From Roseicitreum antarcticum (GTDB lineage: Bacteria > Pseudomonadota > Alphaproteobacteria > Rhodobacterales > Rhodobacteraceae): DNA of 64,000 bases. Shown here piece after piece: positions 1-64,000 of the stretch. The notes below the pieces were generated by a model. That model saw only the letters and a list, made by a program, of their open reading frames with translations, had not been told where the DNA came from and searched no databases. Numbering within the stretch: the first letter of the stretch is position 1; every line of letters begins with the position of its first letter. The stretch covers positions 2,431,501-2,495,500 of the forward strand of contig NZ_CP061498.1 of NCBI RefSeq assembly GCF_014681765.1, given 5' to 3'. Both the position numbers and the translations under genes were made by a program.

Positions 1-1284
1 ACGGCTGGCGCCGTTTTCCAGGGCGTCGATGATGACATCGCCGGTGACCTGAAAGGTGGACAGCGTATTCTGGAACGGCAGCACTGAAAGAACGTCGCCC
101 ATCGTGACCTGTCCTTCACTGATCGAGGCGCGCAGCCCGCCGCCGTTCTGGATGGCGATGGTGATGCCCTGATCAGCGACACGGGCCAGCATCGCATCAG
201 CCACCAGGTTGCCCATCTGGCATTCCTGCGCACGGCATACCGTGCGGTCTCCTTCGATAGGCCCGGCGGATTCGGCTACGATCTGAGACTTCAGTTCCTC
301 GATTGGCCCGGCAAGGGCGTCCACTTCGGCTACGATTTCTGCGTTTGGGGTGATGGACCCGTCTACGACAATGGTATCCCCGCTGGCATGGATCAGTTGC
401 CCTGCATCGTCCAGTTCAAGGATCAGGTGGCCGACATACTTCCCGTAGGAATAGGCCTGCACGACGGGCACAAGGCCGCCGTCTTCGGCACCCACCCAGG
501 TGGGATAAGCCGCGTCACGGTCGGGGTCGCTGGCCGACATATAAGTGTGGGAATGTCCGCCGACCACAGCAGTCAGACCCGGTACCTGCGCGGCAATGTC
601 CAGGTCGCGATTCATGCCGACATGTGTCAGCGCGATGATCGGGGCGACATCCTGTTCCTGCAATTCGGCGACCACGCGGCGCAGTGCGGCTACCTCATCT
701 TCGAATACGACGGAAGGCCCGGGCGAGGCGGTTTCGGGCGTGTCAGTCGCCAAAGCCGAAACGATGCCGATCTTCAGCCCGCCGCGCTCAATGATCGTAT
801 AGGGCATTACCCTATCCGCCAGGATGTTCGAGGCAGAAACGTCAAGGTTGCTCGACAAAATCGGGAAACTGACAGTGTCCAAAAACACGGCCAGTCCTTC
901 CGGGCCAAGGTCGAATTCATGGTTGCCAACGGCCATTGCGTCAAAGCCGATACGCTCCATGAAATCGGCTTCGGCTTGTCCGCCATAGGTGGTGTAGAAT
1001 AGCGAGCCTTGTGAAGAATCGCCCGCGTCCAGCACTACAACCGGGTGGCCCTCGGCCGAGAGCGTGTCGCGCAGATCGTTGATAAGGGTAAACAGCCGGG
1101 CGGTGCCGCCAAAGCACTCGCCTGCGGCATCGTCTTCGGCCGAGCAGGTGGAGTTGAAGGCGTTGATCGGCTCAATCCGGCTGTGGAAATCGTTGATATG
1201 CAACACATGCAGCGTGGTATCGGCAAAGGCCGCTCCAGCTGACAGGGCCGCAATGGCAGTGGAAGCAAGCAGTGAAAGGCGCAT
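1..1284 (-). CDS. 5'-nucleotidase / 2',3'-cyclic phosphodiesterase family protein (UshA-like), C-terminus cut by window edge
   Basis: Periplasmic metallophosphatase of the UshA/CpdB family, which hydrolyses nucleotides or nucleotide sugars so that the nucleoside and phosphate can be salvaged. Visible: a Sec signal peptide of about 21 residues (MRLSLLASTAIAALSAGAAFA), then the two-metal motifs HINDFHSR (Asp32, His34), DAGDSSQGS, GNHEFDLG and GGHSHTYM, and from about residue 350 the start of the C-terminal substrate-binding domain (NGGGLRAS). The start at 1284 is preceded by GGAG at a good distance. 428 codons are visible without a stop, so the last part (roughly 100 residues in family members) lies outside the window. 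Which nucleotide it prefers cannot be told. Confidence 0.9.
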   Translation of the reverse strand, partial: MRLSLLASTAIAALSAGAAFADTTLHVLHINDFHSRIEPINAFNSTCSAEDDAAGECFGGTARLFTLINDLRDTLSAEGHPVVVLDAGDSSQGSLFYTTYGGQAEADFMERIGFDAMAVGNHEFDLGPEGLAVFLDTVSFPILSSNLDVSASNILADRVMPYTIIERGGLKIGIVSALATDTPETASPGPSVVFEDEVAALRRVVAELQEQDVAPIIALTHVGMNRDLDIAAQVPGLTAVVGGHSHTYMSASDPDRDAAYPTWVGAEDGGLVPVVQAYSYGKYVGHLILELDDAGQLIHASGDTIVVDGSITPNAEIVAEVDALAGPIEELKSQIVAESAGPIEGDRTVCRAQECQMGNLVADAMLARVADQGITIAIQNGGGLRASISEGQVTMGDVLSVLPFQNTLSTFQVTGDVIIDALENGASR

Positions 1285-1524
1285 CCGGGGACTCCATTTT
1301 AAAATCATCTCGGCCGCGCCACCTACTTTGCGAAAACGCCCGGACAACCCGACTTCTCAACAAGACAGTGGCGCGCCATCAGAAACGTGCCAGGGGCGGC
1401 ACATGCCCGAGGGTACCGCGAAGCCGGTTTTCAGCAAGCAAAAAATGGTAGGGGCTGGGCGCAAATTGCGAATGAAGTCAAACGCAGGCAGGCTGTCGGA
1501 ATGGCACGTGGAGGCGTAATCCAG

Positions 1525-3420
1525 CTACCCTTTGGTGTGGAAGAAATCGTGGACCGACTGGGCCATTGCTTCTGAAATGCCGCCGACTGCTTGCAGGTCT
1601 GACAGCCCCGCGCGCGCGACGGCTTTGGCGCTGCCGAAATGCGCGAGCAGCGCGCGTTTGCGCGCAGCGCCGATGCCTGGGATCTCATCCAGCGGGGTCG
1701 CACCCACTGCCTTGGCGCGTTTCGCGCGGTGGGTGCCGATGGCGAAGCGGTGCGCCTCGTCCCGCAGACGTTGCACGAAATACAGCACCGGGTCGTTGTG
1801 GCGCAGCGCAAAGGGCCTGCCGTCGGGGCGATAGAACTCTTCTTTGCCCGCGTCGCGGTCGATCCCCTTTGCCACACCCACCATGGCGATGTCGTCCACG
1901 CCCATCTCTGTCATGATTTCAGCCACTGCCGACACCTGCCCCGCGCCACCGTCGATCAAAAGAAGATCGGGCCACATTTCGCCCTCACGGTCGGGGTCTT
2001 CGCGAAGCAAGCGTTCGAAGCGGCGGGTCAGAACCTCTTTCATCATGCCAAAGTCGTCGCTGTTGGCGCCGGCATCAGATTTGATGTTGAACTTTCGGTA
2101 CTGGGATTTCAGGAAACCCTCAGGCCCGGCCACGATCATCGCGCCGACAGCATCCGTGCCTTGGATATGCGAGTTGTCGTAAACCTCTACCCGGCGGGGT
2201 GTGGCCTCCAGCCCGAAGGCGTCGGCAAGACCTGCCAGAAGTTTGCCCTGCGCTGCCCCTTCGGCCATGCGACGCGCCAGGCTTTCACGGGCGTTGCGGG
2301 CGGCATTTTCGACCAGTTCGGCCTTTTCGCCGCGCAGGGGAACGGCAAGGGACACCTTGCGTTCGGCCCGGTCCGACAGAAGCTGCACCATCAGATCCTC
2401 ATTCTCGATCGGATGTGACAGCAGGATCAGCGGCGCGGGTGTCTTGTCGTCGTAGAACTGCGCCAGAAAGGCCTCTAGGATTTCGGCCTCATCCGCGCCG
2501 GCGCCTGTGCGTGGGTAGAAGTCCTTGTTGCCCCAAGACTGGTTTGCCCGGATGAAGAACACCTGCACGCAGGCTTGTCCGCTGTCCAGGTGCAGGGCGA
2601 TTACATCAGCCTCGGTCACGCCGCGCGGGTTGATGCCCTGGGCTTGCTGCACATTCGTCAGAGCGCGGATGCGGTCGCGCAGGGCAGCGGCGCGTTCAAA
2701 TTCCATCGCCTCCGATGCGGCCTGCATGTCGGCGGCCAGCTGCGCCTGGATATGGGTGGATTTGCCTGACAGGAACCGTTCGGCATCGGCCACAAGGCCT
2801 GCGTAATCCTCCTTGGACACATAGTCGACGCAGGGCGCGCTGCACCGTTTGATCTGGTACAGCAGACACGGGCGTGTGCGGCCGTTGAACACCGAATCTG
2901 AGCAGTTGCGCAGCAGGAATACCCGCTGCAATTGGTTGAGCGTGCGGTTCACGGCGCCTGCGCTGGCGAAGGGGCCAAAGTAGCTGCCCTTGACAGTTTT
3001 TTTGCCCCTGTGCTTGCGCAGTTGGGGAAAGGGGTGGTCTTTTGGCAGCAGGATGTTGGGGAAGCTCTTGTCGTCGCGCAGAAGCACATTGTAGCGGGGT
3101 TTCAGCTGCTTGATGAGGTTTTGTTCCAGCAGCAACGCTTCGGTTTCGGTCCGCGTCGTCAGGAACAGCATCGAGGCGGTTTCCTCGATCATCCGCGCGA
3201 TTCGACCGGAATGCCCTGAGGGGCGCGCATAGTTCGATACGCGGGCCCGCAGGTTACGGGCCTTGCCGACATAGAGCACTTCGGACTGCGCATTCAGCAT
3301 CCGGTAGACCCCGGGTGAGGCATCGAGGGTCTTCAGATAAGCCGCGATGCGCCCATAGCCTGTTTCTGGGGCACCGCCGGGGCTTTGCGCCGTTATTTCC
3401 GGTTCGGTCGGATCTTGCAT
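1525..3420 (-). CDS. uvrC: UvrABC system protein C (excinuclease subunit)
   Basis: Makes the two incisions around a bulky DNA lesion in nucleotide excision repair, together with UvrA and UvrB. Domains in order: GIY-YIG nuclease near the N-terminus (SPGVYRML...[16 protein letters not shown]), a UVR motif ([11 protein letters not shown]), the RNase H-like endonuclease domain ([17 protein letters not shown]) and a C-terminal helix-hairpin-helix ([17 protein letters not shown]). I chose the start at 3420 (MQDPTEPE) because AAAGGTG lies upstream; the frame stays open to 3480 but gives no family-like residues there. At 631 aa the length is normal. The FolM-like SDR upstream on the same strand is a common neighbour in this family of bacteria. 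Confidence 0.95.
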
Positions 3421-3717
3421 GTCTGGCACCTTTGATTCCCCCGGATTGCTGCAACGAACTTCGCATAGGTTCAAGATCAAACCTGTCCACGGAAACTGTG
3501 GATAAGTCTGTGGGAATAAACCGGCGCGTCGGGAAATATCCTTGTTTTCAGGGCAGTTCAGAGAGGTGCCTAATTTTTAGGCTAAACTGTAACATATTGA
3601 CATATATACATAATATTTTTCCAAGGCGCCAACTATCTGAAAAACCTAACAAATTCTTAACGGAAATGTGACACGATGGCGAGCGGTGCAAAACTCTGAC
3701 AAGTGAGAGGGTTTTTG
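3421..3717. other. AT-rich intergenic region with a DnaA-box-like 9-mer
   Basis: No gene seen. The stretch 3590-3665 is strikingly AT-rich for this genome and carries short A/T runs typical of a promoter or bent DNA; it lies upstream of uvrC. TGTGGATAA at 3497-3505 is a perfect complement of the DnaA box TTATCCACA. There is only one such box, so I do not call an origin. The most likely use is the uvrC promoter region. Confidence 0.5.
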
Positions 3718-4500
3718 CTACTCGATCCCGATGACATCGGGCGTTTGCCAAGCAAGATGCTGGCCCCCGTCTACCGCCAGCATCTGCCCCGTAACCGCAG
3801 GAGCATCCAGAAAATAGCCCAGTGCGGCAGTGATATCGGCGGCGTTTGCGCCCCGTTCCAGCACTGTCGCCGCGCGCTGTCTGGCGAAGTGGTCCGCCGA
3901 CTGGCGCCCACCCTGAAGCGTTGGCCCGGGCCCTATGGCATTGACCCGAATGTCAGGTGCCAAAGCCTGTGCTGCCGTCTGAGTCAGCGCCCAGAGGCCC
4001 ATCTTGGCAAGCGTGTAAGTCATGAACTCAGGTGTCAGCTTATGGACGCGCTGGTCAATCATGTTCAGCACCATGGCTCGCGCAACCGGCTCAGCCATGT
4101 TGTTCCGACTGGCGCTAGGGGCTTGCGCGGCGAAATGCTGTGTCAGAACGAACGGCGCGCGCAGGTTTGAGCCGAAATGCCGGTCCCAACTATCGCGCGT
4201 GGCGGACCGGATGTTGTCATATTCAAAGATGGAGGCGTTGTTGATCAGTAATGTCAGCGGGCCACCAAGCGCCTGCGAGGCGCGCGCGACCAGCGATGCG
4301 CTGGCCGCTTCGTCCAGAAGGTCCGCCTGCACTGTCACTGCCTGAACGCCATGGCTGCGCGCCTCAGCCGCGACATCGTCGGCCTCGGTCGCGGATGTCG
4401 CATAGTGGATCGCCACGTCATGTCCGCGAGAGGCCAGATACAGCGCCATCGCGCGCCCCAGTCGCTTGCCCGCCCCTGTAATTAGCGCCTTGTCATTCAT
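3718..4500 (-). CDS. SDR family oxidoreductase, FolM/pteridine-reductase-like
   Basis: NAD(P)H-dependent short-chain dehydrogenase of 260 aa. Visible: cofactor loop TGAGKRLGR at residues 8-16, the NNAS motif (LLINNASIFEYD), catalytic YTLAK (YxxxK) and the IGPGPT loop after the active site. The Arg in the glycine loop (GKRLGR) and the IGPGPTL segment are typical of the pteridine reductase/FolM (dihydromonapterin reductase) branch, which is why I prefer a pterin role over a general SDR. The start ATG overlaps the stop of the upstream antiporter gene (ATGA), implying translational coupling. The substrate is inferred from family resemblance only. Confidence 0.8.
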   Translation of the reverse strand: MNDKALITGAGKRLGRAMALYLASRGHDVAIHYATSATEADDVAAEARSHGVQAVTVQADLLDEAASASLVARASQALGGPLTLLINNASIFEYDNIRSATRDSWDRHFGSNLRAPFVLTQHFAAQAPSASRNNMAEPVARAMVLNMIDQRVHKLTPEFMTYTLAKMGLWALTQTAAQALAPDIRVNAIGPGPTLQGGRQSADHFARQRAATVLERGANAADITAALGYFLDAPAVTGQMLAVDGGQHLAWQTPDVIGIE

Positions 4501-5447
4501 GCACTGCCCCGCATTACCAATGTCGCAACATAGCCTGCATAGGCCAAAAGCAAAACTACACCCCAACCCCGGGTGATGCGCCAGCCCAGCCAGATGAAGG
4601 GTGCCAGCACCAGCGATGCGCCGAGCATGACCCACAGGTCGATGCGCGCAATATCGTCGGGGACCGGGATCGGGCCAATCAACGATGCGATGCCGATGAT
4701 TGCCAGCAGATTGAATACGTTGGAACCGATGATATTGCCGATGGCGATCCCGGATTCGCGCCGTATCGCGGCCATGACTGTCGTTGCCAGTTCTGGCAGC
4801 GATGTGCCCACCGCGACCAGCGTCAATCCGATCAGCGCATCGGATACGCCAAGCGCTGAGGCGATACTTGTTGCCCCGCCAACAAGCATTTGTGCGCCCA
4901 GCGGCAGGCCGATCACGCCCACTGCAAGATAGAATGCGATCTTCGTGCCGGCTATTCCGGGGTCGGCACCCTCCAGCGAGTCAGTTGTTGTGAGGGCCTG
5001 ATGCGCTCGGGCGCTGCGGTAGTTGTCGGCCAGCATCAGCCCCAAGCCCGCCAACAGGATCAGTGCATGCGGGGTTGTGATCGGACCAAAAAAGGCGACG
5101 GCGATGAACAGCACTGTCGCAGCGATCATGGTGAGAAAGTCACGCGCAACGCTGCGTTCGACCGTCATGGCTGAAATGAGCGCGGGCGCCCCAAGAACCA
5201 GCAGGATGTTTGCGGTATTGGAACCAACCACATTGCCCAGGGCCAGGCCCGGCGCACCGCTGAGGACTGCGTCTACCGACACCAGCATTTCGGGCGCTGA
5301 AGTGCCGAAGGCGACCACGGTCAGTCCGACGATGATCGCGGGAATTCCCATCCGGATCGCCAGGTTTACCGCGCCCTTGGTCAGGGCATCCCCCGCGACC
5401 AGCAATAGGCCGAGGCCGACCAGGATCAGTACAATATCTAACAGCAC
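4497..5447 (-). CDS. Calcium/sodium antiporter (CaCA family, YrbG-like)
   Basis: Inner-membrane cation exchanger of 316 aa with two inverted halves, each carrying an alpha-repeat: GTSAPEMLVSVDAVLSG near residue 50 and GTSLPELATTVMAAI near residue 210. Both repeats keep the acidic residue needed for ion binding, and each is followed by a GN(I/V)(I/V)GSN motif. About ten hydrophobic segments are visible. It starts an operon that overlaps the SDR gene downstream by 4 bp. Whether it moves Ca2+ in exchange for Na+ or for H+ cannot be read from the sequence. Confidence 0.9.
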   Translation of the reverse strand: MLLDIVLILVGLGLLLVAGDALTKGAVNLAIRMGIPAIIVGLTVVAFGTSAPEMLVSVDAVLSGAPGLALGNVVGSNTANILLVLGAPALISAMTVERSVARDFLTMIAATVLFIAVAFFGPITTPHALILLAGLGLMLADNYRSARAHQALTTTDSLEGADPGIAGTKIAFYLAVGVIGLPLGAQMLVGGATSIASALGVSDALIGLTLVAVGTSLPELATTVMAAIRRESGIAIGNIIGSNVFNLLAIIGIASLIGPIPVPDDIARIDLWVMLGASLVLAPFIWLGWRITRGWGVVLLLAYAGYVATLVMRGSA

Positions 5448-5557
5448 GGTTTACTCCTACAGGTCGTGTCGGACGCTGTTACATCCGGGGTCTTGCCGAT
5501 GGCACCTGAATGCATGAAGCGATGGATTGCTGGCGGCTAAAAGTCAGGCGAATAGCA

Positions 5558-5731
5558 TCATGACTTGCAAGCGCACTTGCCGCGGCCGATCGAAAACCGC
5601 CCGCATTGCGCGCATTTGCGGGGCCTTTTCAGCAGATCTGGCATATTGCGGCGATGAGGGAATAGAAACTTCTGGATGGCGCCCATAACGACCATAAACA
5701 GCAGGAAGAATGTGACGATCTTCAGTATCAT
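5558..5731 (-). CDS. 57-aa membrane microprotein with zinc-ribbon-like CxxC...CxC tail
   Basis: Small gene starting 3 nt after the sppA stop codon, so probably co-translated with it. The product has one hydrophobic N-terminal segment (residues 4-18, IVTFFLLFMVVMGAI), a basic linker (HRR, KRPRK) and a C-terminal CAQCGRF...GKCACK block. The four cysteines (CxxC plus CxC) could bind one zinc ion. I know similar short proteins in Rhodobacteraceae only as uncharacterised. The frame, ATG start and tight spacing to sppA support a real gene. A role in peptide turnover at the membrane with SppA is inference. Confidence 0.75.
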   Translation of the reverse strand: MILKIVTFFLLFMVVMGAIQKFLFPHRRNMPDLLKRPRKCAQCGRFSIGRGKCACKS

Positions 5732-5734
5732 GCG

Positions 5735-6535
5735 CTAAAGTCCGACGCTGGCCCACAGGGCGCGGTCTTCGACACTGGCCATGGCATCGGACATGGCCTG
5801 CCCCGTGATGCGCTGAAAGAACGGGCGCCGCTGTCCATAGACTGAAAAGCGCACCGCGTCGCCGAAGGTGGCTTTCATCTTCGGGACCAAGTGGCCAATG
5901 CCATCGGCAAGGCCCATGTCGACGCCGCCCTGCCCGACCCAGATATTGCCGTTGAAAAGATCGGTTTCGGTGTTCAGCGCCGCGCCGCGCCGGGATTGGA
6001 CCTGCTCGACGAAGGCGGCATGGATCTGGTCCTGTAGCGCGCGCAAGCGGGTCACATCCTCGGGGTTTTCGGGGCGGAATGGGTCCAGCATGGATTTCGA
6101 GGTGCCTGCGGCATACACGCGGCGCTCAATACCGTTGCGCGCCAGCAAGTCATGGAAGCCAAAGCCTGCAGAGATCACGCCGATCGACCCTATGATCGAA
6201 CAGGTATCGATCCAGATGTGATCGGCGGAGGTGGCCAGCCAATAGCCGCCTGATGCCGCCACATCCTCAACAAACGCATGCACTGGCACGCCGGTTTCTG
6301 TCGCCAACCGCCGGACCCGCGCCGCGATCAACGCGCTTTGGACCGGCGACCCGCCGGGCGAATTGATGACCAGCGCGACCGCCCGCGGTTTGCCGCGCCG
6401 GAAGGCACGCTCGATCATCGGGGCAAGAGCGGCGTCGTTCAGCCGGGCGCCGCCGCCGCTCGCTGCGATGGTGCCACTCAGCCGGATGACGGCGACCAAT
6501 GGCTTGCGTTTGGCGAAGGGAATGAATCTGAACAT
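5735..6535 (-). CDS. sppA: S49-family signal peptide peptidase (short SppA type)
   Basis: Membrane-associated serine protease of 266 aa that degrades cleaved signal peptides or other membrane peptides. It is the short, single-domain type, about half the length of E. coli SppA. Visible: VINSPGGSP (oxyanion-hole strand), the nucleophile Ser95 in DVAASGGYWLA and the general base Lys147 in GTSKSMLDPF, the Ser/Lys dyad of the family. The start at 6535 (MFRFIPFAKRKP) is a choice: no strong ribosome binding site is visible, and the frame stays open upstream to 6856 without family-like residues. The 57-aa zinc-ribbon gene follows 3 nt downstream. Confidence 0.88.
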   Translation of the reverse strand: MFRFIPFAKRKPLVAVIRLSGTIAASGGGARLNDAALAPMIERAFRRGKPRAVALVINSPGGSPVQSALIAARVRRLATETGVPVHAFVEDVAASGGYWLATSADHIWIDTCSIIGSIGVISAGFGFHDLLARNGIERRVYAAGTSKSMLDPFRPENPEDVTRLRALQDQIHAAFVEQVQSRRGAALNTETDLFNGNIWVGQGGVDMGLADGIGHLVPKMKATFGDAVRFSVYGQRRPFFQRITGQAMSDAMASVEDRALWASVGL

Positions 6536-7019
6536 AAGCTTGCATGTAGGTTGTGAAACATCGCGCAACAAGGCGGCATCGGGTATGGTGCGCGAAGTAT
6601 TTTCAGCGCTCTGTGTGTGCGATTGCGCATTGTCTCCACTGAGACCTGGCGCAGTCGCTTCGGCGCCGACATGTAGGCGCCATGGAGGCGACGGGCTTTC
6701 CCCGTTAGTCTTTATCGCGGTGCAGGCAGAACCCTGGCCCCGCTGGACGCCCTTGAGGGCCTGGTTGGGCGATTTGCTAAGATCCGAACGCCCTGCCCGC
6801 ATCAACGGCACCTTTTTACACGTGATGGGCGTAACTTTTCCGTCGACTATAGACATACCATCGGTTTTGGCGTTGGTTTCGTAGATGTATGGGTATCAGT
6901 TCGCGCAATAGCTGGGGCTTTGCGCTTATACGGTCGGACACGGCGCGAAAATGTCGTCCCCGCAGGGCGTTGCGCTTCTTTTGGCCTGCTGATCAAACCT
7001 GCGGATTAGGAGTATGGAA
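6536..7019. other. 484-bp divergent intergenic region, no gene recognised
   Basis: It lies between sppA (minus) and the methyltransferase (plus), so it should hold both promoters. Visible: the inverted repeat GGCGCC-8 nt-GGCGCC at 6662-6681 and a short ACGGG/CCCGT stem just after it. I see no convincing open frame with family signal, no tRNA, and no 4.5S, 6S or tmRNA pattern that I can defend. A small RNA here is possible. Confidence 0.4.
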
Positions 7020-7982
7020 ATGCCGGTTTGTCCTTTGACAGGGGGCGATATGCGCCGATGGATGACCGTCCGTTCGGACTGGCGGCGCCCTGAAGTGGCG
7101 GACAGCCATACGCTTTGGTGGTCGGATGCGGCGGCATATGGCGCGCTGTTTCCCCGCCCCTCGGGACAGGAAGTGGCAGCATTCTATGATTTCGCCGAAT
7201 ACTATACCCACCGCAGCGATGGCGCGATGTCGCGGCGTCGCGCGACCTCGCTGGCGCTGCGCATCCTGATGGCGATCGCCTACCGGCTGGATCATGGGCA
7301 CGAGCCGGTCCTGGACTGGTGGGAGCGGCTGCTGCCCGACGCGCGCAGGCATTGCCTGGAGATCGGCTGCGGCGCGGGCGGCGACATGGAGCTTCTGTCA
7401 CCGTATTTCGAGACGATCACGGGTGTGGACCCCGACCGGCGCGCTTGCCGTGTGGCGCGTGACCGCGGGCTGACCGTGCACGAGGCGATTGCCGAGGATC
7501 TGCCGCAAGCGGTACGGGACATGCACTATGACCTCATCGTGATGTTGCATGTGCTGGAGCATTGCCTGGACCCCCTTGCGGCCCTGCAGCAGGCTGGATC
7601 GGTCTTGTCGGACGATGGCATCCTGATGGTAGAGGTGCCCAACAACCAAGCGCTGGGCCGTAGCCTGAAGCAAGATAACTGGCATTGGCTGGATGTTCCG
7701 CGCCACCTGAACTTTTTCACGGAACAAAGCCTGACTACCATTTGCGCGCGCGCAGGGCTGAAGGTGCAACGGATCGAGTACCGTGGGTATTGCCGCCAAT
7801 TTGATGAGCGCTGGATTGCCACCGAAGCCGCCATAGCGGCGCGACACGAGGGGCGTGCCGAGGCCACAGCTGCCGAATTTACCCGGCACGCCCTCCAACA
7901 GGCGCTGCTGCTGGCCATGACCGGCCTGGCGCCAAAGGCGCGCAAGTATGATTCGGTCCGCGCGATCTGCACCCGCGCCTGA
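7020..7982 (+). CDS. Class I SAM-dependent methyltransferase
   Basis: 320-aa methyltransferase with a Rossmann-fold SAM site: motif I LEIGCGAGGDMELL at about residues 118-131, acidic motif II (GVDPDRRACRVA), motif IV (YDLIVMLHVLEHC) and a following VEVPN strand. The C-terminal part resembles the Methyltransf_23 type often found with cell-surface sugar or lipid pathways. I chose ATG 7020 because AGGAG at 7008-7012 is 7 nt upstream of it; the in-frame ATG at 7014 is only 1 nt from the same site. It has no operon partner. Substrate unknown. Confidence 0.8.
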   Translation: MPVCPLTGGDMRRWMTVRSDWRRPEVADSHTLWWSDAAAYGALFPRPSGQEVAAFYDFAEYYTHRSDGAMSRRRATSLALRILMAIAYRLDHGHEPVLDWWERLLPDARRHCLEIGCGAGGDMELLSPYFETITGVDPDRRACRVARDRGLTVHEAIAEDLPQAVRDMHYDLIVMLHVLEHCLDPLAALQQAGSVLSDDGILMVEVPNNQALGRSLKQDNWHWLDVPRHLNFFTEQSLTTICARAGLKVQRIEYRGYCRQFDERWIATEAAIAARHEGRAEATAAEFTRHALQQALLLAMTGLAPKARKYDSVRAICTRA

Positions 7983-8022
7983 CGCGGGTGCAGATGTTTG
8001 CCGGTCGTCGCGGCGACGGCTG

Positions 8023-8916
8023 TCAGACCCAGCGGGCGAACGGCGGCAGGCTCATCAGCACAGCATCGGGATCGTGCCCGGTTTCCAGCCCGAATTTTGT
8101 ACCGCGATCGTAGACGAGGTTGTACTCGGCATAAAGTCCGCGATGGATCAGCTGGATTTCCTTGTCCTCATCCGTCCAGGGGGTCATGCGGCGCTTTTCG
8201 ACCTGTTGCAAGAACGCGGGCAGGAACGCGCGCCCGACATCTTGCGTGAAGGCGAAATCAACCTCCCAGTCGCCGGTGCAATGGTCATCGTAGAAAATCC
8301 CGCCAACACCGCGCGCGCGCTTTCGATGCGGAATAAAGAAGTACTCATCCGCCCAAGCCTTGTACTTGGGGTAGAGTTCTGCGCCGTGGGGGTCACAATG
8401 AGCCTTCAGCGTGTTGTGGAAATTTGCGGTATCCGCGGCATATTCGATGCAAGGGTTCAGGTCTGACCCGCCGCCGAACCACCAACCGCCCGGGGTCCAG
8501 AACATGCGGGTGTTCATGTGAACCGCTGGCACATGGGGGTTCTGCATGTGCGCAACCAGCGAAATACCACTGGCCCAAAACCGGGGATCGGCATCGAGGC
8601 CGGGGATTTCCTTGCGCGCCGTCAAGGACTTGCGGGCGCGGTCTTCCAGCGTCCCGTACACGGCCGAGACATTGACCCCCACCTTTTCAAACACCCGCCC
8701 GCCGCGCATCACGCTCATCAGGCCGCCGCCGGCGTCCGATCCGTCTGGCGCTGTCCTTTGCGTTTCGCGCAGTGCGAACTTGCCCGCAGGTTGATCGGAC
8801 AGGGGCCCGTTGGTTTGGCTGTCCTCGACCCTTTCAAACGCTGCGCAGATCTGATCTCTCAGGGTTTTGAACCAGGCTGCGGCGGTCGCCTTGCGGCTGT
8901 CAAAGGGGTCAGTCAT
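8023..8916 (-). CDS. hemF: Oxygen-dependent coproporphyrinogen III oxidase
   Basis: Oxidative decarboxylation of coproporphyrinogen III to protoporphyrinogen IX in haem (and, where present, bacteriochlorophyll) synthesis. The 297-aa protein carries the family hallmarks GVNVSAVYG, HMQNPHVPAVHMNTR (conserved His residues), WWFGGGSDLNPC, FIPHRKRARGVGGIFYDD and the C-terminal EYNLVYDRGTKFGL..VLMSLPP block. Start 8916 has an excellent AGGAGG site 7 nt upstream. It needs O2, so the organism is at least facultatively aerobic. Confidence 0.97.
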   Translation of the reverse strand: MTDPFDSRKATAAAWFKTLRDQICAAFERVEDSQTNGPLSDQPAGKFALRETQRTAPDGSDAGGGLMSVMRGGRVFEKVGVNVSAVYGTLEDRARKSLTARKEIPGLDADPRFWASGISLVAHMQNPHVPAVHMNTRMFWTPGGWWFGGGSDLNPCIEYAADTANFHNTLKAHCDPHGAELYPKYKAWADEYFFIPHRKRARGVGGIFYDDHCTGDWEVDFAFTQDVGRAFLPAFLQQVEKRRMTPWTDEDKEIQLIHRGLYAEYNLVYDRGTKFGLETGHDPDAVLMSLPPFARWV

Positions 8917-9340
8917 GGCTTTGCCTCCTGTCGGCTGCGATGTCGGGCTGTGCCCCCGGCGCGGCCTGCGTGTCACGAATATGCAAGCGCTAGCAACTTT
9001 CCCGCCGCCGCGCCAGACCCCTGCCAATCCCTCCCTCGCGTTGGCTGCGCGCAGTGCCAGCGCTGCGCTTGAACTGTTTCCACGGTGTGACAATCCCTTG
9101 ATTCGCGTCTAGGTTGTATTGCGACCCCGGCAAGTGGGCGTAAGCACCATCACCATGGTATCTATTTTGCAGTGATATTGGCGCAAAATGATGAAATGTG
9201 CAGCATCTGCACCACACATTGCGCCGAACCACGCCGTACCCGTATTTGGCGTTGTGGCGTTTGGCTGTTTGGTGTATCCACCGTTAGTAATGGGTCAGAA
9301 GTAAAAGGCCTGCACAGCTTAGATTCAAAGGACCATAGAC
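8917..9340. other. 424-bp divergent intergenic region with an inverted repeat
   Basis: Separates hemF (minus) from the secreted small protein gene (plus). Apart from the compound inverted repeat at 9180-9225, listed separately, I see no gene. The part near 9230-9340 is less GC-rich and should contain the promoter of the gene at 9341. Confidence 0.5.
9180..9225. repeat. Compound inverted repeat, possible operator or hairpin
   Basis: Outer arms GGCGCAA (9180-9186) and TTGCGCC (9219-9225) enclose a perfect inner stem GTGCAG-CAT-CTGCAC (9198-9212). The element lies about 115 bp upstream of the secreted-protein gene at 9341. It could be a protein-binding site for either divergent gene or an RNA stem in a long leader. 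Confidence 0.45.
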
Positions 9341-9751
9341 ATGAAAAAAACCACACTTGGGCTGGCAATGCTCGCCGCCGTTTCCTTCTCGGGCACCGCA
9401 AACGCACAGTCAGTCGTCGTTGACCAAGGCGCTATTTTCGCAGCATGCAGCGGCGCTGCAACCTCGTGCCAAGCAGTTGTTGCCGCTCAGATCGCCCGTC
9501 TGCGCGCAGCTGGCCTGACGCAAGTACAGGTTAACGCTCAGATTGCTGTTGTTGCATCGTCGGTCGTCAGCGCTTCGGCATCGGCAACCACCCCTGCAGC
9601 ACGGGCGGCCGTTTCGGCGGCCCTGACTACCGCTGCTGGTCAGTCGTCAGACGCAACCCAGCGCGCGTCGATCACGACCGCTGCAACGAACGTCTCGACC
9701 GGTACGTCGACCCCTGGGGCGGTTGAGCCTGCCGCGTTCAGCCCTGCCTGA
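9341..9751 (+). CDS. Small secreted Ala/Thr/Ser-rich protein, unknown function
   Basis: 136-aa protein with a clear Sec signal peptide (MKKTTLGLAMLAAVSFSGTANA, cleavage after about residue 22). The mature part is rich in Ala, Val, Ser, Thr and Gln, with one close cysteine pair (CSGAATSC) near the N-terminus that could form a disulfide, and a low-complexity Ala/Ser/Thr middle. AAGGA lies about 9 nt upstream of the start. Codons end in T or A more often than in neighbours, with many GCA, GTT and GCT. I do not recognise a family. An abundant periplasmic or surface protein is a guess. Confidence 0.7.
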   Translation: MKKTTLGLAMLAAVSFSGTANAQSVVVDQGAIFAACSGAATSCQAVVAAQIARLRAAGLTQVQVNAQIAVVASSVVSASASATTPAARAAVSAALTTAAGQSSDATQRASITTAATNVSTGTSTPGAVEPAAFSPA

Positions 9752-9775
9752 TTCGTCAGTACGGATTTTGATTTT

Positions 9776-9804
9776 CTCTGTCCGGCATAAAATGTCGGGC
9801 AGAG
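9776..9804 (+). terminator. Stem-loop after the secreted-protein gene
   Basis: Arms CTCTGTCCGGCA and TGTCGGGCAGAG around the loop TAAAA form a 12-bp RNA stem with two G-U pairs, 25 bp after the stop codon. There is no U-tract on the plus strand, so this is either a 3'-stabilising hairpin or an imperfect terminator. Confidence 0.4.
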
Positions 9805-9883
9805 AGTGTAAAAATACGTGAGGATAGTGACTGCACGGTCCTCAGGTATAACGCACACAGTGTGAGCGTTATTTAATGTGCCG

Positions 9884-9928
9884 GTTGCCTCACATCAGAG
9901 TTTTCAAACTCTTAAGACAAAAGGCAAC
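9884..9928 (+). promoter_or_regulatory. Nested inverted repeat in the leader of the 64-aa membrane protein gene
   Basis: Outer arms GTTGCCT (9884-9890) and AGGCAAC (9922-9928) enclose a perfect inner hairpin AGAGTTT-TC-AAACTCT (9897-9912). The whole element lies 25 bp before the ATG at 9953. It could be a structured 5' UTR or an operator. Confidence 0.4.
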
Positions 9929-9952
9929 AGCTTGGTCTGAAGGGTTCGGCTT

Positions 9953-10147
9953 ATGACGGTTTGGGGCACAGTTGTAGCGGCGTATTTCGTGATCTCTGCG
10001 TTTGCGATCGCAATGACTTACCGCGAACAGCGCAAGACCGGCGGCCAAAGCATTGTTTTAAACGCTGTCGCCTATGTCGCATGCGCTGTCTGGCCTGTAG
10101 TTCTGGCTGTACTGATCTATACGTCCCGTCGCAAGACTGTCGCCTGA
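9953..10147 (+). CDS. 64-aa two-helix membrane microprotein, unknown
   Basis: Two hydrophobic segments (about residues 4-21, WGTVVAAYFVISAFAIAM, and 36-55, LNAVAYVACAVWPVVLAVLI) are separated by a charged loop (TYREQRKTGG) and followed by the basic tail SRRKTVA, which fits a hairpin with both ends in the cytoplasm. GAAGGG lies 8 nt upstream of the ATG. No family recognised. It stands alone between the secreted protein gene and serS. Confidence 0.55.
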   Translation: MTVWGTVVAAYFVISAFAIAMTYREQRKTGGQSIVLNAVAYVACAVWPVVLAVLIYTSRRKTVA

Positions 10148-10232
10148 GAAGGCGCGACCCGCGCTGATGCGCGAATTCCCCCACCTATGTACATAATGAC
10201 CCGTGTTTATTGCGCGGCCAATACAATTGCGA

Positions 10233-10261
10233 TTGACCCTTAGGATAGCGGTTCATACAGC
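10233..10261 (+). promoter_or_regulatory. Candidate promoter of serS
   Basis: TTGACC at 10233-10238 and TACAGC at 10256-10261, separated by 17 bp, are about 85 bp upstream of the serS ATG. The -35 match is good and the -10 match is weak. Confidence 0.3.
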
Positions 10262-10345
10262 AAATCGGCCGAACCCCAGGTCTTACACATCGTCCAGAAA
10301 TCGGTCATAACGCGGCAAGTTTTTTGCAACATCCGCGAGTCCGCC

Positions 10346-11638
10346 ATGCACGATATCCGCACGATCCGAGAAAACCCTGCCGCGTTTGACGCGGGCTTGG
10401 CGCGCCGGGGCGCCGGGGCGATGGCTGACACCATTCTTCAGATCGACAGCGCGCGCCGTGCCAGTATCACGGCTTCTGACACCGCCCGTTCGGACCAGAA
10501 TGCAGCCTCCAAACTGGTCGGTGCTGCCAAGGCCAAAGGGGATGAGGCCGAGTTTCAGCGGCTGCGTGCCCTCGTTGCTGACAAAAAGGTGGATGTGGCG
10601 CGGCTGGAAGAAGCCGCTCGCCAGAAGGATGCGGAACTGCGCGACTTGCTGCTGACGCTGCCCAACTTGCCGGACGCGTCGGTTCCCGATGGCGCGGATG
10701 AGTCTGACAACGTTGAAGTCCGGCGTTGGGGCACGCCGCGCGCCTTCGATTTCACTCCGGTCGAGCACTATGATCTAAAGGCCGTCGCCACGGGAATGGA
10801 CTTTGCCACCGCCGCAAAGTTGTCCGGCGCGCGCTTTGTGGTCCTGCGCGGGGCTGTAGCGCGGGTACACCGTGCGTTGGCGCAGTTCATGCTGGACCTG
10901 CATACCGACGAGCACGGGCTGACCGAACACATCACCCCGGTTCTGGTGCGGGATGAGGCGATGCTGGGCACTGGCCAGCTGCCGAAATTCGCCGAGGACA
11001 GCTATCAGACCACGAACGGCTGGTGGCTGATCCCAACCGCCGAGGTGACGCTGACCAACAGCGTTGCCGAGCAGATGCTTGACGCCGAAGCCTTGCCGAT
11101 CCGCATGGTCGCGCATACGCAATGTTTTCGATCCGAGGCAGGCAGTGCCGGGCGTGACACCACGGGTATGCTACGCCAACACCAGTTTGAGAAGGTAGAG
11201 ATGGTGTCGATCACCGCGCCTGCCGACAGCATGGCGGAACATGACCGCATGACACGCTGCGCTGAAACCGTACTGGAGCGCCTGGAACTGCCCTATCGCA
11301 CGGTTGTTTTGTGTGGTGGTGACATCGGTTTTGGTGCAGTCAAAACTCATGATATCGAAGTCTGGCTGCCGGGACAGGATAGCTATCGTGAGATTTCGAG
11401 TGTTTCGACCTGCGGTGCCTTTCAGGCACGGCGGATGAATGCCCGCATGCGCGATGCGGATGGCAAGCCTGACTTTGTGCATACGCTGAATGGATCGGGC
11501 CTGGCGGTCGGACGGTGTCTGATTGCGGTGCTGGAGAATGGGCAGCAGGCCGATGGCTCTGTTACCCTTCCGGACGCGCTGGTGCCTTATCTGGGCGGAA
11601 AGCGTCGGATTAGTGCGGAGGGCGTGCTGACAGCTTGA
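10346..11638 (+). CDS. serS: Serine--tRNA ligase
   Basis: Charges tRNA-Ser and tRNA-Sec-type acceptors with serine in the cytoplasm. The 430-aa protein has an N-terminal antiparallel coiled-coil arm (about residues 25-100, rich in Ala, Lys and Glu) that grips the long variable arm of tRNA-Ser. The class II core follows, with motif 2 ([20 protein letters not shown]) and motif 3 ([17 protein letters not shown]). [11 protein letters not shown] is the normal family start, although the ribosome binding site is weak. Confidence 0.97.
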
Positions 11639-11784
11639 TCTTCCGGCACTGAGACACCACCTACCATCAGGGCACTCCGCCCGCCCAGCATCCTCATCGC
11701 CCTGCACGCGCAGGCAACCCTGATCATCTTGGGTCCTACCTGTCCGGCATCCGTCGGCGGGCCTTTTTTGTCAGGAATAGAAGT

Positions 11785-11928
11785 ATGGGCAAGGGTGACA
11801 ATTCTCGCGGCAATCGTGAAGCGAAGAAGCCTAAGAAGGAAACTGTAAAGGTGCTGGCAACCGCCAACAGCATGGGTGACAAGGGCCCGTTGACTCTGGG
11901 TTCCAAGAAGCCCGTCAAGGGCAAGTAA
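11785..11928 (+). CDS. 47-aa lysine-rich microprotein, conserved in alphaproteobacteria, unknown function
   Basis: Begins MGKGDNSRGNREAKKPKKE and continues with VLATANS and a C-terminal basic tail (KKPVKGK). Nearly a third of the residues are Lys or Arg, with Gly and Asn in addition, so it is likely disordered and able to bind nucleic acid. I recall near-identical short proteins (GDNSRGNKEAKKPKKEK...LATANS) across alphaproteobacteria, all unnamed. AGGAA lies about 10 nt upstream of the ATG. A strong GC hairpin follows the stop codon. Function unknown; ribosome or RNA association is a guess from composition. Confidence 0.75.
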   Translation: MGKGDNSRGNREAKKPKKETVKVLATANSMGDKGPLTLGSKKPVKGK

Positions 11929-11935
11929 CGCCTGA

Positions 11936-11957
11936 TTGGGGGCGGGATCGCCCCCAA
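11936..11957 (+). terminator. Strong GC hairpin after the 47-aa gene
   Basis: Perfect 9-bp arms TTGGGGGCG and CGCCCCCAA with the loop GGAT begin 7 bp after the stop codon. No U-tract follows, so it may protect the 3' end or work with Rho. Confidence 0.55.
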
Positions 11958-12088
11958 ACCGCTTCGGCTGAATGGTCGCGATCTCCCTAAAGTGCGCGCA
12001 CCTTCACATTCGCGCAACCTGTCGTGTTTTGTTGCTCTGGTATCTTTCGTCGGTTTGCTTTCCCTGCTAACGGGTCCACGACAGCTCC

Positions 12089-12574
12089 ATGACAGGTTGC
12101 GCCATGCCCGCTTTGCCCCGCCGTGCCGTAATGCTGATGACTCTTGCAGCGCTGGCGGGTTGCGGCAGCGGCCGGGGTGGAACTGCAGACAGCAGCCGTG
12201 CGGGTCTCTACCCCAATGAGACGCCGCAGCTACGCCGACAAATCGAATACTGGGCCAATTTCTACGATGTGCCGGTTGATTTGGTGCACCGGGTGGTGAT
12301 CCGTGAAAGTCGGCACCGCCCACAGGCGCGCAATGGCCCCTATTGGGGTTTGATGCAGATCCTGCCGCAAACTGCGCGTACCATGGGGCACCGTGGTCCG
12401 CCCTCCGACTTGCTGGACCCCAATATCAACCTGCAATATGCCGTGAAATACCTCCGAGGTGCGTGGTTGGTGGCAGATGGTGATCGCGACCGCGCGGTGA
12501 TGTGGTACGCCCGCGGCTACTATTACGAAGCGCGCGACCGCGGTATGCTTCGCGAAACCGGGCTGCGGTCCTGA
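12089..12574 (+). CDS. Lipoprotein lytic transglycosylase (SLT domain)
   Basis: Cleaves the MurNAc-GlcNAc bond of peptidoglycan, giving 1,6-anhydro ends, probably from the inner face of the outer membrane. A lipobox LAGC (Cys25) ends the signal peptide. The SLT domain shows the catalytic Glu73 in VVIRESRHRP, then YWGLMQILPQTAR and the NINLQYAVKYLRG / DRAVMWYARGYY segments. At 161 aa it is a minimal single-domain enzyme. The in-frame ATG at 12104 (MPALPRR) has an AGG 8 nt upstream and is an equally good start; both keep the lipobox. Confidence 0.85.
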   Translation: MTGCAMPALPRRAVMLMTLAALAGCGSGRGGTADSSRAGLYPNETPQLRRQIEYWANFYDVPVDLVHRVVIRESRHRPQARNGPYWGLMQILPQTARTMGHRGPPSDLLDPNINLQYAVKYLRGAWLVADGDRDRAVMWYARGYYYEARDRGMLRETGLRS

Positions 12575-12636
12575 GGCAGCGCGCTTACGCCAGCCGGCCT
12601 CGCTACCGGCGCCATGATGGATGAGGAACAACAACG

Positions 12637-13350
12637 ATGGCCATTCTTAAACCCGTGTTGGTACTGGTCTCAGGGCTGGCCTTCGCTGCATCACCCTATT
12701 TTACGCCGGATTTTGGTGGCTATCAGCCGCAAGACTTTCCGGTGCCGCAGATCGACCCACCGGTGCAGCCCGCGGGCTACGCCTTCGGGATCTGGGGGCT
12801 GATCTATCTTTGGCTATTGGTGAATGCCGCCTTCGGGCTGTTTCAGCGCCCGGATTCCCCGGCGTGGGAGGCATATCGTTGGCCGCTGATCGTCAGTATG
12901 ACGCTTGGCGTGCCATGGCTCGCATTGGCGCTGTACAGTCCTGTCTGGGCGACGGTGCTGATCTGGGCGATGCTGATTGCCGCGCTCATCGCAATGTTCC
13001 GTACGCCGACCACCGACCGTTGGCTGGCACAGACCCCCATCGCGATCTACGCGGGCTGGCTGACTGCTGCGAGCTTCGTGTCGCTGGGCTTGATTCTTGG
13101 CGGCTGGGGCTGGGCAGCATCGTCAAATGCGGCGCTGCTGGCATTTTTCTTGGCGACCGTATTCGCGGCTGCGGTTCAGTGGTATCTGCCCCGCGCGCCT
13201 GAATACGGGCTGACCGTGATATGGGCGCTGGTCGCCGTGATCGTGCGCAACGGGGCTGAGGGGATCGACGTCAGCTTGTTGGCAGCTTTCGCCATCGCCG
13301 TGGTGCTGGCGGTGTTGTGGCGCAACGTCCGCCAGACGCACGCGGTCTGA
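12637..13350 (+). CDS. TspO/MBR-related tryptophan-rich membrane protein
   Basis: 237-aa membrane protein with seven or so hydrophobic segments and many Trp residues. The YAFGIWGLIYLWL motif after the second loop resembles the FGIWxxIY signature of the tryptophan-rich sensory protein superfamily. It is longer than classic bacterial TspO (about 160 aa, five helices), so it belongs to a divergent branch. TspO proteins of this bacterial family can bind porphyrins; whether this one does is not known. Confidence 0.6.
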   Translation: MAILKPVLVLVSGLAFAASPYFTPDFGGYQPQDFPVPQIDPPVQPAGYAFGIWGLIYLWLLVNAAFGLFQRPDSPAWEAYRWPLIVSMTLGVPWLALALYSPVWATVLIWAMLIAALIAMFRTPTTDRWLAQTPIAIYAGWLTAASFVSLGLILGGWGWAASSNAALLAFFLATVFAAAVQWYLPRAPEYGLTVIWALVAVIVRNGAEGIDVSLLAAFAIAVVLAVLWRNVRQTHAV

Positions 13351-13367
13351 TCAGACAACACGTCGCC

Positions 13368-14651
13368 TCAGTGCAGCCTGTTGCGGATACGCCGAACCAT
13401 ACCCCAGACAGCCAGCACAACGATAGGCGTCAGCACCCCGGCGACCACCGCCTTCGACATGCCCAAGGGTTCGGCAAAGGGCAACACCACATTCGCCGCC
13501 AAGTTAACCCCGTAGTAGCTTATCGCGACCACGGACAGCCCTTCGACGGTGTTTTGCAGCCGCAGCTGCAGGTCGGCGCGGCGGTCCATGCTTTCAAGCA
13601 ATGCCTGGTTCTGGGCCGAGCGTTCGACATCGACACGGGTGCTTAGCAAAGTGCCTGCGCGCATGCCGCGTTCTGCCATCTGCGCCAGCCGCCTTTCGGC
13701 GGACTTGACGGTCCGCATCGCCGGATCATAGCGGCGCATCATGAATTCCTTGAAGGTCTGTCGCCCCTCATACCTGTCTTCGCGCATGACATCGATGCGC
13801 TGGTGCACCAATGCCTCATATGCGCCGGTTGCCCCGAAGCGGAATGACGATTGCACCAGCATGTTTTCCAGCTCGGATGATACGGCCAGCAGGGCGCGTA
13901 GCGTTTCCTCTGGCTGTAGCAGGCCTGTCGTCATGTCCGAGGCCATGCGCGACAACTCCGCGTCCAGTACCCCCATCTTGGGTGACATTTCGCGCGCACG
14001 CGTCAGGCCCAGCATCGATACGGTCTTGTACGTCTCGATCTCGCACAGCCGCTGCACAATCCTGCCGATACGGCGCGCGCCGGTGTCGCGCGGAACGAAG
14101 ACTACCATCCGGATATGCCCGGCGCTATCGATGCGGAAATCTGATGCGATGACCGCAGCCCCGTCCAGCACGCGGCTGCAAGCCAAGCTTTCCAGCACGA
14201 AATTGTCGGCCAGAAACTTCGTGATGGCATCCGGGTCGTCGGGGATGAAATCAATGTGGAAAAGGATCGAGGTCATGCGGCAGCCAGGAGCCTCCGCCAA
14301 CCAGTTGTCGGGGAAGACCGAGAAGGCGCGCGGATCAAACGGCTGTTTATCGGTCCCGTTTTCGAACGCGGTATAAGTTACGAATTCGGTGTGGCTTTCC
14401 CACTTCAGCAGGTGCCGCCCGATTTCGGCCGAATGATGCGTCGCCTCCGGCGCCGGATGCCCTGTACCGTGTTTGTCCAACAGCGCCAGCAGATGTGCAC
14501 GATCCAGGGCGCGGTCGCGGCTGGCGGCGTCCTGCGGTTGCTTTACCGCCAGGTACGAGGCGACACAGGGCGCTTCCAGCGATGGAAAGGGCCGCGCGTG
14601 CAGCTCGTTCGTCAGTGCATAGCGAAGCGGGTGATCGTCAATCGGTGGCAT
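13368..14651 (-). CDS. DUF3422 family membrane-anchored protein
   Basis: 427-aa protein beginning HPLRYALTNELHARPFP, the opening block of the DUF3422 family, which is common in Rhodobacteraceae and other alphaproteobacteria. The body is mostly soluble with helical, possibly coiled-coil parts around residues 210-380. It ends with two predicted transmembrane helices (about residues 365-385 and 398-416) and a basic tail MVRRIRNRLH. AAGGGG precedes the start. Topology suggests a cytoplasmic domain anchored at its C-terminus. The family has no assigned function that I know. Confidence 0.85.
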   Translation of the reverse strand: MPPIDDHPLRYALTNELHARPFPSLEAPCVASYLAVKQPQDAASRDRALDRAHLLALLDKHGTGHPAPEATHHSAEIGRHLLKWESHTEFVTYTAFENGTDKQPFDPRAFSVFPDNWLAEAPGCRMTSILFHIDFIPDDPDAITKFLADNFVLESLACSRVLDGAAVIASDFRIDSAGHIRMVVFVPRDTGARRIGRIVQRLCEIETYKTVSMLGLTRAREMSPKMGVLDAELSRMASDMTTGLLQPEETLRALLAVSSELENMLVQSSFRFGATGAYEALVHQRIDVMREDRYEGRQTFKEFMMRRYDPAMRTVKSAERRLAQMAERGMRAGTLLSTRVDVERSAQNQALLESMDRRADLQLRLQNTVEGLSVVAISYYGVNLAANVVLPFAEPLGMSKAVVAGVLTPIVVLAVWGMVRRIRNRLH

Positions 14652-14773
14652 ATGGTCCCCTTGGGCAGCGCGGGCCGGGCGGCACTGGCGGTCGCTGCAA
14701 GGTAAGAGGATTTCACCACAGCGTCACGCGGGCTGTTGGTGCGCCGTGGTAGACTGGTAATTCCGCCACAGTA

Positions 14774-14810
14774 AAAAGCGCCCCGTCCCATGAAGGGACG
14801 GGGCGCTTTT
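14774..14810 (-). terminator. Rho-independent terminator of the pnt operon
   Basis: A perfect 16-bp inverted repeat (AAAAGCGCCCCGTCCC and its complement) with a 5-nt loop, flanked by A and T runs on both sides, begins 25 bp beyond the pntB stop codon. It is symmetrical and could act in both directions; the minus-strand use for pntAB is the natural one. Confidence 0.9.
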
Positions 14811-14834
14811 GGCGTCAGCGGTGTTGGGCTGCAA

Positions 14835-16271
14835 TCAGCTTTCGATCATCGGCAGCAGCGCGTCGATCGAGGCCTTCGCATCGCCGTAGAACATCCGCGT
14901 GTTTTCCTTGTAGAAAAGCGGGTTCTCGATCCCGGAATAGCCGGTGCCCTGACCGCGTTTCGAGACGAACACCTGTTTGGCTTTCCAGACCTCCAGCACG
15001 GGCATGCCGGCGATGGGGCTGTTGGGGTCATCCTGCGCCGCTGGGTTCACGATGTCATTCGACCCGATAACGATCACCACATCGGTGGTTGGGAAGTCAT
15101 CGTTGATCTCGTCCATCTCCAGCACGATGTCATAGGGTACCTTTGCCTCGGCCAGCAGCACGTTCATATGGCCGGGCAGGCGGCCCGCGACGGGGTGGAT
15201 GCCAAAGCGCACGGTCTTGCCCTTGGCGCGCAGCTTGCGCGTCAGTTCGCTGACCGATTGCTGCGCCTGCGCCACCGCCATGCCATAGCCCGGCACGATC
15301 ACAACGCTGTCGGCTTCGTTGAGGGCAGACGCAACGCCGTCTGCGTCGATGGCAATTTGTTCGCCCTCCATCTCGGCTGACGGGCCCTGCGCCCCGCCAA
15401 AGCCGCCCAAGATCACGCTAACGAAGTTGCGGTTCATCGCCTTGCACATGATATACGACAAGATCGCGCCGGACGAACCCACCAGCGCCCCGGTGACGAT
15501 CAGCAGATCATTGCCCAGTGTGAAGCCAATGGCCGCCGCCGCCCAGCCAGAATAGCTGTTGAGCATCGAGACGACCACCGGCATATCTGCGCCGCCGATG
15601 GCCATGATCAGGTGCCAGCCGATGGCACCCGCGATGATCGCGGTCAGCACCATGGTCCAGATGCCCGCGCCTTGCATGTAAAGGACCATCAGCAGCACGC
15701 AGGCCAACAGCCCGATCAGGTTCAGCCCGTGGCGGAAGGGCAGGGTCAGCGCCTTGCTGTCCACCTTGCCCGATAGTTTGCCATAGGCCACGACCGACCC
15801 TGTAAAGGTTACCGCACCGATGAAGACGCCTAGGAACACCTCGACCTTCAGGATCGAGATTTCGACGGGTGTTTTATAGGCCAGCACCGCGCTGAAACCT
15901 TCCAGCGCCGCGCGTGCCTCGGCGCTCAGCGCCGTGACGCGCCCCAACTCGATATCAGCGTTCAACCCGATGAAAACCGCGGCCAACCCGACAAAGCTGT
16001 GTAGCGCCGCAACCAGTTCGGGCATCTGGGTCATTTCGACCTTGCCCGACAGATAAGCCCCGATTGCGCCCCCGATGACGATCAGGATGATCGCCAGCCA
16101 GATCATGCCCGACCCGGGCCCGAAGACGGTGGCCACCACGGCCAACGCCATGCCGACAATGCCGTACCAGACGGCGCGTTTTGCTTTCTCCTGATTGCTG
16201 AGACCGCCCAGCGACAGGATGAAGAGAATGGATGCCACAATATACGCGGCCGTTACCAGTCCGATGCTCAT
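14835..16271 (-). CDS. pntB: NAD(P) transhydrogenase subunit beta
   Basis: Membrane subunit of the proton-translocating transhydrogenase that makes NADPH from NADH at the cost of the proton gradient. The 478-aa protein has about nine N-terminal transmembrane helices (domain II) and a C-terminal NADP-binding domain III with [45 protein letters not shown] and [10 protein letters not shown]. It lies 14 bp after pntA and ends before a strong terminator. Confidence 0.96.
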
Positions 16272-16285
16272 TTACCTGCCCTCGC

Positions 16286-17854
16286 TCAGCTTTTCTGGAA
16301 CATCGCCAACATGCGGCGGGTGACCATGAAGCCGCCCACGATGTTGATGGATGCAATTAAAATGGCAATCGCCGACAGGAGTGTGACGATGATGCTGGAT
16401 GAACCGATCTGAAGCAGCGCGCCCAGAATGATGATTGATGACACAGCGTTGGTGACGGCCATCAACGGCGTATGCAGCGAATGCGCCACCCCCCAGATCA
16501 CGTGGAAGCCCACGAAGCAGGCCAGCGCGAAAACGATGAAGTGTTGCAGGAAGCTGGCGGGGGCCACGGTGCCGATCAGCAGCATCAGCACACCGCCGAT
16601 GACCAGCATTGCAATCTGGTTGCGTCCGGCCTTCTTCATCGCGGCGGCCGCCTCGGCAGCCTTTTCCCCGGCCGATTTCTCAGGGGCCTTGGGTTTGGCG
16701 GCGGCGATGGCCTTTACCCTCGGCGGCGGTGGCGGGAAGGTGATTTCGCTGTTATGCGTGACTGTAGCCCCGCGGATCACGTCATCCTCCATGTTGTGGA
16801 AGATCTCGCCATCCTTGTTGGGCGTCAGGTCGGTCAGCATGTGACGGATGTTGGTGGAATAGAGGGTCGACGCCTGCGCCGCCATGCGCGACGGGAAGTC
16901 GGTGTAACCCACGATGGTCACGCCGTTGTCGGTGACAATCTTCTGGTCCATCACGGTCAGGTCGCAGTTGCCACCCTTTTCCGCCGCCAGGTCAACGATG
17001 ACCGACCCGGGCTTCATCAACCTGACCATATCTTCGGTCCAGAGTTTCGGCGCCGGGCGTCCGGGGATCAGGGCGGTGGTGATGACGATGTCGATCTCGG
17101 GCGCCATCTCGCGGAATTTCTCAAGCTGCTTCTCGCGGAATTCCGGGCTTGAAGGGGCAGCATAGCCCCCGGTCGCGGCACCGTCCTGCGCTGCTTCTTC
17201 GAATTCCAGGAACACGAATTCGGCCCCCATGGATTCGATCTGCTCGGCCACTTCGGGTCGCACGTCGAAGGCATAGGTGACGGCGCCAAGACTGGTTGCG
17301 GTGCCGATGGCCGCTAGGCCCGCGACGCCCGCACCGACGATCAGGACCTTGGCGGGCGGCACTTTGCCTGCCGCCGTGATCTGCCCGGTGAAAAAGCGGC
17401 CAAAGTTGTTGCCGGCTTCGATTACCGCGCGGTAGCCAGCGATATTCGCCATGGACGACAGCGCGTCCATTTTCTGCGCCCGCGAAATTCGCGGTACCAT
17501 ATCCATGGCAACGGCGGTCGCGCCCTTGTCCTTGAACAGGTTCAGCATCTCTTCGTTCTGGGCAGGCCAGAAGAATGAGATCAGCGTCTGACTGCTGCGC
17601 ACCATTGCGGCCTCGGCCTTCGACGGTTCGCGGACCTTGATCACCACGTCTGCGGCGTCCCAGAGCGATTTCGCGCCGTCAACCACCGTGACGCCTGCTG
17701 ATTTATACAAGTCATCCGCAAAGCCCGCGGCCACGCCGGCCCCGGATTCGATCAGGCATTCATGGCCCAGTTTTTGCAACTGCGCAGCACTGTCAGGCGT
17801 CATCGCCACCCGTGCCTCGCCTTGATACGTTTCCTTAAGTGCGCCGATTTTCAC
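16286..17854 (-). CDS. pntA: NAD(P) transhydrogenase subunit alpha (fused alpha1-alpha2)
   Basis: 522-aa subunit with the NAD(H)-binding domain I (MKIGALKET start; GAGVAGLAAIGTATSLGA Rossmann loop near residues 175-192; mobile loop around GYTDFPSRMA) joined through an Ala/Lys-rich linker (about residues 385-410) to four C-terminal transmembrane helices. This is the E. coli-like two-gene arrangement, not the three-gene PntAA/PntAB/PntB form of Rhodospirillum. It is the first gene of the pntAB operon; the 250 bp to kynU hold divergent promoters. Confidence 0.96.
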   Translation of the reverse strand: MKIGALKETYQGEARVAMTPDSAAQLQKLGHECLIESGAGVAAGFADDLYKSAGVTVVDGAKSLWDAADVVIKVREPSKAEAAMVRSSQTLISFFWPAQNEEMLNLFKDKGATAVAMDMVPRISRAQKMDALSSMANIAGYRAVIEAGNNFGRFFTGQITAAGKVPPAKVLIVGAGVAGLAAIGTATSLGAVTYAFDVRPEVAEQIESMGAEFVFLEFEEAAQDGAATGGYAAPSSPEFREKQLEKFREMAPEIDIVITTALIPGRPAPKLWTEDMVRLMKPGSVIVDLAAEKGGNCDLTVMDQKIVTDNGVTIVGYTDFPSRMAAQASTLYSTNIRHMLTDLTPNKDGEIFHNMEDDVIRGATVTHNSEITFPPPPPRVKAIAAAKPKAPEKSAGEKAAEAAAAMKKAGRNQIAMLVIGGVLMLLIGTVAPASFLQHFIVFALACFVGFHVIWGVAHSLHTPLMAVTNAVSSIIILGALLQIGSSSIIVTLLSAIAILIASINIVGGFMVTRRMLAMFQKS

Positions 17855-18106
17855 GCGTTTTCCCCCATCCCAGAGCTTTTAGTTCAGGATTGCGCCGCTG
17901 ATTGGCGACGTTTGACCGGCCATGCATAGCGTGCGTAAGAATATTTCACAAGCGGCCACCCGGGCGTGCCTTTAGCGATAACGGTCTATTTTGCGAAGTG
18001 CGCTTTGTCACCGCCTGATCAGGATGCAGCGCTGGCGTTCAGGGCTTTCGCTTGACCCGGCACAGGGCAGGCGGCAAGCTTGCGGGTCAGATCAACGGGG
18101 GTAGCG

Positions 18107-19300
18107 ATGACGGATTTCGAGGCGACGCGGGCGATGTTTCATTTGCCTGAGGGGGTGATTTACCTGGATGGTAACTCCCTCGGGCCACGGCCTCTGACGG
18201 CTTTGGCGCGCGTGCAACGGATGCTGGCGGATGAGTGGGGCGACATGCTCATCACGGGCTGGAACCGCGCTGGCTGGATGGACCAGCCCGCGCGCATGGG
18301 TGACCGGATCGCACGGCTGATCGGGGCCGAGGCGGGGCATGTCGTGCTGGGCGATACGCTCTCGATCAAGGTCTATCAGGCGTTGGCCTCGGCCTTGGAG
18401 ATGGTGCCGGACCGCCGTGTCATTATGTCGGACACCGGCAATTTCCCGTCCGACCTCTATATGGCTGACGGGCTGTGCCGCACGCTGGGGCAGGGATATA
18501 CGCTGCGCACCGTTCCGCCCGAAGAGGTTGCCGATGCCATTGATGAGACCACCGCCGTCCTGATGCTGACCGAGGTGGATTATCGCACCGGTCGCCGCCA
18601 CGACATGCCTGCGTTGACAGCGCGCGCCCATGCGGCGGGGGCGCTGGCTATCTGGGATCTAGCGCATTCCGCCGGGGCGACGGATGTGCATGTGGCCGAC
18701 GGCCATGCCGATTTCGCAGTGGGTTGTACCTACAAGTACCTCAACGCTGGGCCGGGCGGTCCGGCGTTCATTTATGTGGCGCCCCGTCATGCCGACAGCG
18801 CCCGCCCCGCCCTGTCGGGCTGGCTGGGCCATGAGGCCCCATTTGCCTTCGATCAGGACTATCGCCCGGGGACAGGGATCGAGCGGATGCGCGTGGGCAC
18901 CCCGCCAGTGATCCAGATCGCCGCGCTGGATGCGGCACTCGACATCTGGGACGGGGTCGCGATCACCGATGTGCGCGCCCGGTCGCTGGAGCTGACCGAT
19001 GCCTTTATCGCCGGGGTCGAAAGGGCCTGCCCCGATCTGGAACTGGCGACCCCGCGCGACCATGCCGCGCGCGGCAGTCAGGTCAGTTTCCGGCACCCCG
19101 ACGGTTATGCGATCATGCAGGCGCTGATTGCGCGGGGTGTGATCGGCGATTTTCGCGCACCCGATATCTTGCGGTTTGGCTTCACACCTTTATTCATCGG
19201 AATGGCCGAGGTTGATGCGGCTTGCGCTGTGATCGCAGAGGTGATGGCGGGACGGCTGTGGGACAGGCCCGAATACCTGACCCGTGGGCGGGTGACCTGA
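18107..19300 (+). CDS. kynU: Kynureninase
   Basis: PLP enzyme that splits kynurenine into anthranilate and alanine in tryptophan degradation. The 397-aa protein shows YLDGNSLGPRP near the N-terminus, the PLP Asp in AIWDLAHSAGA and the PLP lysine Lys210 in CTYKYLNAGPGGPAF, followed by RMRVGTPPV. I chose ATG 18107, with a GGGGG site just upstream, over a TTG at 18080. No kynA or kynB lies beside it, so it works with genes elsewhere or mainly supplies anthranilate. Confidence 0.93.
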   Translation: MTDFEATRAMFHLPEGVIYLDGNSLGPRPLTALARVQRMLADEWGDMLITGWNRAGWMDQPARMGDRIARLIGAEAGHVVLGDTLSIKVYQALASALEMVPDRRVIMSDTGNFPSDLYMADGLCRTLGQGYTLRTVPPEEVADAIDETTAVLMLTEVDYRTGRRHDMPALTARAHAAGALAIWDLAHSAGATDVHVADGHADFAVGCTYKYLNAGPGGPAFIYVAPRHADSARPALSGWLGHEAPFAFDQDYRPGTGIERMRVGTPPVIQIAALDAALDIWDGVAITDVRARSLELTDAFIAGVERACPDLELATPRDHAARGSQVSFRHPDGYAIMQALIARGVIGDFRAPDILRFGFTPLFIGMAEVDAACAVIAEVMAGRLWDRPEYLTRGRVT

Positions 19301-19312
19301 GCGACCGGCGCG

Positions 19313-19735
19313 CTATTCGTCGTCGGTCGAGACTTTGCGCAGCGATTTGACCGCGCCGCGCCGGGTCTTGGCTTCGACCCTGCGACGCTTGCTGGCCAGG
19401 GTGGGCCGGGTCGGAACGCGGCGCTTTTGCACCACGCTGGCGTCGCGGATCAGTTCGGCGAGGCGCTCGCGCGCCAGTTCGCGGTTGCGGGTCTGGCTGC
19501 GGGTTTCCTCGGCCCGGATGACGATCGCGCCTTCACTTGTCCAGCGCCGCCCCGCCAGACGCTTCAGCCGTGCCTTGACGGGCGGGGGAAGCGACGGACT
19601 GCGCTCTGCCTCGAACCGCAGCTCGACCGCTGATGAGACCTTGTTCACATTCTGCCCGCCTGGCCCTGACGACCGGGTGAAGGTTTCGGTCAGTTCCCAG
19701 TCTTGCAGGGTGATGGAGTCGGTGATGCGCAGCAT
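19313..19735 (-). CDS. arfB: Alternative ribosome-rescue factor B (peptidyl-tRNA hydrolase YaeJ)
   Basis: Rescues ribosomes stalled at the end of non-stop mRNAs by inserting its basic tail into the empty mRNA channel and hydrolysing peptidyl-tRNA with its GGQ loop. The 140-aa protein has RSSGPGGQNVNKV (GGQ at 26-28) and a strongly basic C-terminal tail (KRRRVEAKTRRGAVKSLRK), both diagnostic for ArfB and different from full-length release factors. Its own ribosome binding site is weak (GAAAGA). The upstream leader holds an 18-codon ORF with an extraordinary Shine-Dalgarno and a terminator-like hairpin, described separately, which suggests control by ribosome status (inference). Confidence 0.93.
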   Translation of the reverse strand: MLRITDSITLQDWELTETFTRSSGPGGQNVNKVSSAVELRFEAERSPSLPPPVKARLKRLAGRRWTSEGAIVIRAEETRSQTRNRELARERLAELIRDASVVQKRRVPTRPTLASKRRRVEAKTRRGAVKSLRKVSTDDE

Positions 19736-19813
19736 GGTTCAGTCTTTCGATAGGATGGTACGGACATCATTACAACGCGCCCGATGATTTCTATGTACCA
19801 CAAAAGCGAAAGA

Positions 19814-19837
19814 GCCGCCCTTGGTTCCAAGGACGGC
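19814..19837 (-). terminator. Terminator-like hairpin between yhhQ and arfB
   Basis: On the minus strand GCCGTCCTTGG and CCAAGGGCGGC can form an 11-bp stem whose only irregular pair is G-U. On the plus strand the same pair would be a C-A mismatch, so the stem is built for minus-strand RNA. A TCTTTCGCTTTT stretch follows. It lies about 78 nt upstream of the arfB start and can be either the terminator of the yhhQ/leader transcript or an attenuator of arfB. Confidence 0.6.
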
Positions 19838-19917
19838 GCTACCGAGTTTCAGGAGATGGGGTCAATTAGGGACCAAAGGTCAGACCCAATCAGAGTGTGC
19901 GCCCCTCAGGGCTGCCG

Positions 19918-19974
19918 TCAGGTCGCGACCCCTCTGACTGTTTCGACACCTCTCTCCAACATCACTCTAGACAC
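19918..19974 (-). CDS. Putative 18-codon upstream ORF in the arfB leader
   Basis: GTG start at 19974, stop TGA at 19918, encoding VSRVMLERGVETVRGVAT (Met for the first residue when translated). AGGAGG lies exactly 7 nt upstream of the GTG. An in-frame ATG six codons earlier would make the ribosome site part of the coding region and is less likely. The 3' end of the ORF overlaps an inverted repeat (GTCAG 19917-19921 / CTGAC 19934-19938). It may be a leader peptide, or the site may serve ribosome capture rather than peptide production. No family recognised. Confidence 0.5.
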   Translation of the reverse strand: MSRVMLERGVETVRGVAT

Positions 19975-19990
19975 TGGACCACCTCCTTTC
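19974..19990 (-). promoter_or_regulatory. Extended Shine-Dalgarno complementary to the 16S rRNA 3' end over 17 nt
   Basis: The minus strand reads GAAAGGAGGTGGTCCAG. The alphaproteobacterial 16S rRNA 3' end is CTGGATCACCTCCTTTC. All 17 positions can pair, 16 as Watson-Crick and one as G-U. Ordinary Shine-Dalgarno sequences pair over 4 to 8 nt. Read on the plus strand, this is a 16/17 copy of the 16S tail. Confidence 0.7.
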
Positions 19991-20043
19991 ATTGGTTGCT
20001 GTTGACCCGAAGGTGGCACATATTTTGTGTTTGTCAAAAGTTT

Positions 20044-20667
20044 TTATGCGACAGGTTGCGATAATTTTCTGACAATGATCCGGAAGGGTACCAGCGCCAG
20101 CAGGGCCAGCCCAAGTTTTACGCACCAGTCTGCGATGGCCAGACTGACCCACAGGGGTGCATCGGGGCCCATGCCCAGAACGGGCAGCATATCCCATGCC
20201 CAGGCTGGCGGGTTCGATGGTTCCAGGAACACCAGTGCCGCCGAAAAGCTGACGGTGAAGAATATCACGGTGTCCAGAGTCGATCCGATCAACGTCGATG
20301 CCAGTGGCGCGCGCCACCACGCCCCGCCGCGCAAACGGTTGAAAATTGCCACGTCGATCAGTTGTGCCGTCAGGAAGGCCGCGCCGGACGCGATGGCGAT
20401 GCGCAGGGTGACCAGCGGCCCGAACTCGCCCATGATCTGCGTCCCGATGAGCGAGCAGACCACGCCCACGGCAAAGCCCGCCCAGACGACCCGGCGCGCG
20501 GCAGCGGGGCCATAGACCCTGTTCATCACGTCGGTGACAAGGAAAGCGACGGGGTAGGTGAAGGCCCCCCACGTCAGCCAGTCGCCCAGCAGGATCTGAA
20601 CCCCGATGTTCGATGCCACCACAATGGCGGCCATTGCCAGGATACCTGGCAGGTAAGTACGTGTCAT
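20044..20667 (-). CDS. yhhQ: Queuosine precursor transporter (YhhQ family)
   Basis: 207-aa membrane protein of the DUF165/YhhQ family that imports 7-cyano-7-deazaguanine or 7-aminomethyl-7-deazaguanine for queuosine modification of tRNA. About six hydrophobic segments are visible, with family motifs FTYPVAFLVTDVMNRVYGP near residue 45, and STLIGSTLDTVIFF and ADWCVKLGLALLALVPF near the C-terminus. ATG 20667 (MTRTYLPG) has GGAA upstream and matches family starts; the TTG at 20688 is less likely. I looked upstream for a preQ1 riboswitch and did not find one. Confidence 0.9.
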   Translation of the reverse strand: MTRTYLPGILAMAAIVVASNIGVQILLGDWLTWGAFTYPVAFLVTDVMNRVYGPAAARRVVWAGFAVGVVCSLIGTQIMGEFGPLVTLRIAIASGAAFLTAQLIDVAIFNRLRGGAWWRAPLASTLIGSTLDTVIFFTVSFSAALVFLEPSNPPAWAWDMLPVLGMGPDAPLWVSLAIADWCVKLGLALLALVPFRIIVRKLSQPVA

Positions 20668-20724
20668 GATTATGTTCCGTTTTGGCAAGGTTGCGGAGAC
20701 TTGTCGTCAGGATGCGGCGCATAA

Positions 20725-20765
20725 CGCCTTTGCCCGTCCGTGGCAAGCCGGAGCGGGCAAAGGCG
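20725..20765 (-). terminator. Long hairpin after tex
   Basis: Perfect 12-bp arms CGCCTTTGCCCG (20725-20736) and CGGGCAAAGGCG (20754-20765), with further pairing (TCCG/CGGA) inside, begin 18 nt past the tex stop codon on the minus strand. No U-tract follows. It probably marks the tex 3' end and separates it from yhhQ. Confidence 0.55.
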
Positions 20766-20783
20766 CTGAGGTGCCAAAGCTGT

Positions 20784-23123
20784 TCAGCGTTTGCGGAAGG
20801 CGTCTTGCAACGCTGCGCCAAAACCGCCGACTGCGGGTTCGGCTTTCTCGGGCGCTGGGCGCTGGGCGTGACGGGCGGTTTGGCCCTTCGCGCCCCCTGC
20901 CTTCGCGCCGCCCACTTTTGTCCCAGTGTCTTTGCCTTGCACCTCGGCGCTGTTGTCCTTGCGCATGGTAAGGCCGATGCGTTTGCGCGGCACATCTACC
21001 TCGGTCACGCGGACACGCACCACGTCGCCGGCCTTCACCACCTCATGCGGATCTTTCACAAATCGGTCGGCAAGCTGGCTCACATGCACCAGCCCGTCTT
21101 GATGCACCCCGATATCGACGAAGGCGCCGAAGGCTGCGACGTTCGTCACCGTGCCTTCCAGCGACATGCCGGGGCGCAGGTCCTTGATGTCATCCACGCC
21201 CTCGGCAAAGGTCGCGGTGCGAAATTCGGGTCGCGGGTCGCGGCCGGGTTTTTCCAGCTCGGCCAGAATATCGCGCACTGTGGGCAGGCCGAAGGTGTCA
21301 TCGACGAAATCCGCCGGTTCCAGCGACCGCAGGACGGTGGGCGCAGCCGTCAGCGCGCGCAGATCCATGCCGGTGGATTTCACGATCCGGCGGGCCAGCG
21401 CATAGGCCTCCGGGTGTACCGAGGACGTATCCAACGGCTCTGCACCGTCACGGATGCGCAAGAAACCGGCGGCCTGTTCAAATGCCTTCGGACCCAGCCG
21501 CGCCACTTTCAGCAGTTCCTTGCGTGCCTTGAACGGGCCGTTGGCGTCGCGGTGTGCGACGATGCTGTCGGCCAGTCCGGCACTCAGCCCCGATACCCGC
21601 GCCAAAAGCGGGCCCGATGCGGTGTTGAGGTCAACGCCGACCGCGTTCACCGCATCCTCCACCACCGCATCCAGCGATTTGCCAAGGCGGGACTGGTTCA
21701 CATCGTGCTGGTATTGCCCCACGCCGATGGATTTGGGTTCGATCTTCACCAGTTCGGCCAGCGGGTCCTGCAGCCGCCGTGCAATGGAGACCGCGCCGCG
21801 CAGGCTGACATCGAGGTCGGGAAATTCCGCCGCAGCCAGTGCCGATGCCGAATAGACCGATGCGCCCGCTTCGGAAACCACCACCTTTTGCGGCTTCTTG
21901 GTTCCCGGCAACGCGGTGAGTATTTCGGCAACCAGCTTGTCGGTCTCGCGGCTGAAAGTGCCGTTACCGATGGCAATCAGATCGACATTGTGGTCGCGGA
22001 TCAACTTGGCCAGCACCGCCTGCGTGCCGCGCAGATCGTTGCGCGGCTGAAACGGATAGACGGTGGCGGTGTCAAGCACCTTGCCGGTCGGGTCGATCAC
22101 TGCAACCTTGACGCCGGTGCGCACGCCCGGGTCCAGACCCATGGTGGCGCGGTTGCCCGCCGGGGCGGCCAGGAGCAGATCGTGCAAGTTGCGGGCAAAG
22201 ACACGGATCGCCTCGGCCTCGGCGCGTTCGCGCAGGTCGGTCATCAGGTCGATGGACAGCGACAGCTTCAGCTTGATGCGCCACGTCCAGTCGGCAACCC
22301 GCGCCAGCCACAGGTCACCGGGTGCCTTGCTGCGAATGTCGAGCGCCCCGCGCACCATCGCCTCGGCCGGGCTGGTGCCCGGGGCGGCATCGGCGTTGAC
22401 TTCCAGATCCAGCGTCAGAAACCCTTCATTGCGGCCGCGCAGCATGGCGAGCGCGCGGTGGCTGGGGCAGTCGCGCCAGCGTTCAGAATGGGTGAAGTAA
22501 TCGGCGAATTTTGCGCCCTCGGCCTCTTTGCCCGGCACGACCTGCGCTGTCAGAAACGCCTCGGCCTGCATGTGCTGGCGCAACCGGCCCAGCAAGGCTG
22601 CGTTCTCGGCCAGGCCTTCGGCCAGGATGTCGCGCGCTCCGTCCAGCGCTGCCTTCACATCCGCCACGGTTTCAGACAGGTATCCGGTGGCCAGGGCCTC
22701 GGGGTCGGCCGCGCGGTCGGCCAGGATGCCTTCGGCCAGCGGCTCCAGCCCGTTCTCGCGCGCGATCATCGCCTTGGTGCGGCGTTTGGGCTTGAAGGGC
22801 AAGTAGATGTCTTCCAGCGCTGCCTTGGTGTCGGCCCCGGCGATCTGGCCAAGCAACGCGTCGGTCATCTTGCCCTGCTCGGTGATGGATTTCACGATTG
22901 CCTCGCGCCGCGTGTCCAGTTCGCGCAGATAGGTCAGCCGCTCGGCCAGTGTGCGCAGTTGGGTGTCGTCAAGTCCGCCCGTGACCTCCTTGCGGTAGCG
23001 CGCGATGAACGGGACCGTCGCACCATCATCCAACAGCGCCACCGCCGAAGCCACCTGATCAGGGCGGGCGTTGATCTCAGTGGCGATCAGGGCGGCGATA
23101 CGGCGCGGGGCGTCAGGGGTCAT
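20784..23123 (-). CDS. tex: Tex family RNA-binding transcription accessory protein
   Basis: 779-aa nucleic-acid-binding protein related to eukaryotic Spt6. Domains in order: N-terminal helical Tex domain ([28 protein letters not shown], about residues 19-46), a YqgF/RNase H-like domain ([16 protein letters not shown], about 325-340), two helix-hairpin-helix stretches ([21 protein letters not shown], about 500) and a C-terminal S1 domain ([25 protein letters not shown]...[12 protein letters not shown], about 645-690), followed by a basic low-complexity tail. The length is normal. The exact role is unsettled, but the fold and order are unmistakable. Confidence 0.95.
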
Positions 23124-23282
23124 GGCATATCCGGTAAGGTAGGGGTGTGGGTGCGCACCCTAGCGTGGGTGTGCATGTGGGCGCAACGACGGTTTTTCGG
23201 CGACGCGGATTTCCGCGACACGGACACGGTGGTGCACCGCTGACGGGACTTTGCAAGCTGGTTGCGAATTCGTGAATGCCGG

Positions 23283-23939
23283 TCAGCCGCCCGCAGGCGC
23301 CGAGCTTTCGGCCACGCCATACCGCGCCATGAACATTTCGACCGCGCCGTCGATCACGCGGTTGACCTCGGCCTCAGAAAACGCAGTCTGGACGCCGCAG
23401 GCCACCCGGTCGAAGATATGCGCCTGGCATAGCTGCATGAACTGATCGGCGGCAAGCGCGTGATCGTCGATCCGCAGGGTCCCCCTGGCGCAGGCATCGC
23501 GCAGAAAATCGACAATACGCGCCCGGCCCATTTCTGGGCCGCTTTCATAGAACTGACGCCCCAAATCAGGGAAGCGGTCCGCCTCTGCCACGCACATGCG
23601 GTGGACGCCCCGCCCGAAATCCGAGGTGACAAAGCCGATGATATGCCTTGCGCCTGCCCGCAGCACCACGCGCACGGGTGCCGACAGGTCGATAAGGGTC
23701 ACGGCCTCATCGGTCTGGCGCGCGCATTCCATGCGGATCACTTCGAGGAATAGCAGACGCTTGTCGGGGAAGTAGCTGTAAAGCGTGGCCTTGGATACGC
23801 CAGCAACCCGCGCGATCTCATCAACACTGGCGCCTTCAAACCCGCTGGCCAGAAACACCTCGCGCGCGCCTTCAAGCACCTGCGCGAACTTTCGGCCCTG
23901 CCGAACACGGGCGGCACCCTTTGTGGCATTTTTGGTCAT
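23283..23939 (-). CDS. TetR/AcrR family transcriptional regulator
   Basis: 218-aa regulator with an N-terminal helix-turn-helix (ASVDEIARVAGVSKATLYSYFPDKRLLFLEVI, about residues 37-68) and a C-terminal ligand/dimer domain of the AefR-like type. ATG 23939 has GGAG about 6 nt upstream. It is transcribed divergently from the AEC carrier gene at 24037, with 97 bp between, so it most likely controls that carrier and itself (inference from position). Ligand unknown. Confidence 0.88.
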   Translation of the reverse strand: MTKNATKGAARVRQGRKFAQVLEGAREVFLASGFEGASVDEIARVAGVSKATLYSYFPDKRLLFLEVIRMECARQTDEAVTLIDLSAPVRVVLRAGARHIIGFVTSDFGRGVHRMCVAEADRFPDLGRQFYESGPEMGRARIVDFLRDACARGTLRIDDHALAADQFMQLCQAHIFDRVACGVQTAFSEAEVNRVIDGAVEMFMARYGVAESSAPAGG

Positions 23940-24036
23940 GCGTTCTCCATCGCGCCAGATTAGACCGCGATGCGGGTGCGCGGCAAGCACGTGCTGACTG
24001 GTGGCATGCATTTAACCGTGCTATCGCCAAGGAGCG

Positions 24037-24966
24037 ATGATCGAGATTTTTCTTAAAACACTGCCGTTCTTCGGGGTGATCTGCCTGGGTTACTGGGCCG
24101 GTAGATCGGGGCTTTTCGGTGCGGCGGCTACAGCGGCGCTGACCAGATTCGTGTTCTACTTCGCGCTGTCGGCCTTGTTGTTCGGCTTTTCGTCGAACCT
24201 GTCGATCGCCGAGCTTTTTGAATGGCGCGTTGCCTCGGCCTATCTCTGGGGCTGTGGTGTGGTCTACGCGTTGGCGCTTATGGTTGCCTTTCTGCGCCGC
24301 CTGCCGCTGGCAGAAGCCGCGATGGAAGCCCACACTGCCATCATTGGGAACACCGGGTTTCTAGGGGTGCCTATGCTGGTCCTTTTGATGGGGGTCGAGG
24401 CGGCGGGCACGATCCTTCTGATCCTGTCCATCGACCTGCTGTTGTTTTCCAGCCTGCTGACCATGGTAATCACCATATCGCGGGAGGGGCGGCTGAGTGC
24501 CGAACTGCCGCGCCGATTGCTGGTCGGTGTCCTGAAGAACCCCATGATCATGGCGATGGTGGTTGGTCTGGCATGGGCGGGCACCGGCATCGACGTTCCC
24601 GTGCCGGTAAATGAGTTCATGACGCTGTTGGGCGCTGCAGCCACGCCAGGGGCGTTGTTTGCCATCGGTGCCTCGCTGGCCGACAAATCCGCCGAGCGGT
24701 TGCACATCGCGGGCTGGCTTTCGTTTGCAAAGCTGGTGCTGCATCCCTTGGCGGTCGCCTTCGCGGCGCTGGTATTGTTTGACGTGGAGCCCTATGCGGC
24801 CGGGGTGATGGTTGCCGCCGCCGCCCTGCCTGTGGCGGGCAACGTTTATATTCTGGCGCAGCACTTTGGGGTTGCACCGGCGCGCGTGTCGGCCGCGATC
24901 CTGATTTCGACCGCGTTCAGCATCGCAACCTTGCCGCTTGTGATCGCATGGGCTGGGGCGGGGTAG
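24037..24966 (+). CDS. AEC family transporter (auxin efflux carrier-like)
   Basis: 309-aa secondary transporter with about ten hydrophobic segments in two halves of five. The family pattern is visible in FGVICLGYWAGRSGLF at the N-terminus, ALTRFVFYFALSALLF, NTGFLGVPMLVLLMG in helix 4 and PGALFAIGASLADK in the second half. Bacterial members export or import small organic acids. AAGGAG is only 2 nt before the ATG. It is divergent from a TetR regulator, its likely controller. The YaiI gene starts 3 bp after its stop codon. Confidence 0.85.
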   Translation: MIEIFLKTLPFFGVICLGYWAGRSGLFGAAATAALTRFVFYFALSALLFGFSSNLSIAELFEWRVASAYLWGCGVVYALALMVAFLRRLPLAEAAMEAHTAIIGNTGFLGVPMLVLLMGVEAAGTILLILSIDLLLFSSLLTMVITISREGRLSAELPRRLLVGVLKNPMIMAMVVGLAWAGTGIDVPVPVNEFMTLLGAAATPGALFAIGASLADKSAERLHIAGWLSFAKLVLHPLAVAFAALVLFDVEPYAAGVMVAAAALPVAGNVYILAQHFGVAPARVSAAILISTAFSIATLPLVIAWAGAG

Positions 24967-24969
24967 GGA

Positions 24970-25425
24970 ATGACGCAGGTTTTCATAGATGCGGACGCCT
25001 GCCCGGTCAAGGCTGAGGCCGAGCGGGTCGCCACACGGCATAAAGTGCAAATGTATCTGGTCTGCAACGGTGGGCTGCGCCCGTCGCAAAACCCGCTGGT
25101 TCAGGTGGTTTTCGTGTCTGACGGCCCTGACGTTGCGGATATGTGGATCGCCGACCGCGCCGGCCCCGGCGATGTGGTGGTGACCGCCGATGTGCCCCTG
25201 GCCGCGAAATGCATTGCTGCCGGTGCCCGGGTGATCAGGCATGACGGCGATGTCTTCACCCCGGCGAATATCGGCAATATCCTGGCCACGCGCGACCTGA
25301 TGGCCGATCTGCGCGCCGCCGACCCGTTCCGGCAGGGCGGGGGGCGTGCATTCTCTGGCGCGGACCGAGCGCAGTTCCTGCAAGCCTTGGATCGTGAGCT
25401 GACGGCGGCCCGGCGCGCGGGCTAA
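24970..25425 (+). CDS. YaiI/YqxD family protein (UPF0178)
   Basis: 151-aa protein of the PIN-like YaiI/YqxD family. The N-terminal [17 protein letters not shown] block with its acidic and Cys residues, [36 protein letters not shown] and the C-terminal [22 protein letters not shown] are all family signatures. Nuclease activity has been suggested from the fold but is not established. Its start is 3 nt after the carrier gene's stop codon, so the two are co-transcribed. Confidence 0.88.
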
Positions 25426-25526
25426 GCTCCCGTCACACGAACGCCATGTTTCAGCGCAACCATGCCAATGCCGGGCTGGCCCGGATGCTGCGCCCGGCCT
25501 GCGATCACAAAGCCAGAATTTCACAG

Positions 25527-25535
25527 TTATCCACA
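25527..25535 (+). other. Perfect DnaA-box 9-mer
   Basis: TTATCCACA lies in the gap before ybjN. It is isolated, so it may be a DnaA-responsive promoter element or chance. Confidence 0.3.
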
Positions 25536-25673
25536 TAGATTTTGCTTTACAGGCTGGCGCTTTGGACACACCATATTTAGTGTGACGGAAGGGATAATCT
25601 GCCGCAGTTTGTCAGTCACCCTGTTTCTTGTGGTCTTTGGCCACAAAGAAACCAGACAAGAGAGAGGCCGGGC

Positions 25674-26177
25674 ATGTCACTTGTGGAACTTGCGTACAGC
25701 AGCGACGAAATTCACCCTATCGACATCGTAGAAACCGTGGCCGAGCATCACGCGTGGGACTTTGACCGCATGGGCGATGATCAGATCGCAATGGCGGTAG
25801 AAGGGCAGTGGCGCACGTATTCTCTGACCCTTGCATGGTCGGAGCAGGATGAGACCCTGCGCCTGATCTGCACGTTCGAGATGGACCCGCCCGCGGCGCG
25901 GATGCCCGCGTTATTGGAGACAGTCAACCTGGCCAATGATCAGGTGTGGACTGGTGCATTCTCCTACTGGCAGGCGCAGCGGCTGATGGTCTGGCGCTAT
26001 GGGCTGTTGCTCAGCGGTGGGCAGGTCGCCGGTTCCGAGCAGATCAACCACATGATTGCCGCCGCGATCAGCGCGGCTGAGCGTTTTTACCCAGCGTTTC
26101 AGCTGGTGTCCTGGGGAAATGACACCCCGCAAAGTGCCCTGAAAGTCGCCATTGCAGAGGCTTACGGACGCGCCTAA
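25674..26177 (+). CDS. YbjN domain-containing protein
   Basis: 167-aa soluble protein of the YbjN / type III secretion chaperone-like fold. Visible: a central run of alternating strand residues (DDQIAMAVEGQWRTYSLTLAWSEQDETLRLICTFEM), then LLETVNLANDQVWTGAFSYW, MVWRYGLLL and C-terminal AISAAERFYPAFQLV. Such proteins often precede proC in Rhodobacteraceae, as here (66 bp). In E. coli, YbjN affects stress and motility; no specific activity is known. Confidence 0.8.
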   Translation: MSLVELAYSSDEIHPIDIVETVAEHHAWDFDRMGDDQIAMAVEGQWRTYSLTLAWSEQDETLRLICTFEMDPPAARMPALLETVNLANDQVWTGAFSYWQAQRLMVWRYGLLLSGGQVAGSEQINHMIAAAISAAERFYPAFQLVSWGNDTPQSALKVAIAEAYGRA

Positions 26178-26243
26178 CCTGACACAGCATCCGGTGGGGT
26201 ATTCCCCGCCGGGCGCTGATGCGAGCAGGAAAGGGCAGGCGTA

Positions 26244-27056
26244 ATGGATTTGGCATTGGTGAACGCCAGGGGGCTGGTACTCTTGGGTTGTGGAAAAATG
26301 GGCTCGGCGATGCTGGCAGGTTGGCTGGCACGCGGGGTCGATCCGGCATCGGTCTGGGTTCTTGACCCGCATCCCAGCGACTGGCTGACAGCGACTGGCG
26401 TGCATATCAATGCAGGTGTCCCCGATGCCCCCGCCGTGGTCATTCTGGCGGTCAAGCCACAGATGATGGATGCCGCCTTGCCGGTGCTGGTGCCGCTGGG
26501 CAACGGGTCGGTGGTGTTTGTCTCGATCGCCGCAGGCACGCCGATCGCAAAGTTTGCGGCGCTTCTGGGCGCGCAAACGCCGATCATTCGTGCGATGCCC
26601 AACACCCCCGCTGCCGTCGGACGGGGTATCACCGCGCTGATTGGCAATGACCATGTAAGCCCGGACGCGATGACACTGGCCGAGGATCTGCTGTCAGCTG
26701 TTGGCCAGACCCTGCGGCTGCAAGACGAATCCCAGATGGATGCGGTTACCGCCCTGTCAGGCTCGGGGCCGGCCTATGTGTTTCACCTGATCGAAGCGAT
26801 GGCTGACGCTGGCATCCAGCAAGGTCTGTCACCGGAAATGGCGCTGCATCTGGCGCGCGCGACCGTGGCGGGTGCAGGGCATCTGGCTGAAAACACGACC
26901 GAAGATCCCAGCCAGTTGCGCGTCAACGTCACCAGTCCGGGCGGCACCACGGCGGCGGCCTTGTCGGTGCTGATGGATGCGGATACCGGTTTTCCCGCTC
27001 TTCTGTCGCGCGCGATCACGGCGGCGGCGGACCGTTCGCGGGAATTGGCGAAATGA
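26244..27056 (+). CDS. proC: Pyrroline-5-carboxylate reductase
   Basis: Last step of proline synthesis: reduces pyrroline-5-carboxylate with NAD(P)H. The 270-aa protein has the Rossmann loop VLLGCGKMGSAML near residue 12, ILAVKPQMMD, the RAMPNTPAAVGRG motif and a C-terminal dimer domain with ALSGSGPAYVFHLIEAM and VTSPGGTTAAAL, which carries the substrate site. The stop codon overlaps the start of csaA (ATGA). Confidence 0.95.
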   Translation: MDLALVNARGLVLLGCGKMGSAMLAGWLARGVDPASVWVLDPHPSDWLTATGVHINAGVPDAPAVVILAVKPQMMDAALPVLVPLGNGSVVFVSIAAGTPIAKFAALLGAQTPIIRAMPNTPAAVGRGITALIGNDHVSPDAMTLAEDLLSAVGQTLRLQDESQMDAVTALSGSGPAYVFHLIEAMADAGIQQGLSPEMALHLARATVAGAGHLAENTTEDPSQLRVNVTSPGGTTAAALSVLMDADTGFPALLSRAITAAADRSRELAK

Positions 27057-27394
27057 CCGATGCCATCACCTTTGACGATTTTGCCCGCGTCGACATCCGG
27101 GTTGGGACAATTACCCATGCAGAGGATTTTCCGCAGGCGCGCAAACCTGCCTACCGGCTGCACATCGACTTTGGCGGTGACATCGGCCTGCGCAAGTCGT
27201 CGGCCCAGATCACCGTTCACTACACGCCAGATACGCTGATCGGTCGGCAGGTGGTTGCCGTCATCAATTTCCCCCCGCGCCAGATCGGGCCGTTCATGTC
27301 AGAGGTTCTGGTGCTGGGCCTGTCGGATGCCGACGGCGCGATTGTCCTGCTTGCCCCCGAGCGCCCGGTTCCCAATGGCGAAAGGATGCACTGA
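27053..27394 (+). CDS. csaA: CsaA-type tRNA-binding domain protein
   Basis: 113-aa OB-fold protein of the CsaA / secretion-chaperone family. Visible: FDDFARVDIRVGTITHAEDFPQARKPAYRLHIDFG, then LRKSSAQITVHYT, LIGRQVVAVINFPPRQIGPFMSEVLVLG and a C-terminal LLAPERPVPNGER, which match the tRNA_bind fold found also in MetRS and Arc1p. In Bacillus, CsaA helps export proteins. It is coupled to proC by a 4-bp overlap and abuts the dehydrogenase gene with no gap. Confidence 0.9.
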   Translation: MTDAITFDDFARVDIRVGTITHAEDFPQARKPAYRLHIDFGGDIGLRKSSAQITVHYTPDTLIGRQVVAVINFPPRQIGPFMSEVLVLGLSDADGAIVLLAPERPVPNGERMH

Positions 27395-28348
27395 ATGCGT
27401 TTGCTGATAACCCGCCCGCTGCCCCCCCGCGTGGTCACCCATGCCGAGGCGCATTTTGATGTGGCTTTGCGTGAAAAGACCACGCCGATGACCCCGGCCG
27501 AGATGCGCAGCGCCCTGACGATCCATGATGTGGTGCTGCCCACCCTTGGCGATATGTTCAGCGCCGGGATCTTTGCCGAGATCCCCGCGCCGCGCTGCCG
27601 CCTTCTGGCAAATTTCGGCGTGGGCTACAACCACATAGACACCGCGGCGGCGCGGGCTGTGGGTGTGCGCGTTACCAACACCCCGGGTGCGGTGACCGAT
27701 GCCACCGCCGACGTTGCCCTGACCCTGATGCTGATGAGCGCGCGCCGCGCGGGTGAGGGGGAGCGCATGGTCCGCGCGGGGCGCTGGCAGGGCTGGCATC
27801 CAACCCAGATGCTGGGCATGCATCTGTCGGGCAAGGTGCTGGGCGTGATCGGCATGGGCCGTATCGGCCGCGCCATTGCCCGCCGCGCGCATTTCGGTTT
27901 TGGGATGGAGGTGGTGTTCTTCAACCGCTCGCCCGTTGCAGATGCGGGCGTGCCAGCGCAACAGTTGGGCAGTATCCCTGCGGTGATGGCCGCTGCCGAT
28001 ATGGTAGTGATTGCGGTGCCGGGCGGGGCTGAAACGCACCATCTGATCGGTGCGGTGGAACTGGCCGCAATGCAATCCCACGCCCATATCATCAATATAG
28101 CGCGCGGTGATGTCCTTTCGGAGGCCGCGCTGATCGCGGCGCTGCAATCGGGGCAGATCGCGGGTGCCGGCCTTGATGTCTATGAATTTGAGCCGAAGGT
28201 GCCTGACGCCCTGCGTGCTCTGGAAAATGTGGTGTTGCTGCCGCATCTGGGCACCGCCGCGCTGGAAGTGCGCGAGGCAATGGGCATGATGGCCGTGGAC
28301 AATGCGATTGCGCATCTGGAAGGGCGCGACCTGCCGAACCCGGTGTAA
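27395..28348 (+). CDS. D-isomer-specific 2-hydroxyacid dehydrogenase (glyoxylate/hydroxypyruvate reductase-like)
   Basis: 317-aa NAD(P)-dependent dehydrogenase. Catalytic residues are all present: Arg in NIARGDVLSEAAL, Glu in YEFEPKVPDAL and His in LLPHLGTAA. The dinucleotide loop is GVIGMGRIGRAIARR, and the N-terminal NFGVGYNHIDTAAA is typical of the glyoxylate reductase (GyaR/GRHPR) group. It starts directly after the csaA stop codon (the TGA is followed at once by ATG), so it is the third gene of the proC operon. The natural substrate is inferred. Confidence 0.88.
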   Translation: MRLLITRPLPPRVVTHAEAHFDVALREKTTPMTPAEMRSALTIHDVVLPTLGDMFSAGIFAEIPAPRCRLLANFGVGYNHIDTAAARAVGVRVTNTPGAVTDATADVALTLMLMSARRAGEGERMVRAGRWQGWHPTQMLGMHLSGKVLGVIGMGRIGRAIARRAHFGFGMEVVFFNRSPVADAGVPAQQLGSIPAVMAAADMVVIAVPGGAETHHLIGAVELAAMQSHAHIINIARGDVLSEAALIAALQSGQIAGAGLDVYEFEPKVPDALRALENVVLLPHLGTAALEVREAMGMMAVDNAIAHLEGRDLPNPV

Positions 28349-28786
28349 TCAGTCCTCTGCCGCGTCCTCGGTCCAATCAGTCCAGGGGGCAATCGCGGCA
28401 ATCTCTTCGTCCGACCAGCCAAAGTGATGCGCCAGTTCGTGCACGAAAACATGCGACACCAGATCGCCGAGGGTGACACCGCCGCGCCCGGCCCATTCGT
28501 CCAGGATGGGCCGGCGGAACAGCCAGATCGTATCGGGCGCGGTAACCTGATCCATGACCGACTTCTCAGGCATCGGCACACCGATATACAGACCTGACAG
28601 CTCGAACGGGTCTTCCAGCCCGATCTCGGCCAGTAAATCATCAGGGGCGAAGTCCTCGACCCGCAGGTGAACGCCGCGCGCCACGGCGGCGAACTCTGGG
28701 GGCAGGGCGTCACAGGCGACGATGGCCAGCGCCTCAATGTCGTCGATGGCGGGGGGCAGGGTGTCGGTCCAGGGTGTTTGGGTCAT
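28349..28786 (-). CDS. Zincin-like metallopeptidase family protein
   Basis: 145-aa protein with a clear zinc-protease motif HELAHHFG (HExxHxxG) near residue 116, preceded by the GDLVSHVFV helix, and with the WLFRRPILDEWA strand that is usual in the small DUF1025/minimal gluzincin-like family. The start ATG 28786 has AAAGG about 10 nt upstream. It is convergent with the dehydrogenase gene (3' ends touch) and divergent from gltX. Substrates of this family are not known. Confidence 0.8.
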   Translation of the reverse strand: MTQTPWTDTLPPAIDDIEALAIVACDALPPEFAAVARGVHLRVEDFAPDDLLAEIGLEDPFELSGLYIGVPMPEKSVMDQVTAPDTIWLFRRPILDEWAGRGGVTLGDLVSHVFVHELAHHFGWSDEEIAAIAPWTDWTEDAAED

Positions 28787-28870
28787 GTGATCGGGCCTTT
28801 GTCCAGGTACTCCCCCGATATGGACAAAACCGCGCCCATGTGAAAGAGGATTGCACAACAGGAGTCCCCC

Positions 28871-30205
28871 ATGACCATCACCCGTTTCGCGCCTTCGCCC
28901 ACCGGCTATCTGCATATCGGCAACCTGCGCACCGCGCTTTTCAACTATCTGATCGCCCGCAAGTCTGGTGGGCAGTTCATCTTGCGGCTCGATGACACCG
29001 ATCAGGAGCGCTCGAAGCAGGAGTACGTCGACGCGATCCAGTATGATCTGGAATGGCTGGGTCTGACCTGGGACCGGGTAGAGCGTCAGTCGCTGCGGCT
29101 GGACCGTTACAATGAGGCGGCCGACCAGCTGCGCCGCGATGGCCGCTTGTATGAGTGTTTCGAGACTCCGACCGAGCTGGATCTGAAGCGCAAGAAGCAG
29201 CTTAACATGGGTAAACCGCCGGTCTACGACCGCGCGGCGCTGGCGCTGAGCGATGCCGACCGCGCGGCACTGCGCGCCGATCGTTCCGGGCATTGGCGGT
29301 TCTTGCTGGATCAGACACGGATCGACTGGACCGATGGCATTCTGGGTGATCTGTCGATTGATGCGGCCAGCGTGTCCGACCCCGTGCTGATCAAAGGCGA
29401 CGGACAATTTCTGTACACCATGGCTTCGGTCGTCGATGATACCGACATGGGTGTGACGCATATCGTGCGGGGGTCGGACCATGTGACCAACACCGCGACG
29501 CAAATCCAGATCATTGCAGCGCTGGGCGGCACGACTCCTGCGTTCGCACACCATTCGCTGCTGACCGGGCCACAGGGCGAGGCGCTGTCGAAGCGGCTGG
29601 GCACTTTGTCGCTGCGCGATTTGCGCGCTGCCGGGGTGGAGCGGATGGCGCTGCTGTCGCTGATGGCGCGGCTGGGTTCGTCCCAGCCGGTGGACTTGCG
29701 GGCGGATCTGGACGCGATTGCCGAAGGGTTCGACCTGTCGCAATTCGGGTCGGCGCCCACCAAGTTCGACGCTGAAGACCTGTGGCCGCTGACGCGCGCC
29801 CATGTGCAGGCTCTGCCGTTTGACGCGGTCGCGGGCCATATCCGTGCGCTGGGTGTGCCGGATGCGCTGGCCGGCCAGTTCTGGGATGTGGCGCGCGAAA
29901 ACATCACCAAAGTGGGTGATCTCGATGCCTGGTGGGCGATGTGCCGCGATGGTGCCACGCCCGACATCGCGCCCGACGATGCCGATTTTGTCGCGCAGGC
30001 CATGACCTTGCTGCCGCCGCCGCCCTATGGTCCGACCGCATGGAAAGACTGGACCGACAGCGTGAAATCCGCCACGGGCCGCAAGGGCAAAGGCCTATTC
30101 ATGCCGTTGCGCAAGGCCGTCACCGGGCAGGCACACGGCCCTGACATGTCGGCACTGCTGCCGTTGATGCAACGGGTGCCCGCGCGCGACGATCTGGTGG
30201 GGTAA
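28871..30205 (+). CDS. gltX: Glutamate--tRNA ligase
   Basis: 444-aa class I synthetase with [18 protein letters not shown] (HIGH motif as HIGN) and a KMSKS-equivalent [10 protein letters not shown]. The short anticodon domain and SKR motif match the second type of GltX seen in many alphaproteobacteria, which often carry two paralogues; one may charge tRNA-Gln with Glu for GatCAB to amidate. Only one copy is in the window, so its exact tRNA specificity stays open. AGGAG lies upstream of the ATG. Confidence 0.93.
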
Positions 30206-30258
30206 TCTGGTTCGGGGGCTACGTTATCCCCCTTCCCGGCCCCTATGATCCAAGCTAT

Positions 30259-32067
30259 ATGCAGCCCATGACCCAGCTTGATCACATTCGCAACTTCTCC
30301 ATCGTGGCGCATATCGACCACGGTAAATCCACGCTTGCTGACCGGTTGATCCAATCAACCGGCACTGTCACCGACCGTGACATGAAAGAGCAGATGCTGG
30401 ACAGTATGGATATCGAACGCGAACGCGGCATCACCATCAAGGCGAACACCGTGCGTATCGACTATGTGGCGAACAACGGTGAGGCCTATGTGCTGAACCT
30501 GATCGACACCCCCGGCCATGTTGATTTCGCCTATGAAGTGTCGCGGTCGATGCGGGCGGTCGAAGGCTCGCTTCTGGTCGTCGATGCTTCGCAGGGCGTC
30601 GAGGCGCAGACGCTGGCCAATGTCTACACCGCCATCGAGGCCGACCACGAGATCATTCCGGTGCTGAACAAGATCGACCTGCCCGCCGCCGAACCGGAGC
30701 GGGTGAAAGAACAGATCGAGGATGTGATCGGCATCGACGCCTCAGGCGCGATCTATATATCGGCCAAATCCGGCCTTGGTATTCCTGAAGTGTTGGAAGC
30801 GATTGTGCACCGTCTGCCTGCGCCAAAGGGTGATCGCGACGCGCCGTTGAAGGCGATGCTGGTGGACAGTTGGTATGACCCGTACTTGGGTGTTGTCGTG
30901 CTGATCCGCGTCATGGACGGCGTGATCCGCAAGGGCGACAACATCCGCATGATGCAGACCGGGGCAAAGTACGGCATCGACAAGCTGTCGGTCCTGAAGC
31001 CGCAGATGGTCGACATCGCCGAACTGGGCCCGGGCGAGATCGGGATTTTCACAGGCTCCATCAAGCAGGTGCGCGACACCCGTGTGGGCGACACCATTAC
31101 CCACGACAAGAAGCCCTGCGCCAAGGCGCTGCCGGGGTTCAAACCGTCGATCCCGGTGGTGTTTTGCGGCCTGTTCCCGGTGGACAGCGCCGAATTTGAA
31201 CCCATGCGCGAAGCGATCGAGAAGCTGGCGCTGAACGATGCGTCTTTCAGCTATGAGATGGAAAGCTCGGCAGCGCTGGGCTTCGGCTTCCGCTGCGGCT
31301 TTCTGGGCTTGCTCCATCTGGAAGTGATCCGCGACCGGATCGAGCGAGAGTATGACATCGACCTGATTACTACCGCGCCCAGTGTAGTCTATCGTATCCA
31401 CATGAAGGACGGCACCGTCCAAGAACTGCACAATCCCGCCGACATGCCCGACATCACCTATGTGGCCCATGTGGAAGAACCCCGCATCAAGGCTACGATC
31501 CTGGTGCCGGATGAGTTTCTGGGCGATGTACTGAAGCTGTGTCAGGACCGGCGCGGCATTCAGCAGGAGCTGACCTATGCGGGCAGCCGCGCCATGGTGG
31601 TCTATGACCTGCCGCTCAATGAGGTGGTGTTCGATTTCTATGACAGGCTGAAATCGGTCACCAAGGGCTATGCGTCCTTCGATTATGAAATCACGGGCTA
31701 CCGTGAGGATAATCTGGTCAAGATGCAGGTCCTGGTAAACGATGAACCCGTCGATGCGCTGTCGATGATGGTGCATCGTGACCGCGCTGATATGCGGGGC
31801 CGGTCCATGTGCGAAAAGCTGAAAGAACTCATCCCGCGGCACATGTTCAAGATCCCGATTCAGGCTGCCATCGGGGGCAAGGTGATCGCGCGCGAAACCC
31901 TGTCGGCGCTGCGCAAGGACGTGACCGCGAAATGCTATGGCGGCGACGCCACCCGGAAGCGCAAGCTTCTGGACAAGCAAAAAGCGGGCAAGAAGAAGAT
32001 GCGCCAGTTCGGCAAGGTAGAGATCCCGCAGCAGGCCTTCATCAACGCGCTGAAAATGGACGGCTGA
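30259..32067 (+). CDS. lepA: Elongation factor 4 (LepA)
   Basis: 602-aa ribosomal GTPase that can move tRNAs backwards and helps ribosome assembly and function under stress. GTPase motifs: [10 protein letters not shown] (G1), DTPGHVDF (G3), NKIDLP (G4). The EF-G-like domains II, III and V follow ([14 protein letters not shown]), and then the unique C-terminal domain with [10 protein letters not shown] and [22 protein letters not shown]. The in-frame ATG three codons later ([10 protein letters not shown]) is an alternative start. Confidence 0.97.
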
Positions 32068-32202
32068 GCAAGGGCCGCGCCGTAAGACACCCGCTTGCGA
32101 CACGTGTTTCACCGCTGCCCCCCCCGTGTCTGGCACCCACCTGCCACGCGGCCTGCCTGTCCAGCGGGCAGCAGGGCGCGGGGTGAAGCCGTGTTGGACC
32201 GT

Positions 32203-33828
32203 CTACGCGCTTGCCTCCAACTGCTCAAACAATCGCGCAACCGCCTCTGCACCGGGGTCGATATGGCCGCGCAACTGTCCTGCGCTGATGTAGGACGCGC
32301 GTCCGGCCTTGGCCTTTACGATGGTAGCCGTGTGGTCGGCGCCCTTCCGCGCGGCCGCTGCTGCCGGTGCCATGCCGCCCTCCAGCGCGTCCAACGCCGG
32401 TTTCAAGGCGTCTACCATGGTACGGTCACCGGGCTCTGCGCCGCCGATATGCTGCATCCGGGCCAGCCCTTCCTTCAGCGCGGCAACCATTGGCAGGCCG
32501 GTGGATGCGGCGTCGCCCGCAGCGGTGAAGAAGATCGCAAGCAACACGCCGGATGATCCACCCATGGTCTGGCTCAGTTCCTGCCCTATCGCGCGGTAAA
32601 GCTGCGTATGATCGGCCAGCGGCAGCCGGTCCATCGCGGCGATCAGCGCCCGCGCCGCGCCTGCCAGCGTAGATCCAGTATCACCATCGCCTGATTTCGC
32701 GTCCAGCGCGTTCAGATCATCCTCCGCTTCCATCAGGATCTGGCAGCAGCGCGTCAGGAAGATCTCCGTCGCCCTGTGCTGCGATGGTACAGGCCGGATG
32801 GGCGTCAGGCCGTCAGGCAGTTCATTTACCGTCACGGGTGTCACGGTTTTGCACCCGGGCCATGAATGCGGCGCGCAGGGGGCCGTCAGATGCGCGACAT
32901 CATCGGGCGTGGCAGGATAGACCGACACCGAGAAGCCCTGCATGTCCAGCGATGTCATCATCGCCGCCGGGCCAACGATCAGCGACAGTTTTGGAGCGAT
33001 GGCCGAGGCCAGCAGTTCGTTGGTCAGGATCGACATTTCCAGCACCGTCGTGCCACCCAGATTGTTGAGCATGACGACGTGCGGCGTTTCGGCCATGCCG
33101 GGTGCCAGCTTTTCCACCACGGCGGCGATGGCGTGGCGGGCATCGGTGAAATCAATCTGCTCCACCCCGGCCTCACCATGGATGCCGAGGCCCAGTTCCG
33201 CCTTGCCGGGTGCGATGCGCACCTCCTTCGGCGATCCGGGCACGGTGCAGGTGTCGAGCGACATGCCCAGCGTCCGGGTCCCCGCGATCACGCGTTCGGC
33301 CGCTTCGGTGACAGCCTCCAGCGTGGCGCCCGCCTCGGCCACGGCGCCGGCGATCTTGTGGACGAACAAGGTGCCTGCCACCCCACGCGGTTGCGGCAGG
33401 TCGGGCAGGGCGATGTCGTCATCCACGATGACCATGCGGACCTTCAGCCCAAACGCCCGCGCCCGTTCGGCGGCCAGCCCAAAGTTCAGCCGGTCGCCGG
33501 TGTAGTTCTTGACGATCAGAAGACAGCCCGCCGGGCCGCTCACTGCCAGAATACCCGCGAGCACAGCGTCGACGGAAGGTGAGGCGAAGACATCGCCGCA
33601 GACCGCCGCCGTCAGCATGCCCTGCCCGACGAAGCCGGCATGCGCAGGCTCATGCCCCGACCCGCCGCCTGATACCAGCGCGACCTTGGATTTATCCCAG
33701 TCGTTGCGGATCACGACGCGGATATGCGGATAGCCGTCCAGCCGTGCCAGCCCGCCCCCCGATGCACGGATCAGCCCGTCCAGCGCATCCGTTACCGTAT
33801 TTTCTTTCTTATTGATGAACTGTGCCAT
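32203..33828 (-). CDS. Dihydroxyacetone-type kinase, fused DhaK-DhaL
   Basis: 541-aa ATP-dependent kinase. The N-terminal DhaK domain (about 1-330) has VSGGGSGHEPAHAGFVG and His217 in GIHGEAG, the residue that binds the keto group of the substrate covalently. The C-terminal DhaL domain (about 345-541) has the Mg-ATP acidic motif DAKSGDGDTGSTLAGAA and GGSSGVLLAIFF. The fusion marks the ATP-using type and not the PTS-driven one. It is last in the ABC transporter operon, 12 bp after the ATPase gene, with AGGAA before the ATG. Relatives act on dihydroxyacetone, glyceraldehyde, erythrulose and similar sugars, so the precise substrate is open. Confidence 0.9.
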   Translation of the reverse strand: MAQFINKKENTVTDALDGLIRASGGGLARLDGYPHIRVVIRNDWDKSKVALVSGGGSGHEPAHAGFVGQGMLTAAVCGDVFASPSVDAVLAGILAVSGPAGCLLIVKNYTGDRLNFGLAAERARAFGLKVRMVIVDDDIALPDLPQPRGVAGTLFVHKIAGAVAEAGATLEAVTEAAERVIAGTRTLGMSLDTCTVPGSPKEVRIAPGKAELGLGIHGEAGVEQIDFTDARHAIAAVVEKLAPGMAETPHVVMLNNLGGTTVLEMSILTNELLASAIAPKLSLIVGPAAMMTSLDMQGFSVSVYPATPDDVAHLTAPCAPHSWPGCKTVTPVTVNELPDGLTPIRPVPSQHRATEIFLTRCCQILMEAEDDLNALDAKSGDGDTGSTLAGAARALIAAMDRLPLADHTQLYRAIGQELSQTMGGSSGVLLAIFFTAAGDAASTGLPMVAALKEGLARMQHIGGAEPGDRTMVDALKPALDALEGGMAPAAAAARKGADHTATIVKAKAGRASYISAGQLRGHIDPGAEAVARLFEQLEASA

Positions 33829-33840
33829 TTTGCTTTTCCT

Positions 33841-34836
33841 TTACGCGATGCGGGCGCCGGTGGCGTCGAAATAGAACGGGTTCTGCGGCTGGATCTTCAC
33901 CAGCGCCCCGGGCGTCAGCGGGGTATGCGCATCAGTGACGGTGATCAAGTCATGGCCTTTGAGCGACAGATGCAGCCGCGTCTGGTCGCCCAGCCGTTCC
34001 ACCCGCTGCACCTGGCTTTCCTGCCCCGCGCCTTGCAGGATATGTTCGGGCCGCAGGCCAATATTGCGCGCGCGCGCAGGAGCGCCCGGAAACAGGTCAG
34101 CGGGCAGGATATTGATGCGGGGTTGGCCCAACCGGCTGGCGGCATAGATGCTGACAGGATCCTCATATATCGCCCGTGGCGTGCCGAACTGCACCAGCCT
34201 GCCTTGGTCAAGGACACCGACATGGGTCGCCATGGTCATCGCTTCGATCTGGTCATGGGTGACATACAGGAGTGTTGCGCCGGAATTGGCCTGAATGTTC
34301 TTCAGCTCGATCCGCAGGTCTGACCGTAGCTTGGCGTCCAGTGAACTCAGCGGTTCATCCATCAGGTAAAGCGCCGGGTTGCGCACCAGCGCCCGCCCGA
34401 TGGACACGCGCTGCATCTCGCCGCCCGACAGTTCCGTCGCCTTGTTGCTCAGCTTGTGCGAGATCTGCAGCATCTCGGCGACCGCGCCGACCTTGCGGTC
34501 AATCTCGTCCCTTGGCGTGCGCAGGATGGGGGATTTCAGCGGAAACTCCAGGTTCTGCCTGACCGTCAGATGCGGATAGAGCGAGTATTGTTGAAACACC
34601 ATCGCCACATCTCGCTGGGCAGGCGTCAGCCCGGCCATATCGCGCCCGCCGATGCTGATCTGGCCACGGTCGGGCACATCCAGGCCCGATACCATGCGCA
34701 GCGTCGTCGTCTTGCCTGCGCCGGTGGGGCCCAGCAGTACCACGAAAGATCCGTCGGGAATGGTCATTGTCACATCGTCCAGCGCGACATCGCCACCGAA
34801 GGATTTGGACACACCGCGCAATGCAACCTCAGCCAT
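33841..34836 (-). CDS. ABC transporter ATP-binding protein (second of two, MalK/UgpC type)
   Basis: 331-aa ATPase: Walker A GPTGAGKTTTLRM near residue 37, Q-loop VFQQYSLYPHLTV, signature LSGGEMQRVSIGRA, Walker B LYLMDEPLSSLDAKLR, H-loop YVTHDQIEAMTM, and a C-terminal TOBE-like regulatory domain (GLRPEHI). It overlaps the preceding ATPase gene by 8 bp. A pair of unequal ATPases in one sugar transporter is also seen in the rhizobial glycerol system GlpSTPQUV, and suggests a heterodimeric motor. Confidence 0.9.
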   Translation of the reverse strand: MAEVALRGVSKSFGGDVALDDVTMTIPDGSFVVLLGPTGAGKTTTLRMVSGLDVPDRGQISIGGRDMAGLTPAQRDVAMVFQQYSLYPHLTVRQNLEFPLKSPILRTPRDEIDRKVGAVAEMLQISHKLSNKATELSGGEMQRVSIGRALVRNPALYLMDEPLSSLDAKLRSDLRIELKNIQANSGATLLYVTHDQIEAMTMATHVGVLDQGRLVQFGTPRAIYEDPVSIYAASRLGQPRINILPADLFPGAPARARNIGLRPEHILQGAGQESQVQRVERLGDQTRLHLSLKGHDLITVTDAHTPLTPGALVKIQPQNPFYFDATGARIA

Positions 34837-35926
34837 GGTTCAGCACCCCCTCATTTGCTTCCGACAGCAGCGCGCGCCCGCTGTTCGCGTCAAAAACCGT
34901 TACCGTGCGCGGGTCAAAGCGCAGGCCGATCGTCTGGCCGGTGCGCACCGGCATGTGACTGGCCACGCGTGCCTTGACCGGCCCGTTGGGTGTGTCGAAA
35001 CTGACGATCTGCGTGGTGCCCAGGTATTCGGTGGCAGCCACCCGGCCCTTGTAGGGGGCGCTGTCGTCCAGCGTGATATGTTCAGGCCGAACGCCAAAGG
35101 TCAGATCCCCGCGTGACCCTTCGCGCAGGAAGGGCATGGCGCAATCGGTGCCCGACAGCGCCACGCTGCCTTGCCCGGGCGCGACTGCGCCCTGAAAATC
35201 GAGGAAGTTCATGCAAGGCGAGCCGATGAACTGCGCCACGAATTTCGTTGCGGGCCAGTCATAGATGTCCTGCGGGACGCCGAACTGTTCCACCACGCCG
35301 TGGTTCATTACCACGATCTTGTCACCCATCTGCATGGCTTCCAACTGGTCATGGGTGACATAGACAGTCGTCGCCCCGATCCGGTCATGCAGGGCGCGCA
35401 GTTCGGCCGACATATGTTCGCGAAACTCGGCATCCAGCGCGCCCAGCGGCTCATCCATGAAGAAGGCCTTAGGCTCGCGCACAATGGCACGGCCGAGCGC
35501 GACGCGCTGCCGGTCGCCGCCCGACAGGCCGCCAACGGGGCGGTCCAGAATATCCTCGATGCCCAGAATGCGCGCGATTTCCTGCACGCGCCGCCTGACC
35601 TCGGCGCGGGGCATACCTTGGGAAATCAGCGGATAGCTGATATTCCTGCGCACATTCATATGCGGGTAGAGCGCGAACATCTGAAACACGAAGGCGATGT
35701 CGCGCTGGCTGGCGGGTTTCTGCCCGACTTCTTCGCCATCAATGTAGATCTCGCCCGAGGTGGGCAGTTCCAGCCCCGCCATCATCCGCAGGGTTGTGGT
35801 CTTGCCGCAGCCCGATGGCCCCAGCAGCATGAAGAACTCGCCATCCTCGATCGTGAAGCTGGAGGATTGCACGGCGGTGAAGGCCCCGAATTCCTTGCGC
35901 ACGTTTTCAATTCGTATCTGTGCCAT
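34829..35926 (-). CDS. ABC transporter ATP-binding protein (first of two, MalK/UgpC type)
   Basis: 365-aa ATPase with Walker A GPSGCGKTTTLRMMAG near residue 37, signature LSGGDRQRVALGRA, Walker B AFFMDEPLGALDAEFR, H-loop YVTHDQLEAMQMGDKI and a long C-terminal TOBE region (TFGVRPEHITLDD). It begins 3 bp after the 62-aa membrane gene. Both ATPases keep all catalytic motifs, so neither looks degenerate. Confidence 0.9.
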   Translation of the reverse strand: MAQIRIENVRKEFGAFTAVQSSSFTIEDGEFFMLLGPSGCGKTTTLRMMAGLELPTSGEIYIDGEEVGQKPASQRDIAFVFQMFALYPHMNVRRNISYPLISQGMPRAEVRRRVQEIARILGIEDILDRPVGGLSGGDRQRVALGRAIVREPKAFFMDEPLGALDAEFREHMSAELRALHDRIGATTVYVTHDQLEAMQMGDKIVVMNHGVVEQFGVPQDIYDWPATKFVAQFIGSPCMNFLDFQGAVAPGQGSVALSGTDCAMPFLREGSRGDLTFGVRPEHITLDDSAPYKGRVAATEYLGTTQIVSFDTPNGPVKARVASHMPVRTGQTIGLRFDPRTVTVFDANSGRALLSEANEGVLNHG

Positions 35927-35929
35927 GCC

Positions 35930-36118
35930 TCATTCCCGAAAATGGCTGACGATGATGAACATCACCGTGCCGGTCAGTGTGACGGTGAAGGACCAGGTGA
36001 ATAGCGTCAGCACGAAGGGTTGCATCAGCATGACCACACCCACCGCGATCAGCGCCGAGGCCAGCATTTCCCATGGACCCCGACGCAGCCCGATCAGACC
36101 TTTGAAAAACCCGCTCAT
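35930..36118 (-). CDS. 62-aa two-helix membrane protein inside the ABC operon
   Basis: Starts with ATGA overlap on the permease stop codon and ends 3 bp before the first ATPase gene, so it is fixed in the operon by coupling. MSGFFKGLIGLRRGPWEM is a basic amphipathic start, followed by two hydrophobic segments (about 19-36, LASALIAVGVVMLMQPFV, and 40-58). The rhizobial glycerol transporter has a small membrane protein (GlpU, DUF2160) in a comparable position, but I see no clear sequence match. A transporter accessory subunit is the natural guess. Confidence 0.75.
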   Translation of the reverse strand: MSGFFKGLIGLRRGPWEMLASALIAVGVVMLMQPFVLTLFTWSFTVTLTGTVMFIIVSHFRE

Positions 36119-37053
36119 TTGCGCACCGCTCCGAAGGTTATGCCGCGCAGCAGATGTTTGCGCAGAAGGATGGTAAAGACCATGACAGGCACCAGAAAGA
36201 TCGTGGCCCCGGCGGCGACGGCGGGCCAATCCTTGCCGCTGACGCCGATGATCGTGGGGATGAACGGCGGCGCGGTCTGCGCATTGCCTGAGGTTAACAG
36301 CACGGCAAATGCGTATTCGTTCCAAGCAAAGATCAGGCAGAAGATCGCCGTCGAGGCAATGCCGGTCGCCGCTTGTGGCAGCACCACCTTGTAGAACGCC
36401 TGAAACCGCGTGTAGCCGTCGATCAGCGCGGCCTCTTCATATTCCACCGGAATCTCGTCGATGAAGCCTTTCAGCAGCCAGACCGACAGCGACAGGTTGA
36501 CCGCCGTATATAGCAAGATCATGCCAAGATGTGTGTCGTTCAGCCCCAGATTACGGAACATCAGAAAGATCGGTATGGCTACTGCGATAGGGGGCATCAT
36601 CCGGGTCGAGAGTATGAAGAACAGCAGATCATCCTTCAGTGGTACCTTGAAGCGTGAGAATGCGTAGGCCGCTGCCGTGCCCAGGATCATGCAAAGGAAC
36701 GTCGACCCGAACCCGATGATGACGGAATTCACGAAGCGCTCGCCATACCGTGAGGGACCCGAGATGATCATGTTCTGATCGCGCACGATGCGGTCGTACC
36801 AGGTGGTTGGTGGCCCCATCGCCTCCAGCGTTTCCTCGGTGGCGCGGCTGCGCGTGGTGAACAGGTTGACATAGCCTTCCAGCGTCGGCTCGAACACGAT
36901 CTTCGGCGGATAGGCGATAGCGTCCGAAGGGGATTTGAACCCAGTGGCAATGATCCATAGCAGCGGCAGGATGGTGATGATGGCATAGCCTACCACCAGA
37001 ATGCCTGCGAACCATTTGGTGCGGCTGGACGGCGCTGTGACTGAAAAGCTCAT
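36115..37053 (-). CDS. Carbohydrate ABC transporter permease (MalG type)
   Basis: 312-aa inner-membrane subunit with six predicted helices. The coupling helix EAA motif is EYEEAALIDGYTRFQAFYKVVLPQ, and the C-terminus ends GAVRK as in the MalG group. A periplasmic loop after helix 1 is unusually long (about residues 40-100, including RATEETLEAMGPPTTWYDRI), as in glycerol/polyol permeases. ATG 37053 overlaps the stop codon of the upstream permease (ATGA). Confidence 0.9.
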   Translation of the reverse strand: MSFSVTAPSSRTKWFAGILVVGYAIITILPLLWIIATGFKSPSDAIAYPPKIVFEPTLEGYVNLFTTRSRATEETLEAMGPPTTWYDRIVRDQNMIISGPSRYGERFVNSVIIGFGSTFLCMILGTAAAYAFSRFKVPLKDDLLFFILSTRMMPPIAVAIPIFLMFRNLGLNDTHLGMILLYTAVNLSLSVWLLKGFIDEIPVEYEEAALIDGYTRFQAFYKVVLPQAATGIASTAIFCLIFAWNEYAFAVLLTSGNAQTAPPFIPTIIGVSGKDWPAVAAGATIFLVPVMVFTILLRKHLLRGITFGAVRK

Positions 37054-37997
37054 CTCTGCTTCACCTTGTTGAGGGCTTTGACATAGATCGAGGCCAGCCC
37101 GAACACGGTCACGAACAAGATCACGGCATAGGCAGAGGAATAGCCGGTGCGCCATTTCTCGAACGCCTCGCGCTTGAGGTTGATCGAGGTCACCTCGGTC
37201 ACCGATCCCGGCCCGCCGCCGGTCAGTTGCACAACCAGGTCGAACATCTTGAAATTCTCGATCCCGCGGAAGAGTACCGCCAGCATCAGGAACGGTAGCA
37301 CCATGGGAACGGTGATGGTCCAGAACTGCCGCCATTTGCTGGCGCGGTCGCATTCGGCGGCTTCATAGATGCTGTCAGGAATTGACCGCAGCCCGGCCAG
37401 ACAGATCAGCATGACAAAGGGCGTCCACATCCATGTATCGGCAATGACGATCGACCATGGCGCCAGATGCACATCCCCGATCATCGAGAAGCTGGCGGGG
37501 TCAACACCGGTCAGGAAGCCTACGGCATAGTTGAACAGCCCGATCTGCGGCTGGTAGAGGAAGGTCCAGAAATTGCCCACGACCGCCGGGCTCAGCATCA
37601 TTGGCAGCACGATGATCGTGGTCCAAAGGTCGTTCCCCTTGAACTTCTTGTTGATCAGGTAGGCTAGCGTGAAGCCGATCAGCACCTGCAACACGATGGT
37701 CCAGACCAGAAAATGCGCGGTGGCCTGCATCGTGTTCCAGATGTCGCTGTCGGACAGGATGCGCTGATAATTCTCCAACCCCACCCATTCGGCATCACGG
37801 TTGGGTCGGTTGACCCTGAAATCGGTAAAGCTGAGGCGGATGGTCCAGATCAGTGGAAAAATATTGACCGCCAGCAGTAAAAACAGCGTGGGCGCCACGA
37901 AAATCCAGGCGATGGCGCGGTCCGAAAGGCCGCGGATACGGCGCGCAACGGGTTCCGGCGTGGCCTTGGCGACGCGGGTGATGGGGGTATCGGTCAT
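37050..37997 (-). CDS. Carbohydrate ABC transporter permease (MalF type)
   Basis: 315-aa inner-membrane subunit with about six helices. N-terminal WIFVAPTLFLLLAVNIFPLIWTIRLSF is typical of the sugar permease MalF/UgpA group, and the EAA loop IYEAAECDRASKWRQFWTITVP faces the ATPases. It is translationally coupled to the second permease by ATGA overlap and separated from the binding-protein gene by a 120-bp gap with a large hairpin. Confidence 0.9.
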   Translation of the reverse strand: MTDTPITRVAKATPEPVARRIRGLSDRAIAWIFVAPTLFLLLAVNIFPLIWTIRLSFTDFRVNRPNRDAEWVGLENYQRILSDSDIWNTMQATAHFLVWTIVLQVLIGFTLAYLINKKFKGNDLWTTIIVLPMMLSPAVVGNFWTFLYQPQIGLFNYAVGFLTGVDPASFSMIGDVHLAPWSIVIADTWMWTPFVMLICLAGLRSIPDSIYEAAECDRASKWRQFWTITVPMVLPFLMLAVLFRGIENFKMFDLVVQLTGGGPGSVTEVTSINLKREAFEKWRTGYSSAYAVILFVTVFGLASIYVKALNKVKQR

Positions 37998-38049
37998 GGG
38001 GTGTCCTTCATCGCAGCAGGCTGCGTGCCTTGAACGGGCGGGCAGATTT

Positions 38050-38098
38050 CCTTCCCCGACGCACCCCGGACGGAGGGGGCGCGTTGCGTCGGGGAAGG
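38050..38098 (-). repeat. Large inverted repeat between binding-protein and permease genes
   Basis: Perfect 14-bp arms CCTTCCCCGACGCA (38050-38063) and TGCGTCGGGGAAGG (38085-38098) with a 21-nt loop, 19 nt past the binding-protein stop codon on the minus strand. Such intergenic stems commonly protect the upstream message or partly stop transcription, so that more binding protein than permease is made. Confidence 0.7.
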
Positions 38099-38117
38099 AC
38101 CGGTCAGGGCGGCGGCG

Positions 38118-39434
38118 TTACAGCTTCCCCTCATACTCGAAGATCTCGGTCCAGTCTTCGGTCAGCCCGTCCAGCGCTTCTTGCGCCGTGCCGTTTCCGG
38201 CGATCACATAGTCATGCACCCTTGCCTGCATCGCCAGCAGCAGTTCGGCGTAGGAAGGCTCGGCCCAGAAGTCTTTGACGATGGCCATGGAATCCAGGAA
38301 GGTCTGCGCGTAGGGCTGGCTGTCAGCAAAGCCCGGGTCTTCCAAAACCGACCGCAACGCGGAATAGCCGCCAAGCTCCCACCACTTTGCCTGCACCTCG
38401 GGTTGCGCGAACCATTGGATGTATTCCAGCGCCGCGTCCTGTTTCTCGGAATAGGCCACAACCGAAATGCCCTGACCACCAAGCTGGGCAAATTGTCCCT
38501 CAGGCCCAGCAGGGTTGGGGAAATAGCCCGACCGCTCACCGCCCACATTCGGGTCGGCATGGACCCCGGGCCAGATGAAGGCAAAGTTCATCTGCATCGC
38601 CACCTGTCCTGAACGATAGGCGTCGATATTCTCGCCCATGTACCAGTTCGACGAACCCGGCGGGGTCGCGGTGTCGTAAAGCTCCTTGTAGTATTCCAGC
38701 CCCGCTACCGCGCCCGGCGAATTTACATAGCCGTCCAATTCGTATGGGTTCTCCGGGCTGCCATACTGGAAGCCATAGTTGTAAAGGGCGTTCGTCACGC
38801 CCATTGTGATGCCTTCGGACCCACGCTCGGTGTAGATCGCTGCGCCATAGACCGTGGTTCCGTCGATATCGCGGCCCTGAAAGAACTGTGCGATGTCTTT
38901 CAGTTCTTCCAGCGTGGCGGGAACGTCCAGCGGGCGGCCATAGGTTTCCTGAAACTCGGCCTGAAGCGCGGGACGCTCAAACCAGTCGCGGCGGTAGGTC
39001 CAGCCCACAACATCGCCAAAGGCGGGCAGGGCCCAGTAATTCGGCGTATTCTTCGGCCATTCAGCGTAGCCCGTCACGGTCGCCGGAATGAAGTCATCCA
39101 TGGAAATATTGTTGGCGTCGAAAAAGTCGTTCAGCTTGACGTAATGGCCGTTCTCGGCACCGCCGCCGATCCACTGACTGTCGCCGATCATCAGGTCGCA
39201 CAGCCGCCCGCCAGAGTTCAGTTCGTTCAGCATGCGGTCGGCAAAGCTGGTCCATGGCACGAATTCGAAGCTCATGGTGTGGCCCGATTGCGCCTCGAAG
39301 TCCTTGCTCAGTTCGACCAGCGCGTTGGCCGGGTCCCATGCCGCCCAGCATAATGTCAGGTTCTCTGCCTGCGCCGATCCTGCGCCCGTTGCCAGTGCTG
39401 CTGCGGCAACTGCAAGTGTCAGTTTCGTCTTCAT
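38118..39434 (-). CDS. ABC transporter extracellular solute-binding protein
   Basis: 438-aa periplasmic binding protein of the family 1 (MalE-like) type. Signal peptide MKTKLTLAVAAAALATGAGSAQA, then ENLTLCWAAWDPANALVELSKDFEAQ..., with aromatic-rich hinge and pocket stretches (NYWALPAFGDVVGWTYRRDWF; SSNWYMGENIDAYRSGQVAMQMNFAFIWPG). ATG 39434 has a strong GGGAGGAG site. It is first in the operon and directly beside the twin operator. The ligand cannot be read; the downstream DhaK-DhaL gene suggests a small keto-sugar or polyol. Confidence 0.88.
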   Translation of the reverse strand: MKTKLTLAVAAAALATGAGSAQAENLTLCWAAWDPANALVELSKDFEAQSGHTMSFEFVPWTSFADRMLNELNSGGRLCDLMIGDSQWIGGGAENGHYVKLNDFFDANNISMDDFIPATVTGYAEWPKNTPNYWALPAFGDVVGWTYRRDWFERPALQAEFQETYGRPLDVPATLEELKDIAQFFQGRDIDGTTVYGAAIYTERGSEGITMGVTNALYNYGFQYGSPENPYELDGYVNSPGAVAGLEYYKELYDTATPPGSSNWYMGENIDAYRSGQVAMQMNFAFIWPGVHADPNVGGERSGYFPNPAGPEGQFAQLGGQGISVVAYSEKQDAALEYIQWFAQPEVQAKWWELGGYSALRSVLEDPGFADSQPYAQTFLDSMAIVKDFWAEPSYAELLLAMQARVHDYVIAGNGTAQEALDGLTEDWTEIFEYEGKL

Positions 39435-39500
39435 TCGAAAACTCCTCCCTATGTTCTCCCCGGCCCCCCGCCAGGAATCGTGAACAGCTTCAGTGGTAGA

Positions 39501-39516
39501 TGAGGTGCGCACCTCA
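39501..39516. promoter_or_regulatory. LacI-type operator 1 (perfect 16-bp palindrome)
   Basis: TGAGGTGCGCACCTCA is fully symmetrical with the central CG usual for LacI-family sites. It fills exactly the 16-bp space between a possible minus-strand -35 (TTGATC, 39517-39522) and -10 (TCTACC, 39495-39500) of the transporter operon, so binding would block RNA polymerase. Confidence 0.75.
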
Positions 39517-39530
39517 GATCAAGAACTTTC

Positions 39531-39546
39531 TGAGGTACGCACCTCA
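39531..39546. promoter_or_regulatory. LacI-type operator 2 (16-bp palindrome, one mismatch)
   Basis: TGAGGTACGCACCTCA differs from operator 1 at one base. The centres are 30 bp apart, about three helical turns, so two dimers could bind on the same face. It is 72 bp upstream of the regulator start and 96 bp upstream of the binding-protein start. Confidence 0.75.
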
Positions 39547-39618
39547 AAAACCTTGCGTTGCCTAGGAATCCGTCGCAGTAATCGTCGGACAGGCGATATT
39601 CAGGGAAAACGTTGCGCG

Positions 39619-40641
39619 ATGCGGCCAACTACAAAAGACCTCGCACAGGCGGCAGGTGTCAGCCTTGCCACCGTGGACCGTGTGCTGAACGCGCGACCGG
39701 GCGTGCGCCAGAAAACCGTCGATGCGGTGAACGAGGCGATTCAGCGGATCGGATTTGAACGCAACCTGGTCGCCGCCACACTTGCGCGCAAGAAGGGCTA
39801 TACCTTCGGATTTGTCCTACCCCGCAAGGGGGATGAATTCATGGCCGAGATCCTGCACCATATCCGCGAAAGCCACAAAGCGGGCCGGGCGGAGATGGCC
39901 GAGATCAAGGCACTGCGGTTGGACGAACAGGACCCTCACAAGACCGCCGAGGCGCTGAACCGTCTGACACTGCAAGAGGTCGATGGCGTTGCAATCATGG
40001 CGCCCCAGACCCCGCCGATCCGCGATGCCATCCGCCGGATGCGCGAACGTGGCATCCGTGTCGTCCCCTTCATTGCCAATCAGCAGGACGGCGGCGCGAC
40101 CAGTTTCGTGGGCATCGACAATATTGCCGCCGGCGCCACTGCGGGCCAACTGATGGGCCGGTTCGCGGGTGGGCGGGCTGGCGCGGTTGCCGTGATGACC
40201 GACACCATTCAGGCGCGCGACAGTCTGGAACGGCGACTGGGCTTCGACAATGTCATCAACCAGATGTTTCCCCGCCTGAACGTTCTGCCTTCGCTCGAAA
40301 CACACACCGACCCCGACCGAACGCACCGCATCATTACCAAGACCTTCGAGACGCAGCACGACCTTGTCGGATTGTATATCATGGGGTCTGAAGCCCGTGT
40401 CCCGGTCGAGGCGATGCGCCGCTTTCCCCAAAGCGCAAACCTGATTGCGATCGCACATGAACGGACCCCCGCCACGGTCGCTGCGTTGCGTCAGCGCACG
40501 CTTGATGCGGTTGTGACTCAAGACCCCGGGCATCTGGTGCGCAGCGCGGTGCGGATCTTGCGCGCGGAGTGCGAAAACCGGGTGATTGTGGCCTCGCAGG
40601 AAAAGATCCGCATCGAGATTCTACTGGCAGAAAACCTCTGA
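39619..40641 (+). CDS. LacI family transcriptional regulator
   Basis: 340-aa regulator. The N-terminal helix-turn-helix TTKDLAQAAGVSLATVDRVLNARPGVRQKTVD matches LacI, with a sugar-binding periplasmic-protein-like core (GFVLPRKGDEFM... DGVAIMAPQTPPI... FVGIDNIAAGATAGQLM... AVVTQDPGHLVRSAV). ATG 39619 fits the family start (MRPTTKDLA); the region before it holds the twin operator. It is divergent from the transporter operon and most likely its repressor. Confidence 0.92.
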   Translation: MRPTTKDLAQAAGVSLATVDRVLNARPGVRQKTVDAVNEAIQRIGFERNLVAATLARKKGYTFGFVLPRKGDEFMAEILHHIRESHKAGRAEMAEIKALRLDEQDPHKTAEALNRLTLQEVDGVAIMAPQTPPIRDAIRRMRERGIRVVPFIANQQDGGATSFVGIDNIAAGATAGQLMGRFAGGRAGAVAVMTDTIQARDSLERRLGFDNVINQMFPRLNVLPSLETHTDPDRTHRIITKTFETQHDLVGLYIMGSEARVPVEAMRRFPQSANLIAIAHERTPATVAALRQRTLDAVVTQDPGHLVRSAVRILRAECENRVIVASQEKIRIEILLAENL

Positions 40642-40859
40642 CCATCCGGATGCTGCACCCACCTTTAGGGTGCCCATGGCGCGAACCACTGGGCGGCTCC
40701 GCGAAAGACAATGTGCCGCGACCTGTGGCCGTTAAGGCGCGGAAGCAGGGCAACAGACACTTTTTCGTTAGCCGCCTGTGTGTCAGCTTTCCTTCATTAG
40801 CAATTTTGTATAGCACGTATAGCTAGTTTTGATGAAGATGTTGATTATCCGGGGAGTGC

Positions 40860-41555
40860 ATGATGGCTGGGCGTCGTATTATGCTTGCAGTTTCAGCAGT
40901 CGCCTGTTTGGCGTCGGTCATCAGCCTGATGCGGGAATATCCGGCTGCGGTTTTTGCACGTGATGACTCCTTTCTGAAGCTCAACATCCTGTCACAGTCT
41001 GACACTCTGCAGTCCGCGCAGGTTGGATTGCCGGGTATTCCTGACGTACCAATGTCATGGCGGGGGCAGCGCGATCTGCTCCGGGGGTGCAGCGACGTGC
41101 AATCCGACACGACATTCCAATTCATGCCCGCCGACACCCGGGCCAGTACGCATCAGAACTGCCTCGATGTCGCGCAACAGGTGCTGGATCGTGCGCCGAC
41201 AGTTGGTCTGGCCCATCTGGTTCAGGCGGTCGCATTTGATGGACTTGGCCGGGCACAGGAACGCGACCGCGCCTTGGCTGTGTCCCAGGCGCATGCCTCG
41301 TTTGAAGGCTGGCAAGCCATCCGCCGGATACGTGTCGGCCTGCCCGCGCTGGACACGCTCAGCACCGACGCAAGGGCTGCATTGTCAGCGGACATCGCGT
41401 TTCTGATGATTGAACGATGGGGCATTGAGCAGATCGCGCCCCTGTTCATTTCTCTGCCCGACGCGCGGGAGTTCATTGAATCTGTGGCGCAGCAGGCAAA
41501 GCCGCAAAGCCAGCGGCAGCTCATCAGCGCTTTGCGCCGATATGCGCAGGGTTAG
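40860..41555 (+). CDS. Exported protein of unknown function at the head of the exopolysaccharide cluster
   Basis: 231-aa protein with an N-terminal hydrophobic segment (about residues 8-22, MLAVSAVACLASVIS) that acts as a signal or anchor. The mature part contains a cysteine pair (GCSDVQ...NCLDVAQQ) and helical stretches (VLDRAPTVGLAHLVQAVAFDGLGRAQERDRALAVSQ) that resemble a TPR-like helical scaffold. GGGGAG is 3 nt before the ATG. It lies 55 bp upstream of the ligase/polymerase gene. I do not recognise a family; a periplasmic helper in polymer assembly is inference. Confidence 0.65.
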   Translation: MMAGRRIMLAVSAVACLASVISLMREYPAAVFARDDSFLKLNILSQSDTLQSAQVGLPGIPDVPMSWRGQRDLLRGCSDVQSDTTFQFMPADTRASTHQNCLDVAQQVLDRAPTVGLAHLVQAVAFDGLGRAQERDRALAVSQAHASFEGWQAIRRIRVGLPALDTLSTDARAALSADIAFLMIERWGIEQIAPLFISLPDAREFIESVAQQAKPQSQRQLISALRRYAQG

Positions 41556-41610
41556 CTTTTCTGACCCGAATCGCCGGTAATCAGATTGAAGAAGAAGAAG
41601 GGTTCTTAGA

Positions 41611-43092
41611 ATGGCAGACTGGCTGGATACGCCGGCGGCAACGTCGGAAACAGCGGGGTGGGTATCGATCAAGAAACCGTCAGCCGGGCGCAGCGGAAAG
41701 CCAAATTTGAAAGACAACTTCGTTATATCGCCCGAACATACCAAGCTGAACAATCGGCTTGCGCTTTTGTTGGTCGCAATCATGGTCCTGGCCCCGATCC
41801 CGCTGGCCAGCCACCGCCCGGTCTGGTGGCTTCTATTGGGAATCGTGATCAGCGGTATTGCCGTGTGGCATCTTGTCCGGGGCAGCCGCATCGCGCCCGA
41901 CCGCACCTTGCAGATGTTCAAGCACGCCCCGCTTTTCCTGATGGGGCTGGCTGTCGTGGTCTTCGCGGTACTGCAAGGGTTGCCTATCGCGGCGATCATC
42001 CCTGACGCGTTGTTGCGGCTTCCCGAAACCATGGTGCCCGGCCCGGTCCTGCACACGATCAGCATTGTGCCGGATGCGAGCATCCTAGGCGCGCTGCGGA
42101 TCACCATATACCTTTGCTTTGTGGCCTTGGTGCTGGAGGCTGCCGCGCAACCCAACCGTGGCGAACGAATGGGGTGGTTGTTGTTCTTTGGCATCACGGC
42201 CCACGCGGTCTGGGGCCTAGTATCGCTCAATTTTCTGGGTGACACGCTGCTGTTTGGCGAAAAGACCGCGTATCAAGGGATGGCGACCGGAACGTTTGTG
42301 AACCGCAATTCTTACGCGACATTTCTGGGGTTTGGCATCGTCCTGGGGATTGCCCTGTCGCTGGATCGGCGGATCGCGCCGCGCATCCGGGCCTCACGCG
42401 ATCCTGGCTGGCTCAGCCCCGAGCGGATCGAGATGCTGGGCATCTGGGCGATGATCGCGATGATCACTCTTGCGCTGCTGGCGACCCAATCGCGAATGGG
42501 GGTCGGTGCAACGGCGGTTGCGGGGCTGTTGACCTTTGTCGTCATGCGGATCAAGCAGGGACACAGCACCGCCGCAACCCTGCTGACCGGGGGAATTGGG
42601 TTTGTGATCTTCGCGGCCATTGCCCTTTTGCGCGGAGGGCAAGGGGTGCTGGAGCGGTTCATCTTCGTCGAAGGCGCGTCGGAAACCCGGGCAGACTTCT
42701 ACAGCCAGATTCTGGGGATGATCGGCAACCGTCCGTTTACCGGTTACGGGTTGGACGCTTTTGCCCCAGCGTTTGAGCTGCACCGCGCCCCGCCCATTAC
42801 GGCACCTCTGTATCTGGACATGGCCCATAACTCTTACCTGACTCTGTGGGCCGAGATGGGGCTGCTGTTTGGCAGCCTTCCGATCCTGGCGTTGATTGGT
42901 GCTGCGGTGATCATCTTGCGCCGGATTGCGCGGCGCACGACTGACCTGGCCATGCCGGTGGCCGCGCTGGGCATCATATGCTTGGGGGGGCTGCATTCGC
43001 TGGTCGATTTCAGCCTGGAGATTCCGGCAAATGTGCTCGTTTTTCTGGCCGTGATCGCCATTGGGGCGGCGCATCGACCCATTGGGCGGTAG
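41611..43092 (+). CDS. O-antigen ligase / Wzy-like polysaccharide polymerase family protein
   Basis: 493-aa inner-membrane protein with about 11-12 hydrophobic segments and the large periplasmic loop between late helices that is typical of the Wzy_C family. The loop contains GTFVNRNSYATFLGFGI upstream and ADFYSQILGMIGNRPFTGYGLDAFAPAF...DMAHNSYLTLWAEMGLL, with the conserved Arg and the AHNxYL motif of this family. An N-terminal cytoplasmic stretch of about 45 residues is longer than usual. It probably joins repeat units on the periplasmic face. Confidence 0.85.
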   Translation: MADWLDTPAATSETAGWVSIKKPSAGRSGKPNLKDNFVISPEHTKLNNRLALLLVAIMVLAPIPLASHRPVWWLLLGIVISGIAVWHLVRGSRIAPDRTLQMFKHAPLFLMGLAVVVFAVLQGLPIAAIIPDALLRLPETMVPGPVLHTISIVPDASILGALRITIYLCFVALVLEAAAQPNRGERMGWLLFFGITAHAVWGLVSLNFLGDTLLFGEKTAYQGMATGTFVNRNSYATFLGFGIVLGIALSLDRRIAPRIRASRDPGWLSPERIEMLGIWAMIAMITLALLATQSRMGVGATAVAGLLTFVVMRIKQGHSTAATLLTGGIGFVIFAAIALLRGGQGVLERFIFVEGASETRADFYSQILGMIGNRPFTGYGLDAFAPAFELHRAPPITAPLYLDMAHNSYLTLWAEMGLLFGSLPILALIGAAVIILRRIARRTTDLAMPVAALGIICLGGLHSLVDFSLEIPANVLVFLAVIAIGAAHRPIGR

Positions 43093-43221
43093 CTGTCGCT
43101 GCGATGCGCAGCTTTCCGGCCGCAGTGGCGCGTAATTTGTCATAAATCAGATCCAAAGGGCCTGTAATCGTCGGGTGAGTTTGCTTTACTGTGTCGCAAT
43201 AAACTGGAGTAGGGTGGCGCG

Positions 43222-44001
43222 ATGCTGCGATGGCTAAGCAAGGCACTGGGCGGAGCGGCGACACCGAAACCCGACGGGCAGACGGTCAGTTTTCTGGAAC
43301 ACGGCCCGCTGACCGGGCCAGTCTATGTGGTCGGCGACGTTCACGGGTGCCATGCCCTCTATCGTCGGCTGGAAGCGCAGATCCTGCGCGATGCGAACAC
43401 ATTGACCGGCAGTCCCGGCATCGTTCTATTGGGCGATGTGGTGGACCGCGGTCCGGAAACGGCCGATATGCTGGACCTTCTGACCGACAGGCCCCCAACC
43501 GGGGCCACCCGGCTTTGCCTGCGCGGCAACCACGAAGACATGATGCTGAATTTTCTCAATAATCCGACCATGACCAGTTCCTGGTTGGATTTTGGCGGGT
43601 TCGAAACGCTTATGTCCTACGGCCTAGCGCTCGATATGGAGACGGCACCTTCGCCGCGGCGCTTGCAGCAGATGCTTCAGGCGCATATTCCGCAGGCACA
43701 TCGCGACTTTCTTGAGCATTTGCCATATGGCATGCAGGTTGGCCCCTATGCGTTGGTTCATGCAGCAATTGACGTGGCTGCACCACTTGATCGACAGCCG
43801 CGCCAAACTGTCCTGTGGGGCGATCCGGTGGATGCGGGGCCGCACGATGTCACCGTTATTCACGGTCATACCATTGTTCCACAGCCAATTATCGAGGAGG
43901 GGCGCATCGCGCTGGATACCGGGGCATATGACACGGGTGTTCTTACCGCAGTACGGCTGCACCCGGATATGCCGCCGAAAATTTTGCAATGTCATGCCTA
44001 A
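43222..44001 (+). CDS. PPP-type metallophosphoesterase (serine/threonine protein phosphatase-like)
   Basis: 259-aa two-metal phosphatase with all PPP signatures: GDVHGC near residue 39, GDVVDRG near 73, RGNHE near 98, and later His residues in LVHAAID and VIHGHT. This is the bacterial PrpA/ApaH-related type. It sits between the polymer ligase and the BY-kinase of the exopolysaccharide cluster. Most such clusters carry a low-molecular-weight Tyr phosphatase or a PHP phosphatase in this place, so it may be the counter-phosphatase of the kinase (inference). Confidence 0.85.
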   Translation: MLRWLSKALGGAATPKPDGQTVSFLEHGPLTGPVYVVGDVHGCHALYRRLEAQILRDANTLTGSPGIVLLGDVVDRGPETADMLDLLTDRPPTGATRLCLRGNHEDMMLNFLNNPTMTSSWLDFGGFETLMSYGLALDMETAPSPRRLQQMLQAHIPQAHRDFLEHLPYGMQVGPYALVHAAIDVAAPLDRQPRQTVLWGDPVDAGPHDVTVIHGHTIVPQPIIEEGRIALDTGAYDTGVLTAVRLHPDMPPKILQCHA

Positions 44002-44140
44002 GCCATAACAATCTGCGACGCACGTTAGGGTTGAGTCCGGTATTCTGACCCATTTAGGGTTGTTCTAATTTGAAATCAAATGATAAGGCATCGGCGTCAC
44101 ATAAGGCCCCGGACCTGTCGGGCAAGCGGAGAATCAAGGT

Positions 44141-46345
44141 TTGCAACAAGCTGAAATCGACCTGAAAGACATCATATCGATTTTGCGTCGGCAAAGGCGC
44201 TTGATCTTACTTACAATGGCAATCATCGTCGGTGCGGCGCTTGCATACCTGCTTTCCGCGACGCCAATCTACCGTGCCACAGCGCTGGTGCAGATTGATG
44301 TCGGCGGCTCCAACCTGCTGGACCCTAATGCGGGCAACAATCAGCAAAGCCAGATCCTGAACTCCAAGGTTGACAGCGAAGTGGAGATCTTGCGGTCGGC
44401 GGCAACCTCGCTTGCCGTGATCGAGCAGGGCGATCTGTTGTCAGACCCCCGGTTCGGCCCGCAGATTGGCCTGACCGAAAAGGTAGGGCAGATGCTGGGC
44501 CTTAACTTGACCGGCGCCGGCATTCGTCGGGCGCTGGGGCTCAACGTGAGCGCCCCGGATGGCGCGCAGCTGGTCAATTCCACGCTGAATCGCCTCCAAA
44601 ACGCCACGGAAATCCGTCGGCGGGGGCTTACGTACCTGATTTCGGTGTCGGTTTCTTCCGAAGATCCGGCCAGTGCAGCGCGTTTGGCCAACCTGACTGC
44701 GACCACCTATATCGAGCGGCAGGTAGAGGCCAAGACCGATGCAACGATCGCGGCGCGCGATGTTCTGCAACGGCAGCTTGACACTGCGCGCAGCGACCTT
44801 GCCCGCGCTGAAGACACGCTGAACAACTTCATCGAAGATAACCTTGCACGGCTGGAAGCCGAAAGCGGCAGCGCTTCGGTCGCTGCCCTGCGCCGCCAGC
44901 TGGAAGAGGCACAGTCCGAAAGTTTGAGCAGCGTCGCCGCTGTGGAGGCCATCGAGACCGCCGCCGCGCGTGGTGATTGGGCCAGCCTTGCCGAAAACCT
45001 GGAAAACCAAGCCTTGGCCTCGCTGGAGCAACAGCGCGCCGATCTGGCCCAGCAACTCGCGGGGGCCACGCCCGGCTCGGCTCAGGAGGTCAATCTGCGC
45101 GATGCTGTTGCCTCCATCGAGCAAAGCCTGGCCGAGCAGGCAAATGCCCTTGTCGGGTCACTTCAGGTCGAGATCAACACGCTTCAAGACCGGCAAGAGA
45201 CCGCGCGGGATTCGTTGCGTGAAGTGCTGTTGCAAAGCGATTTGTCATCAGACCTCCTGGGAGACCTGTTCAGCCTGCAACAAAGTGCAAACGTTGCCCG
45301 CAATCAGTACCAGCAGCTTCTGACAAGGGTGCAGGATGTTGGCACGCTGGCCAATCTTCAGATCGCCGACGCCCGTATCGTGTCCGAGGCGCTGGCGCCC
45401 AACAGCCCGGCATCGCCCAACATGAAACTGGTTCTGGCGACGGCGCTGGTCGGCGCCATCGGACTGGGGGTCGGGCTTGCCTTCCTGAACGAGTATTACA
45501 TCGGTGGTGTCACGTCATCCAGTCAGTTGCGCAACATCTTGCAAGCCAATGTCCCGGTGACGATCTCGAACCAGACGCCGTCAAAAGAATCCAAGGTGTT
45601 CTCTGACCAGATCGTAACGGCACCCCTTTCGGTTTATTCCGAGAGCTTCCGCAAGCTGCGGTCTACGATCGACATTTCCTTCCGTGACCAGAACGCCCGG
45701 CTTGACAATGATGAGACGACGACGGCTTCGGCACGTTCCAAGGTCATATTGGTCTGTTCAGCGCTGCCCGCCGAGGGCAAGACCACCAGCGCCCTGTCGT
45801 TGGCACGGACCTATGCGGCATCTGGGATCGACACGCTGTTGATCGACGGCGACATGCGCAAACCGTCGCTGCACAAATATCTTGGTGTGGAAAGCGAAAC
45901 TGGGCTCTTGTCGTTCCTGCGCGACACCGGCAACGACCCAGAAACCATGCTGCACCCGATCCGCGATCCCCTGAGCGCGCTGACGGTCATCACGGCGGGT
46001 CCGCGCAGCAATGAGCCGACTGACCAGTTGTTGGGCGGGAATTCGTTCAACTACCTGATCAAGGCCGCGAAGCGGGAATTCGGTGTCATCATTTTCGACT
46101 CGCCGCCTTTGCTGCCCGTTGTCGATGCGCGTTACCTGGCGCAGCATGCCGATGCTGTCGTGATGGTTGTCCGCTACGCGACCACCACCCAGGGCGAGGT
46201 GCGCGAAGCCTCGTCGCAGGTCCAGGAAATGATGCGCCCGGGCGCCAGCATGATTGGTTTGCTGAGCCATGAGGTGCGGTCGCACAAGAAAAGCAATTAC
46301 TACAGCAACCGCTACTATGCGAGCGCGTATAACCGCGAAGCGTGA
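44141..46345 (+). CDS. Polysaccharide co-polymerase with fused BY-type tyrosine kinase (Wzz/Wzc-like)
   Basis: 734-aa protein controlling chain length and export of exopolysaccharide. The N-terminal Wzz domain has helix 1 at about residues 24-40 and a coiled-coil periplasmic part (about 190-400). Helix 2 lies near 430-450, followed by the cytoplasmic kinase: Walker A LPAEGKTTSAL near 545, Walker A' LLIDGDMRKP near 567, Walker B IIFDSPP near 650. The Tyr cluster NYYSNRYYASAY at the extreme C-terminus is the autophosphorylation site. The start is TTG 44141 with GGAG 9 nt upstream; no in-frame ATG exists before a stop codon at 44102. It overlaps the convergent sugar transferase gene by 31 bp. 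Confidence 0.92.
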   Translation: MQQAEIDLKDIISILRRQRRLILLTMAIIVGAALAYLLSATPIYRATALVQIDVGGSNLLDPNAGNNQQSQILNSKVDSEVEILRSAATSLAVIEQGDLLSDPRFGPQIGLTEKVGQMLGLNLTGAGIRRALGLNVSAPDGAQLVNSTLNRLQNATEIRRRGLTYLISVSVSSEDPASAARLANLTATTYIERQVEAKTDATIAARDVLQRQLDTARSDLARAEDTLNNFIEDNLARLEAESGSASVAALRRQLEEAQSESLSSVAAVEAIETAAARGDWASLAENLENQALASLEQQRADLAQQLAGATPGSAQEVNLRDAVASIEQSLAEQANALVGSLQVEINTLQDRQETARDSLREVLLQSDLSSDLLGDLFSLQQSANVARNQYQQLLTRVQDVGTLANLQIADARIVSEALAPNSPASPNMKLVLATALVGAIGLGVGLAFLNEYYIGGVTSSSQLRNILQANVPVTISNQTPSKESKVFSDQIVTAPLSVYSESFRKLRSTIDISFRDQNARLDNDETTTASARSKVILVCSALPAEGKTTSALSLARTYAASGIDTLLIDGDMRKPSLHKYLGVESETGLLSFLRDTGNDPETMLHPIRDPLSALTVITAGPRSNEPTDQLLGGNSFNYLIKAAKREFGVIIFDSPPLLPVVDARYLAQHADAVVMVVRYATTTQGEVREASSQVQEMMRPGASMIGLLSHEVRSHKKSNYYSNRYYASAYNREA

Positions 46346-47031
46346 GTACCGTCTCGCCGCCGCAGGTCACCCCCCATCGGGATCTTGCGGCGGCGCCTGG
46401 GTAGGCGGCGGCTGTGCCTCGGCAGAAGCCCGAACGCCCGTCCCGCCGTTACCGCGATCAGCCACAGGTCGGTCCGTACCGATGCGTGCCGCTGATAAAG
46501 CAGGTCCAGACGCGCCTTGTAGGGGATGCAGCGACGACGATAGGTGGCGTCGGTTTCTGCGGGCGTGCTGCATTGCGCCAGCAATTTCTGCTCGTGTTGG
46601 CTGTATACCAACGTGGCCAATCCCGTGATCCCCGGTCTTGCGCGCAGGACGCGTGCGTATAGTTCTGGAAACGCCTCGACATATAGTCGGAGCGGGGCGC
46701 GCGGGCCGACCAGTGACAGGTCGCCACGAATGATGTTCCAGGCCTGTGGCAGTTCATCGCCGCGGGTGCGCCGGAGTAGCCGGCCGGTTGGTGTCAGCCG
46801 CGCGGTCTTGTGCCCACCCGATACGCCGCTGTCACCTGGGTCGGGGCGCATCGTGCGTAGCTTCCAGAACAGGAAGGGCTGGCCCGGGGCGCGCATCCGC
46901 TCGGACACATAAAACAGCGGCGACCTATCACGCCACCTGAGCAGCACCAGCGCATAAAGCAGAACTGGTACCACCATCCAGGAAATCGCCAGCAGGAACG
47001 CCAGATCGAATATGCGTTTCTTCCATGTCAT
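46315..47031 (-). CDS. Initiating sugar transferase (undecaprenyl-phosphate phosphosugar transferase)
   Basis: 238-aa monotopic enzyme that loads the first sugar-phosphate onto undecaprenyl phosphate. One N-terminal hydrophobic helix (about 8-32) precedes the catalytic domain with FWKLRTMRPD, RLTPTGRLLRRTRGDELPQAWNIIRGDLSLVGPRAP and RPGITGLATL, all diagnostic of the WcaJ/ExoY/PglC superfamily. The short tail after residue 200 is unusually Arg-rich (RHSRRLPRRRRK) and is encoded opposite the end of the kinase gene. It lacks the extra N-terminal helices of WcaJ, as in ExoY. Confidence 0.9.
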   Translation of the reverse strand: MTWKKRIFDLAFLLAISWMVVPVLLYALVLLRWRDRSPLFYVSERMRAPGQPFLFWKLRTMRPDPGDSGVSGGHKTARLTPTGRLLRRTRGDELPQAWNIIRGDLSLVGPRAPLRLYVEAFPELYARVLRARPGITGLATLVYSQHEQKLLAQCSTPAETDATYRRRCIPYKARLDLLYQRHASVRTDLWLIAVTAGRAFGLLPRHSRRLPRRRRKIPMGGDLRRRDGTHASRLYALA

Positions 47032-47158
47032 TAAGGTCAGGTACCACGCGTATTTCTAATGTTTCGGCGCAGGATCGGTGCGCTGCAGGATACTATACTA
47101 GGGCGCCCAGAACCCCTTAGGCAAACCTCAATTCCGGCGAGGGACAGGTCCAGCGAGT

Positions 47159-48025
47159 CTACAACATTGCATCCCATTGAGCCACAATGCGGGTGGCGTC
47201 TGATGCATCGGGGGCGAACCGGTAGAGTCGGCTCAGCTGCTCCACATCCAGCACCAGTTCGGGCACCGCGCCACGCGGCGCAGGCCGCCAGGACCAATCC
47301 ACCCCTGCGGCAGCCACCAGATCTTTCATGGCCACTTGCCCAGGGGCTGCAACATTCAGCACTGCGGGCAGTGGCGTGCCGTTGGCACCCAGCGCGCACA
47401 AATGTGCCATTATATCTGCAAGATCGCCGGGCCCTATATACGACCTCCGCGGCCCCTGCCCGTCGGCAAAGCGATCCAGTCCGATGGGGGCGCCCCTCTC
47501 ACGGCGCCAGCGGCGGGCCGAGGTGCCCAAGAGCGCGTCGGCGCCTGCGACATTGCCGATCCGCAGGCAGGTGACCCCGGCGGGCAGCGCCGCGCGTGCT
47601 CCGGCCACCGCCGCCTCCATAGCCTGCTTTGCATGACCATAGGGGGTGTCAGGCTGCGGGGTTGCAGCCTCGGCATATCGGCCGGGCTTGCTCCCATAGA
47701 TGGCGGCGCTGGAGGTGACAAACACATGCTTCGCCCCGGTGGTCGCAGCGGCATTCAGGGCGGCAAGCGCCAGGTCGGTATTCAGCGACAGGTTGGCATA
47801 GGCGCCCGGGACGACGCCTGCCAGCCCCAGTACGACATCAACCGTTCCGACCTCGGGCATTTGGCCGACCAGGGTGTCCCAAACCATCTGTGTCCCGGCC
47901 AGCGTCTGCGCGGACGGCGCGCGCAGTTGCCATATGGCATCCATGGCGCTGCCCTGCCAGCCGCGGGCAATGATGCGGCCCAGCCTGCCACTGGCCCCCA
48001 GTACCAGCACCCTCACAGCGTCCAT
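47159..48025 (-). CDS. NAD-dependent epimerase/dehydratase (extended SDR)
   Basis: 288-aa enzyme with the NAD loop LVLGASGRLGRII at residues 6-18, TSSAAIYGSKP (catalytic Ser region) and a catalytic YGHAK (YxxxK) near residue 126. It probably converts a nucleotide sugar for the exopolysaccharide. ATG 48025 has GGGGAG about 8 nt upstream; the GTG nine bases earlier is less likely. It is 127 bp upstream of the sugar transferase gene on the same strand, and such pairs are frequent. Exact substrate unknown. Confidence 0.8.
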   Translation of the reverse strand: MDAVRVLVLGASGRLGRIIARGWQGSAMDAIWQLRAPSAQTLAGTQMVWDTLVGQMPEVGTVDVVLGLAGVVPGAYANLSLNTDLALAALNAAATTGAKHVFVTSSAAIYGSKPGRYAEAATPQPDTPYGHAKQAMEAAVAGARAALPAGVTCLRIGNVAGADALLGTSARRWRRERGAPIGLDRFADGQGPRRSYIGPGDLADIMAHLCALGANGTPLPAVLNVAAPGQVAMKDLVAAAGVDWSWRPAPRGAVPELVLDVEQLSRLYRFAPDASDATRIVAQWDAML

Positions 48026-48103
48026 TTCGCCCACTCCCCAATCCCGCGCACCGCAGCCTTACGAAACGCGCACCTTGTGTCCCTGCCGACCGGATCAGGC
48101 CCG

Positions 48104-49576
48104 TCAGACCGGGATCAAGTGCAGCAGCATGAACAGCAGTGCCGCCAGCCCGGCCGTGGCCGGCACCGTTACCACCCAGGCTGCGACAATCGTCAGGAAA
48201 TGCGACCGCCGGACCAGCTTGCGGCGGGCACGTTCCTCCGGGGGCAGTCCAGTATAGGCGCGGTTCTTCTTCAATATCCGTTCGTGATACCATTCGCGAA
48301 AAAATCCAACGCCAAATATCCCGCCAATCGCGATATGCGTCGAACTTACCGGCAGGCCCAACCATGAGGCGATGATGACGGTAATCGCCGCCGACAGCGC
48401 GACGCAATAGGCACGCACCGCATTCAACCGGGTGATCTGGCTGCCCACCATCCGGATCATCCGTGGCCCGAACATCAGCAGGCCCAGCGACAGCCCGGCA
48501 GCGCCAATGGCCATGATCCACAAAGGAATGGCCACGGATTCGGTCGCGCCGCGTCCTTCGTTCACCGCCGTGACAATTGCGGCCAGCGGACCGACCGCAT
48601 TGGCGACATCATTCGCCCCATGCGCAAACGACAGCAGCGCCGCAGAACACACCAGCGGGATCGAAAACAGCACCTTGAGCGACTTTTTCCGGTTTTCCAG
48701 CCCGCGCGACTGGCGGCGGATGACCGGGCGCATGGCAAGGGTCAGCACTACCGTGGTGCCCAGCCCGATCAGCGCCGATGTGGTGGGGGTGATGTGCAGT
48801 ACCTTGTTCACTCCCTTGATCGACAGATAGATTGCGAAGGCCCCACCCATTACCCCGATCAGCAACGGCACCCAGCGCCGTGCCGCCGACAGGATATCCG
48901 GGGTATATATGATGCTCGTCTTGATGAAGGCCAGAATGGCCGCCGCCAATACCCCGCCCATCAGGGGCGAGATTACCCAACTCGCAGCGATGGCACCCAT
49001 CGTCGGCCAGTTGACTGACATCAGGCCCGCAGCGGCGATACCCGCACCGACGACCCCGCCGACGATCGAATGGGTGGTCGAGACCGGGGCGCCCAGCCAA
49101 GTCGCCAGATTGATCCATAATGCCCCGGCCAGCAGCGCTGACATCATTGCCCAGATGAAAACCGCAGGCTCGGCAACTGCCTCTGGCGCGACGATCCCGC
49201 GCGACACGGTGTCGATGACATCGCCCCCGCCAAGCAACGCCCCTGCGGTTTCAAAGACGGCGGCAACCACCAGCGCGCCGCCCAGCGTCAGGGCCTGCGC
49301 CCCGACGGCGGGCCCCATGTTGTTGGCAACATCGTTGGCGCCGATGTTTAGCGCCATATAGGCCCCGATGATCGCTGCAGCGACCACGATCAGGCTGTGC
49401 GGTTGTTGCCCGGTCAACACCGCTGCGATCAAACCCACGATAACCATGAACGCCAGCGCCACGCCCGGACCGATCAGCGGACGCGCGACATGCAGGCTGG
49501 CCTGTTCCAGAACGGCAATCCGCTCCAGATCCTTGTTGAGGGTCTTCCACTCGTTCTCGGGGGGGGGGTCGGTCAA
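48104..49576 (-). CDS. Inorganic phosphate transporter (PiT family)
   Basis: 490-aa low-affinity phosphate carrier. Two PiT signature repeats are visible, IGANDVANNMGPAVGAQALT near residue 77 and AHGANDVANAVGPLAAI near 325, with paired PVSTTHSIVGG and PVSSTHIAIGG motifs. About ten to twelve hydrophobic segments. The start is TTG 49576 with AGGA 5 nt upstream; I found no in-frame ATG nearby. Codons 3-6 contain ten consecutive C residues, so one base gained or lost would truncate the protein after a few residues. Confidence 0.9.
   Translation of the reverse strand: MTDPPPENEWKTLNKDLERIAVLEQASLHVARPLIGPGVALAFMVIVGLIAAVLTGQQPHSLIVVAAAIIGAYMALNIGANDVANNMGPAVGAQALTLGGALVVAAVFETAGALLGGGDVIDTVSRGIVAPEAVAEPAVFIWAMMSALLAGALWINLATWLGAPVSTTHSIVGGVVGAGIAAAGLMSVNWPTMGAIAASWVISPLMGGVLAAAILAFIKTSIIYTPDILSAARRWVPLLIGVMGGAFAIYLSIKGVNKVLHITPTTSALIGLGTTVVLTLAMRPVIRRQSRGLENRKKSLKVLFSIPLVCSAALLSFAHGANDVANAVGPLAAIVTAVNEGRGATESVAIPLWIMAIGAAGLSLGLLMFGPRMIRMVGSQITRLNAVRAYCVALSAAITVIIASWLGLPVSSTHIAIGGIFGVGFFREWYHERILKKNRAYTGLPPEERARRKLVRRSHFLTIVAAWVVTVPATAGLAALLFMLLHLIPV
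49559..49568 (-). repeat. C10 homopolymer (minus strand) just after the PiT start codon
   Basis: Ten C residues in codons 3-6. Such tracts slip in replication and can switch genes on and off, and they are also prone to sequencing error. Confidence 0.8.
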
Positions 49577-49757
49577 GAAAATCCTGCGTGGTTCATCATG
49601 TCTGCGTTCGGCCTTGGATGCGTATCAATCTGTCGAAAAACGCGGACAGCGCCGCTGCACCCCAGGCATCCATATCAGGGCGGATAATGCGCCGATAACG
49701 CAGCAAGATGCAATGCAATAGCCCGCTCTTCGCTGGTTGTGCCCCGGCAGGTTGCGT

Positions 49758-50216
49758 TCAAAGGCTTCGCAGTAGCGTGGCCAGATCAGCTTCGGCGACG
49801 ACTGTGGCGGCTTCTTGCGGGCGCATCCATTTGCGGCGACGTTTCTTTACCTCGGGAAAGGTATCTGCCAGCCCGGTCACTTGGACATGAAACACCTGCG
49901 CGCGGCAGGGCACCGGCAGCCCGTTCTTGCGGATTTTCCGGTAAGTATAGGCGCCGACGGTTTCTTCGGATACGGTTCCTTGCACCCCGGCTTCTTCCCA
50001 GGCTTCCTGAAGCGCAGCGCCTGCCAGCGTGCGGTCCTCCATCGGCCAACCCTTCGGGATGATCCAGCGCTGTGTCTGTAATGAGCGGATCATCAGCACC
50101 TGCAACTGGCTGCCCTCGCCGCGTGTGCACAGCGCGGCCACCTGCAAATACGCGGGTCGCCGCGTGAAGGCCCCGACAAATTCCGTCAGAACAAGGGACA
50201 GGTTGGAGTGTTTCAT
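49758..50216 (-). CDS. Nudix hydrolase
   Basis: 152-aa hydrolase acting on a nucleoside diphosphate linked to X. The Nudix box GWPMEDRTLAGAALQEAWEEAGV lies near residues 56-78; it keeps the metal-binding EEAG core but has R and Q where the consensus has E and R. This PKGWPM variant is common in alphaproteobacterial relatives of diphosphoinositol or NudH-like enzymes. It has a basic C-terminal stretch (KKRRRKW). Substrate unknown. Confidence 0.85.
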   Translation of the reverse strand: MKHSNLSLVLTEFVGAFTRRPAYLQVAALCTRGEGSQLQVLMIRSLQTQRWIIPKGWPMEDRTLAGAALQEAWEEAGVQGTVSEETVGAYTYRKIRKNGLPVPCRAQVFHVQVTGLADTFPEVKKRRRKWMRPQEAATVVAEADLATLLRSL

Positions 50217-50574
50217 CGACTACCCTGTTGTGGATGCGTGCCGCACGAAGTTTCACGTCCTCCGGCTGCGCGCCCGACCTTATGGTCGTTTTGCACCTGA
50301 CCCCGACAATGCCCCCCGCATAACGCCATGTATGCAGTCAATATGTCGTTTTCCCGACAGCGCGCGAGATTTCATCAACTTTTGTGCAGCTTGGCCTGTC
50401 CGGTGGCTTCCGCGCAACAGGTTCTGCACGACAAGGGACAGTATCAACTGCTTGGAGCACGTCAAGGTTGTGCAAAAAGTCTCACAGGTTGTGCCGAAGG
50501 ATGCAGCCGCGCCCGCCGCCACACGCGGGCTGCCCCTTCCGGCGACCAGCCCGCGCGTTCCTTCGCACCCAACC
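50217..50574. other. 358-bp intergenic region, nothing recognised
   Basis: Lies between the Nudix gene start and the 3' end of the next minus-strand gene. No convincing ORF, tRNA or strong hairpin. It should hold the Nudix promoter (near 50220-50300). Confidence 0.4.
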
Positions 50575-51183
50575 TCAGGCACATTCGCGCGCACCCAGCC
50601 GGATCAGTTCACTGCCCCGGATCTGGCGCACACCCATGATTTCATTGCGACCCTCGGCCAGAAACCAGCGCTTCAGCGCGGGCGGATAGTGATCGGCCAT
50701 GACGCGTGACCAGTATTCAAAATCCGCAGGCGGCAGCGCGATACCGTAAAGCCGCGACTGCGGACCATGAAACCCCATGATGGTGTCGGGGCTGACACAG
50801 GTTTGCGGCAACCCCAGATACAGGGTGCAAGCCGAGATGCATTGACCGCGAATTTCGACCCGCTGCCCGCTTTGCCGTAGCGCGCCGAGGTAGCGGATGC
50901 GGTCTATAAGAAGGCCACCATTGTCACGCTCCACGATGATGGTGCCATCCCGTGCGACACGGGTCTGCCCGCCTGGCACCGACATCGCGCCCTGCACGGT
51001 TTGCGCCTGGGCCGCGTTGTTCGCCCGGGGCGCGGCACCCAGCGCGGCCAAGGCGCCGACCAGCCCCAGTGTCAGCGCAGCCCTGCGCATCACCCGCCGC
51101 GCCGTCCCTCGGCCAAACGACAATACCATATCCGACGCATGCCAAGACGGCATGCGTGCTTTGCACGCAGTATTTCTGAACAT
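50575..51183 (-). CDS. Exported ClpP/crotonase-fold-like protein (COG3904 type)
   Basis: About 202 aa with an N-terminal hydrophobic segment (AALTLGLVGALAALGAA) that should export or anchor it. The core shows RVEIRGQCISACTLYLGLP and DTIMGFHGPQ, the GxCxSAC ... GFHG pattern of periplasmic ClpP-like proteins, where the Ser after the Cys could be a nucleophile. Start choice is uncertain: 51183 (MFRNT) has a GGGG-rich site, while 51090 (MRRAALTL) would give a classical short signal peptide. Proteolytic activity is not shown for this family as far as I know. Confidence 0.65.
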   Translation of the reverse strand: MFRNTACKARMPSWHASDMVLSFGRGTARRVMRRAALTLGLVGALAALGAAPRANNAAQAQTVQGAMSVPGGQTRVARDGTIIVERDNGGLLIDRIRYLGALRQSGQRVEIRGQCISACTLYLGLPQTCVSPDTIMGFHGPQSRLYGIALPPADFEYWSRVMADHYPPALKRWFLAEGRNEIMGVRQIRGSELIRLGARECA

Positions 51184-51382
51184 TTTATCACCCCTGATAA
51201 ATTCCCATGCAAACCAGGTTTGCAAAAGGCGTCCTGCCTCAGCGGCCGACCCACTCGGCGCTTTGGTCAGATTGGGGTGATTATCTTTCGGAATCCTTTA
51301 CGGGGCGTCGGAGCGTCCAGGTTTTGCAAAGGCTCGTTAACAAAGGGTTGCGACCGCGATGTCGGCCCGGGCCGCAACCTGC

Positions 51383-51400
51383 CCCGATGCTTGCATCGGG
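51383..51400 (-). terminator. Hairpin after ftsK
   Basis: CCCGATGC-TT-GCATCGGG, a perfect 8-bp inverted repeat 22 nt past the ftsK stop codon. No clear U-tract. Confidence 0.45.
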
Positions 51401-51421
51401 ACCATTGCACCTGTGCTGCGA

Positions 51422-54400
51422 TCAGCCCTGTTCGGGCACCAGAATCTCGCGCTTGCCGACATGGTTGGCGGTGGTCACGATGCCCTGATCTTCCATCTGT
51501 TCGACCAGTCGGGCGGCCTTGTTATAGCCGATGCCCAGTTTGCGCTGGATATAGCTGGTCGAGCATTTGCGGTCCCTGATCACGACTTGCACCGCCTGAT
51601 CATAAAGCGCATCCTCGCCGCTGCTGTCGCCAAGGCCCAGCACGGCGTCGATATCGGCTTCCTTGTCGTTATCCGGTCCCTCGACCACGCCCGACATATA
51701 GGATGGCGGGCCAAAGGATTTCAGGTGGTTCACGATCTCCTCGACCTCTTCATCCGACACGAAGGGGCCGTGGATCCGGGTGATCTTCGCGCCGCCCGCC
51801 ATGTACAGCATGTCGCCCATGCCCAGAAGCTGCTCTGCCCCCTGTTCGCCCAGAATGGTGCGGCTGTCGATCTTCGAGGTCACCTGGAACGAGATCCGCG
51901 TCGGGAAGTTTGCCTTGATCGTGCCGGTGATCACATCGACGCTGGGCCGCTGCGTCGCCATGATCAGGTGGATACCCGAGGCGCGCGCCATCTGCGCGAG
52001 ACGCTGGATGCAGGCCTCGATCTCCTTGCCCGCGACCATCATCAGGTCGGCCATCTCATCGACAATCACGACGATGTAGGGAATGGTTTCGGGCGCGAAT
52101 TCCTCGGTCTCGAACACCGGATCGCCGGTTTCGTCGTCGAACCCGGTCTGTACGGTGCGCTTGAACATCTCGCCCCGGTCCAGCGCCTCGCGCACGCGGC
52201 CGTTGAAGCCGTCGATGTTGCGCACGCCCATTTTCGACATCTTGCGATAGCGGTCCTCCATCTCGCCCACGACCCATTTCAGGGCGACGACGGCCTTCTT
52301 GGGGTCGGTCACCACGGGGGACAGCAGGTGCGGGATGCCGTCATAAACGGACAGTTCCAGCATTTTCGGGTCGATCATAATCAGGCGGCACTCGGCCGGG
52401 GTCAGTTTATACAGAAGCGACAGGATCATCGTGTTGATCGCCACCGATTTCCCCGAACCGGTGGTACCCGCGATCAGCAGGTGGGGCATCTTGGCGAGGT
52501 TGGCCACGATCGGTTCACCGCCAATGTCCTTGCCCAACGCCAGCGGCAGCTTCATGCCGGTATCGCCAAAGTCGCGCGCGGCCAGGATTTCGCGCAGCAC
52601 CACCTTTTCGCGGTGGGCATTGGGCAGTTCGATCCCGATCACGCTGCGCCCCGGCACGGTCGAGACACGGGCCGAAAGCGCCGACATCGACCGTGCGATG
52701 TCATCAGCCAGCCCGATCACGCGGCTGGCCTTCAGCCCCGGTGCGGGTTCCAGCTCGTACATCGTGACGACGGGACCGGGGCGCACGCTGACGATTTCAC
52801 CGCGCACGCCGTAATCATCCAGCACGTTTTCCAGCATCCGCGCGTTTTCTTCCAGCGCGTCATCGGACAGCGAATAGCGCTGCACATCGTCGGGGCTGGC
52901 CAGCAGGCCCAGCGGCGGCAGTTCATATTCGGGTTCGGGAAGCTGGCTGAATTGCAGGGCCGGCTGTGCCTCGGCCATTGCCTGCCGGGACGGGGCGGGC
53001 GGACGGCGCTGGCCGGTCTGAACCACGCGGCGTTGCAGCGTATGTCCGGCGGGCCGGGGGGTGGGGTCGAACAGCGGCTCGGCCACCAGCGGTGTGGCTG
53101 CGACAGAGGGCGCGAAAGCCTGCGGCGCGGCGTCATAGGCCATGTCATCCCCCTCATCGCCGTAGGGGTCCGCGTAGGGCTCGGCATAGGGGTCGGCATA
53201 GGCGGCGGGTTCGGGCTGCATATGGGTCTGGTAGGGCTGCGCGGAAACGGACGGCGCAGGGGCCCGGGTCGACGCTTGGGTCGGTGGTGCTGACACGGGT
53301 GACACCGGTCCGCCCGATACGGCGATGTTCTGCGCGGGCAGGTGCCAGCCGACCGGCGGAATGCTGGTCATGTGCAGCGCGGATGCACCCGCCGCAGCGG
53401 TCGCTGCCGTCACGGGTGGTTCGGGCCGCAGGGCGGGGTTTGCCGATGGCGCAGGGGTCGCAGGGGCGGCACCACGGTCATCCGAGATGCGGAACACCGG
53501 CTTGTGGCGCGACCTTGCGCGCACCGCGTCACTGATCCGCGCTTTGATACGATCGTCGCCGGTATGGGCGGCGTAGTGGTCCGGGTTGGCAGGCTGGGCT
53601 TGGGCGGTGTCTACCTCGGGTGCATCGGCCGGGCGACGGCTCAGCAGGTTCAGCTTTGACAGGATGCCCTGCCGCTGCGGCGCGGGTTCTGGTGCGGCGT
53701 GGCGCTGCGCGGGATAGCCATCAGGCCCCCATTGCGGTGCGTCAGGCGCCTCGGGCCAGACCTGTGGGGTCCAGCCTTGCGGCTGTGCAGCCCCGCGCAA
53801 GGGGCGACCGTAATCGTCATGATCGTCGAACAGCGGCGCGTCATCGTCTGTGTCGTCATAGCCCGCTGCATGGCGGCCTTGCGGGCCGGGCCGCGGTTGC
53901 GGTGCGGCACCATGACCTGTGGGCTGCGCGCGGATGACCGGCGGGGCAGGGCGCTGCGCGGCGGGTGCGGCAGTGGCGGCAGTGGGCTGGCGGGTCACGA
54001 ACGGCTCTTGCCCATATGCACGCTCGGGTTGCGGGGCGCGGCCATAGGCGGGGTTTTGTGGATAGGGGTGCATGTCGGGCGCGGCCCGGCCCCGCGGGGT
54101 GTTGCCCGGGGCAACAGCGGCCTGTGCGCGGCGATGGGCAATGTGGTCCTGCGCCCGCACCGCCAGCCCCTGTGCCCCGCGCATGCTCAGGCGCGCGCCA
54201 CCCGTTGCGCCCCGGCGCAGCACAGCGACCAGGCCAGCATAGCTCAGCAGCAGCCCCAGCACCAAGAACCGGCCGATCAGCGCCAGCTCATAGCGCACGA
54301 AGCCCAGCACGAAGGCCCAAATCGCCAGCGTGCCCAGCGTCAGCACCACGGTCATCAGCTTGACCCCGAAGGCCGCGTTCATCGGCAATGCCGTCAGAAC

Positions 54401-54856
54401 CGCGCCCAGAATGGTATCGCCAAAAAGGCCCCCCAGCCCAAAGCTCTGGCCCCAGCTTTCGCTTGGCACCAGGCTCGCGGCCCAGACCGCGGTCAGCGCG
54501 ATGGCGATGGGCACGAAGATAACGCGGCTCAGGATCAGCTCTTCGCCCCGGTGGATGACGAAACGCACGCCCCAACCGGCCAGCGCCAGCACCAGCCCCC
54601 ATGCCCCATACCCGCTGATGATGATCAGCGGCGAGGCGACAGCGGCGCCGATCCGGCCCATTGCATTATGCACCGGCGCATCGGTCGCGGCCATCCAGCT
54701 GGGATCTTGGGGCGAATAGGATCCCAGCATCACCGCGACGACACCTGCCATGCACAGCAGCGCCACGCCCAGCATTTCCTTGCCGCGCTTGTTCAGAATT
54801 GCCTGAAGGCCGCTGTCCAGCAGGGGGTCACGCTGTCTGATGTTGTAGGAAGCCAT
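51422..54856 (-). CDS. ftsK: DNA translocase FtsK
   Basis: 1144-aa septal DNA pump that clears chromosome termini and activates XerCD. Four N-terminal transmembrane helices (about residues 28-200), then a long Pro/Gln/Ala-rich linker (about 225-640), the alpha/beta motor (Walker [14 protein letters not shown] near 800; Walker [14 protein letters not shown] near 927) and a C-terminal gamma winged-helix domain ([45 protein letters not shown]). It lies 15 bp upstream-adjacent to the aminotransferase gene on the same strand. Confidence 0.96.
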
Positions 54857-54871
54857 CTTTCGCCCTCGCCT

Positions 54872-56050
54872 TTATGGATAGAGACAGTCACGCAGCTGGA
54901 TCAGCGCGGTCTGCATTTCGTCACGCTCGGCCACCATGGCCACGCGGATGTAGGATTTGCCGGGGTTCACGCCATCGACGTCGCGGCTGAGATAGGCACC
55001 CGGCAGCACCCGCACGCCGGTTTCGCGCCACAGGCGCAGCGCGGCGTCTTCGCCGTCGGGCACCGGCAGCCACAGGAAAAACCCGGCCTGCGGCGGGACA
55101 TAGCCCTGCATGCCGCCGAAGACCGCATCGGCGATGCGGTATTTCTCGCGGTACATCTCACGGCTGACGGTCACATGCGCCTCATCGTTCCAGGCGGCGG
55201 TGGCGACGGCTTGCAGCGGCAGCGGCAGCGGCGCCCCGGCATAGGCGCGCAGCTGGCGGATGCGGCGGATGCTTTCCACGCCGCCCGCGACAAAGCCTGA
55301 TCGCAGCCCCGGAAGGTTCGAGCGTTTGGACAGTGAATGAAAGCTCAGCACACGCTCGGCGCTGGCACCCGCCTCGGCGGCGGCTTCCAGAATGCCCGGC
55401 GGGGGCGTGTCGCGGTAGATCTCGGCGTAGCATTCATCGGCAAATATCTGGAAATCATACTGCTCGGCCAGCGCCAGCAGATCGGCCCAATAGGCGCGGT
55501 CGGCCACGGCCCCCTGCGGGTTTGCGGGCGAACAGACATAGGCAATCGCGGTGCGGTTCAGCACCTCGTCGGGCAGGGCGCGGTAGTCGGGGAGGTGGCC
55601 CGTGTTGGCCGTCGCGGGCACATAGACCGGCTGCGCCCCCACAGCGAGGGCCGCGACCGCATAGACCTGATAGAACGGGTTGGGCGTCAGGATGACGGGC
55701 TGGCCCCCTGCCTTGGATTCGGGGCAGAGTGCCAGGGCCGCGTTGAACAACCCCTCACGCGTGCCGTTCAGCGCCATGATTTGGGCGTCGGGCACGGTCA
55801 CGCCATAGCGTCGTGTCAGCCAGCCGCTGATCGCGGCCAGTAGGTCGGGCGTGCCCTCATTGCTGGGGTAGCGGGCAAAACCGGCCAGCGAGTCGGCCAG
55901 GATTTCCCCCACGAAGGGCGGCATCGGGTGGCGCGGTTCGCCGATCGTCATGGCAACGGGCGTGCCGCCCGGTTGATGGACGTCAAGCAACGCGCGCAGG
56001 CGCGGAAACGCGTATTCTGGCAGGTTCGAAAACCGCTCAGGGAAACTCAT
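54872..56050 (-). CDS. PLP aminotransferase class I/II, probable succinyldiaminopimelate aminotransferase (DapC-like)
   Basis: 392-aa fold-type I aminotransferase. PLP lysine in FHSLSKRSNLPGLRSGFVAG, Asp in FADECYAEIYRD, and AYVCSPANPQGAV for the pyridine-binding Asn. The N-terminal PEYAFPRLRALLD and AMTIGEPRHPMPPFV match the DapC branch, which works in lysine and cell-wall diaminopimelate synthesis; function is inferred. ATG 56050 (MSFPERF) has GAGG 6 nt upstream; an ATG four codons earlier is possible. It is followed by ftsK at 15 bp. Confidence 0.82.
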   Translation of the reverse strand: MSFPERFSNLPEYAFPRLRALLDVHQPGGTPVAMTIGEPRHPMPPFVGEILADSLAGFARYPSNEGTPDLLAAISGWLTRRYGVTVPDAQIMALNGTREGLFNAALALCPESKAGGQPVILTPNPFYQVYAVAALAVGAQPVYVPATANTGHLPDYRALPDEVLNRTAIAYVCSPANPQGAVADRAYWADLLALAEQYDFQIFADECYAEIYRDTPPPGILEAAAEAGASAERVLSFHSLSKRSNLPGLRSGFVAGGVESIRRIRQLRAYAGAPLPLPLQAVATAAWNDEAHVTVSREMYREKYRIADAVFGGMQGYVPPQAGFFLWLPVPDGEDAALRLWRETGVRVLPGAYLSRDVDGVNPGKSYIRVAMVAERDEMQTALIQLRDCLYP

Positions 56051-56208
56051 GGACTGCCTCATGGATCGGGGTCGTTATCGCCCCGTTGCGGACACGTTAG
56101 CCTGTCTGACCCGCCGGGTCCAGAAAAACGCTGCGGTTCTTGGGGCTTGTGGTATCGGGTTGTGGCATTTACGCCCCGGCGGATTGCCGGGGGTAATCGC
56201 GTGACATC

Positions 56209-57540
56209 TCAACGCAGTGCCGCCTCGGCAGCCGCGCCCAGCCGCAGCAGCCGCGCCTCCGCCATCGGCGGGCACATCAGGCTGATCCCGGTGGATGGCA
56301 CGCCGGTTGGCAGGGTCAGCACACACAGTCCCATCAGGTTGCCGATGCGTGTGTTGCGCAGGGTCAGCAGGTTTTCCACGCCGTAATAGGCATGGTCCGA
56401 CATCAGGCGCCCGGCATCTGGCGGCAGGTTCGGTGCGGTGGGCAGTACCACTGCATCATATTCGGCAGTATCGGCCAGATAGGCTGCGCGTAATCGGTCC
56501 AGCCGGTTCCAGGCCGCAACGTAATCGGTGGCGCTATGGTCCATGCCGGACCGGAAGCGCTCCAGAATCGGGGGGAACATCAGATCGGCCTTGGGCTCGA
56601 TCACGTCGCGCCAGATGCCGTAGCATTCCGGCGTATAAATGACCGCCGACAGCGGCATTGCCTCGGATACTGCCGCTACGGCGCGCCGCGTGACGGTTGC
56701 GCCCGCCGCTTCCAGCCGCGCGATGGCCGTGTCGAACCCGCCCAGCGGTGCCGCGCGGATATCGTCGAATGCAACATTGTCCAGCACCAAAAACCGAACG
56801 CCGTCCAGCGATGCGCCGCGCAGATCGGGGGCGCGGCGGCCTTCCAGCGCGGCCAGCGCCAGCGCCGCATCCTCGACCGTCCGGGCCAAGGGGCCGATTG
56901 TGTCGAACCGCAAGGCCAGCGGCACCACGCCGCGCAGACTGACCCGATCGGCGGTGGTTTTCAGCCCCACAAGGTCATTCCAGGCGGCCGGTATTCGTAC
57001 CGACCCGCCCGTATCCGACCCGATGGCCAGGGGCGCCAGCCCGAAGGCGACCGAGGCCGCCGCCCCGGAAGAACTTCCCCCCGGCACGGCATCGGGGTTG
57101 TTCACGCAGGGCGGCGTGGCGGTCACCGGGTTCAGCCCCAGCCCGGAATAGGCGAATTCCGACATATGCGTCTTGCCGAGGCCAATCATGCCTGCTGCTG
57201 TGGCATTGGCGACAACCTCGGCATCGCGGTCGGGCGTGCGGCCCTGCAACACGGCCGATCCCGCCTCGGTCGCGATGCCTGCGGTGTCGAACAGGTCTTT
57301 CCACGACACCGGCACCCCATCCAGCGGCCCAAGGCGCTGTCCGGCCTTTGCCCGCGCCCGTGCGCTGGCGGCCTGTGCAAGGGCGCTGTCCCGCGTCAGT
57401 CGGGCATAGATGCGGTTGCCCAAGGCATGCCCGGCGGCGGCATCGAGGAACGTCTCGGCCAGTGCAACCGGGCAGATTTCCCCCGCCTCAACACCCCGGC
57501 CCAGTGCTGCCGCGCTTTTGTTCTGCCAGTCCTTGCCCAT
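56209..57540 (-). CDS. Amidase (amidase signature family)
   Basis: 443-aa Ser-Ser-Lys hydrolase: Lys81 in VSWKDLFD, the cis-Ser in GGSSSGAAASVAFG (154-159) and nucleophile Ser180 in GSDTGGSVRIPAAW. ATG 57540 (MGKDWQNKS) has AGGGG 6 nt upstream. Family members hydrolyse diverse amides, and one member is GatA; the lack of gatB or gatC beside it and the sequence make an ordinary amidase more likely. It is divergent from the UbiH-like gene and upstream of the aminotransferase gene. Confidence 0.88.
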   Translation of the reverse strand: MGKDWQNKSAAALGRGVEAGEICPVALAETFLDAAAGHALGNRIYARLTRDSALAQAASARARAKAGQRLGPLDGVPVSWKDLFDTAGIATEAGSAVLQGRTPDRDAEVVANATAAGMIGLGKTHMSEFAYSGLGLNPVTATPPCVNNPDAVPGGSSSGAAASVAFGLAPLAIGSDTGGSVRIPAAWNDLVGLKTTADRVSLRGVVPLALRFDTIGPLARTVEDAALALAALEGRRAPDLRGASLDGVRFLVLDNVAFDDIRAAPLGGFDTAIARLEAAGATVTRRAVAAVSEAMPLSAVIYTPECYGIWRDVIEPKADLMFPPILERFRSGMDHSATDYVAAWNRLDRLRAAYLADTAEYDAVVLPTAPNLPPDAGRLMSDHAYYGVENLLTLRNTRIGNLMGLCVLTLPTGVPSTGISLMCPPMAEARLLRLGAAAEAALR

Positions 57541-57689
57541 CGGCGCGCCCCTTTGCCCTGCTGTCGTTTTGCTTTTCCCGCAGGGTGTTATCGGCGCGAA
57601 GCCGCGATGAATCAACCTTCCCGTGGTGGGTCGTGGTCCTGCTGTGCATGTCGCATGGACAATTCCGCCATCAGGCGCATATTGGCGCC

Positions 57690-58937
57690 ATGACACATGA
57701 GACAGATATTCTGATCGTCGGGGGCGGGCTGAATGGGCCGGTGCTGGCGCTTGCGCTGGCGTCAGGCGGGCTGCGGGTTACAGTTGTAGATGCCGCCCCG
57801 GCGCACACCCATGACCGGCCTGGCACCGATACCTACAGTGCCTTTGACGGACGGGCCTATGCGCTTGCCATGGCCTCGTGCCGTGCGCTGAAGGCCCTTG
57901 GCATCTGGGACCGGGTGGCGGACAAAGCCCAGCCGATGCTGGAGATCAAGGCCAGCGACGGGCGAGCGGGGCAGGGTGCTGCCCCTTTCTTCCTGCATTT
58001 TGACCATGCCGAGATCGAGGAAGGCCCGATGGGCCACATGCTGGAAGACCGCTACCTGCGCGGCGCGCTGCATGAAGCCATGGCTGCCCAACCGCTGATC
58101 ACCTACCGTCCCGGCGCACGGGTGGTGGCGCAAGATACCGGCGGCGCGCGCCAAGCCTGCGTGACGCTGGACGATGGAAGCCAACTGCACGCCCGCCTGC
58201 TGGTCGGTTGCGACGGGCGCACCAGCGGCACGGCGGCGCGGGCGGGCATCCGGCGCACCGGCTGGGATTATGGCCAGACCGCGATGGTCTGCGCCATCGA
58301 CCACGATCTGCCGCACAGCGGCATCGCGCATCAGTTCTTCATGCCCGCCGGACCGCTGGCAATCCTGCCGCTGCCGGGCAACAGGTCCTCAATCGTCTGG
58401 AGCGAGCGGACCGCGACCGCCGCCGCCATTCAGGCCCTGTCCGACGATGATTATCTAAGTGCGCTGCGCCCGGCCTTCGGGGATTTCCTCGGCGCGATCC
58501 GGCTGGCGGGCAAGCGCTGGGCCTATCCGCTGAACCTGACGTTGGCGAACAGTTTCATCGGCTCACGTCTCGCGCTTGTGGGGGATGCTGCGCATGGCGT
58601 GCACCCCATCGCGGGGCAAGGGTTGAATCTGGGGCTGCGCGATGTTGGGGCGCTGGCGCAGGTGGTGATCGAGGCTGCAAGGCGCGGCGAGGACATTGCC
58701 TCACCGCTGGTGCTGGACCGCTACCAGACCTGGCGCCGGTTCGATACCACGATGCTGGCGCTGGGCACTGACGCTGTCAACCGACTGTTTTCCAATGACA
58801 ACCCGCTGCTGCGTGCCGCGCGCGACCTGGGCATGGGCGCGGTCAGCGCCATACCGGGGCTGCGGCGCGGGTTCATCCGGCAAGCCGCTGGCCTTAGCGG
58901 GGATGTCCCGCGCCTGTTGCAGGGCCGCGCGATCTGA
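57690..58937 (+). CDS. UbiH/UbiF/Coq6 family FAD-dependent hydroxylase
   Basis: 415-aa flavoprotein monooxygenase, probably for ring hydroxylation in ubiquinone synthesis. N-terminal FAD loop ILIVGGGLNGPVLALAL at residues 7-23, the DG motif LVGCDGRTSGT, and the second FAD motif LALVGDAAHGVHPIAGQGLNLGLRDV near 290. ATG 57690 was chosen because the FAD loop begins six residues later; its ribosome site is weak. Alphaproteobacteria often use one or two such enzymes for several ring positions, so the exact position is open. Confidence 0.87.
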   Translation: MTHETDILIVGGGLNGPVLALALASGGLRVTVVDAAPAHTHDRPGTDTYSAFDGRAYALAMASCRALKALGIWDRVADKAQPMLEIKASDGRAGQGAAPFFLHFDHAEIEEGPMGHMLEDRYLRGALHEAMAAQPLITYRPGARVVAQDTGGARQACVTLDDGSQLHARLLVGCDGRTSGTAARAGIRRTGWDYGQTAMVCAIDHDLPHSGIAHQFFMPAGPLAILPLPGNRSSIVWSERTATAAAIQALSDDDYLSALRPAFGDFLGAIRLAGKRWAYPLNLTLANSFIGSRLALVGDAAHGVHPIAGQGLNLGLRDVGALAQVVIEAARRGEDIASPLVLDRYQTWRRFDTTMLALGTDAVNRLFSNDNPLLRAARDLGMGAVSAIPGLRRGFIRQAAGLSGDVPRLLQGRAI

Positions 58938-58967
58938 TTGGCGCCATCTGCCTGGAGAGCGGTGCGA

Positions 58968-59534
58968 TCACCGCGCCAGCGCGTGATAATCCGGGTTCGG
59001 CTCCATGCCGGTGGCCGAGGCCATGCGATTCGACATGCTGAAGAACCCCACAACCGCGATAATGTCGAATAAATCGCGGTCGCTGAAGCCATGCGTCCGC
59101 AGCACTTCGCGGTCGGCTTCGGACACTTTCGCGCTGTGTTCGGTCACAAGGGCCGCAAAATCCAGCATGGCGCGGGTGCGGTCGTCCAATGGCGCGAAGC
59201 GGTAGTTCATTACCATCGCCTCGCCCAGCGCGGGATCGCCCGACAATTGCCGTACAGCCGCACCGTGCGCCACTTGGCAATACCAGCAGCGGTTGATCGA
59301 CGAGACGACGACGGCGATCATCTCGCGCTCCAGCTTCGTCAGCGCGCTGTCGCCCAGCATCAGGTCGTTGTACATCGCCGAGAATGCGTTCAACTTTTCG
59401 ATGTCAAAGGCATAGGCGCGCAGCACATTGGGGATGAATCCCAGCTTTTCGACGCAAATGTCAAAGAACCGCGCCGTTGCGTCGGGCAGTGGATCGACGG
59501 GGGGCAGATCAAGGGCTGTGGGCTGTTGGGACAT
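58968..59534 (-). CDS. Peroxidase-related AhpD-like protein (carboxymuconolactone decarboxylase fold)
   Basis: 188-aa protein with the AhpD active-site pattern CWYCQVAHG (Cys83, Cys86, His90), preceded by LTKLEREMIAVVVSSIN, and the C-terminal FSDRDLFDIIAVVGFFSMSNRMA. This is the uncharacterised peroxidase-related type, likely a thiol-dependent reductase of hydroperoxides. ATG 59534 (MSQQPTALDLPP) is the family-like start. It is convergent with the UbiH-like gene. Confidence 0.85.
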   Translation of the reverse strand: MSQQPTALDLPPVDPLPDATARFFDICVEKLGFIPNVLRAYAFDIEKLNAFSAMYNDLMLGDSALTKLEREMIAVVVSSINRCWYCQVAHGAAVRQLSGDPALGEAMVMNYRFAPLDDRTRAMLDFAALVTEHSAKVSEADREVLRTHGFSDRDLFDIIAVVGFFSMSNRMASATGMEPNPDYHALAR

Positions 59535-59584
59535 GGGGCGCGACCTTCGCGTTAGGGAATGTGATAAGGTGACGTTGCGGCAGC

Positions 59585-60370
59585 CTAAGCAGATTTCAGG
59601 CGGTAGTGATAGGATGCAACCTGCGTCATGCCAAGCCGTGCGTAAAGGGCGCGTGCACCTGCATTGCCTGCGGTGACGGCCAGCGCGAAGGTGGTGGCAC
59701 CTTCGGCCTGCGCCCACCACGCGGCACCCGTGACGATGCGCGCACCGATTCCCTGACGGCGAAAGGCCGGTGAAACCTCAACCGCGTGCAGCATGGCGAT
59801 CCCGTCATGGCAGGCGACAAAGCCAACGCCGACCGCGCGATCGGATTGCCGGGCGATCAGGCCCGCTTTGGGCGCACAGGCGCGTTCCATTACTGCCAGC
59901 CTGGCAGGCCCGGTGCCCGCCGCCGCCCAGAGGTCACGCATGATCGCCAGCGGTGGCCAAAGAGGGAACAGGCTGACGGGCCCGGGCTCAATCGCCAGCG
60001 CCGCTGTCGGCGCGGCATAGATCACCGTGGGGTCGTTGATGACATAGCCCCGCGCCGCCAGCAGTGCATCAAGCGGCGCGTGATCCACACCGCGCAGCGC
60101 AAAAAGTGGCGGCTGGCCGGTGGCGGCGGCCTGCGCCCCCTCAGCCTGTGTGACATCATCTGCACTGATTGCCGCGGCATCCATGCCCGGCGCCAGTAGG
60201 GTGGCCGAGACACGCTGCCCGCCGCCTTGCCCGTCGCGCAAGAGCCATGGGCCTTGCTGCGTGACCCGCGCGGCGGGCCATGTCGCATCCAGTGCGGCAA
60301 AGATGTGTGCGGCGCTGTGCGCGCCAGCGCCTTGCCCGGTCCCTGACGCTTGACCTTCGGCAATGCTCAT
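59585..60370 (-). CDS. GNAT family N-acetyltransferase
   Basis: 261-aa acetyltransferase with an acetyl-CoA loop VSPAFRRQGIGARIVTGAAWWA near residue 205 and the C-terminal VTAGNAGARALYARLGMTQVASYHYRLK. The N-terminal half (about 1-130) may be a second, degenerate GNAT-like half, giving a double-length fold. ATG overlaps the upstream stop codon (ATGA), so it is coupled to the CinA-like gene. Substrate unknown. Confidence 0.82.
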   Translation of the reverse strand: MSIAEGQASGTGQGAGAHSAAHIFAALDATWPAARVTQQGPWLLRDGQGGGQRVSATLLAPGMDAAAISADDVTQAEGAQAAATGQPPLFALRGVDHAPLDALLAARGYVINDPTVIYAAPTAALAIEPGPVSLFPLWPPLAIMRDLWAAAGTGPARLAVMERACAPKAGLIARQSDRAVGVGFVACHDGIAMLHAVEVSPAFRRQGIGARIVTGAAWWAQAEGATTFALAVTAGNAGARALYARLGMTQVASYHYRLKSA

Positions 60371-61098
60371 TCCACGGCTTCCGGGAACAGCTTGCACAAT
60401 GCCAGCATCGCGGCCTGAACCTCGGCCCCGTCCGCGCCCCGCACTACGATATTCGCGCCGTAAACCCCGTCGCGCACGAAGGGGTAGGACCCGATGGACA
60501 GCTTTGGATGCGCCTCGGCCAGGGCGCGCAGGGGCGTGGCGATCTCGCCCTCGCCACGCTGCACGCGCAGCGTCTGCGACAGAAGCGGCGCGCCCCCCGT
60601 CAGGCCGGGCAATACGCTAGCCACCATGGCCTGAAAGACCGAAGGCACCCCCGCCATCACATACACATTGTCGATGCAGAACCCGGGGGCAGACGACACC
60701 GGGTTGTCGATCAGCGTCGCAGTGTCGGGGATGCGGGCCATGCGCAACCGCGCCTCGTTCAGTTCCAGCCCGGTGCGCTGATAATGCGCGGCCAGAATCG
60801 CGCGGGCATCGTCGCGGATACCGATTCCCACGCCAAAGGCCTTTGCGACCGCATCGGCGGTGATATCGTCATGCGTCGGCCCGATTCCTCCCGAGGTGAA
60901 GACATGGTCATAGGCCGCGCGCAGGTCGTTCAGCGCGCCGACGATCTGTGCCTCTACATCAGACACGATCCGCACCTCGGCCAGATCAATGCCGTGGCGC
61001 GCCAGCTCCCCGGCGAGATGGTACATATTCGCGTCGCGGGTGCGGCCGGACAGGATTTCATCGCCAATCACCAGCATGGCGGCAGTCGGGTTGGGCAT
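60367..61098 (-). CDS. CinA-like molybdopterin-binding domain protein
   Basis: 243-aa protein with the MoCF/MoaB fold of CinA and related proteins: AMLVIGDEILSGRTRDANMYHLAGEL at the N-terminus, VFTSGGIGPTHDDITADAVAKAFG and VYVMAGVPSVFQAMV. It lacks the C-terminal nicotinamide-nucleotide deamidase domain of full CinA. ATG 61098 has AAGGAG 7 nt upstream. It is divergent from sfsA (73 bp). Confidence 0.88.
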   Translation of the reverse strand: MPNPTAAMLVIGDEILSGRTRDANMYHLAGELARHGIDLAEVRIVSDVEAQIVGALNDLRAAYDHVFTSGGIGPTHDDITADAVAKAFGVGIGIRDDARAILAAHYQRTGLELNEARLRMARIPDTATLIDNPVSSAPGFCIDNVYVMAGVPSVFQAMVASVLPGLTGGAPLLSQTLRVQRGEGEIATPLRALAEAHPKLSIGSYPFVRDGVYGANIVVRGADGAEVQAAMLALCKLFPEAVE

Positions 61099-61171
61099 CG
61101 GGATACTCCTTGCAATCATGCGGGGCTTTGGGCTGGGCGCGGGTGCCATGCAAGGGTATAAGCGCGCGGTC

Positions 61172-61873
61172 ATGCAGTTTCAAACCCCCTTGATCCCCGC
61201 CCGACTGATCCGGCGCTACAAACGGTTTCTGGCCGACTTCACGCTGGCCGACGGGCAGGCTGTCACCGCGCATTGCCCCAATACCGGCGCGATGACCGGG
61301 CTGGACACGCCGGGTCTGACCTGCTGGCTGGAGCCGAACACCGACCCGCGCAAGAAGCTGGCCTATGGCTGGCGTCTGGTGGGCCTGCCGGGTGGCGGGC
61401 TGGCCAATATCGACACCAGCCTGCCCAACCGCATTGTGGCCGAGGGGCTGGCGCAGGGCCGCGTCGCCACCCTCAGCGCTTATACCGATTTCCGGCGCGA
61501 GGTGGTGCTGGGTGCTTCACGCGTTGATTTCCGCGCCACCGCGCCCGGCCTGCCGGATGTGTATCTGGAGGTTAAAAGCGTCACCCTGCGCCGGGGCGCG
61601 CAGGCGCTGTTCCCCGATACCGTGACCACACGCGGCGCGCGGCATCTGGCGGATCTGGCACAGGCGCGGGGGGCGGGGCACCGGGCCGTGATGCTTTACC
61701 TCATCAGCCGCACCGATTGCGCGGGCTTTGGTATCGCCGCCGATCTGGACCCGGCCTATGCAAGCGCCTATGACGCTGCCCGCCGCGCGGGGGTCGAGGT
61801 GCTGGCCCATGCTTGTGACATCACGCTCCAAGGCATCACTTTCGGCGCGCCGATCCCCACACCCCCCTTGTGA
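61172..61873 (+). CDS. sfsA: Sugar fermentation stimulation protein SfsA
   Basis: 233-aa protein of the SfsA family, a nuclease-like fold known to affect maltose metabolism in E. coli, biochemically unclear. Family motifs: LIPARLIRRYKRFLADF at the N-terminus, VTAHCPNTGAMTGLDTPG, SLPNRIVAEGL, VDFRATAPGLPDVYLEVKSVTL and FPDTVTTRGARHLADLAQ. ATG 61172 (MQFQTPL) fits the family start; the frame is open further upstream without family signal. Confidence 0.93.
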   Translation: MQFQTPLIPARLIRRYKRFLADFTLADGQAVTAHCPNTGAMTGLDTPGLTCWLEPNTDPRKKLAYGWRLVGLPGGGLANIDTSLPNRIVAEGLAQGRVATLSAYTDFRREVVLGASRVDFRATAPGLPDVYLEVKSVTLRRGAQALFPDTVTTRGARHLADLAQARGAGHRAVMLYLISRTDCAGFGIAADLDPAYASAYDAARRAGVEVLAHACDITLQGITFGAPIPTPPL

Positions 61874-62017
61874 TCAGCTGCGGGATGCACAAGATACCTC
61901 CTGCCGAAAAACCGGGCTAGATATTCCCAAGACGGCACCAGGGCGCAGGCTTCGGCTGGTAAATCCGATGCGCCTTGGGTATTCATGCCCCAATACCGAC
62001 CGATTTCGGAGGCTCTT

Positions 62018-62866
62018 TTGGAAGATACTTCAGGCCAGACCACACGCGACGGGATCACGCTGCACGCGCCCGCAGATTTCGCTGGGATGCGCGCCGCCGG
62101 GCAACTGGCCGCGCATATCCTGGATGAGATCGCGCCGCATGTCGTACCCGGCCAGACCACGGGCGAACTGGACCGCATCATCACGGAACGGGTTGCGGCC
62201 TCGGGCGCTGCCTCGGCCACCATCGGCTACCGCGGCTATCAGCATGCGTCGTGCATCAGCGTCAACCATGTGGTGTGTCACGGCATCCCCGGCGCAAAGA
62301 TCCCCTACAGCAAGGCCCCGGCGCCACGGCGCGATGGCGACATCTTGCTGGACGGCGATATCATCAACATCGACGTGACGGTGATTGTGGATGGCTGGTT
62401 CGGCGACACCTCGCGCATGTATGTGGCGGGAAAGCTGAAGCCGTTTGCCGAACGCCTCATCAACATCACCCATGACGCGCTGATGCGCGGGATCGAGGCC
62501 GTGCGCCCCGGCAACACCTTCGGCGATATCGGCCATGCGATCCAATCCTATGTCGAGGCTGAGCGTATGTCGGTCGTGCGCGACTTCTGTGGCCACGGGC
62601 TGGGCCGTGTGTTCCACGCGCCGCCCAATGTGCTGCACTATGGCCGCGCGGGCACTGGCCCGGTGCTGGAAGAGGGGATGTTCTTCACGATCGAGCCCAT
62701 GGTGAACATCGGCCGTCCCGAAACCAAGGTGCTGCGCGACGACTGGACTGCCATCACGCGCGACAAATCGTTGTCGGCGCAGTTTGAACATTCGGTCGGC
62801 GTGACCGCCAGCGGGGCCGAGATCTTCACACTGTCGCCTGCTGGGAAATTCCACCCGACATGGTAG
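62018..62866 (+). CDS. map: Type I methionine aminopeptidase
   Basis: Removes the initiator Met from new proteins. 282 aa with the five metal ligands: Asp in IINIDVTVIVDGW, Asp in GWFGDTSRMY, His in CGHGLGRVFH, Glu in FFTIEPMVNIG and Glu in QFEHSVGVT. I chose the TTG start at 62018 because GGAGG (62008-62012) is 5 nt upstream and LEDTSGQTTRDGITLH fits family starts; an ATG at 61985 is in frame but lacks a site. A map gene behind sfsA is common in this bacterial family. Confidence 0.94.
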   Translation: MEDTSGQTTRDGITLHAPADFAGMRAAGQLAAHILDEIAPHVVPGQTTGELDRIITERVAASGAASATIGYRGYQHASCISVNHVVCHGIPGAKIPYSKAPAPRRDGDILLDGDIINIDVTVIVDGWFGDTSRMYVAGKLKPFAERLINITHDALMRGIEAVRPGNTFGDIGHAIQSYVEAERMSVVRDFCGHGLGRVFHAPPNVLHYGRAGTGPVLEEGMFFTIEPMVNIGRPETKVLRDDWTAITRDKSLSAQFEHSVGVTASGAEIFTLSPAGKFHPTW

Positions 62867-62882
62867 CGGCGGTGGCCTCGGC

Positions 62883-64000
62883 ATGACGGCGCTGCGCGCG
62901 CTTACAGGGGTGATGGCATTGGCCATCGCCGCGCTGTGCATCTGGCAGTTGGAGCGTGACCGCGCCGGGCTGGTCATCACCGCGCTGGAAGGGACGGGCA
63001 GCACGCCCGCCACGCTGTTCCACCGCGCAGACGCCACGCCCGCGCCGTTGGTGGTGATCGCCCATGGCTTTGCCGGGTCGGAGCAACTGATGCACCCCTT
63101 CGCGCTGACGCTGGCGCAATCAGGCTATCTGGTTGCGACGTTCGACTTCATGGGCCATGGCCGGAACCCGGTGCCGATGTCGGGCGACGTTACCTCGGTC
63201 GATGGCACCACACAGCTTTTGATGCAGGAGGTCGGGCGCGTCACCGATGCCGCCCTTGCGCATCCGCTGGCCGATGGCAGGGTCGCGCTGCTGGGCCATT
63301 CCATGGCATCCGACATCGTGGTGCGGCAGTCGCTTGCCGACGACCGGGTGACGGCAACCGTCGCGGTCTCCATGTTCTCGCAGGCGGTGACGGCCAGCAC
63401 GCCCGCCAACCTTCTGATCCTCGTGGGCGACTGGGAAGGCATGTTGAAGACCGAGGCGTTGCGCGCCCTGCATCTGGCCGATCCCGACGCTGTCGCAGGC
63501 CAGACCGTGGGCGACCCCGCCACCGGTACCGGCCGCCGCGCCGTTTTCGCGCCGATGGTTGAACATGTCGGCGTCCTCTATTCCATGACATCGTTGACCG
63601 AGGCGCAGGCTTGGCTGGATGCGACATTCGGGCGGATGAGCGAGATTAACGCCCTGCAGCGCGGTGGCTGGATTGCGCTGTTGCTGGTCGCGGTGGTGGC
63701 GCTGGGCTGGCCCCTTGCTGGCCTGTTGCCTGCCGCGACCACTGTCGCCGCGCCTCTGTCCCGGGGTGCTTTCCTCATCACCGCAGGGACACCGGCCCTG
63801 CTGACACCGTTGGTTCTCTGGCCCTTTGACACCCGCTTCCTGCCGGTGCTGGTGGCCGATTACCTGGCGCTGCATTTCGCGGTCTATGGCGCGCTGACGC
63901 TGGGCCTTCTGGCATGGATGAACCGCGCCCGCCTGTCCGGGCCGCACCACTGGGGCCGCAGCTTGTGGATCGCCGCCGCCGTCGCGGTTTTCGGGATAGC
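62883..64000 (+). CDS. Alpha/beta hydrolase with C-terminal membrane domain, cut by window edge
   Basis: At least 372 codons. One N-terminal hydrophobic helix (about 7-22), then an alpha/beta-hydrolase domain with VVIAHGFAGSEQLM (oxyanion region), VATFDFMGHG and the nucleophile elbow ALLGHSMASD near residue 137. From about residue 262 there are several transmembrane segments (WIALLLVAVVALGWPLAGLL, FLITAGTPALLTPLVLW, LVADYLALHFAVYGALTLGLLAW) that continue to the window edge. ATG 62883 lies 16 bp after map. Substrate unknown. Confidence 0.75.
   Translation, partial: MTALRALTGVMALAIAALCIWQLERDRAGLVITALEGTGSTPATLFHRADATPAPLVVIAHGFAGSEQLMHPFALTLAQSGYLVATFDFMGHGRNPVPMSGDVTSVDGTTQLLMQEVGRVTDAALAHPLADGRVALLGHSMASDIVVRQSLADDRVTATVAVSMFSQAVTASTPANLLILVGDWEGMLKTEALRALHLADPDAVAGQTVGDPATGTGRRAVFAPMVEHVGVLYSMTSLTEAQAWLDATFGRMSEINALQRGGWIALLLVAVVALGWPLAGLLPAATTVAAPLSRGAFLITAGTPALLTPLVLWPFDTRFLPVLVADYLALHFAVYGALTLGLLAWMNRARLSGPHHWGRSLWIAAAVAVFGI

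Follow-up and report, generated by a model that had tools for sequence, protein, structure and literature searches.

Wzc-type kinases autophosphorylate a C-terminal cluster of tyrosines that a phosphatase resets, and cycling between the phosphorylated and unphosphorylated states is thought to be needed for the production of capsule or EPS. CpsB/YwqE, of the PHP type, are metal-dependent phosphatases that reset BY-kinases in this way. Two published systems come closest to the gene studied here. In a 2014 description of a Caulobacter gene cluster, CCNA_00167 bears the label 'Wzb-like metallophosphatase' and has Wzc-like and Wzy-like genes as neighbours; cells from which it was deleted were non-capsulated, a phenotype that was complemented (PMC4241560). 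In the Pss-I region of Rhizobium leguminosarum, PssZ, a PPP enzyme of 263 aa, is needed for EPS, the pssZ mutant being left with 1.09% of the wild-type high-molecular-weight EPS fraction (PMC6071215). PssZ has been called a Ser/Thr phosphatase, and its loss is reported to alter the transcription of many genes. PssP of R. leguminosarum, according to the part of the report covered, has no Tyr-rich region, though PssZ is in its cluster (PMC7020829). Dephosphorylation of a kinase is not reported in the parts of the Caulobacter and PssZ papers that were covered (PMC4241560, PMC6071215), and in the open-licence literature we recognised neither an assay of a PPP enzyme on a BY-kinase nor any biochemistry of the PPP subfamily described below.

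The window, the whole stretch of 64,000 nucleotides that was analysed, contains a gene for a PPP-family phosphatase within the following set of features:

40860-41555, forward strand: conserved 231-aa partner, N-terminal TM-like helix followed by an all-helical TPR-like domain (model; no family match)
41611-43092, forward strand: Wzy_C protein of the O-antigen ligase/polymerase family, 493 aa (Pfam 1.4e-14)
43222-44001, forward strand: PPP-family metallophosphatase, the subject of this report (ORF, Pfam, alignment, model)
43225-43248, forward strand: short N-terminal helix, residues 2-9, in an extension of ~32 residues (helix in the model, low pLDDT)
43333-43347, forward strand: metal-ligand motif GDVHG, with D39 and H41 (sequence; invariant in the PPP_A and PPP_B sets defined below)
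43432-43452, forward strand: motif GDVVDRG, with D72, D75 and R76 (sequence; D72 and D75 invariant, R76 at 0.95-0.96)
43525-43539, forward strand: motif GNHED, with N103, H104 (catalytic by PPP analogy) and E105 (sequence, alignment)
43912-43929, forward strand: LDTGAY, the (I/L/V)D(S/T)G 'bacterial-type PPP' motif plus the aromatic residue Y236 (alignment; motif named in the part of PMC535813 covered)
44141-46345, forward strand: BY-kinase/polysaccharide co-polymerase with Wzz, GNVR and AAA_31 family matches, TTG start, 734 aa
45728-46306, forward strand: kinase domain (TIGR01007 match, E 1.3e-33)
46289-46342, forward strand: Tyr-rich C-terminal tail with five Tyr, the presumed autophosphorylation cluster (sequence)
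46315-47031, reverse strand: convergent Bac_transf sugar-1-phosphate transferase, a priming enzyme (Pfam 3.2e-39)

The open reading frame of the phosphatase spans exactly 43222-44001 (forward strand), starts with ATG and encodes 259 aa. Its sole Pfam match is Metallophos (2.2e-10, above the cut-off); it is negative for LMWPc, the Wzb family, and for CpsB_CapC, the CpsB/YwqE PHP family. The motifs GDVHG, GDVVDRG and GNHE, with the later histidines H180 and H216, place it in the PPP family, and LDTG at residues 231-234 supplies the bacterial-type motif. In a 101-sequence alignment D39, H41, D72, D75, H104, H180 and H216 are invariant and N103 is kept in 0.99-1.0 of the rows, and the AlphaFold model, with a mean pLDDT of 91.6, has the PPP fold. 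A chance or mis-annotated ORF is out, since there are homologues of up to 54% identity and all catalytic residues are kept. Inspection by eye revealed no signal peptide or TM segment. Members of the subfamily have a median of 36-41 N-terminal residues before GDXHG, as against 15.5 in paralogue controls, start codons being uncertain; the extension is often basic-hydrophobic (for example MLRWLSKAL), and the N-terminal helix may be a membrane tether.

The protein encoded downstream has the Wzz/GNVR regions, Walker A (CSALPAEGKTTSA), Walker A' (LLIDGDMRKP) and Walker B (VIIFDSPP) motifs of a BY-kinase, by patterns that we take to be those of the class, and five Tyr among its last 30 residues. The upstream gene had been called a polymer ligase; it may equally be a Wzy polymerase, because the family match is to Wzy_C. 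The 231-aa protein (40860-41555) has no Pfam or NCBIfam family. Its model is all-helical (pLDDT 90.7) with an N-terminal TM-like helix, and a PDB search returned nothing at E 0.001, the best match being a TPR domain at 0.04. Scanning 40600-46600 for promoters and terminators was uninformative (three promoter-like sites against 1.8, sd 1.4, in shuffles; ten terminator-like sites against 6.3, sd 2.6). A PHO4-type phosphate transporter gene is found at 48104-49576 on the reverse strand (Pfam 2.5e-104), the top NCBIfam name for which, sulfate permease, is far below its cut-off. The earlier note on this DNA had described a two-metal PPP enzyme between a polymer ligase and a BY-kinase, occupying a slot usually held by a Wzb- or CpsB-type phosphatase. 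The position of the ORF between the Wzy_C gene and the BY-kinase gene bears out this placement; the motifs, metal ligands and fold of the PPP protein are intact, and neither the Wzb nor the CpsB family occurs among the neighbouring proteins scanned in the cluster.

The locus resembles that of CCNA_00167 in that a metallophosphatase gene is clustered with genes for a Wzc-type kinase and a Wzy polymerase/ligase; the Caulobacter cluster, in the parts of its description covered, also has a Wza-like translocon, HvyA and a lipoprotein, whereas the window has a compact arrangement of 231-aa partner, Wzy, PPP enzyme and kinase. With PssZ it shares a PPP protein of ~260 aa in an EPS region and, in the Rhizobium case, required for EPS (PMC6071215). 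By the published account covered, the pssZ gene lies outside any operon and the first motif of its product is SDVHG; the window protein has GDVHG and its gene is flanked by those for Wzy and a Tyr-tailed kinase. Both CCNA_00167 and PssZ are likened to the window protein by their published descriptions, in so far as these were covered, and not by sequence. As with Wzb-type LMW-PTPs and Wzc, a small phosphatase gene adjoins the kinase gene, and the family sampled below contains eight LMW-PTP pairs of that kind; yet the LMW-PTPs are Cys-based and of unrelated fold, and their kinases form a separate clade. Like CpsB/YwqE, the window protein is of a metal-dependent phosphatase type, but it belongs to another family, and CpsB_CapC has 0 matches in the genome.

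The earlier note had also proposed a genome search for a dedicated wzb or cpsB gene elsewhere. In the source assembly (4.25 Mb, 99.75% complete), which has one BY-kinase match at E up to 1e-15, none was found among the tyrosine phosphatase families covered, LMWPc, CpsB_CapC and Y_phosphatase3. CpsB_CapC was without a match; LMWPc matched two proteins, both of which score better with arsenate-reductase models than with Wzb, one being fused to an ArsR-type domain. The single Y_phosphatase3 match was marginal (22.3 bits against a cut-off of 22.2) and has the Cys loop HCRAGVGRT. The gene for this dual-specificity-like Cys phosphatase lies at G000:C1:1071429, ~1.4 Mb from the window cluster, with no obvious polysaccharide neighbours when the ORF list was read by eye. 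A second PPP protein of the genome is 32% identical to the first, and the 18-kb slice around its gene (L115) has no kinase, Wzy or sugar-transferase match; a third PPP-like match is short and weak (E 0.005). The sole Poly_export match of the genome (G000:C1:1092425; L230, L231) is far from the window cluster.

We then turned to 149 genomes of the window's family, each of a different genus. Among the matches listed, a PPP protein at E 1e-8 or better was present in 141 of these genomes. We refer to the 81 top-scoring rows, those with E no higher than 2.5e-28, as PPP_A and to the 70 weaker listed rows as PPP_B, a division that is a score cut and not a clade. Kinases were identified by TIGR01007, those with an open frame of at least 580 aa being counted as full-length (103 among the matches listed), and LMW-PTPs by LMWPc, for which the 86 strongest rows were counted as LMW-PTPs proper, since ArsC-like proteins occur in the weaker class. 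Among the matches listed, a full-length BY-kinase was present in 61 of 73 genomes with PPP_A as compared with 16 of 76 without (OR 19, p 6e-15, phylogeny ignored), and strong LMW-PTPs showed no association with the kinase (42/81 genomes with and 35/68 without; OR 1.0). The association with PPP_A held in each of four genome-size strata, the genome medians being 3.8 and 3.9 Mb, and genome size does not explain it. Twelve PPP_A genomes had no full-length kinase among the matches listed; on the same basis, only 16 of the 77 kinase genomes were without any PPP_A, and several genomes whose kinase has neither phosphatase gene nearby carry PPP_A elsewhere.

Among the matches listed, the 103 full-length kinases had PPP_A within 12 kb in 36 cases, a strong LMW-PTP in eight and both in none; within 25 kb the counts were 40, nine and one, which leaves 55 kinases with neither. 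Slices around 20 of these 55 were sampled, and all 20 were without both phosphatases. Viewed from the PPP side, a kinase lay within 12 kb of 39/81 PPP_A genes and 1/70 PPP_B genes (Fisher p 4e-12, among the matches listed); the single PPP_B case, in G046, has an E of 1.6e-26, just below the cut, with the PPP gene 2 kb from the kinase gene, and its kinase is one of the 55. The PPP subfamily is therefore linked to the BY-kinase and co-occurs with it, phylogeny being ignored, and these counts show that the placement of the PPP gene beside the kinase gene is more than chance. That no locus has both phosphatases carries little weight by itself, because ~2.8 of 103 would be expected by chance (p ~0.03, hand arithmetic) and the eight LMW-paired kinases form one clade. 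Genomes with a PPP-linked kinase are not enriched for lack of a strong LMW-PTP, which was missing in 15/34 of them as compared with 68/149 of all genomes, among the matches listed.

Slices of up to 18.5 kb were fetched, some being much shorter at contig ends. A kinase was found in 37 of 80 family PPP_A slices, leaving 43 without one; 50 of the 80 held a kinase, Wzy or sugar transferase, and none an LMW-PTP. The control slices around PPP_B paralogues held no kinase, Wzy, sugar transferase or LMW-PTP (0/20). A further 80 named loci came from scanning GTDB contigs with a profile in which the window protein was the lead sequence, and this sample leans towards relatives of that protein; 41 of these held a kinase and none an LMW-PTP, so that LMW-PTPs number 0/160 over both slice sets. 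The named loci with a kinase were distributed by order as 32/46 in Hyphomicrobiales, 3/3 in Rhodobacterales, 0/10 in Rhodospirillales and 0/3 in Sphingomonadales. Related PPP genes are also present in capsule/EPS loci with no annotated kinase in view, for example on the Marinovum plasmid pMaD9.

At 20 loci, the window, eight others from the family and 11 named ones, Wzy and kinase genes each lie within 700 bases of the PPP gene. The existence of these triads, which include loci of Devosia, Rhizobium, Pelagibacterium, Limimaricola and Marivita, removes the possibility of an idiosyncratic insertion in one genome. Beyond them, a Roseinatronobacter plasmid and the Rhizobium rosettiformans plasmid p1 each carry an annotated O-antigen ligase, metallophosphoesterase and tyrosine autokinase, arranged as at the triads and preceded by a hypothetical protein that is likened to the 231-aa partner by length alone. 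Searching with an iterated profile, we found homologues of the 231-aa protein at 19/20 triads, at 17/59 other kinase-linked loci, at a few unlinked ones and, weakly, at one PPP_B control; because the domain is TPR-like, the weaker of these may be general matches. The 231-aa protein is probably a further part of the polysaccharide machine, and from its occurrence at the triads the unit probably comprises four genes, for the 231-aa partner, Wzy, the PPP enzyme and the kinase.

In the PPP tree the window protein falls within a supported set of 11 triad rows, nested in a supported set of 51 rows that contains all 20 triads, 19 other kinase-linked rows and 12 unlinked ones. A clean split of PPP_A and PPP_B into clades was not obtained, the 20 PPP_B loci requiring 10 changes and not forming one clade. 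Two positions separate PPP_A from the controls. Residue 105 is E in 19/20 triads, 52/59 other kinase-linked rows and 57/82 unlinked subfamily rows, and D in 18/20 paralogue controls; the residue after LDTGA is Y or F in 19/20 triads and Y, F or W in 55/59 other linked and 72/82 unlinked rows, and G or A in 17/20 controls. These residues mark the subfamily and not linkage as such. The arginine that we presume to be the second phosphate-binding residue, as in lambda PP, corresponds to W-x-R in the PDB-profile alignment, and here the window protein reads W-G-D. By an automatic tally, which for some rows chose the wrong W or none, this position is R in 15/20 paralogue controls, H in 17 and R in five of 28 readable kinase-linked non-triad family rows, and variable within the triads (R in ten and D in six of 20).

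In a tree built by FastTree from 97 kinases, of which 69 are PPP-linked, eight LMW-linked and 20 without either gene (picked from the 55), all eight LMW-linked kinases fell in one clade with full support, and the window kinase in a supported set of 23, of which 22 are PPP-linked and one has neither gene. A pattern search recognised Walker A in 29 of the 33 PPP-linked kinases, the window kinase included, and in 8/8 LMW-linked ones. The median number of Tyr in the last 30 residues was 5 in triads (n=8), 7 in other PPP-linked kinases (n=24) and 6.5 in LMW-linked kinases (n=8); the sole tail with zero Tyr, at L083, runs off a contig end. A Tyr tail alone does not point to a PPP enzyme, because the sampled kinases with neither phosphatase mostly retain their tails too.

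We consider that the window PPP enzyme is the dedicated phosphatase of the BY-kinase/Wzy machine, acting on kinase phosphotyrosine, at about even chances; that it has some role in polysaccharide assembly is a safer statement. The BY-kinase would autophosphorylate its own Tyr tail, and the PPP protein, a cytosolic enzyme with two metals that its N-terminal helix may anchor to the membrane, would strip phosphate from that tail. This reset would let the kinase/co-polymerase cycle between states, with polymer being made and exported, so that the PPP enzyme, though unrelated in fold, would take the part played elsewhere by Wzb or CpsB. Our evidence consists of the gene order, the intact catalytic residues, the tendency of the PPP subfamily and the kinase to occur in the same genomes, and a genome search in which neither Wzb nor CpsB was found; we infer the phosphotyrosine substrate and the membrane tether, and the loss of capsule or EPS on mutation comes from the similar genes of others. 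Counted against the kinase-phosphatase reading are the 55/103 kinases with neither gene among the matches listed, and one four-gene unit from which the PPP gene is missing: at L250 (G019:C15, 2714-6902), on a 10.9-kb contig, the 231-aa partner, Wzy and kinase genes follow in order. The L250 genome has no LMWPc match and one weaker PPP match, among the matches listed. By analogy, and as far as the published accounts were covered, PssP without a Tyr tail and the broadly transcriptional effect of pssZ loss also count against it. The suggestion of the earlier note that the PPP enzyme is a different means of resetting the Tyr cluster thus stands in part: the Wzb slot is filled by a PPP gene and no dedicated Wzb or CpsB was found elsewhere among the families covered, but the kinases with neither gene within 25 kb, among the matches listed, and the reported lack of a Tyr region in PssP speak on the other side.

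An alternative that we regard as unlikely, though worth serious attention, is that the PPP enzyme belongs to the machine but leaves the kinase tail alone, its targets being phosphoserine, phosphothreonine or mixed sites of another protein; a regulator, a sugar-nucleotide enzyme or the priming transferase could be such a protein. PssZ would then serve as the precedent, as it was named a Ser/Thr phosphatase and, in the account covered, its loss nearly abolishes EPS and shifts many transcripts; the reported lack of a Tyr-rich region in PssP is consistent with this, as is the presence of PPP_A in polysaccharide-type slices that have no kinase (50/80 with a kinase, Wzy or sugar transferase, 37/80 with a kinase). 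The strong co-occurrence of PPP_A with the kinase across genomes, among the matches listed, may speak against this alternative.

The fold gives some support to a non-protein substrate, for example a dinucleotide or a pyrophosphate-linked carrier from polymer synthesis, a reading that we consider improbable. Structural Z scores were highest for an ApaH-like enzyme (23.3) and the PnkP phosphatase domain (23.2), followed by RLPH2 (22.2), lambda PP (21.4) and ApaH (19.3), and in a Foldseek search of the model lambda PP came first and RLPH2 sixth. With protein, nucleotide and polynucleotide phosphatases lying within two Z units, the fold search left the substrate undecided. The top NCBIfam matches include PnkP and ApaH, all far below their cut-offs, and the ApaH/PrpE/PrpA/PnkP equivalogs are missed widely (best 53.1 bits against cut-offs of 176-750). 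Hydrolysis of lipid-linked intermediates, where it is needed, takes place on the periplasmic side, yet the PPP protein has, by eye, no signal peptide or TM segment; a nucleotide substrate would leave the tie to the BY-kinase unexplained. More improbable still is that an unlinked Cys phosphatase, encoded at G000:C1:1071429 or by an ArsC-like LMW gene, resets the kinase and the PPP enzyme has an unrelated role at the same locus: such genes exist in the genome, and 55/103 family kinases have neither PPP_A nor a strong LMW-PTP within 25 kb (among the matches listed), but both LMW proteins match arsenate reductase best, one as an ArsR-type fusion, kinases of the family show no association with strong LMW-PTPs (among the matches listed), and the dual-specificity-like gene was without obvious polysaccharide neighbours in the ORF list read by eye.

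An enzyme that bears on dephosphorylation of the kinase tail by the PPP enzyme is Arabidopsis RLPH2, a 'Rhizobiales-like' PPP tyrosine phosphatase. According to the parts of the literature covered, bacterial PPPs have been credited with broad specificity or even with specificity for Tyr, and the bacterial relatives of RLPH2 belong to Rhizobiales, Rhodobacterales and Rhodospirillaceae (PMC535813); RLPH2 itself, a plant PPP related to alpha-proteobacterial ones, prefers phosphotyrosine by way of a deep pocket (PMC12817480). The likeness to the window protein lies in the alpha-proteobacterial type of PPP (PMC12817480, PMC535813) and in a narrow top profile match, the subfamily profile giving RLPH2 (5vjv) at 3.1e-22 ahead of matches at 5.2e-21 and 1.4e-20; the two differ in that identity is 25% over the structural alignment and the reported substrates of RLPH2 are plant MAP kinases. 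Of the RLPH motif LXXAXPXXH, P157 and H160 are nearly invariant, with L at P-5 and, in the window protein by eye, H and not A at P-2. The case for a special kinship of RLPH2 with the linked subfamily loses weight, since RLPH2 is the best PDB match of the unlinked paralogue too and the window sequence alone prefers lambda PP. From these mixed RLPH2, lambda PP, ApaH-like and PnkP matches, the sequence allows, and does not prove, phosphotyrosine activity.

The kind of arrangement described here is already in print, for CCNA_00167 of Caulobacter and PssZ of Rhizobium, and our interpretation is partly anticipated by the parts of those reports covered. As far as our searches go, the family-wide association of a PPP subfamily, and not LMW-PTP, with BY-kinases is new within the literature searched, as are the correspondence between kinase clade and type of phosphatase, and the compact unit of four genes. 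We would suggest tentatively, as a proposal somewhat short of an even chance, that in alpha-proteobacteria a PPP enzyme is a standard cognate tyrosine phosphatase of one large BY-kinase lineage, a third independent fold besides LMW-PTP and PHP, and that BY-kinase reset is a native task of the 'Rhizobiales-like' PPPs, themselves a possible source of RLPH2. A strong LMW-PTP gene lies within 12 kb of only 8/103 full-length kinases of the family, among the matches listed. If PPP enzymes reset these kinases, the missing phosphatase would be supplied for a part of the class that includes Caulobacter and rhizobia; this could explain the loss of polysaccharide in CCNA_00167 and PssZ mutants, and would give a bacterial function to the PPP group that may be the origin of a plant tyrosine phosphatase.

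At a further locus, L111 (G123:C1:2230500-2248500), the PPP gene and the neighbouring BY-kinase gene are both fragmented, and the pair may have decayed together; the same genome keeps a second PPP-kinase locus, L078. One family genome has two tandem PPP genes (L104, 8003-8740 and 8740-9510, both on the reverse strand). Two BY-kinase matches with identical scores lie on one contig, at G065:C10:77489 and G065:C10:135012, which suggests a recent duplication.
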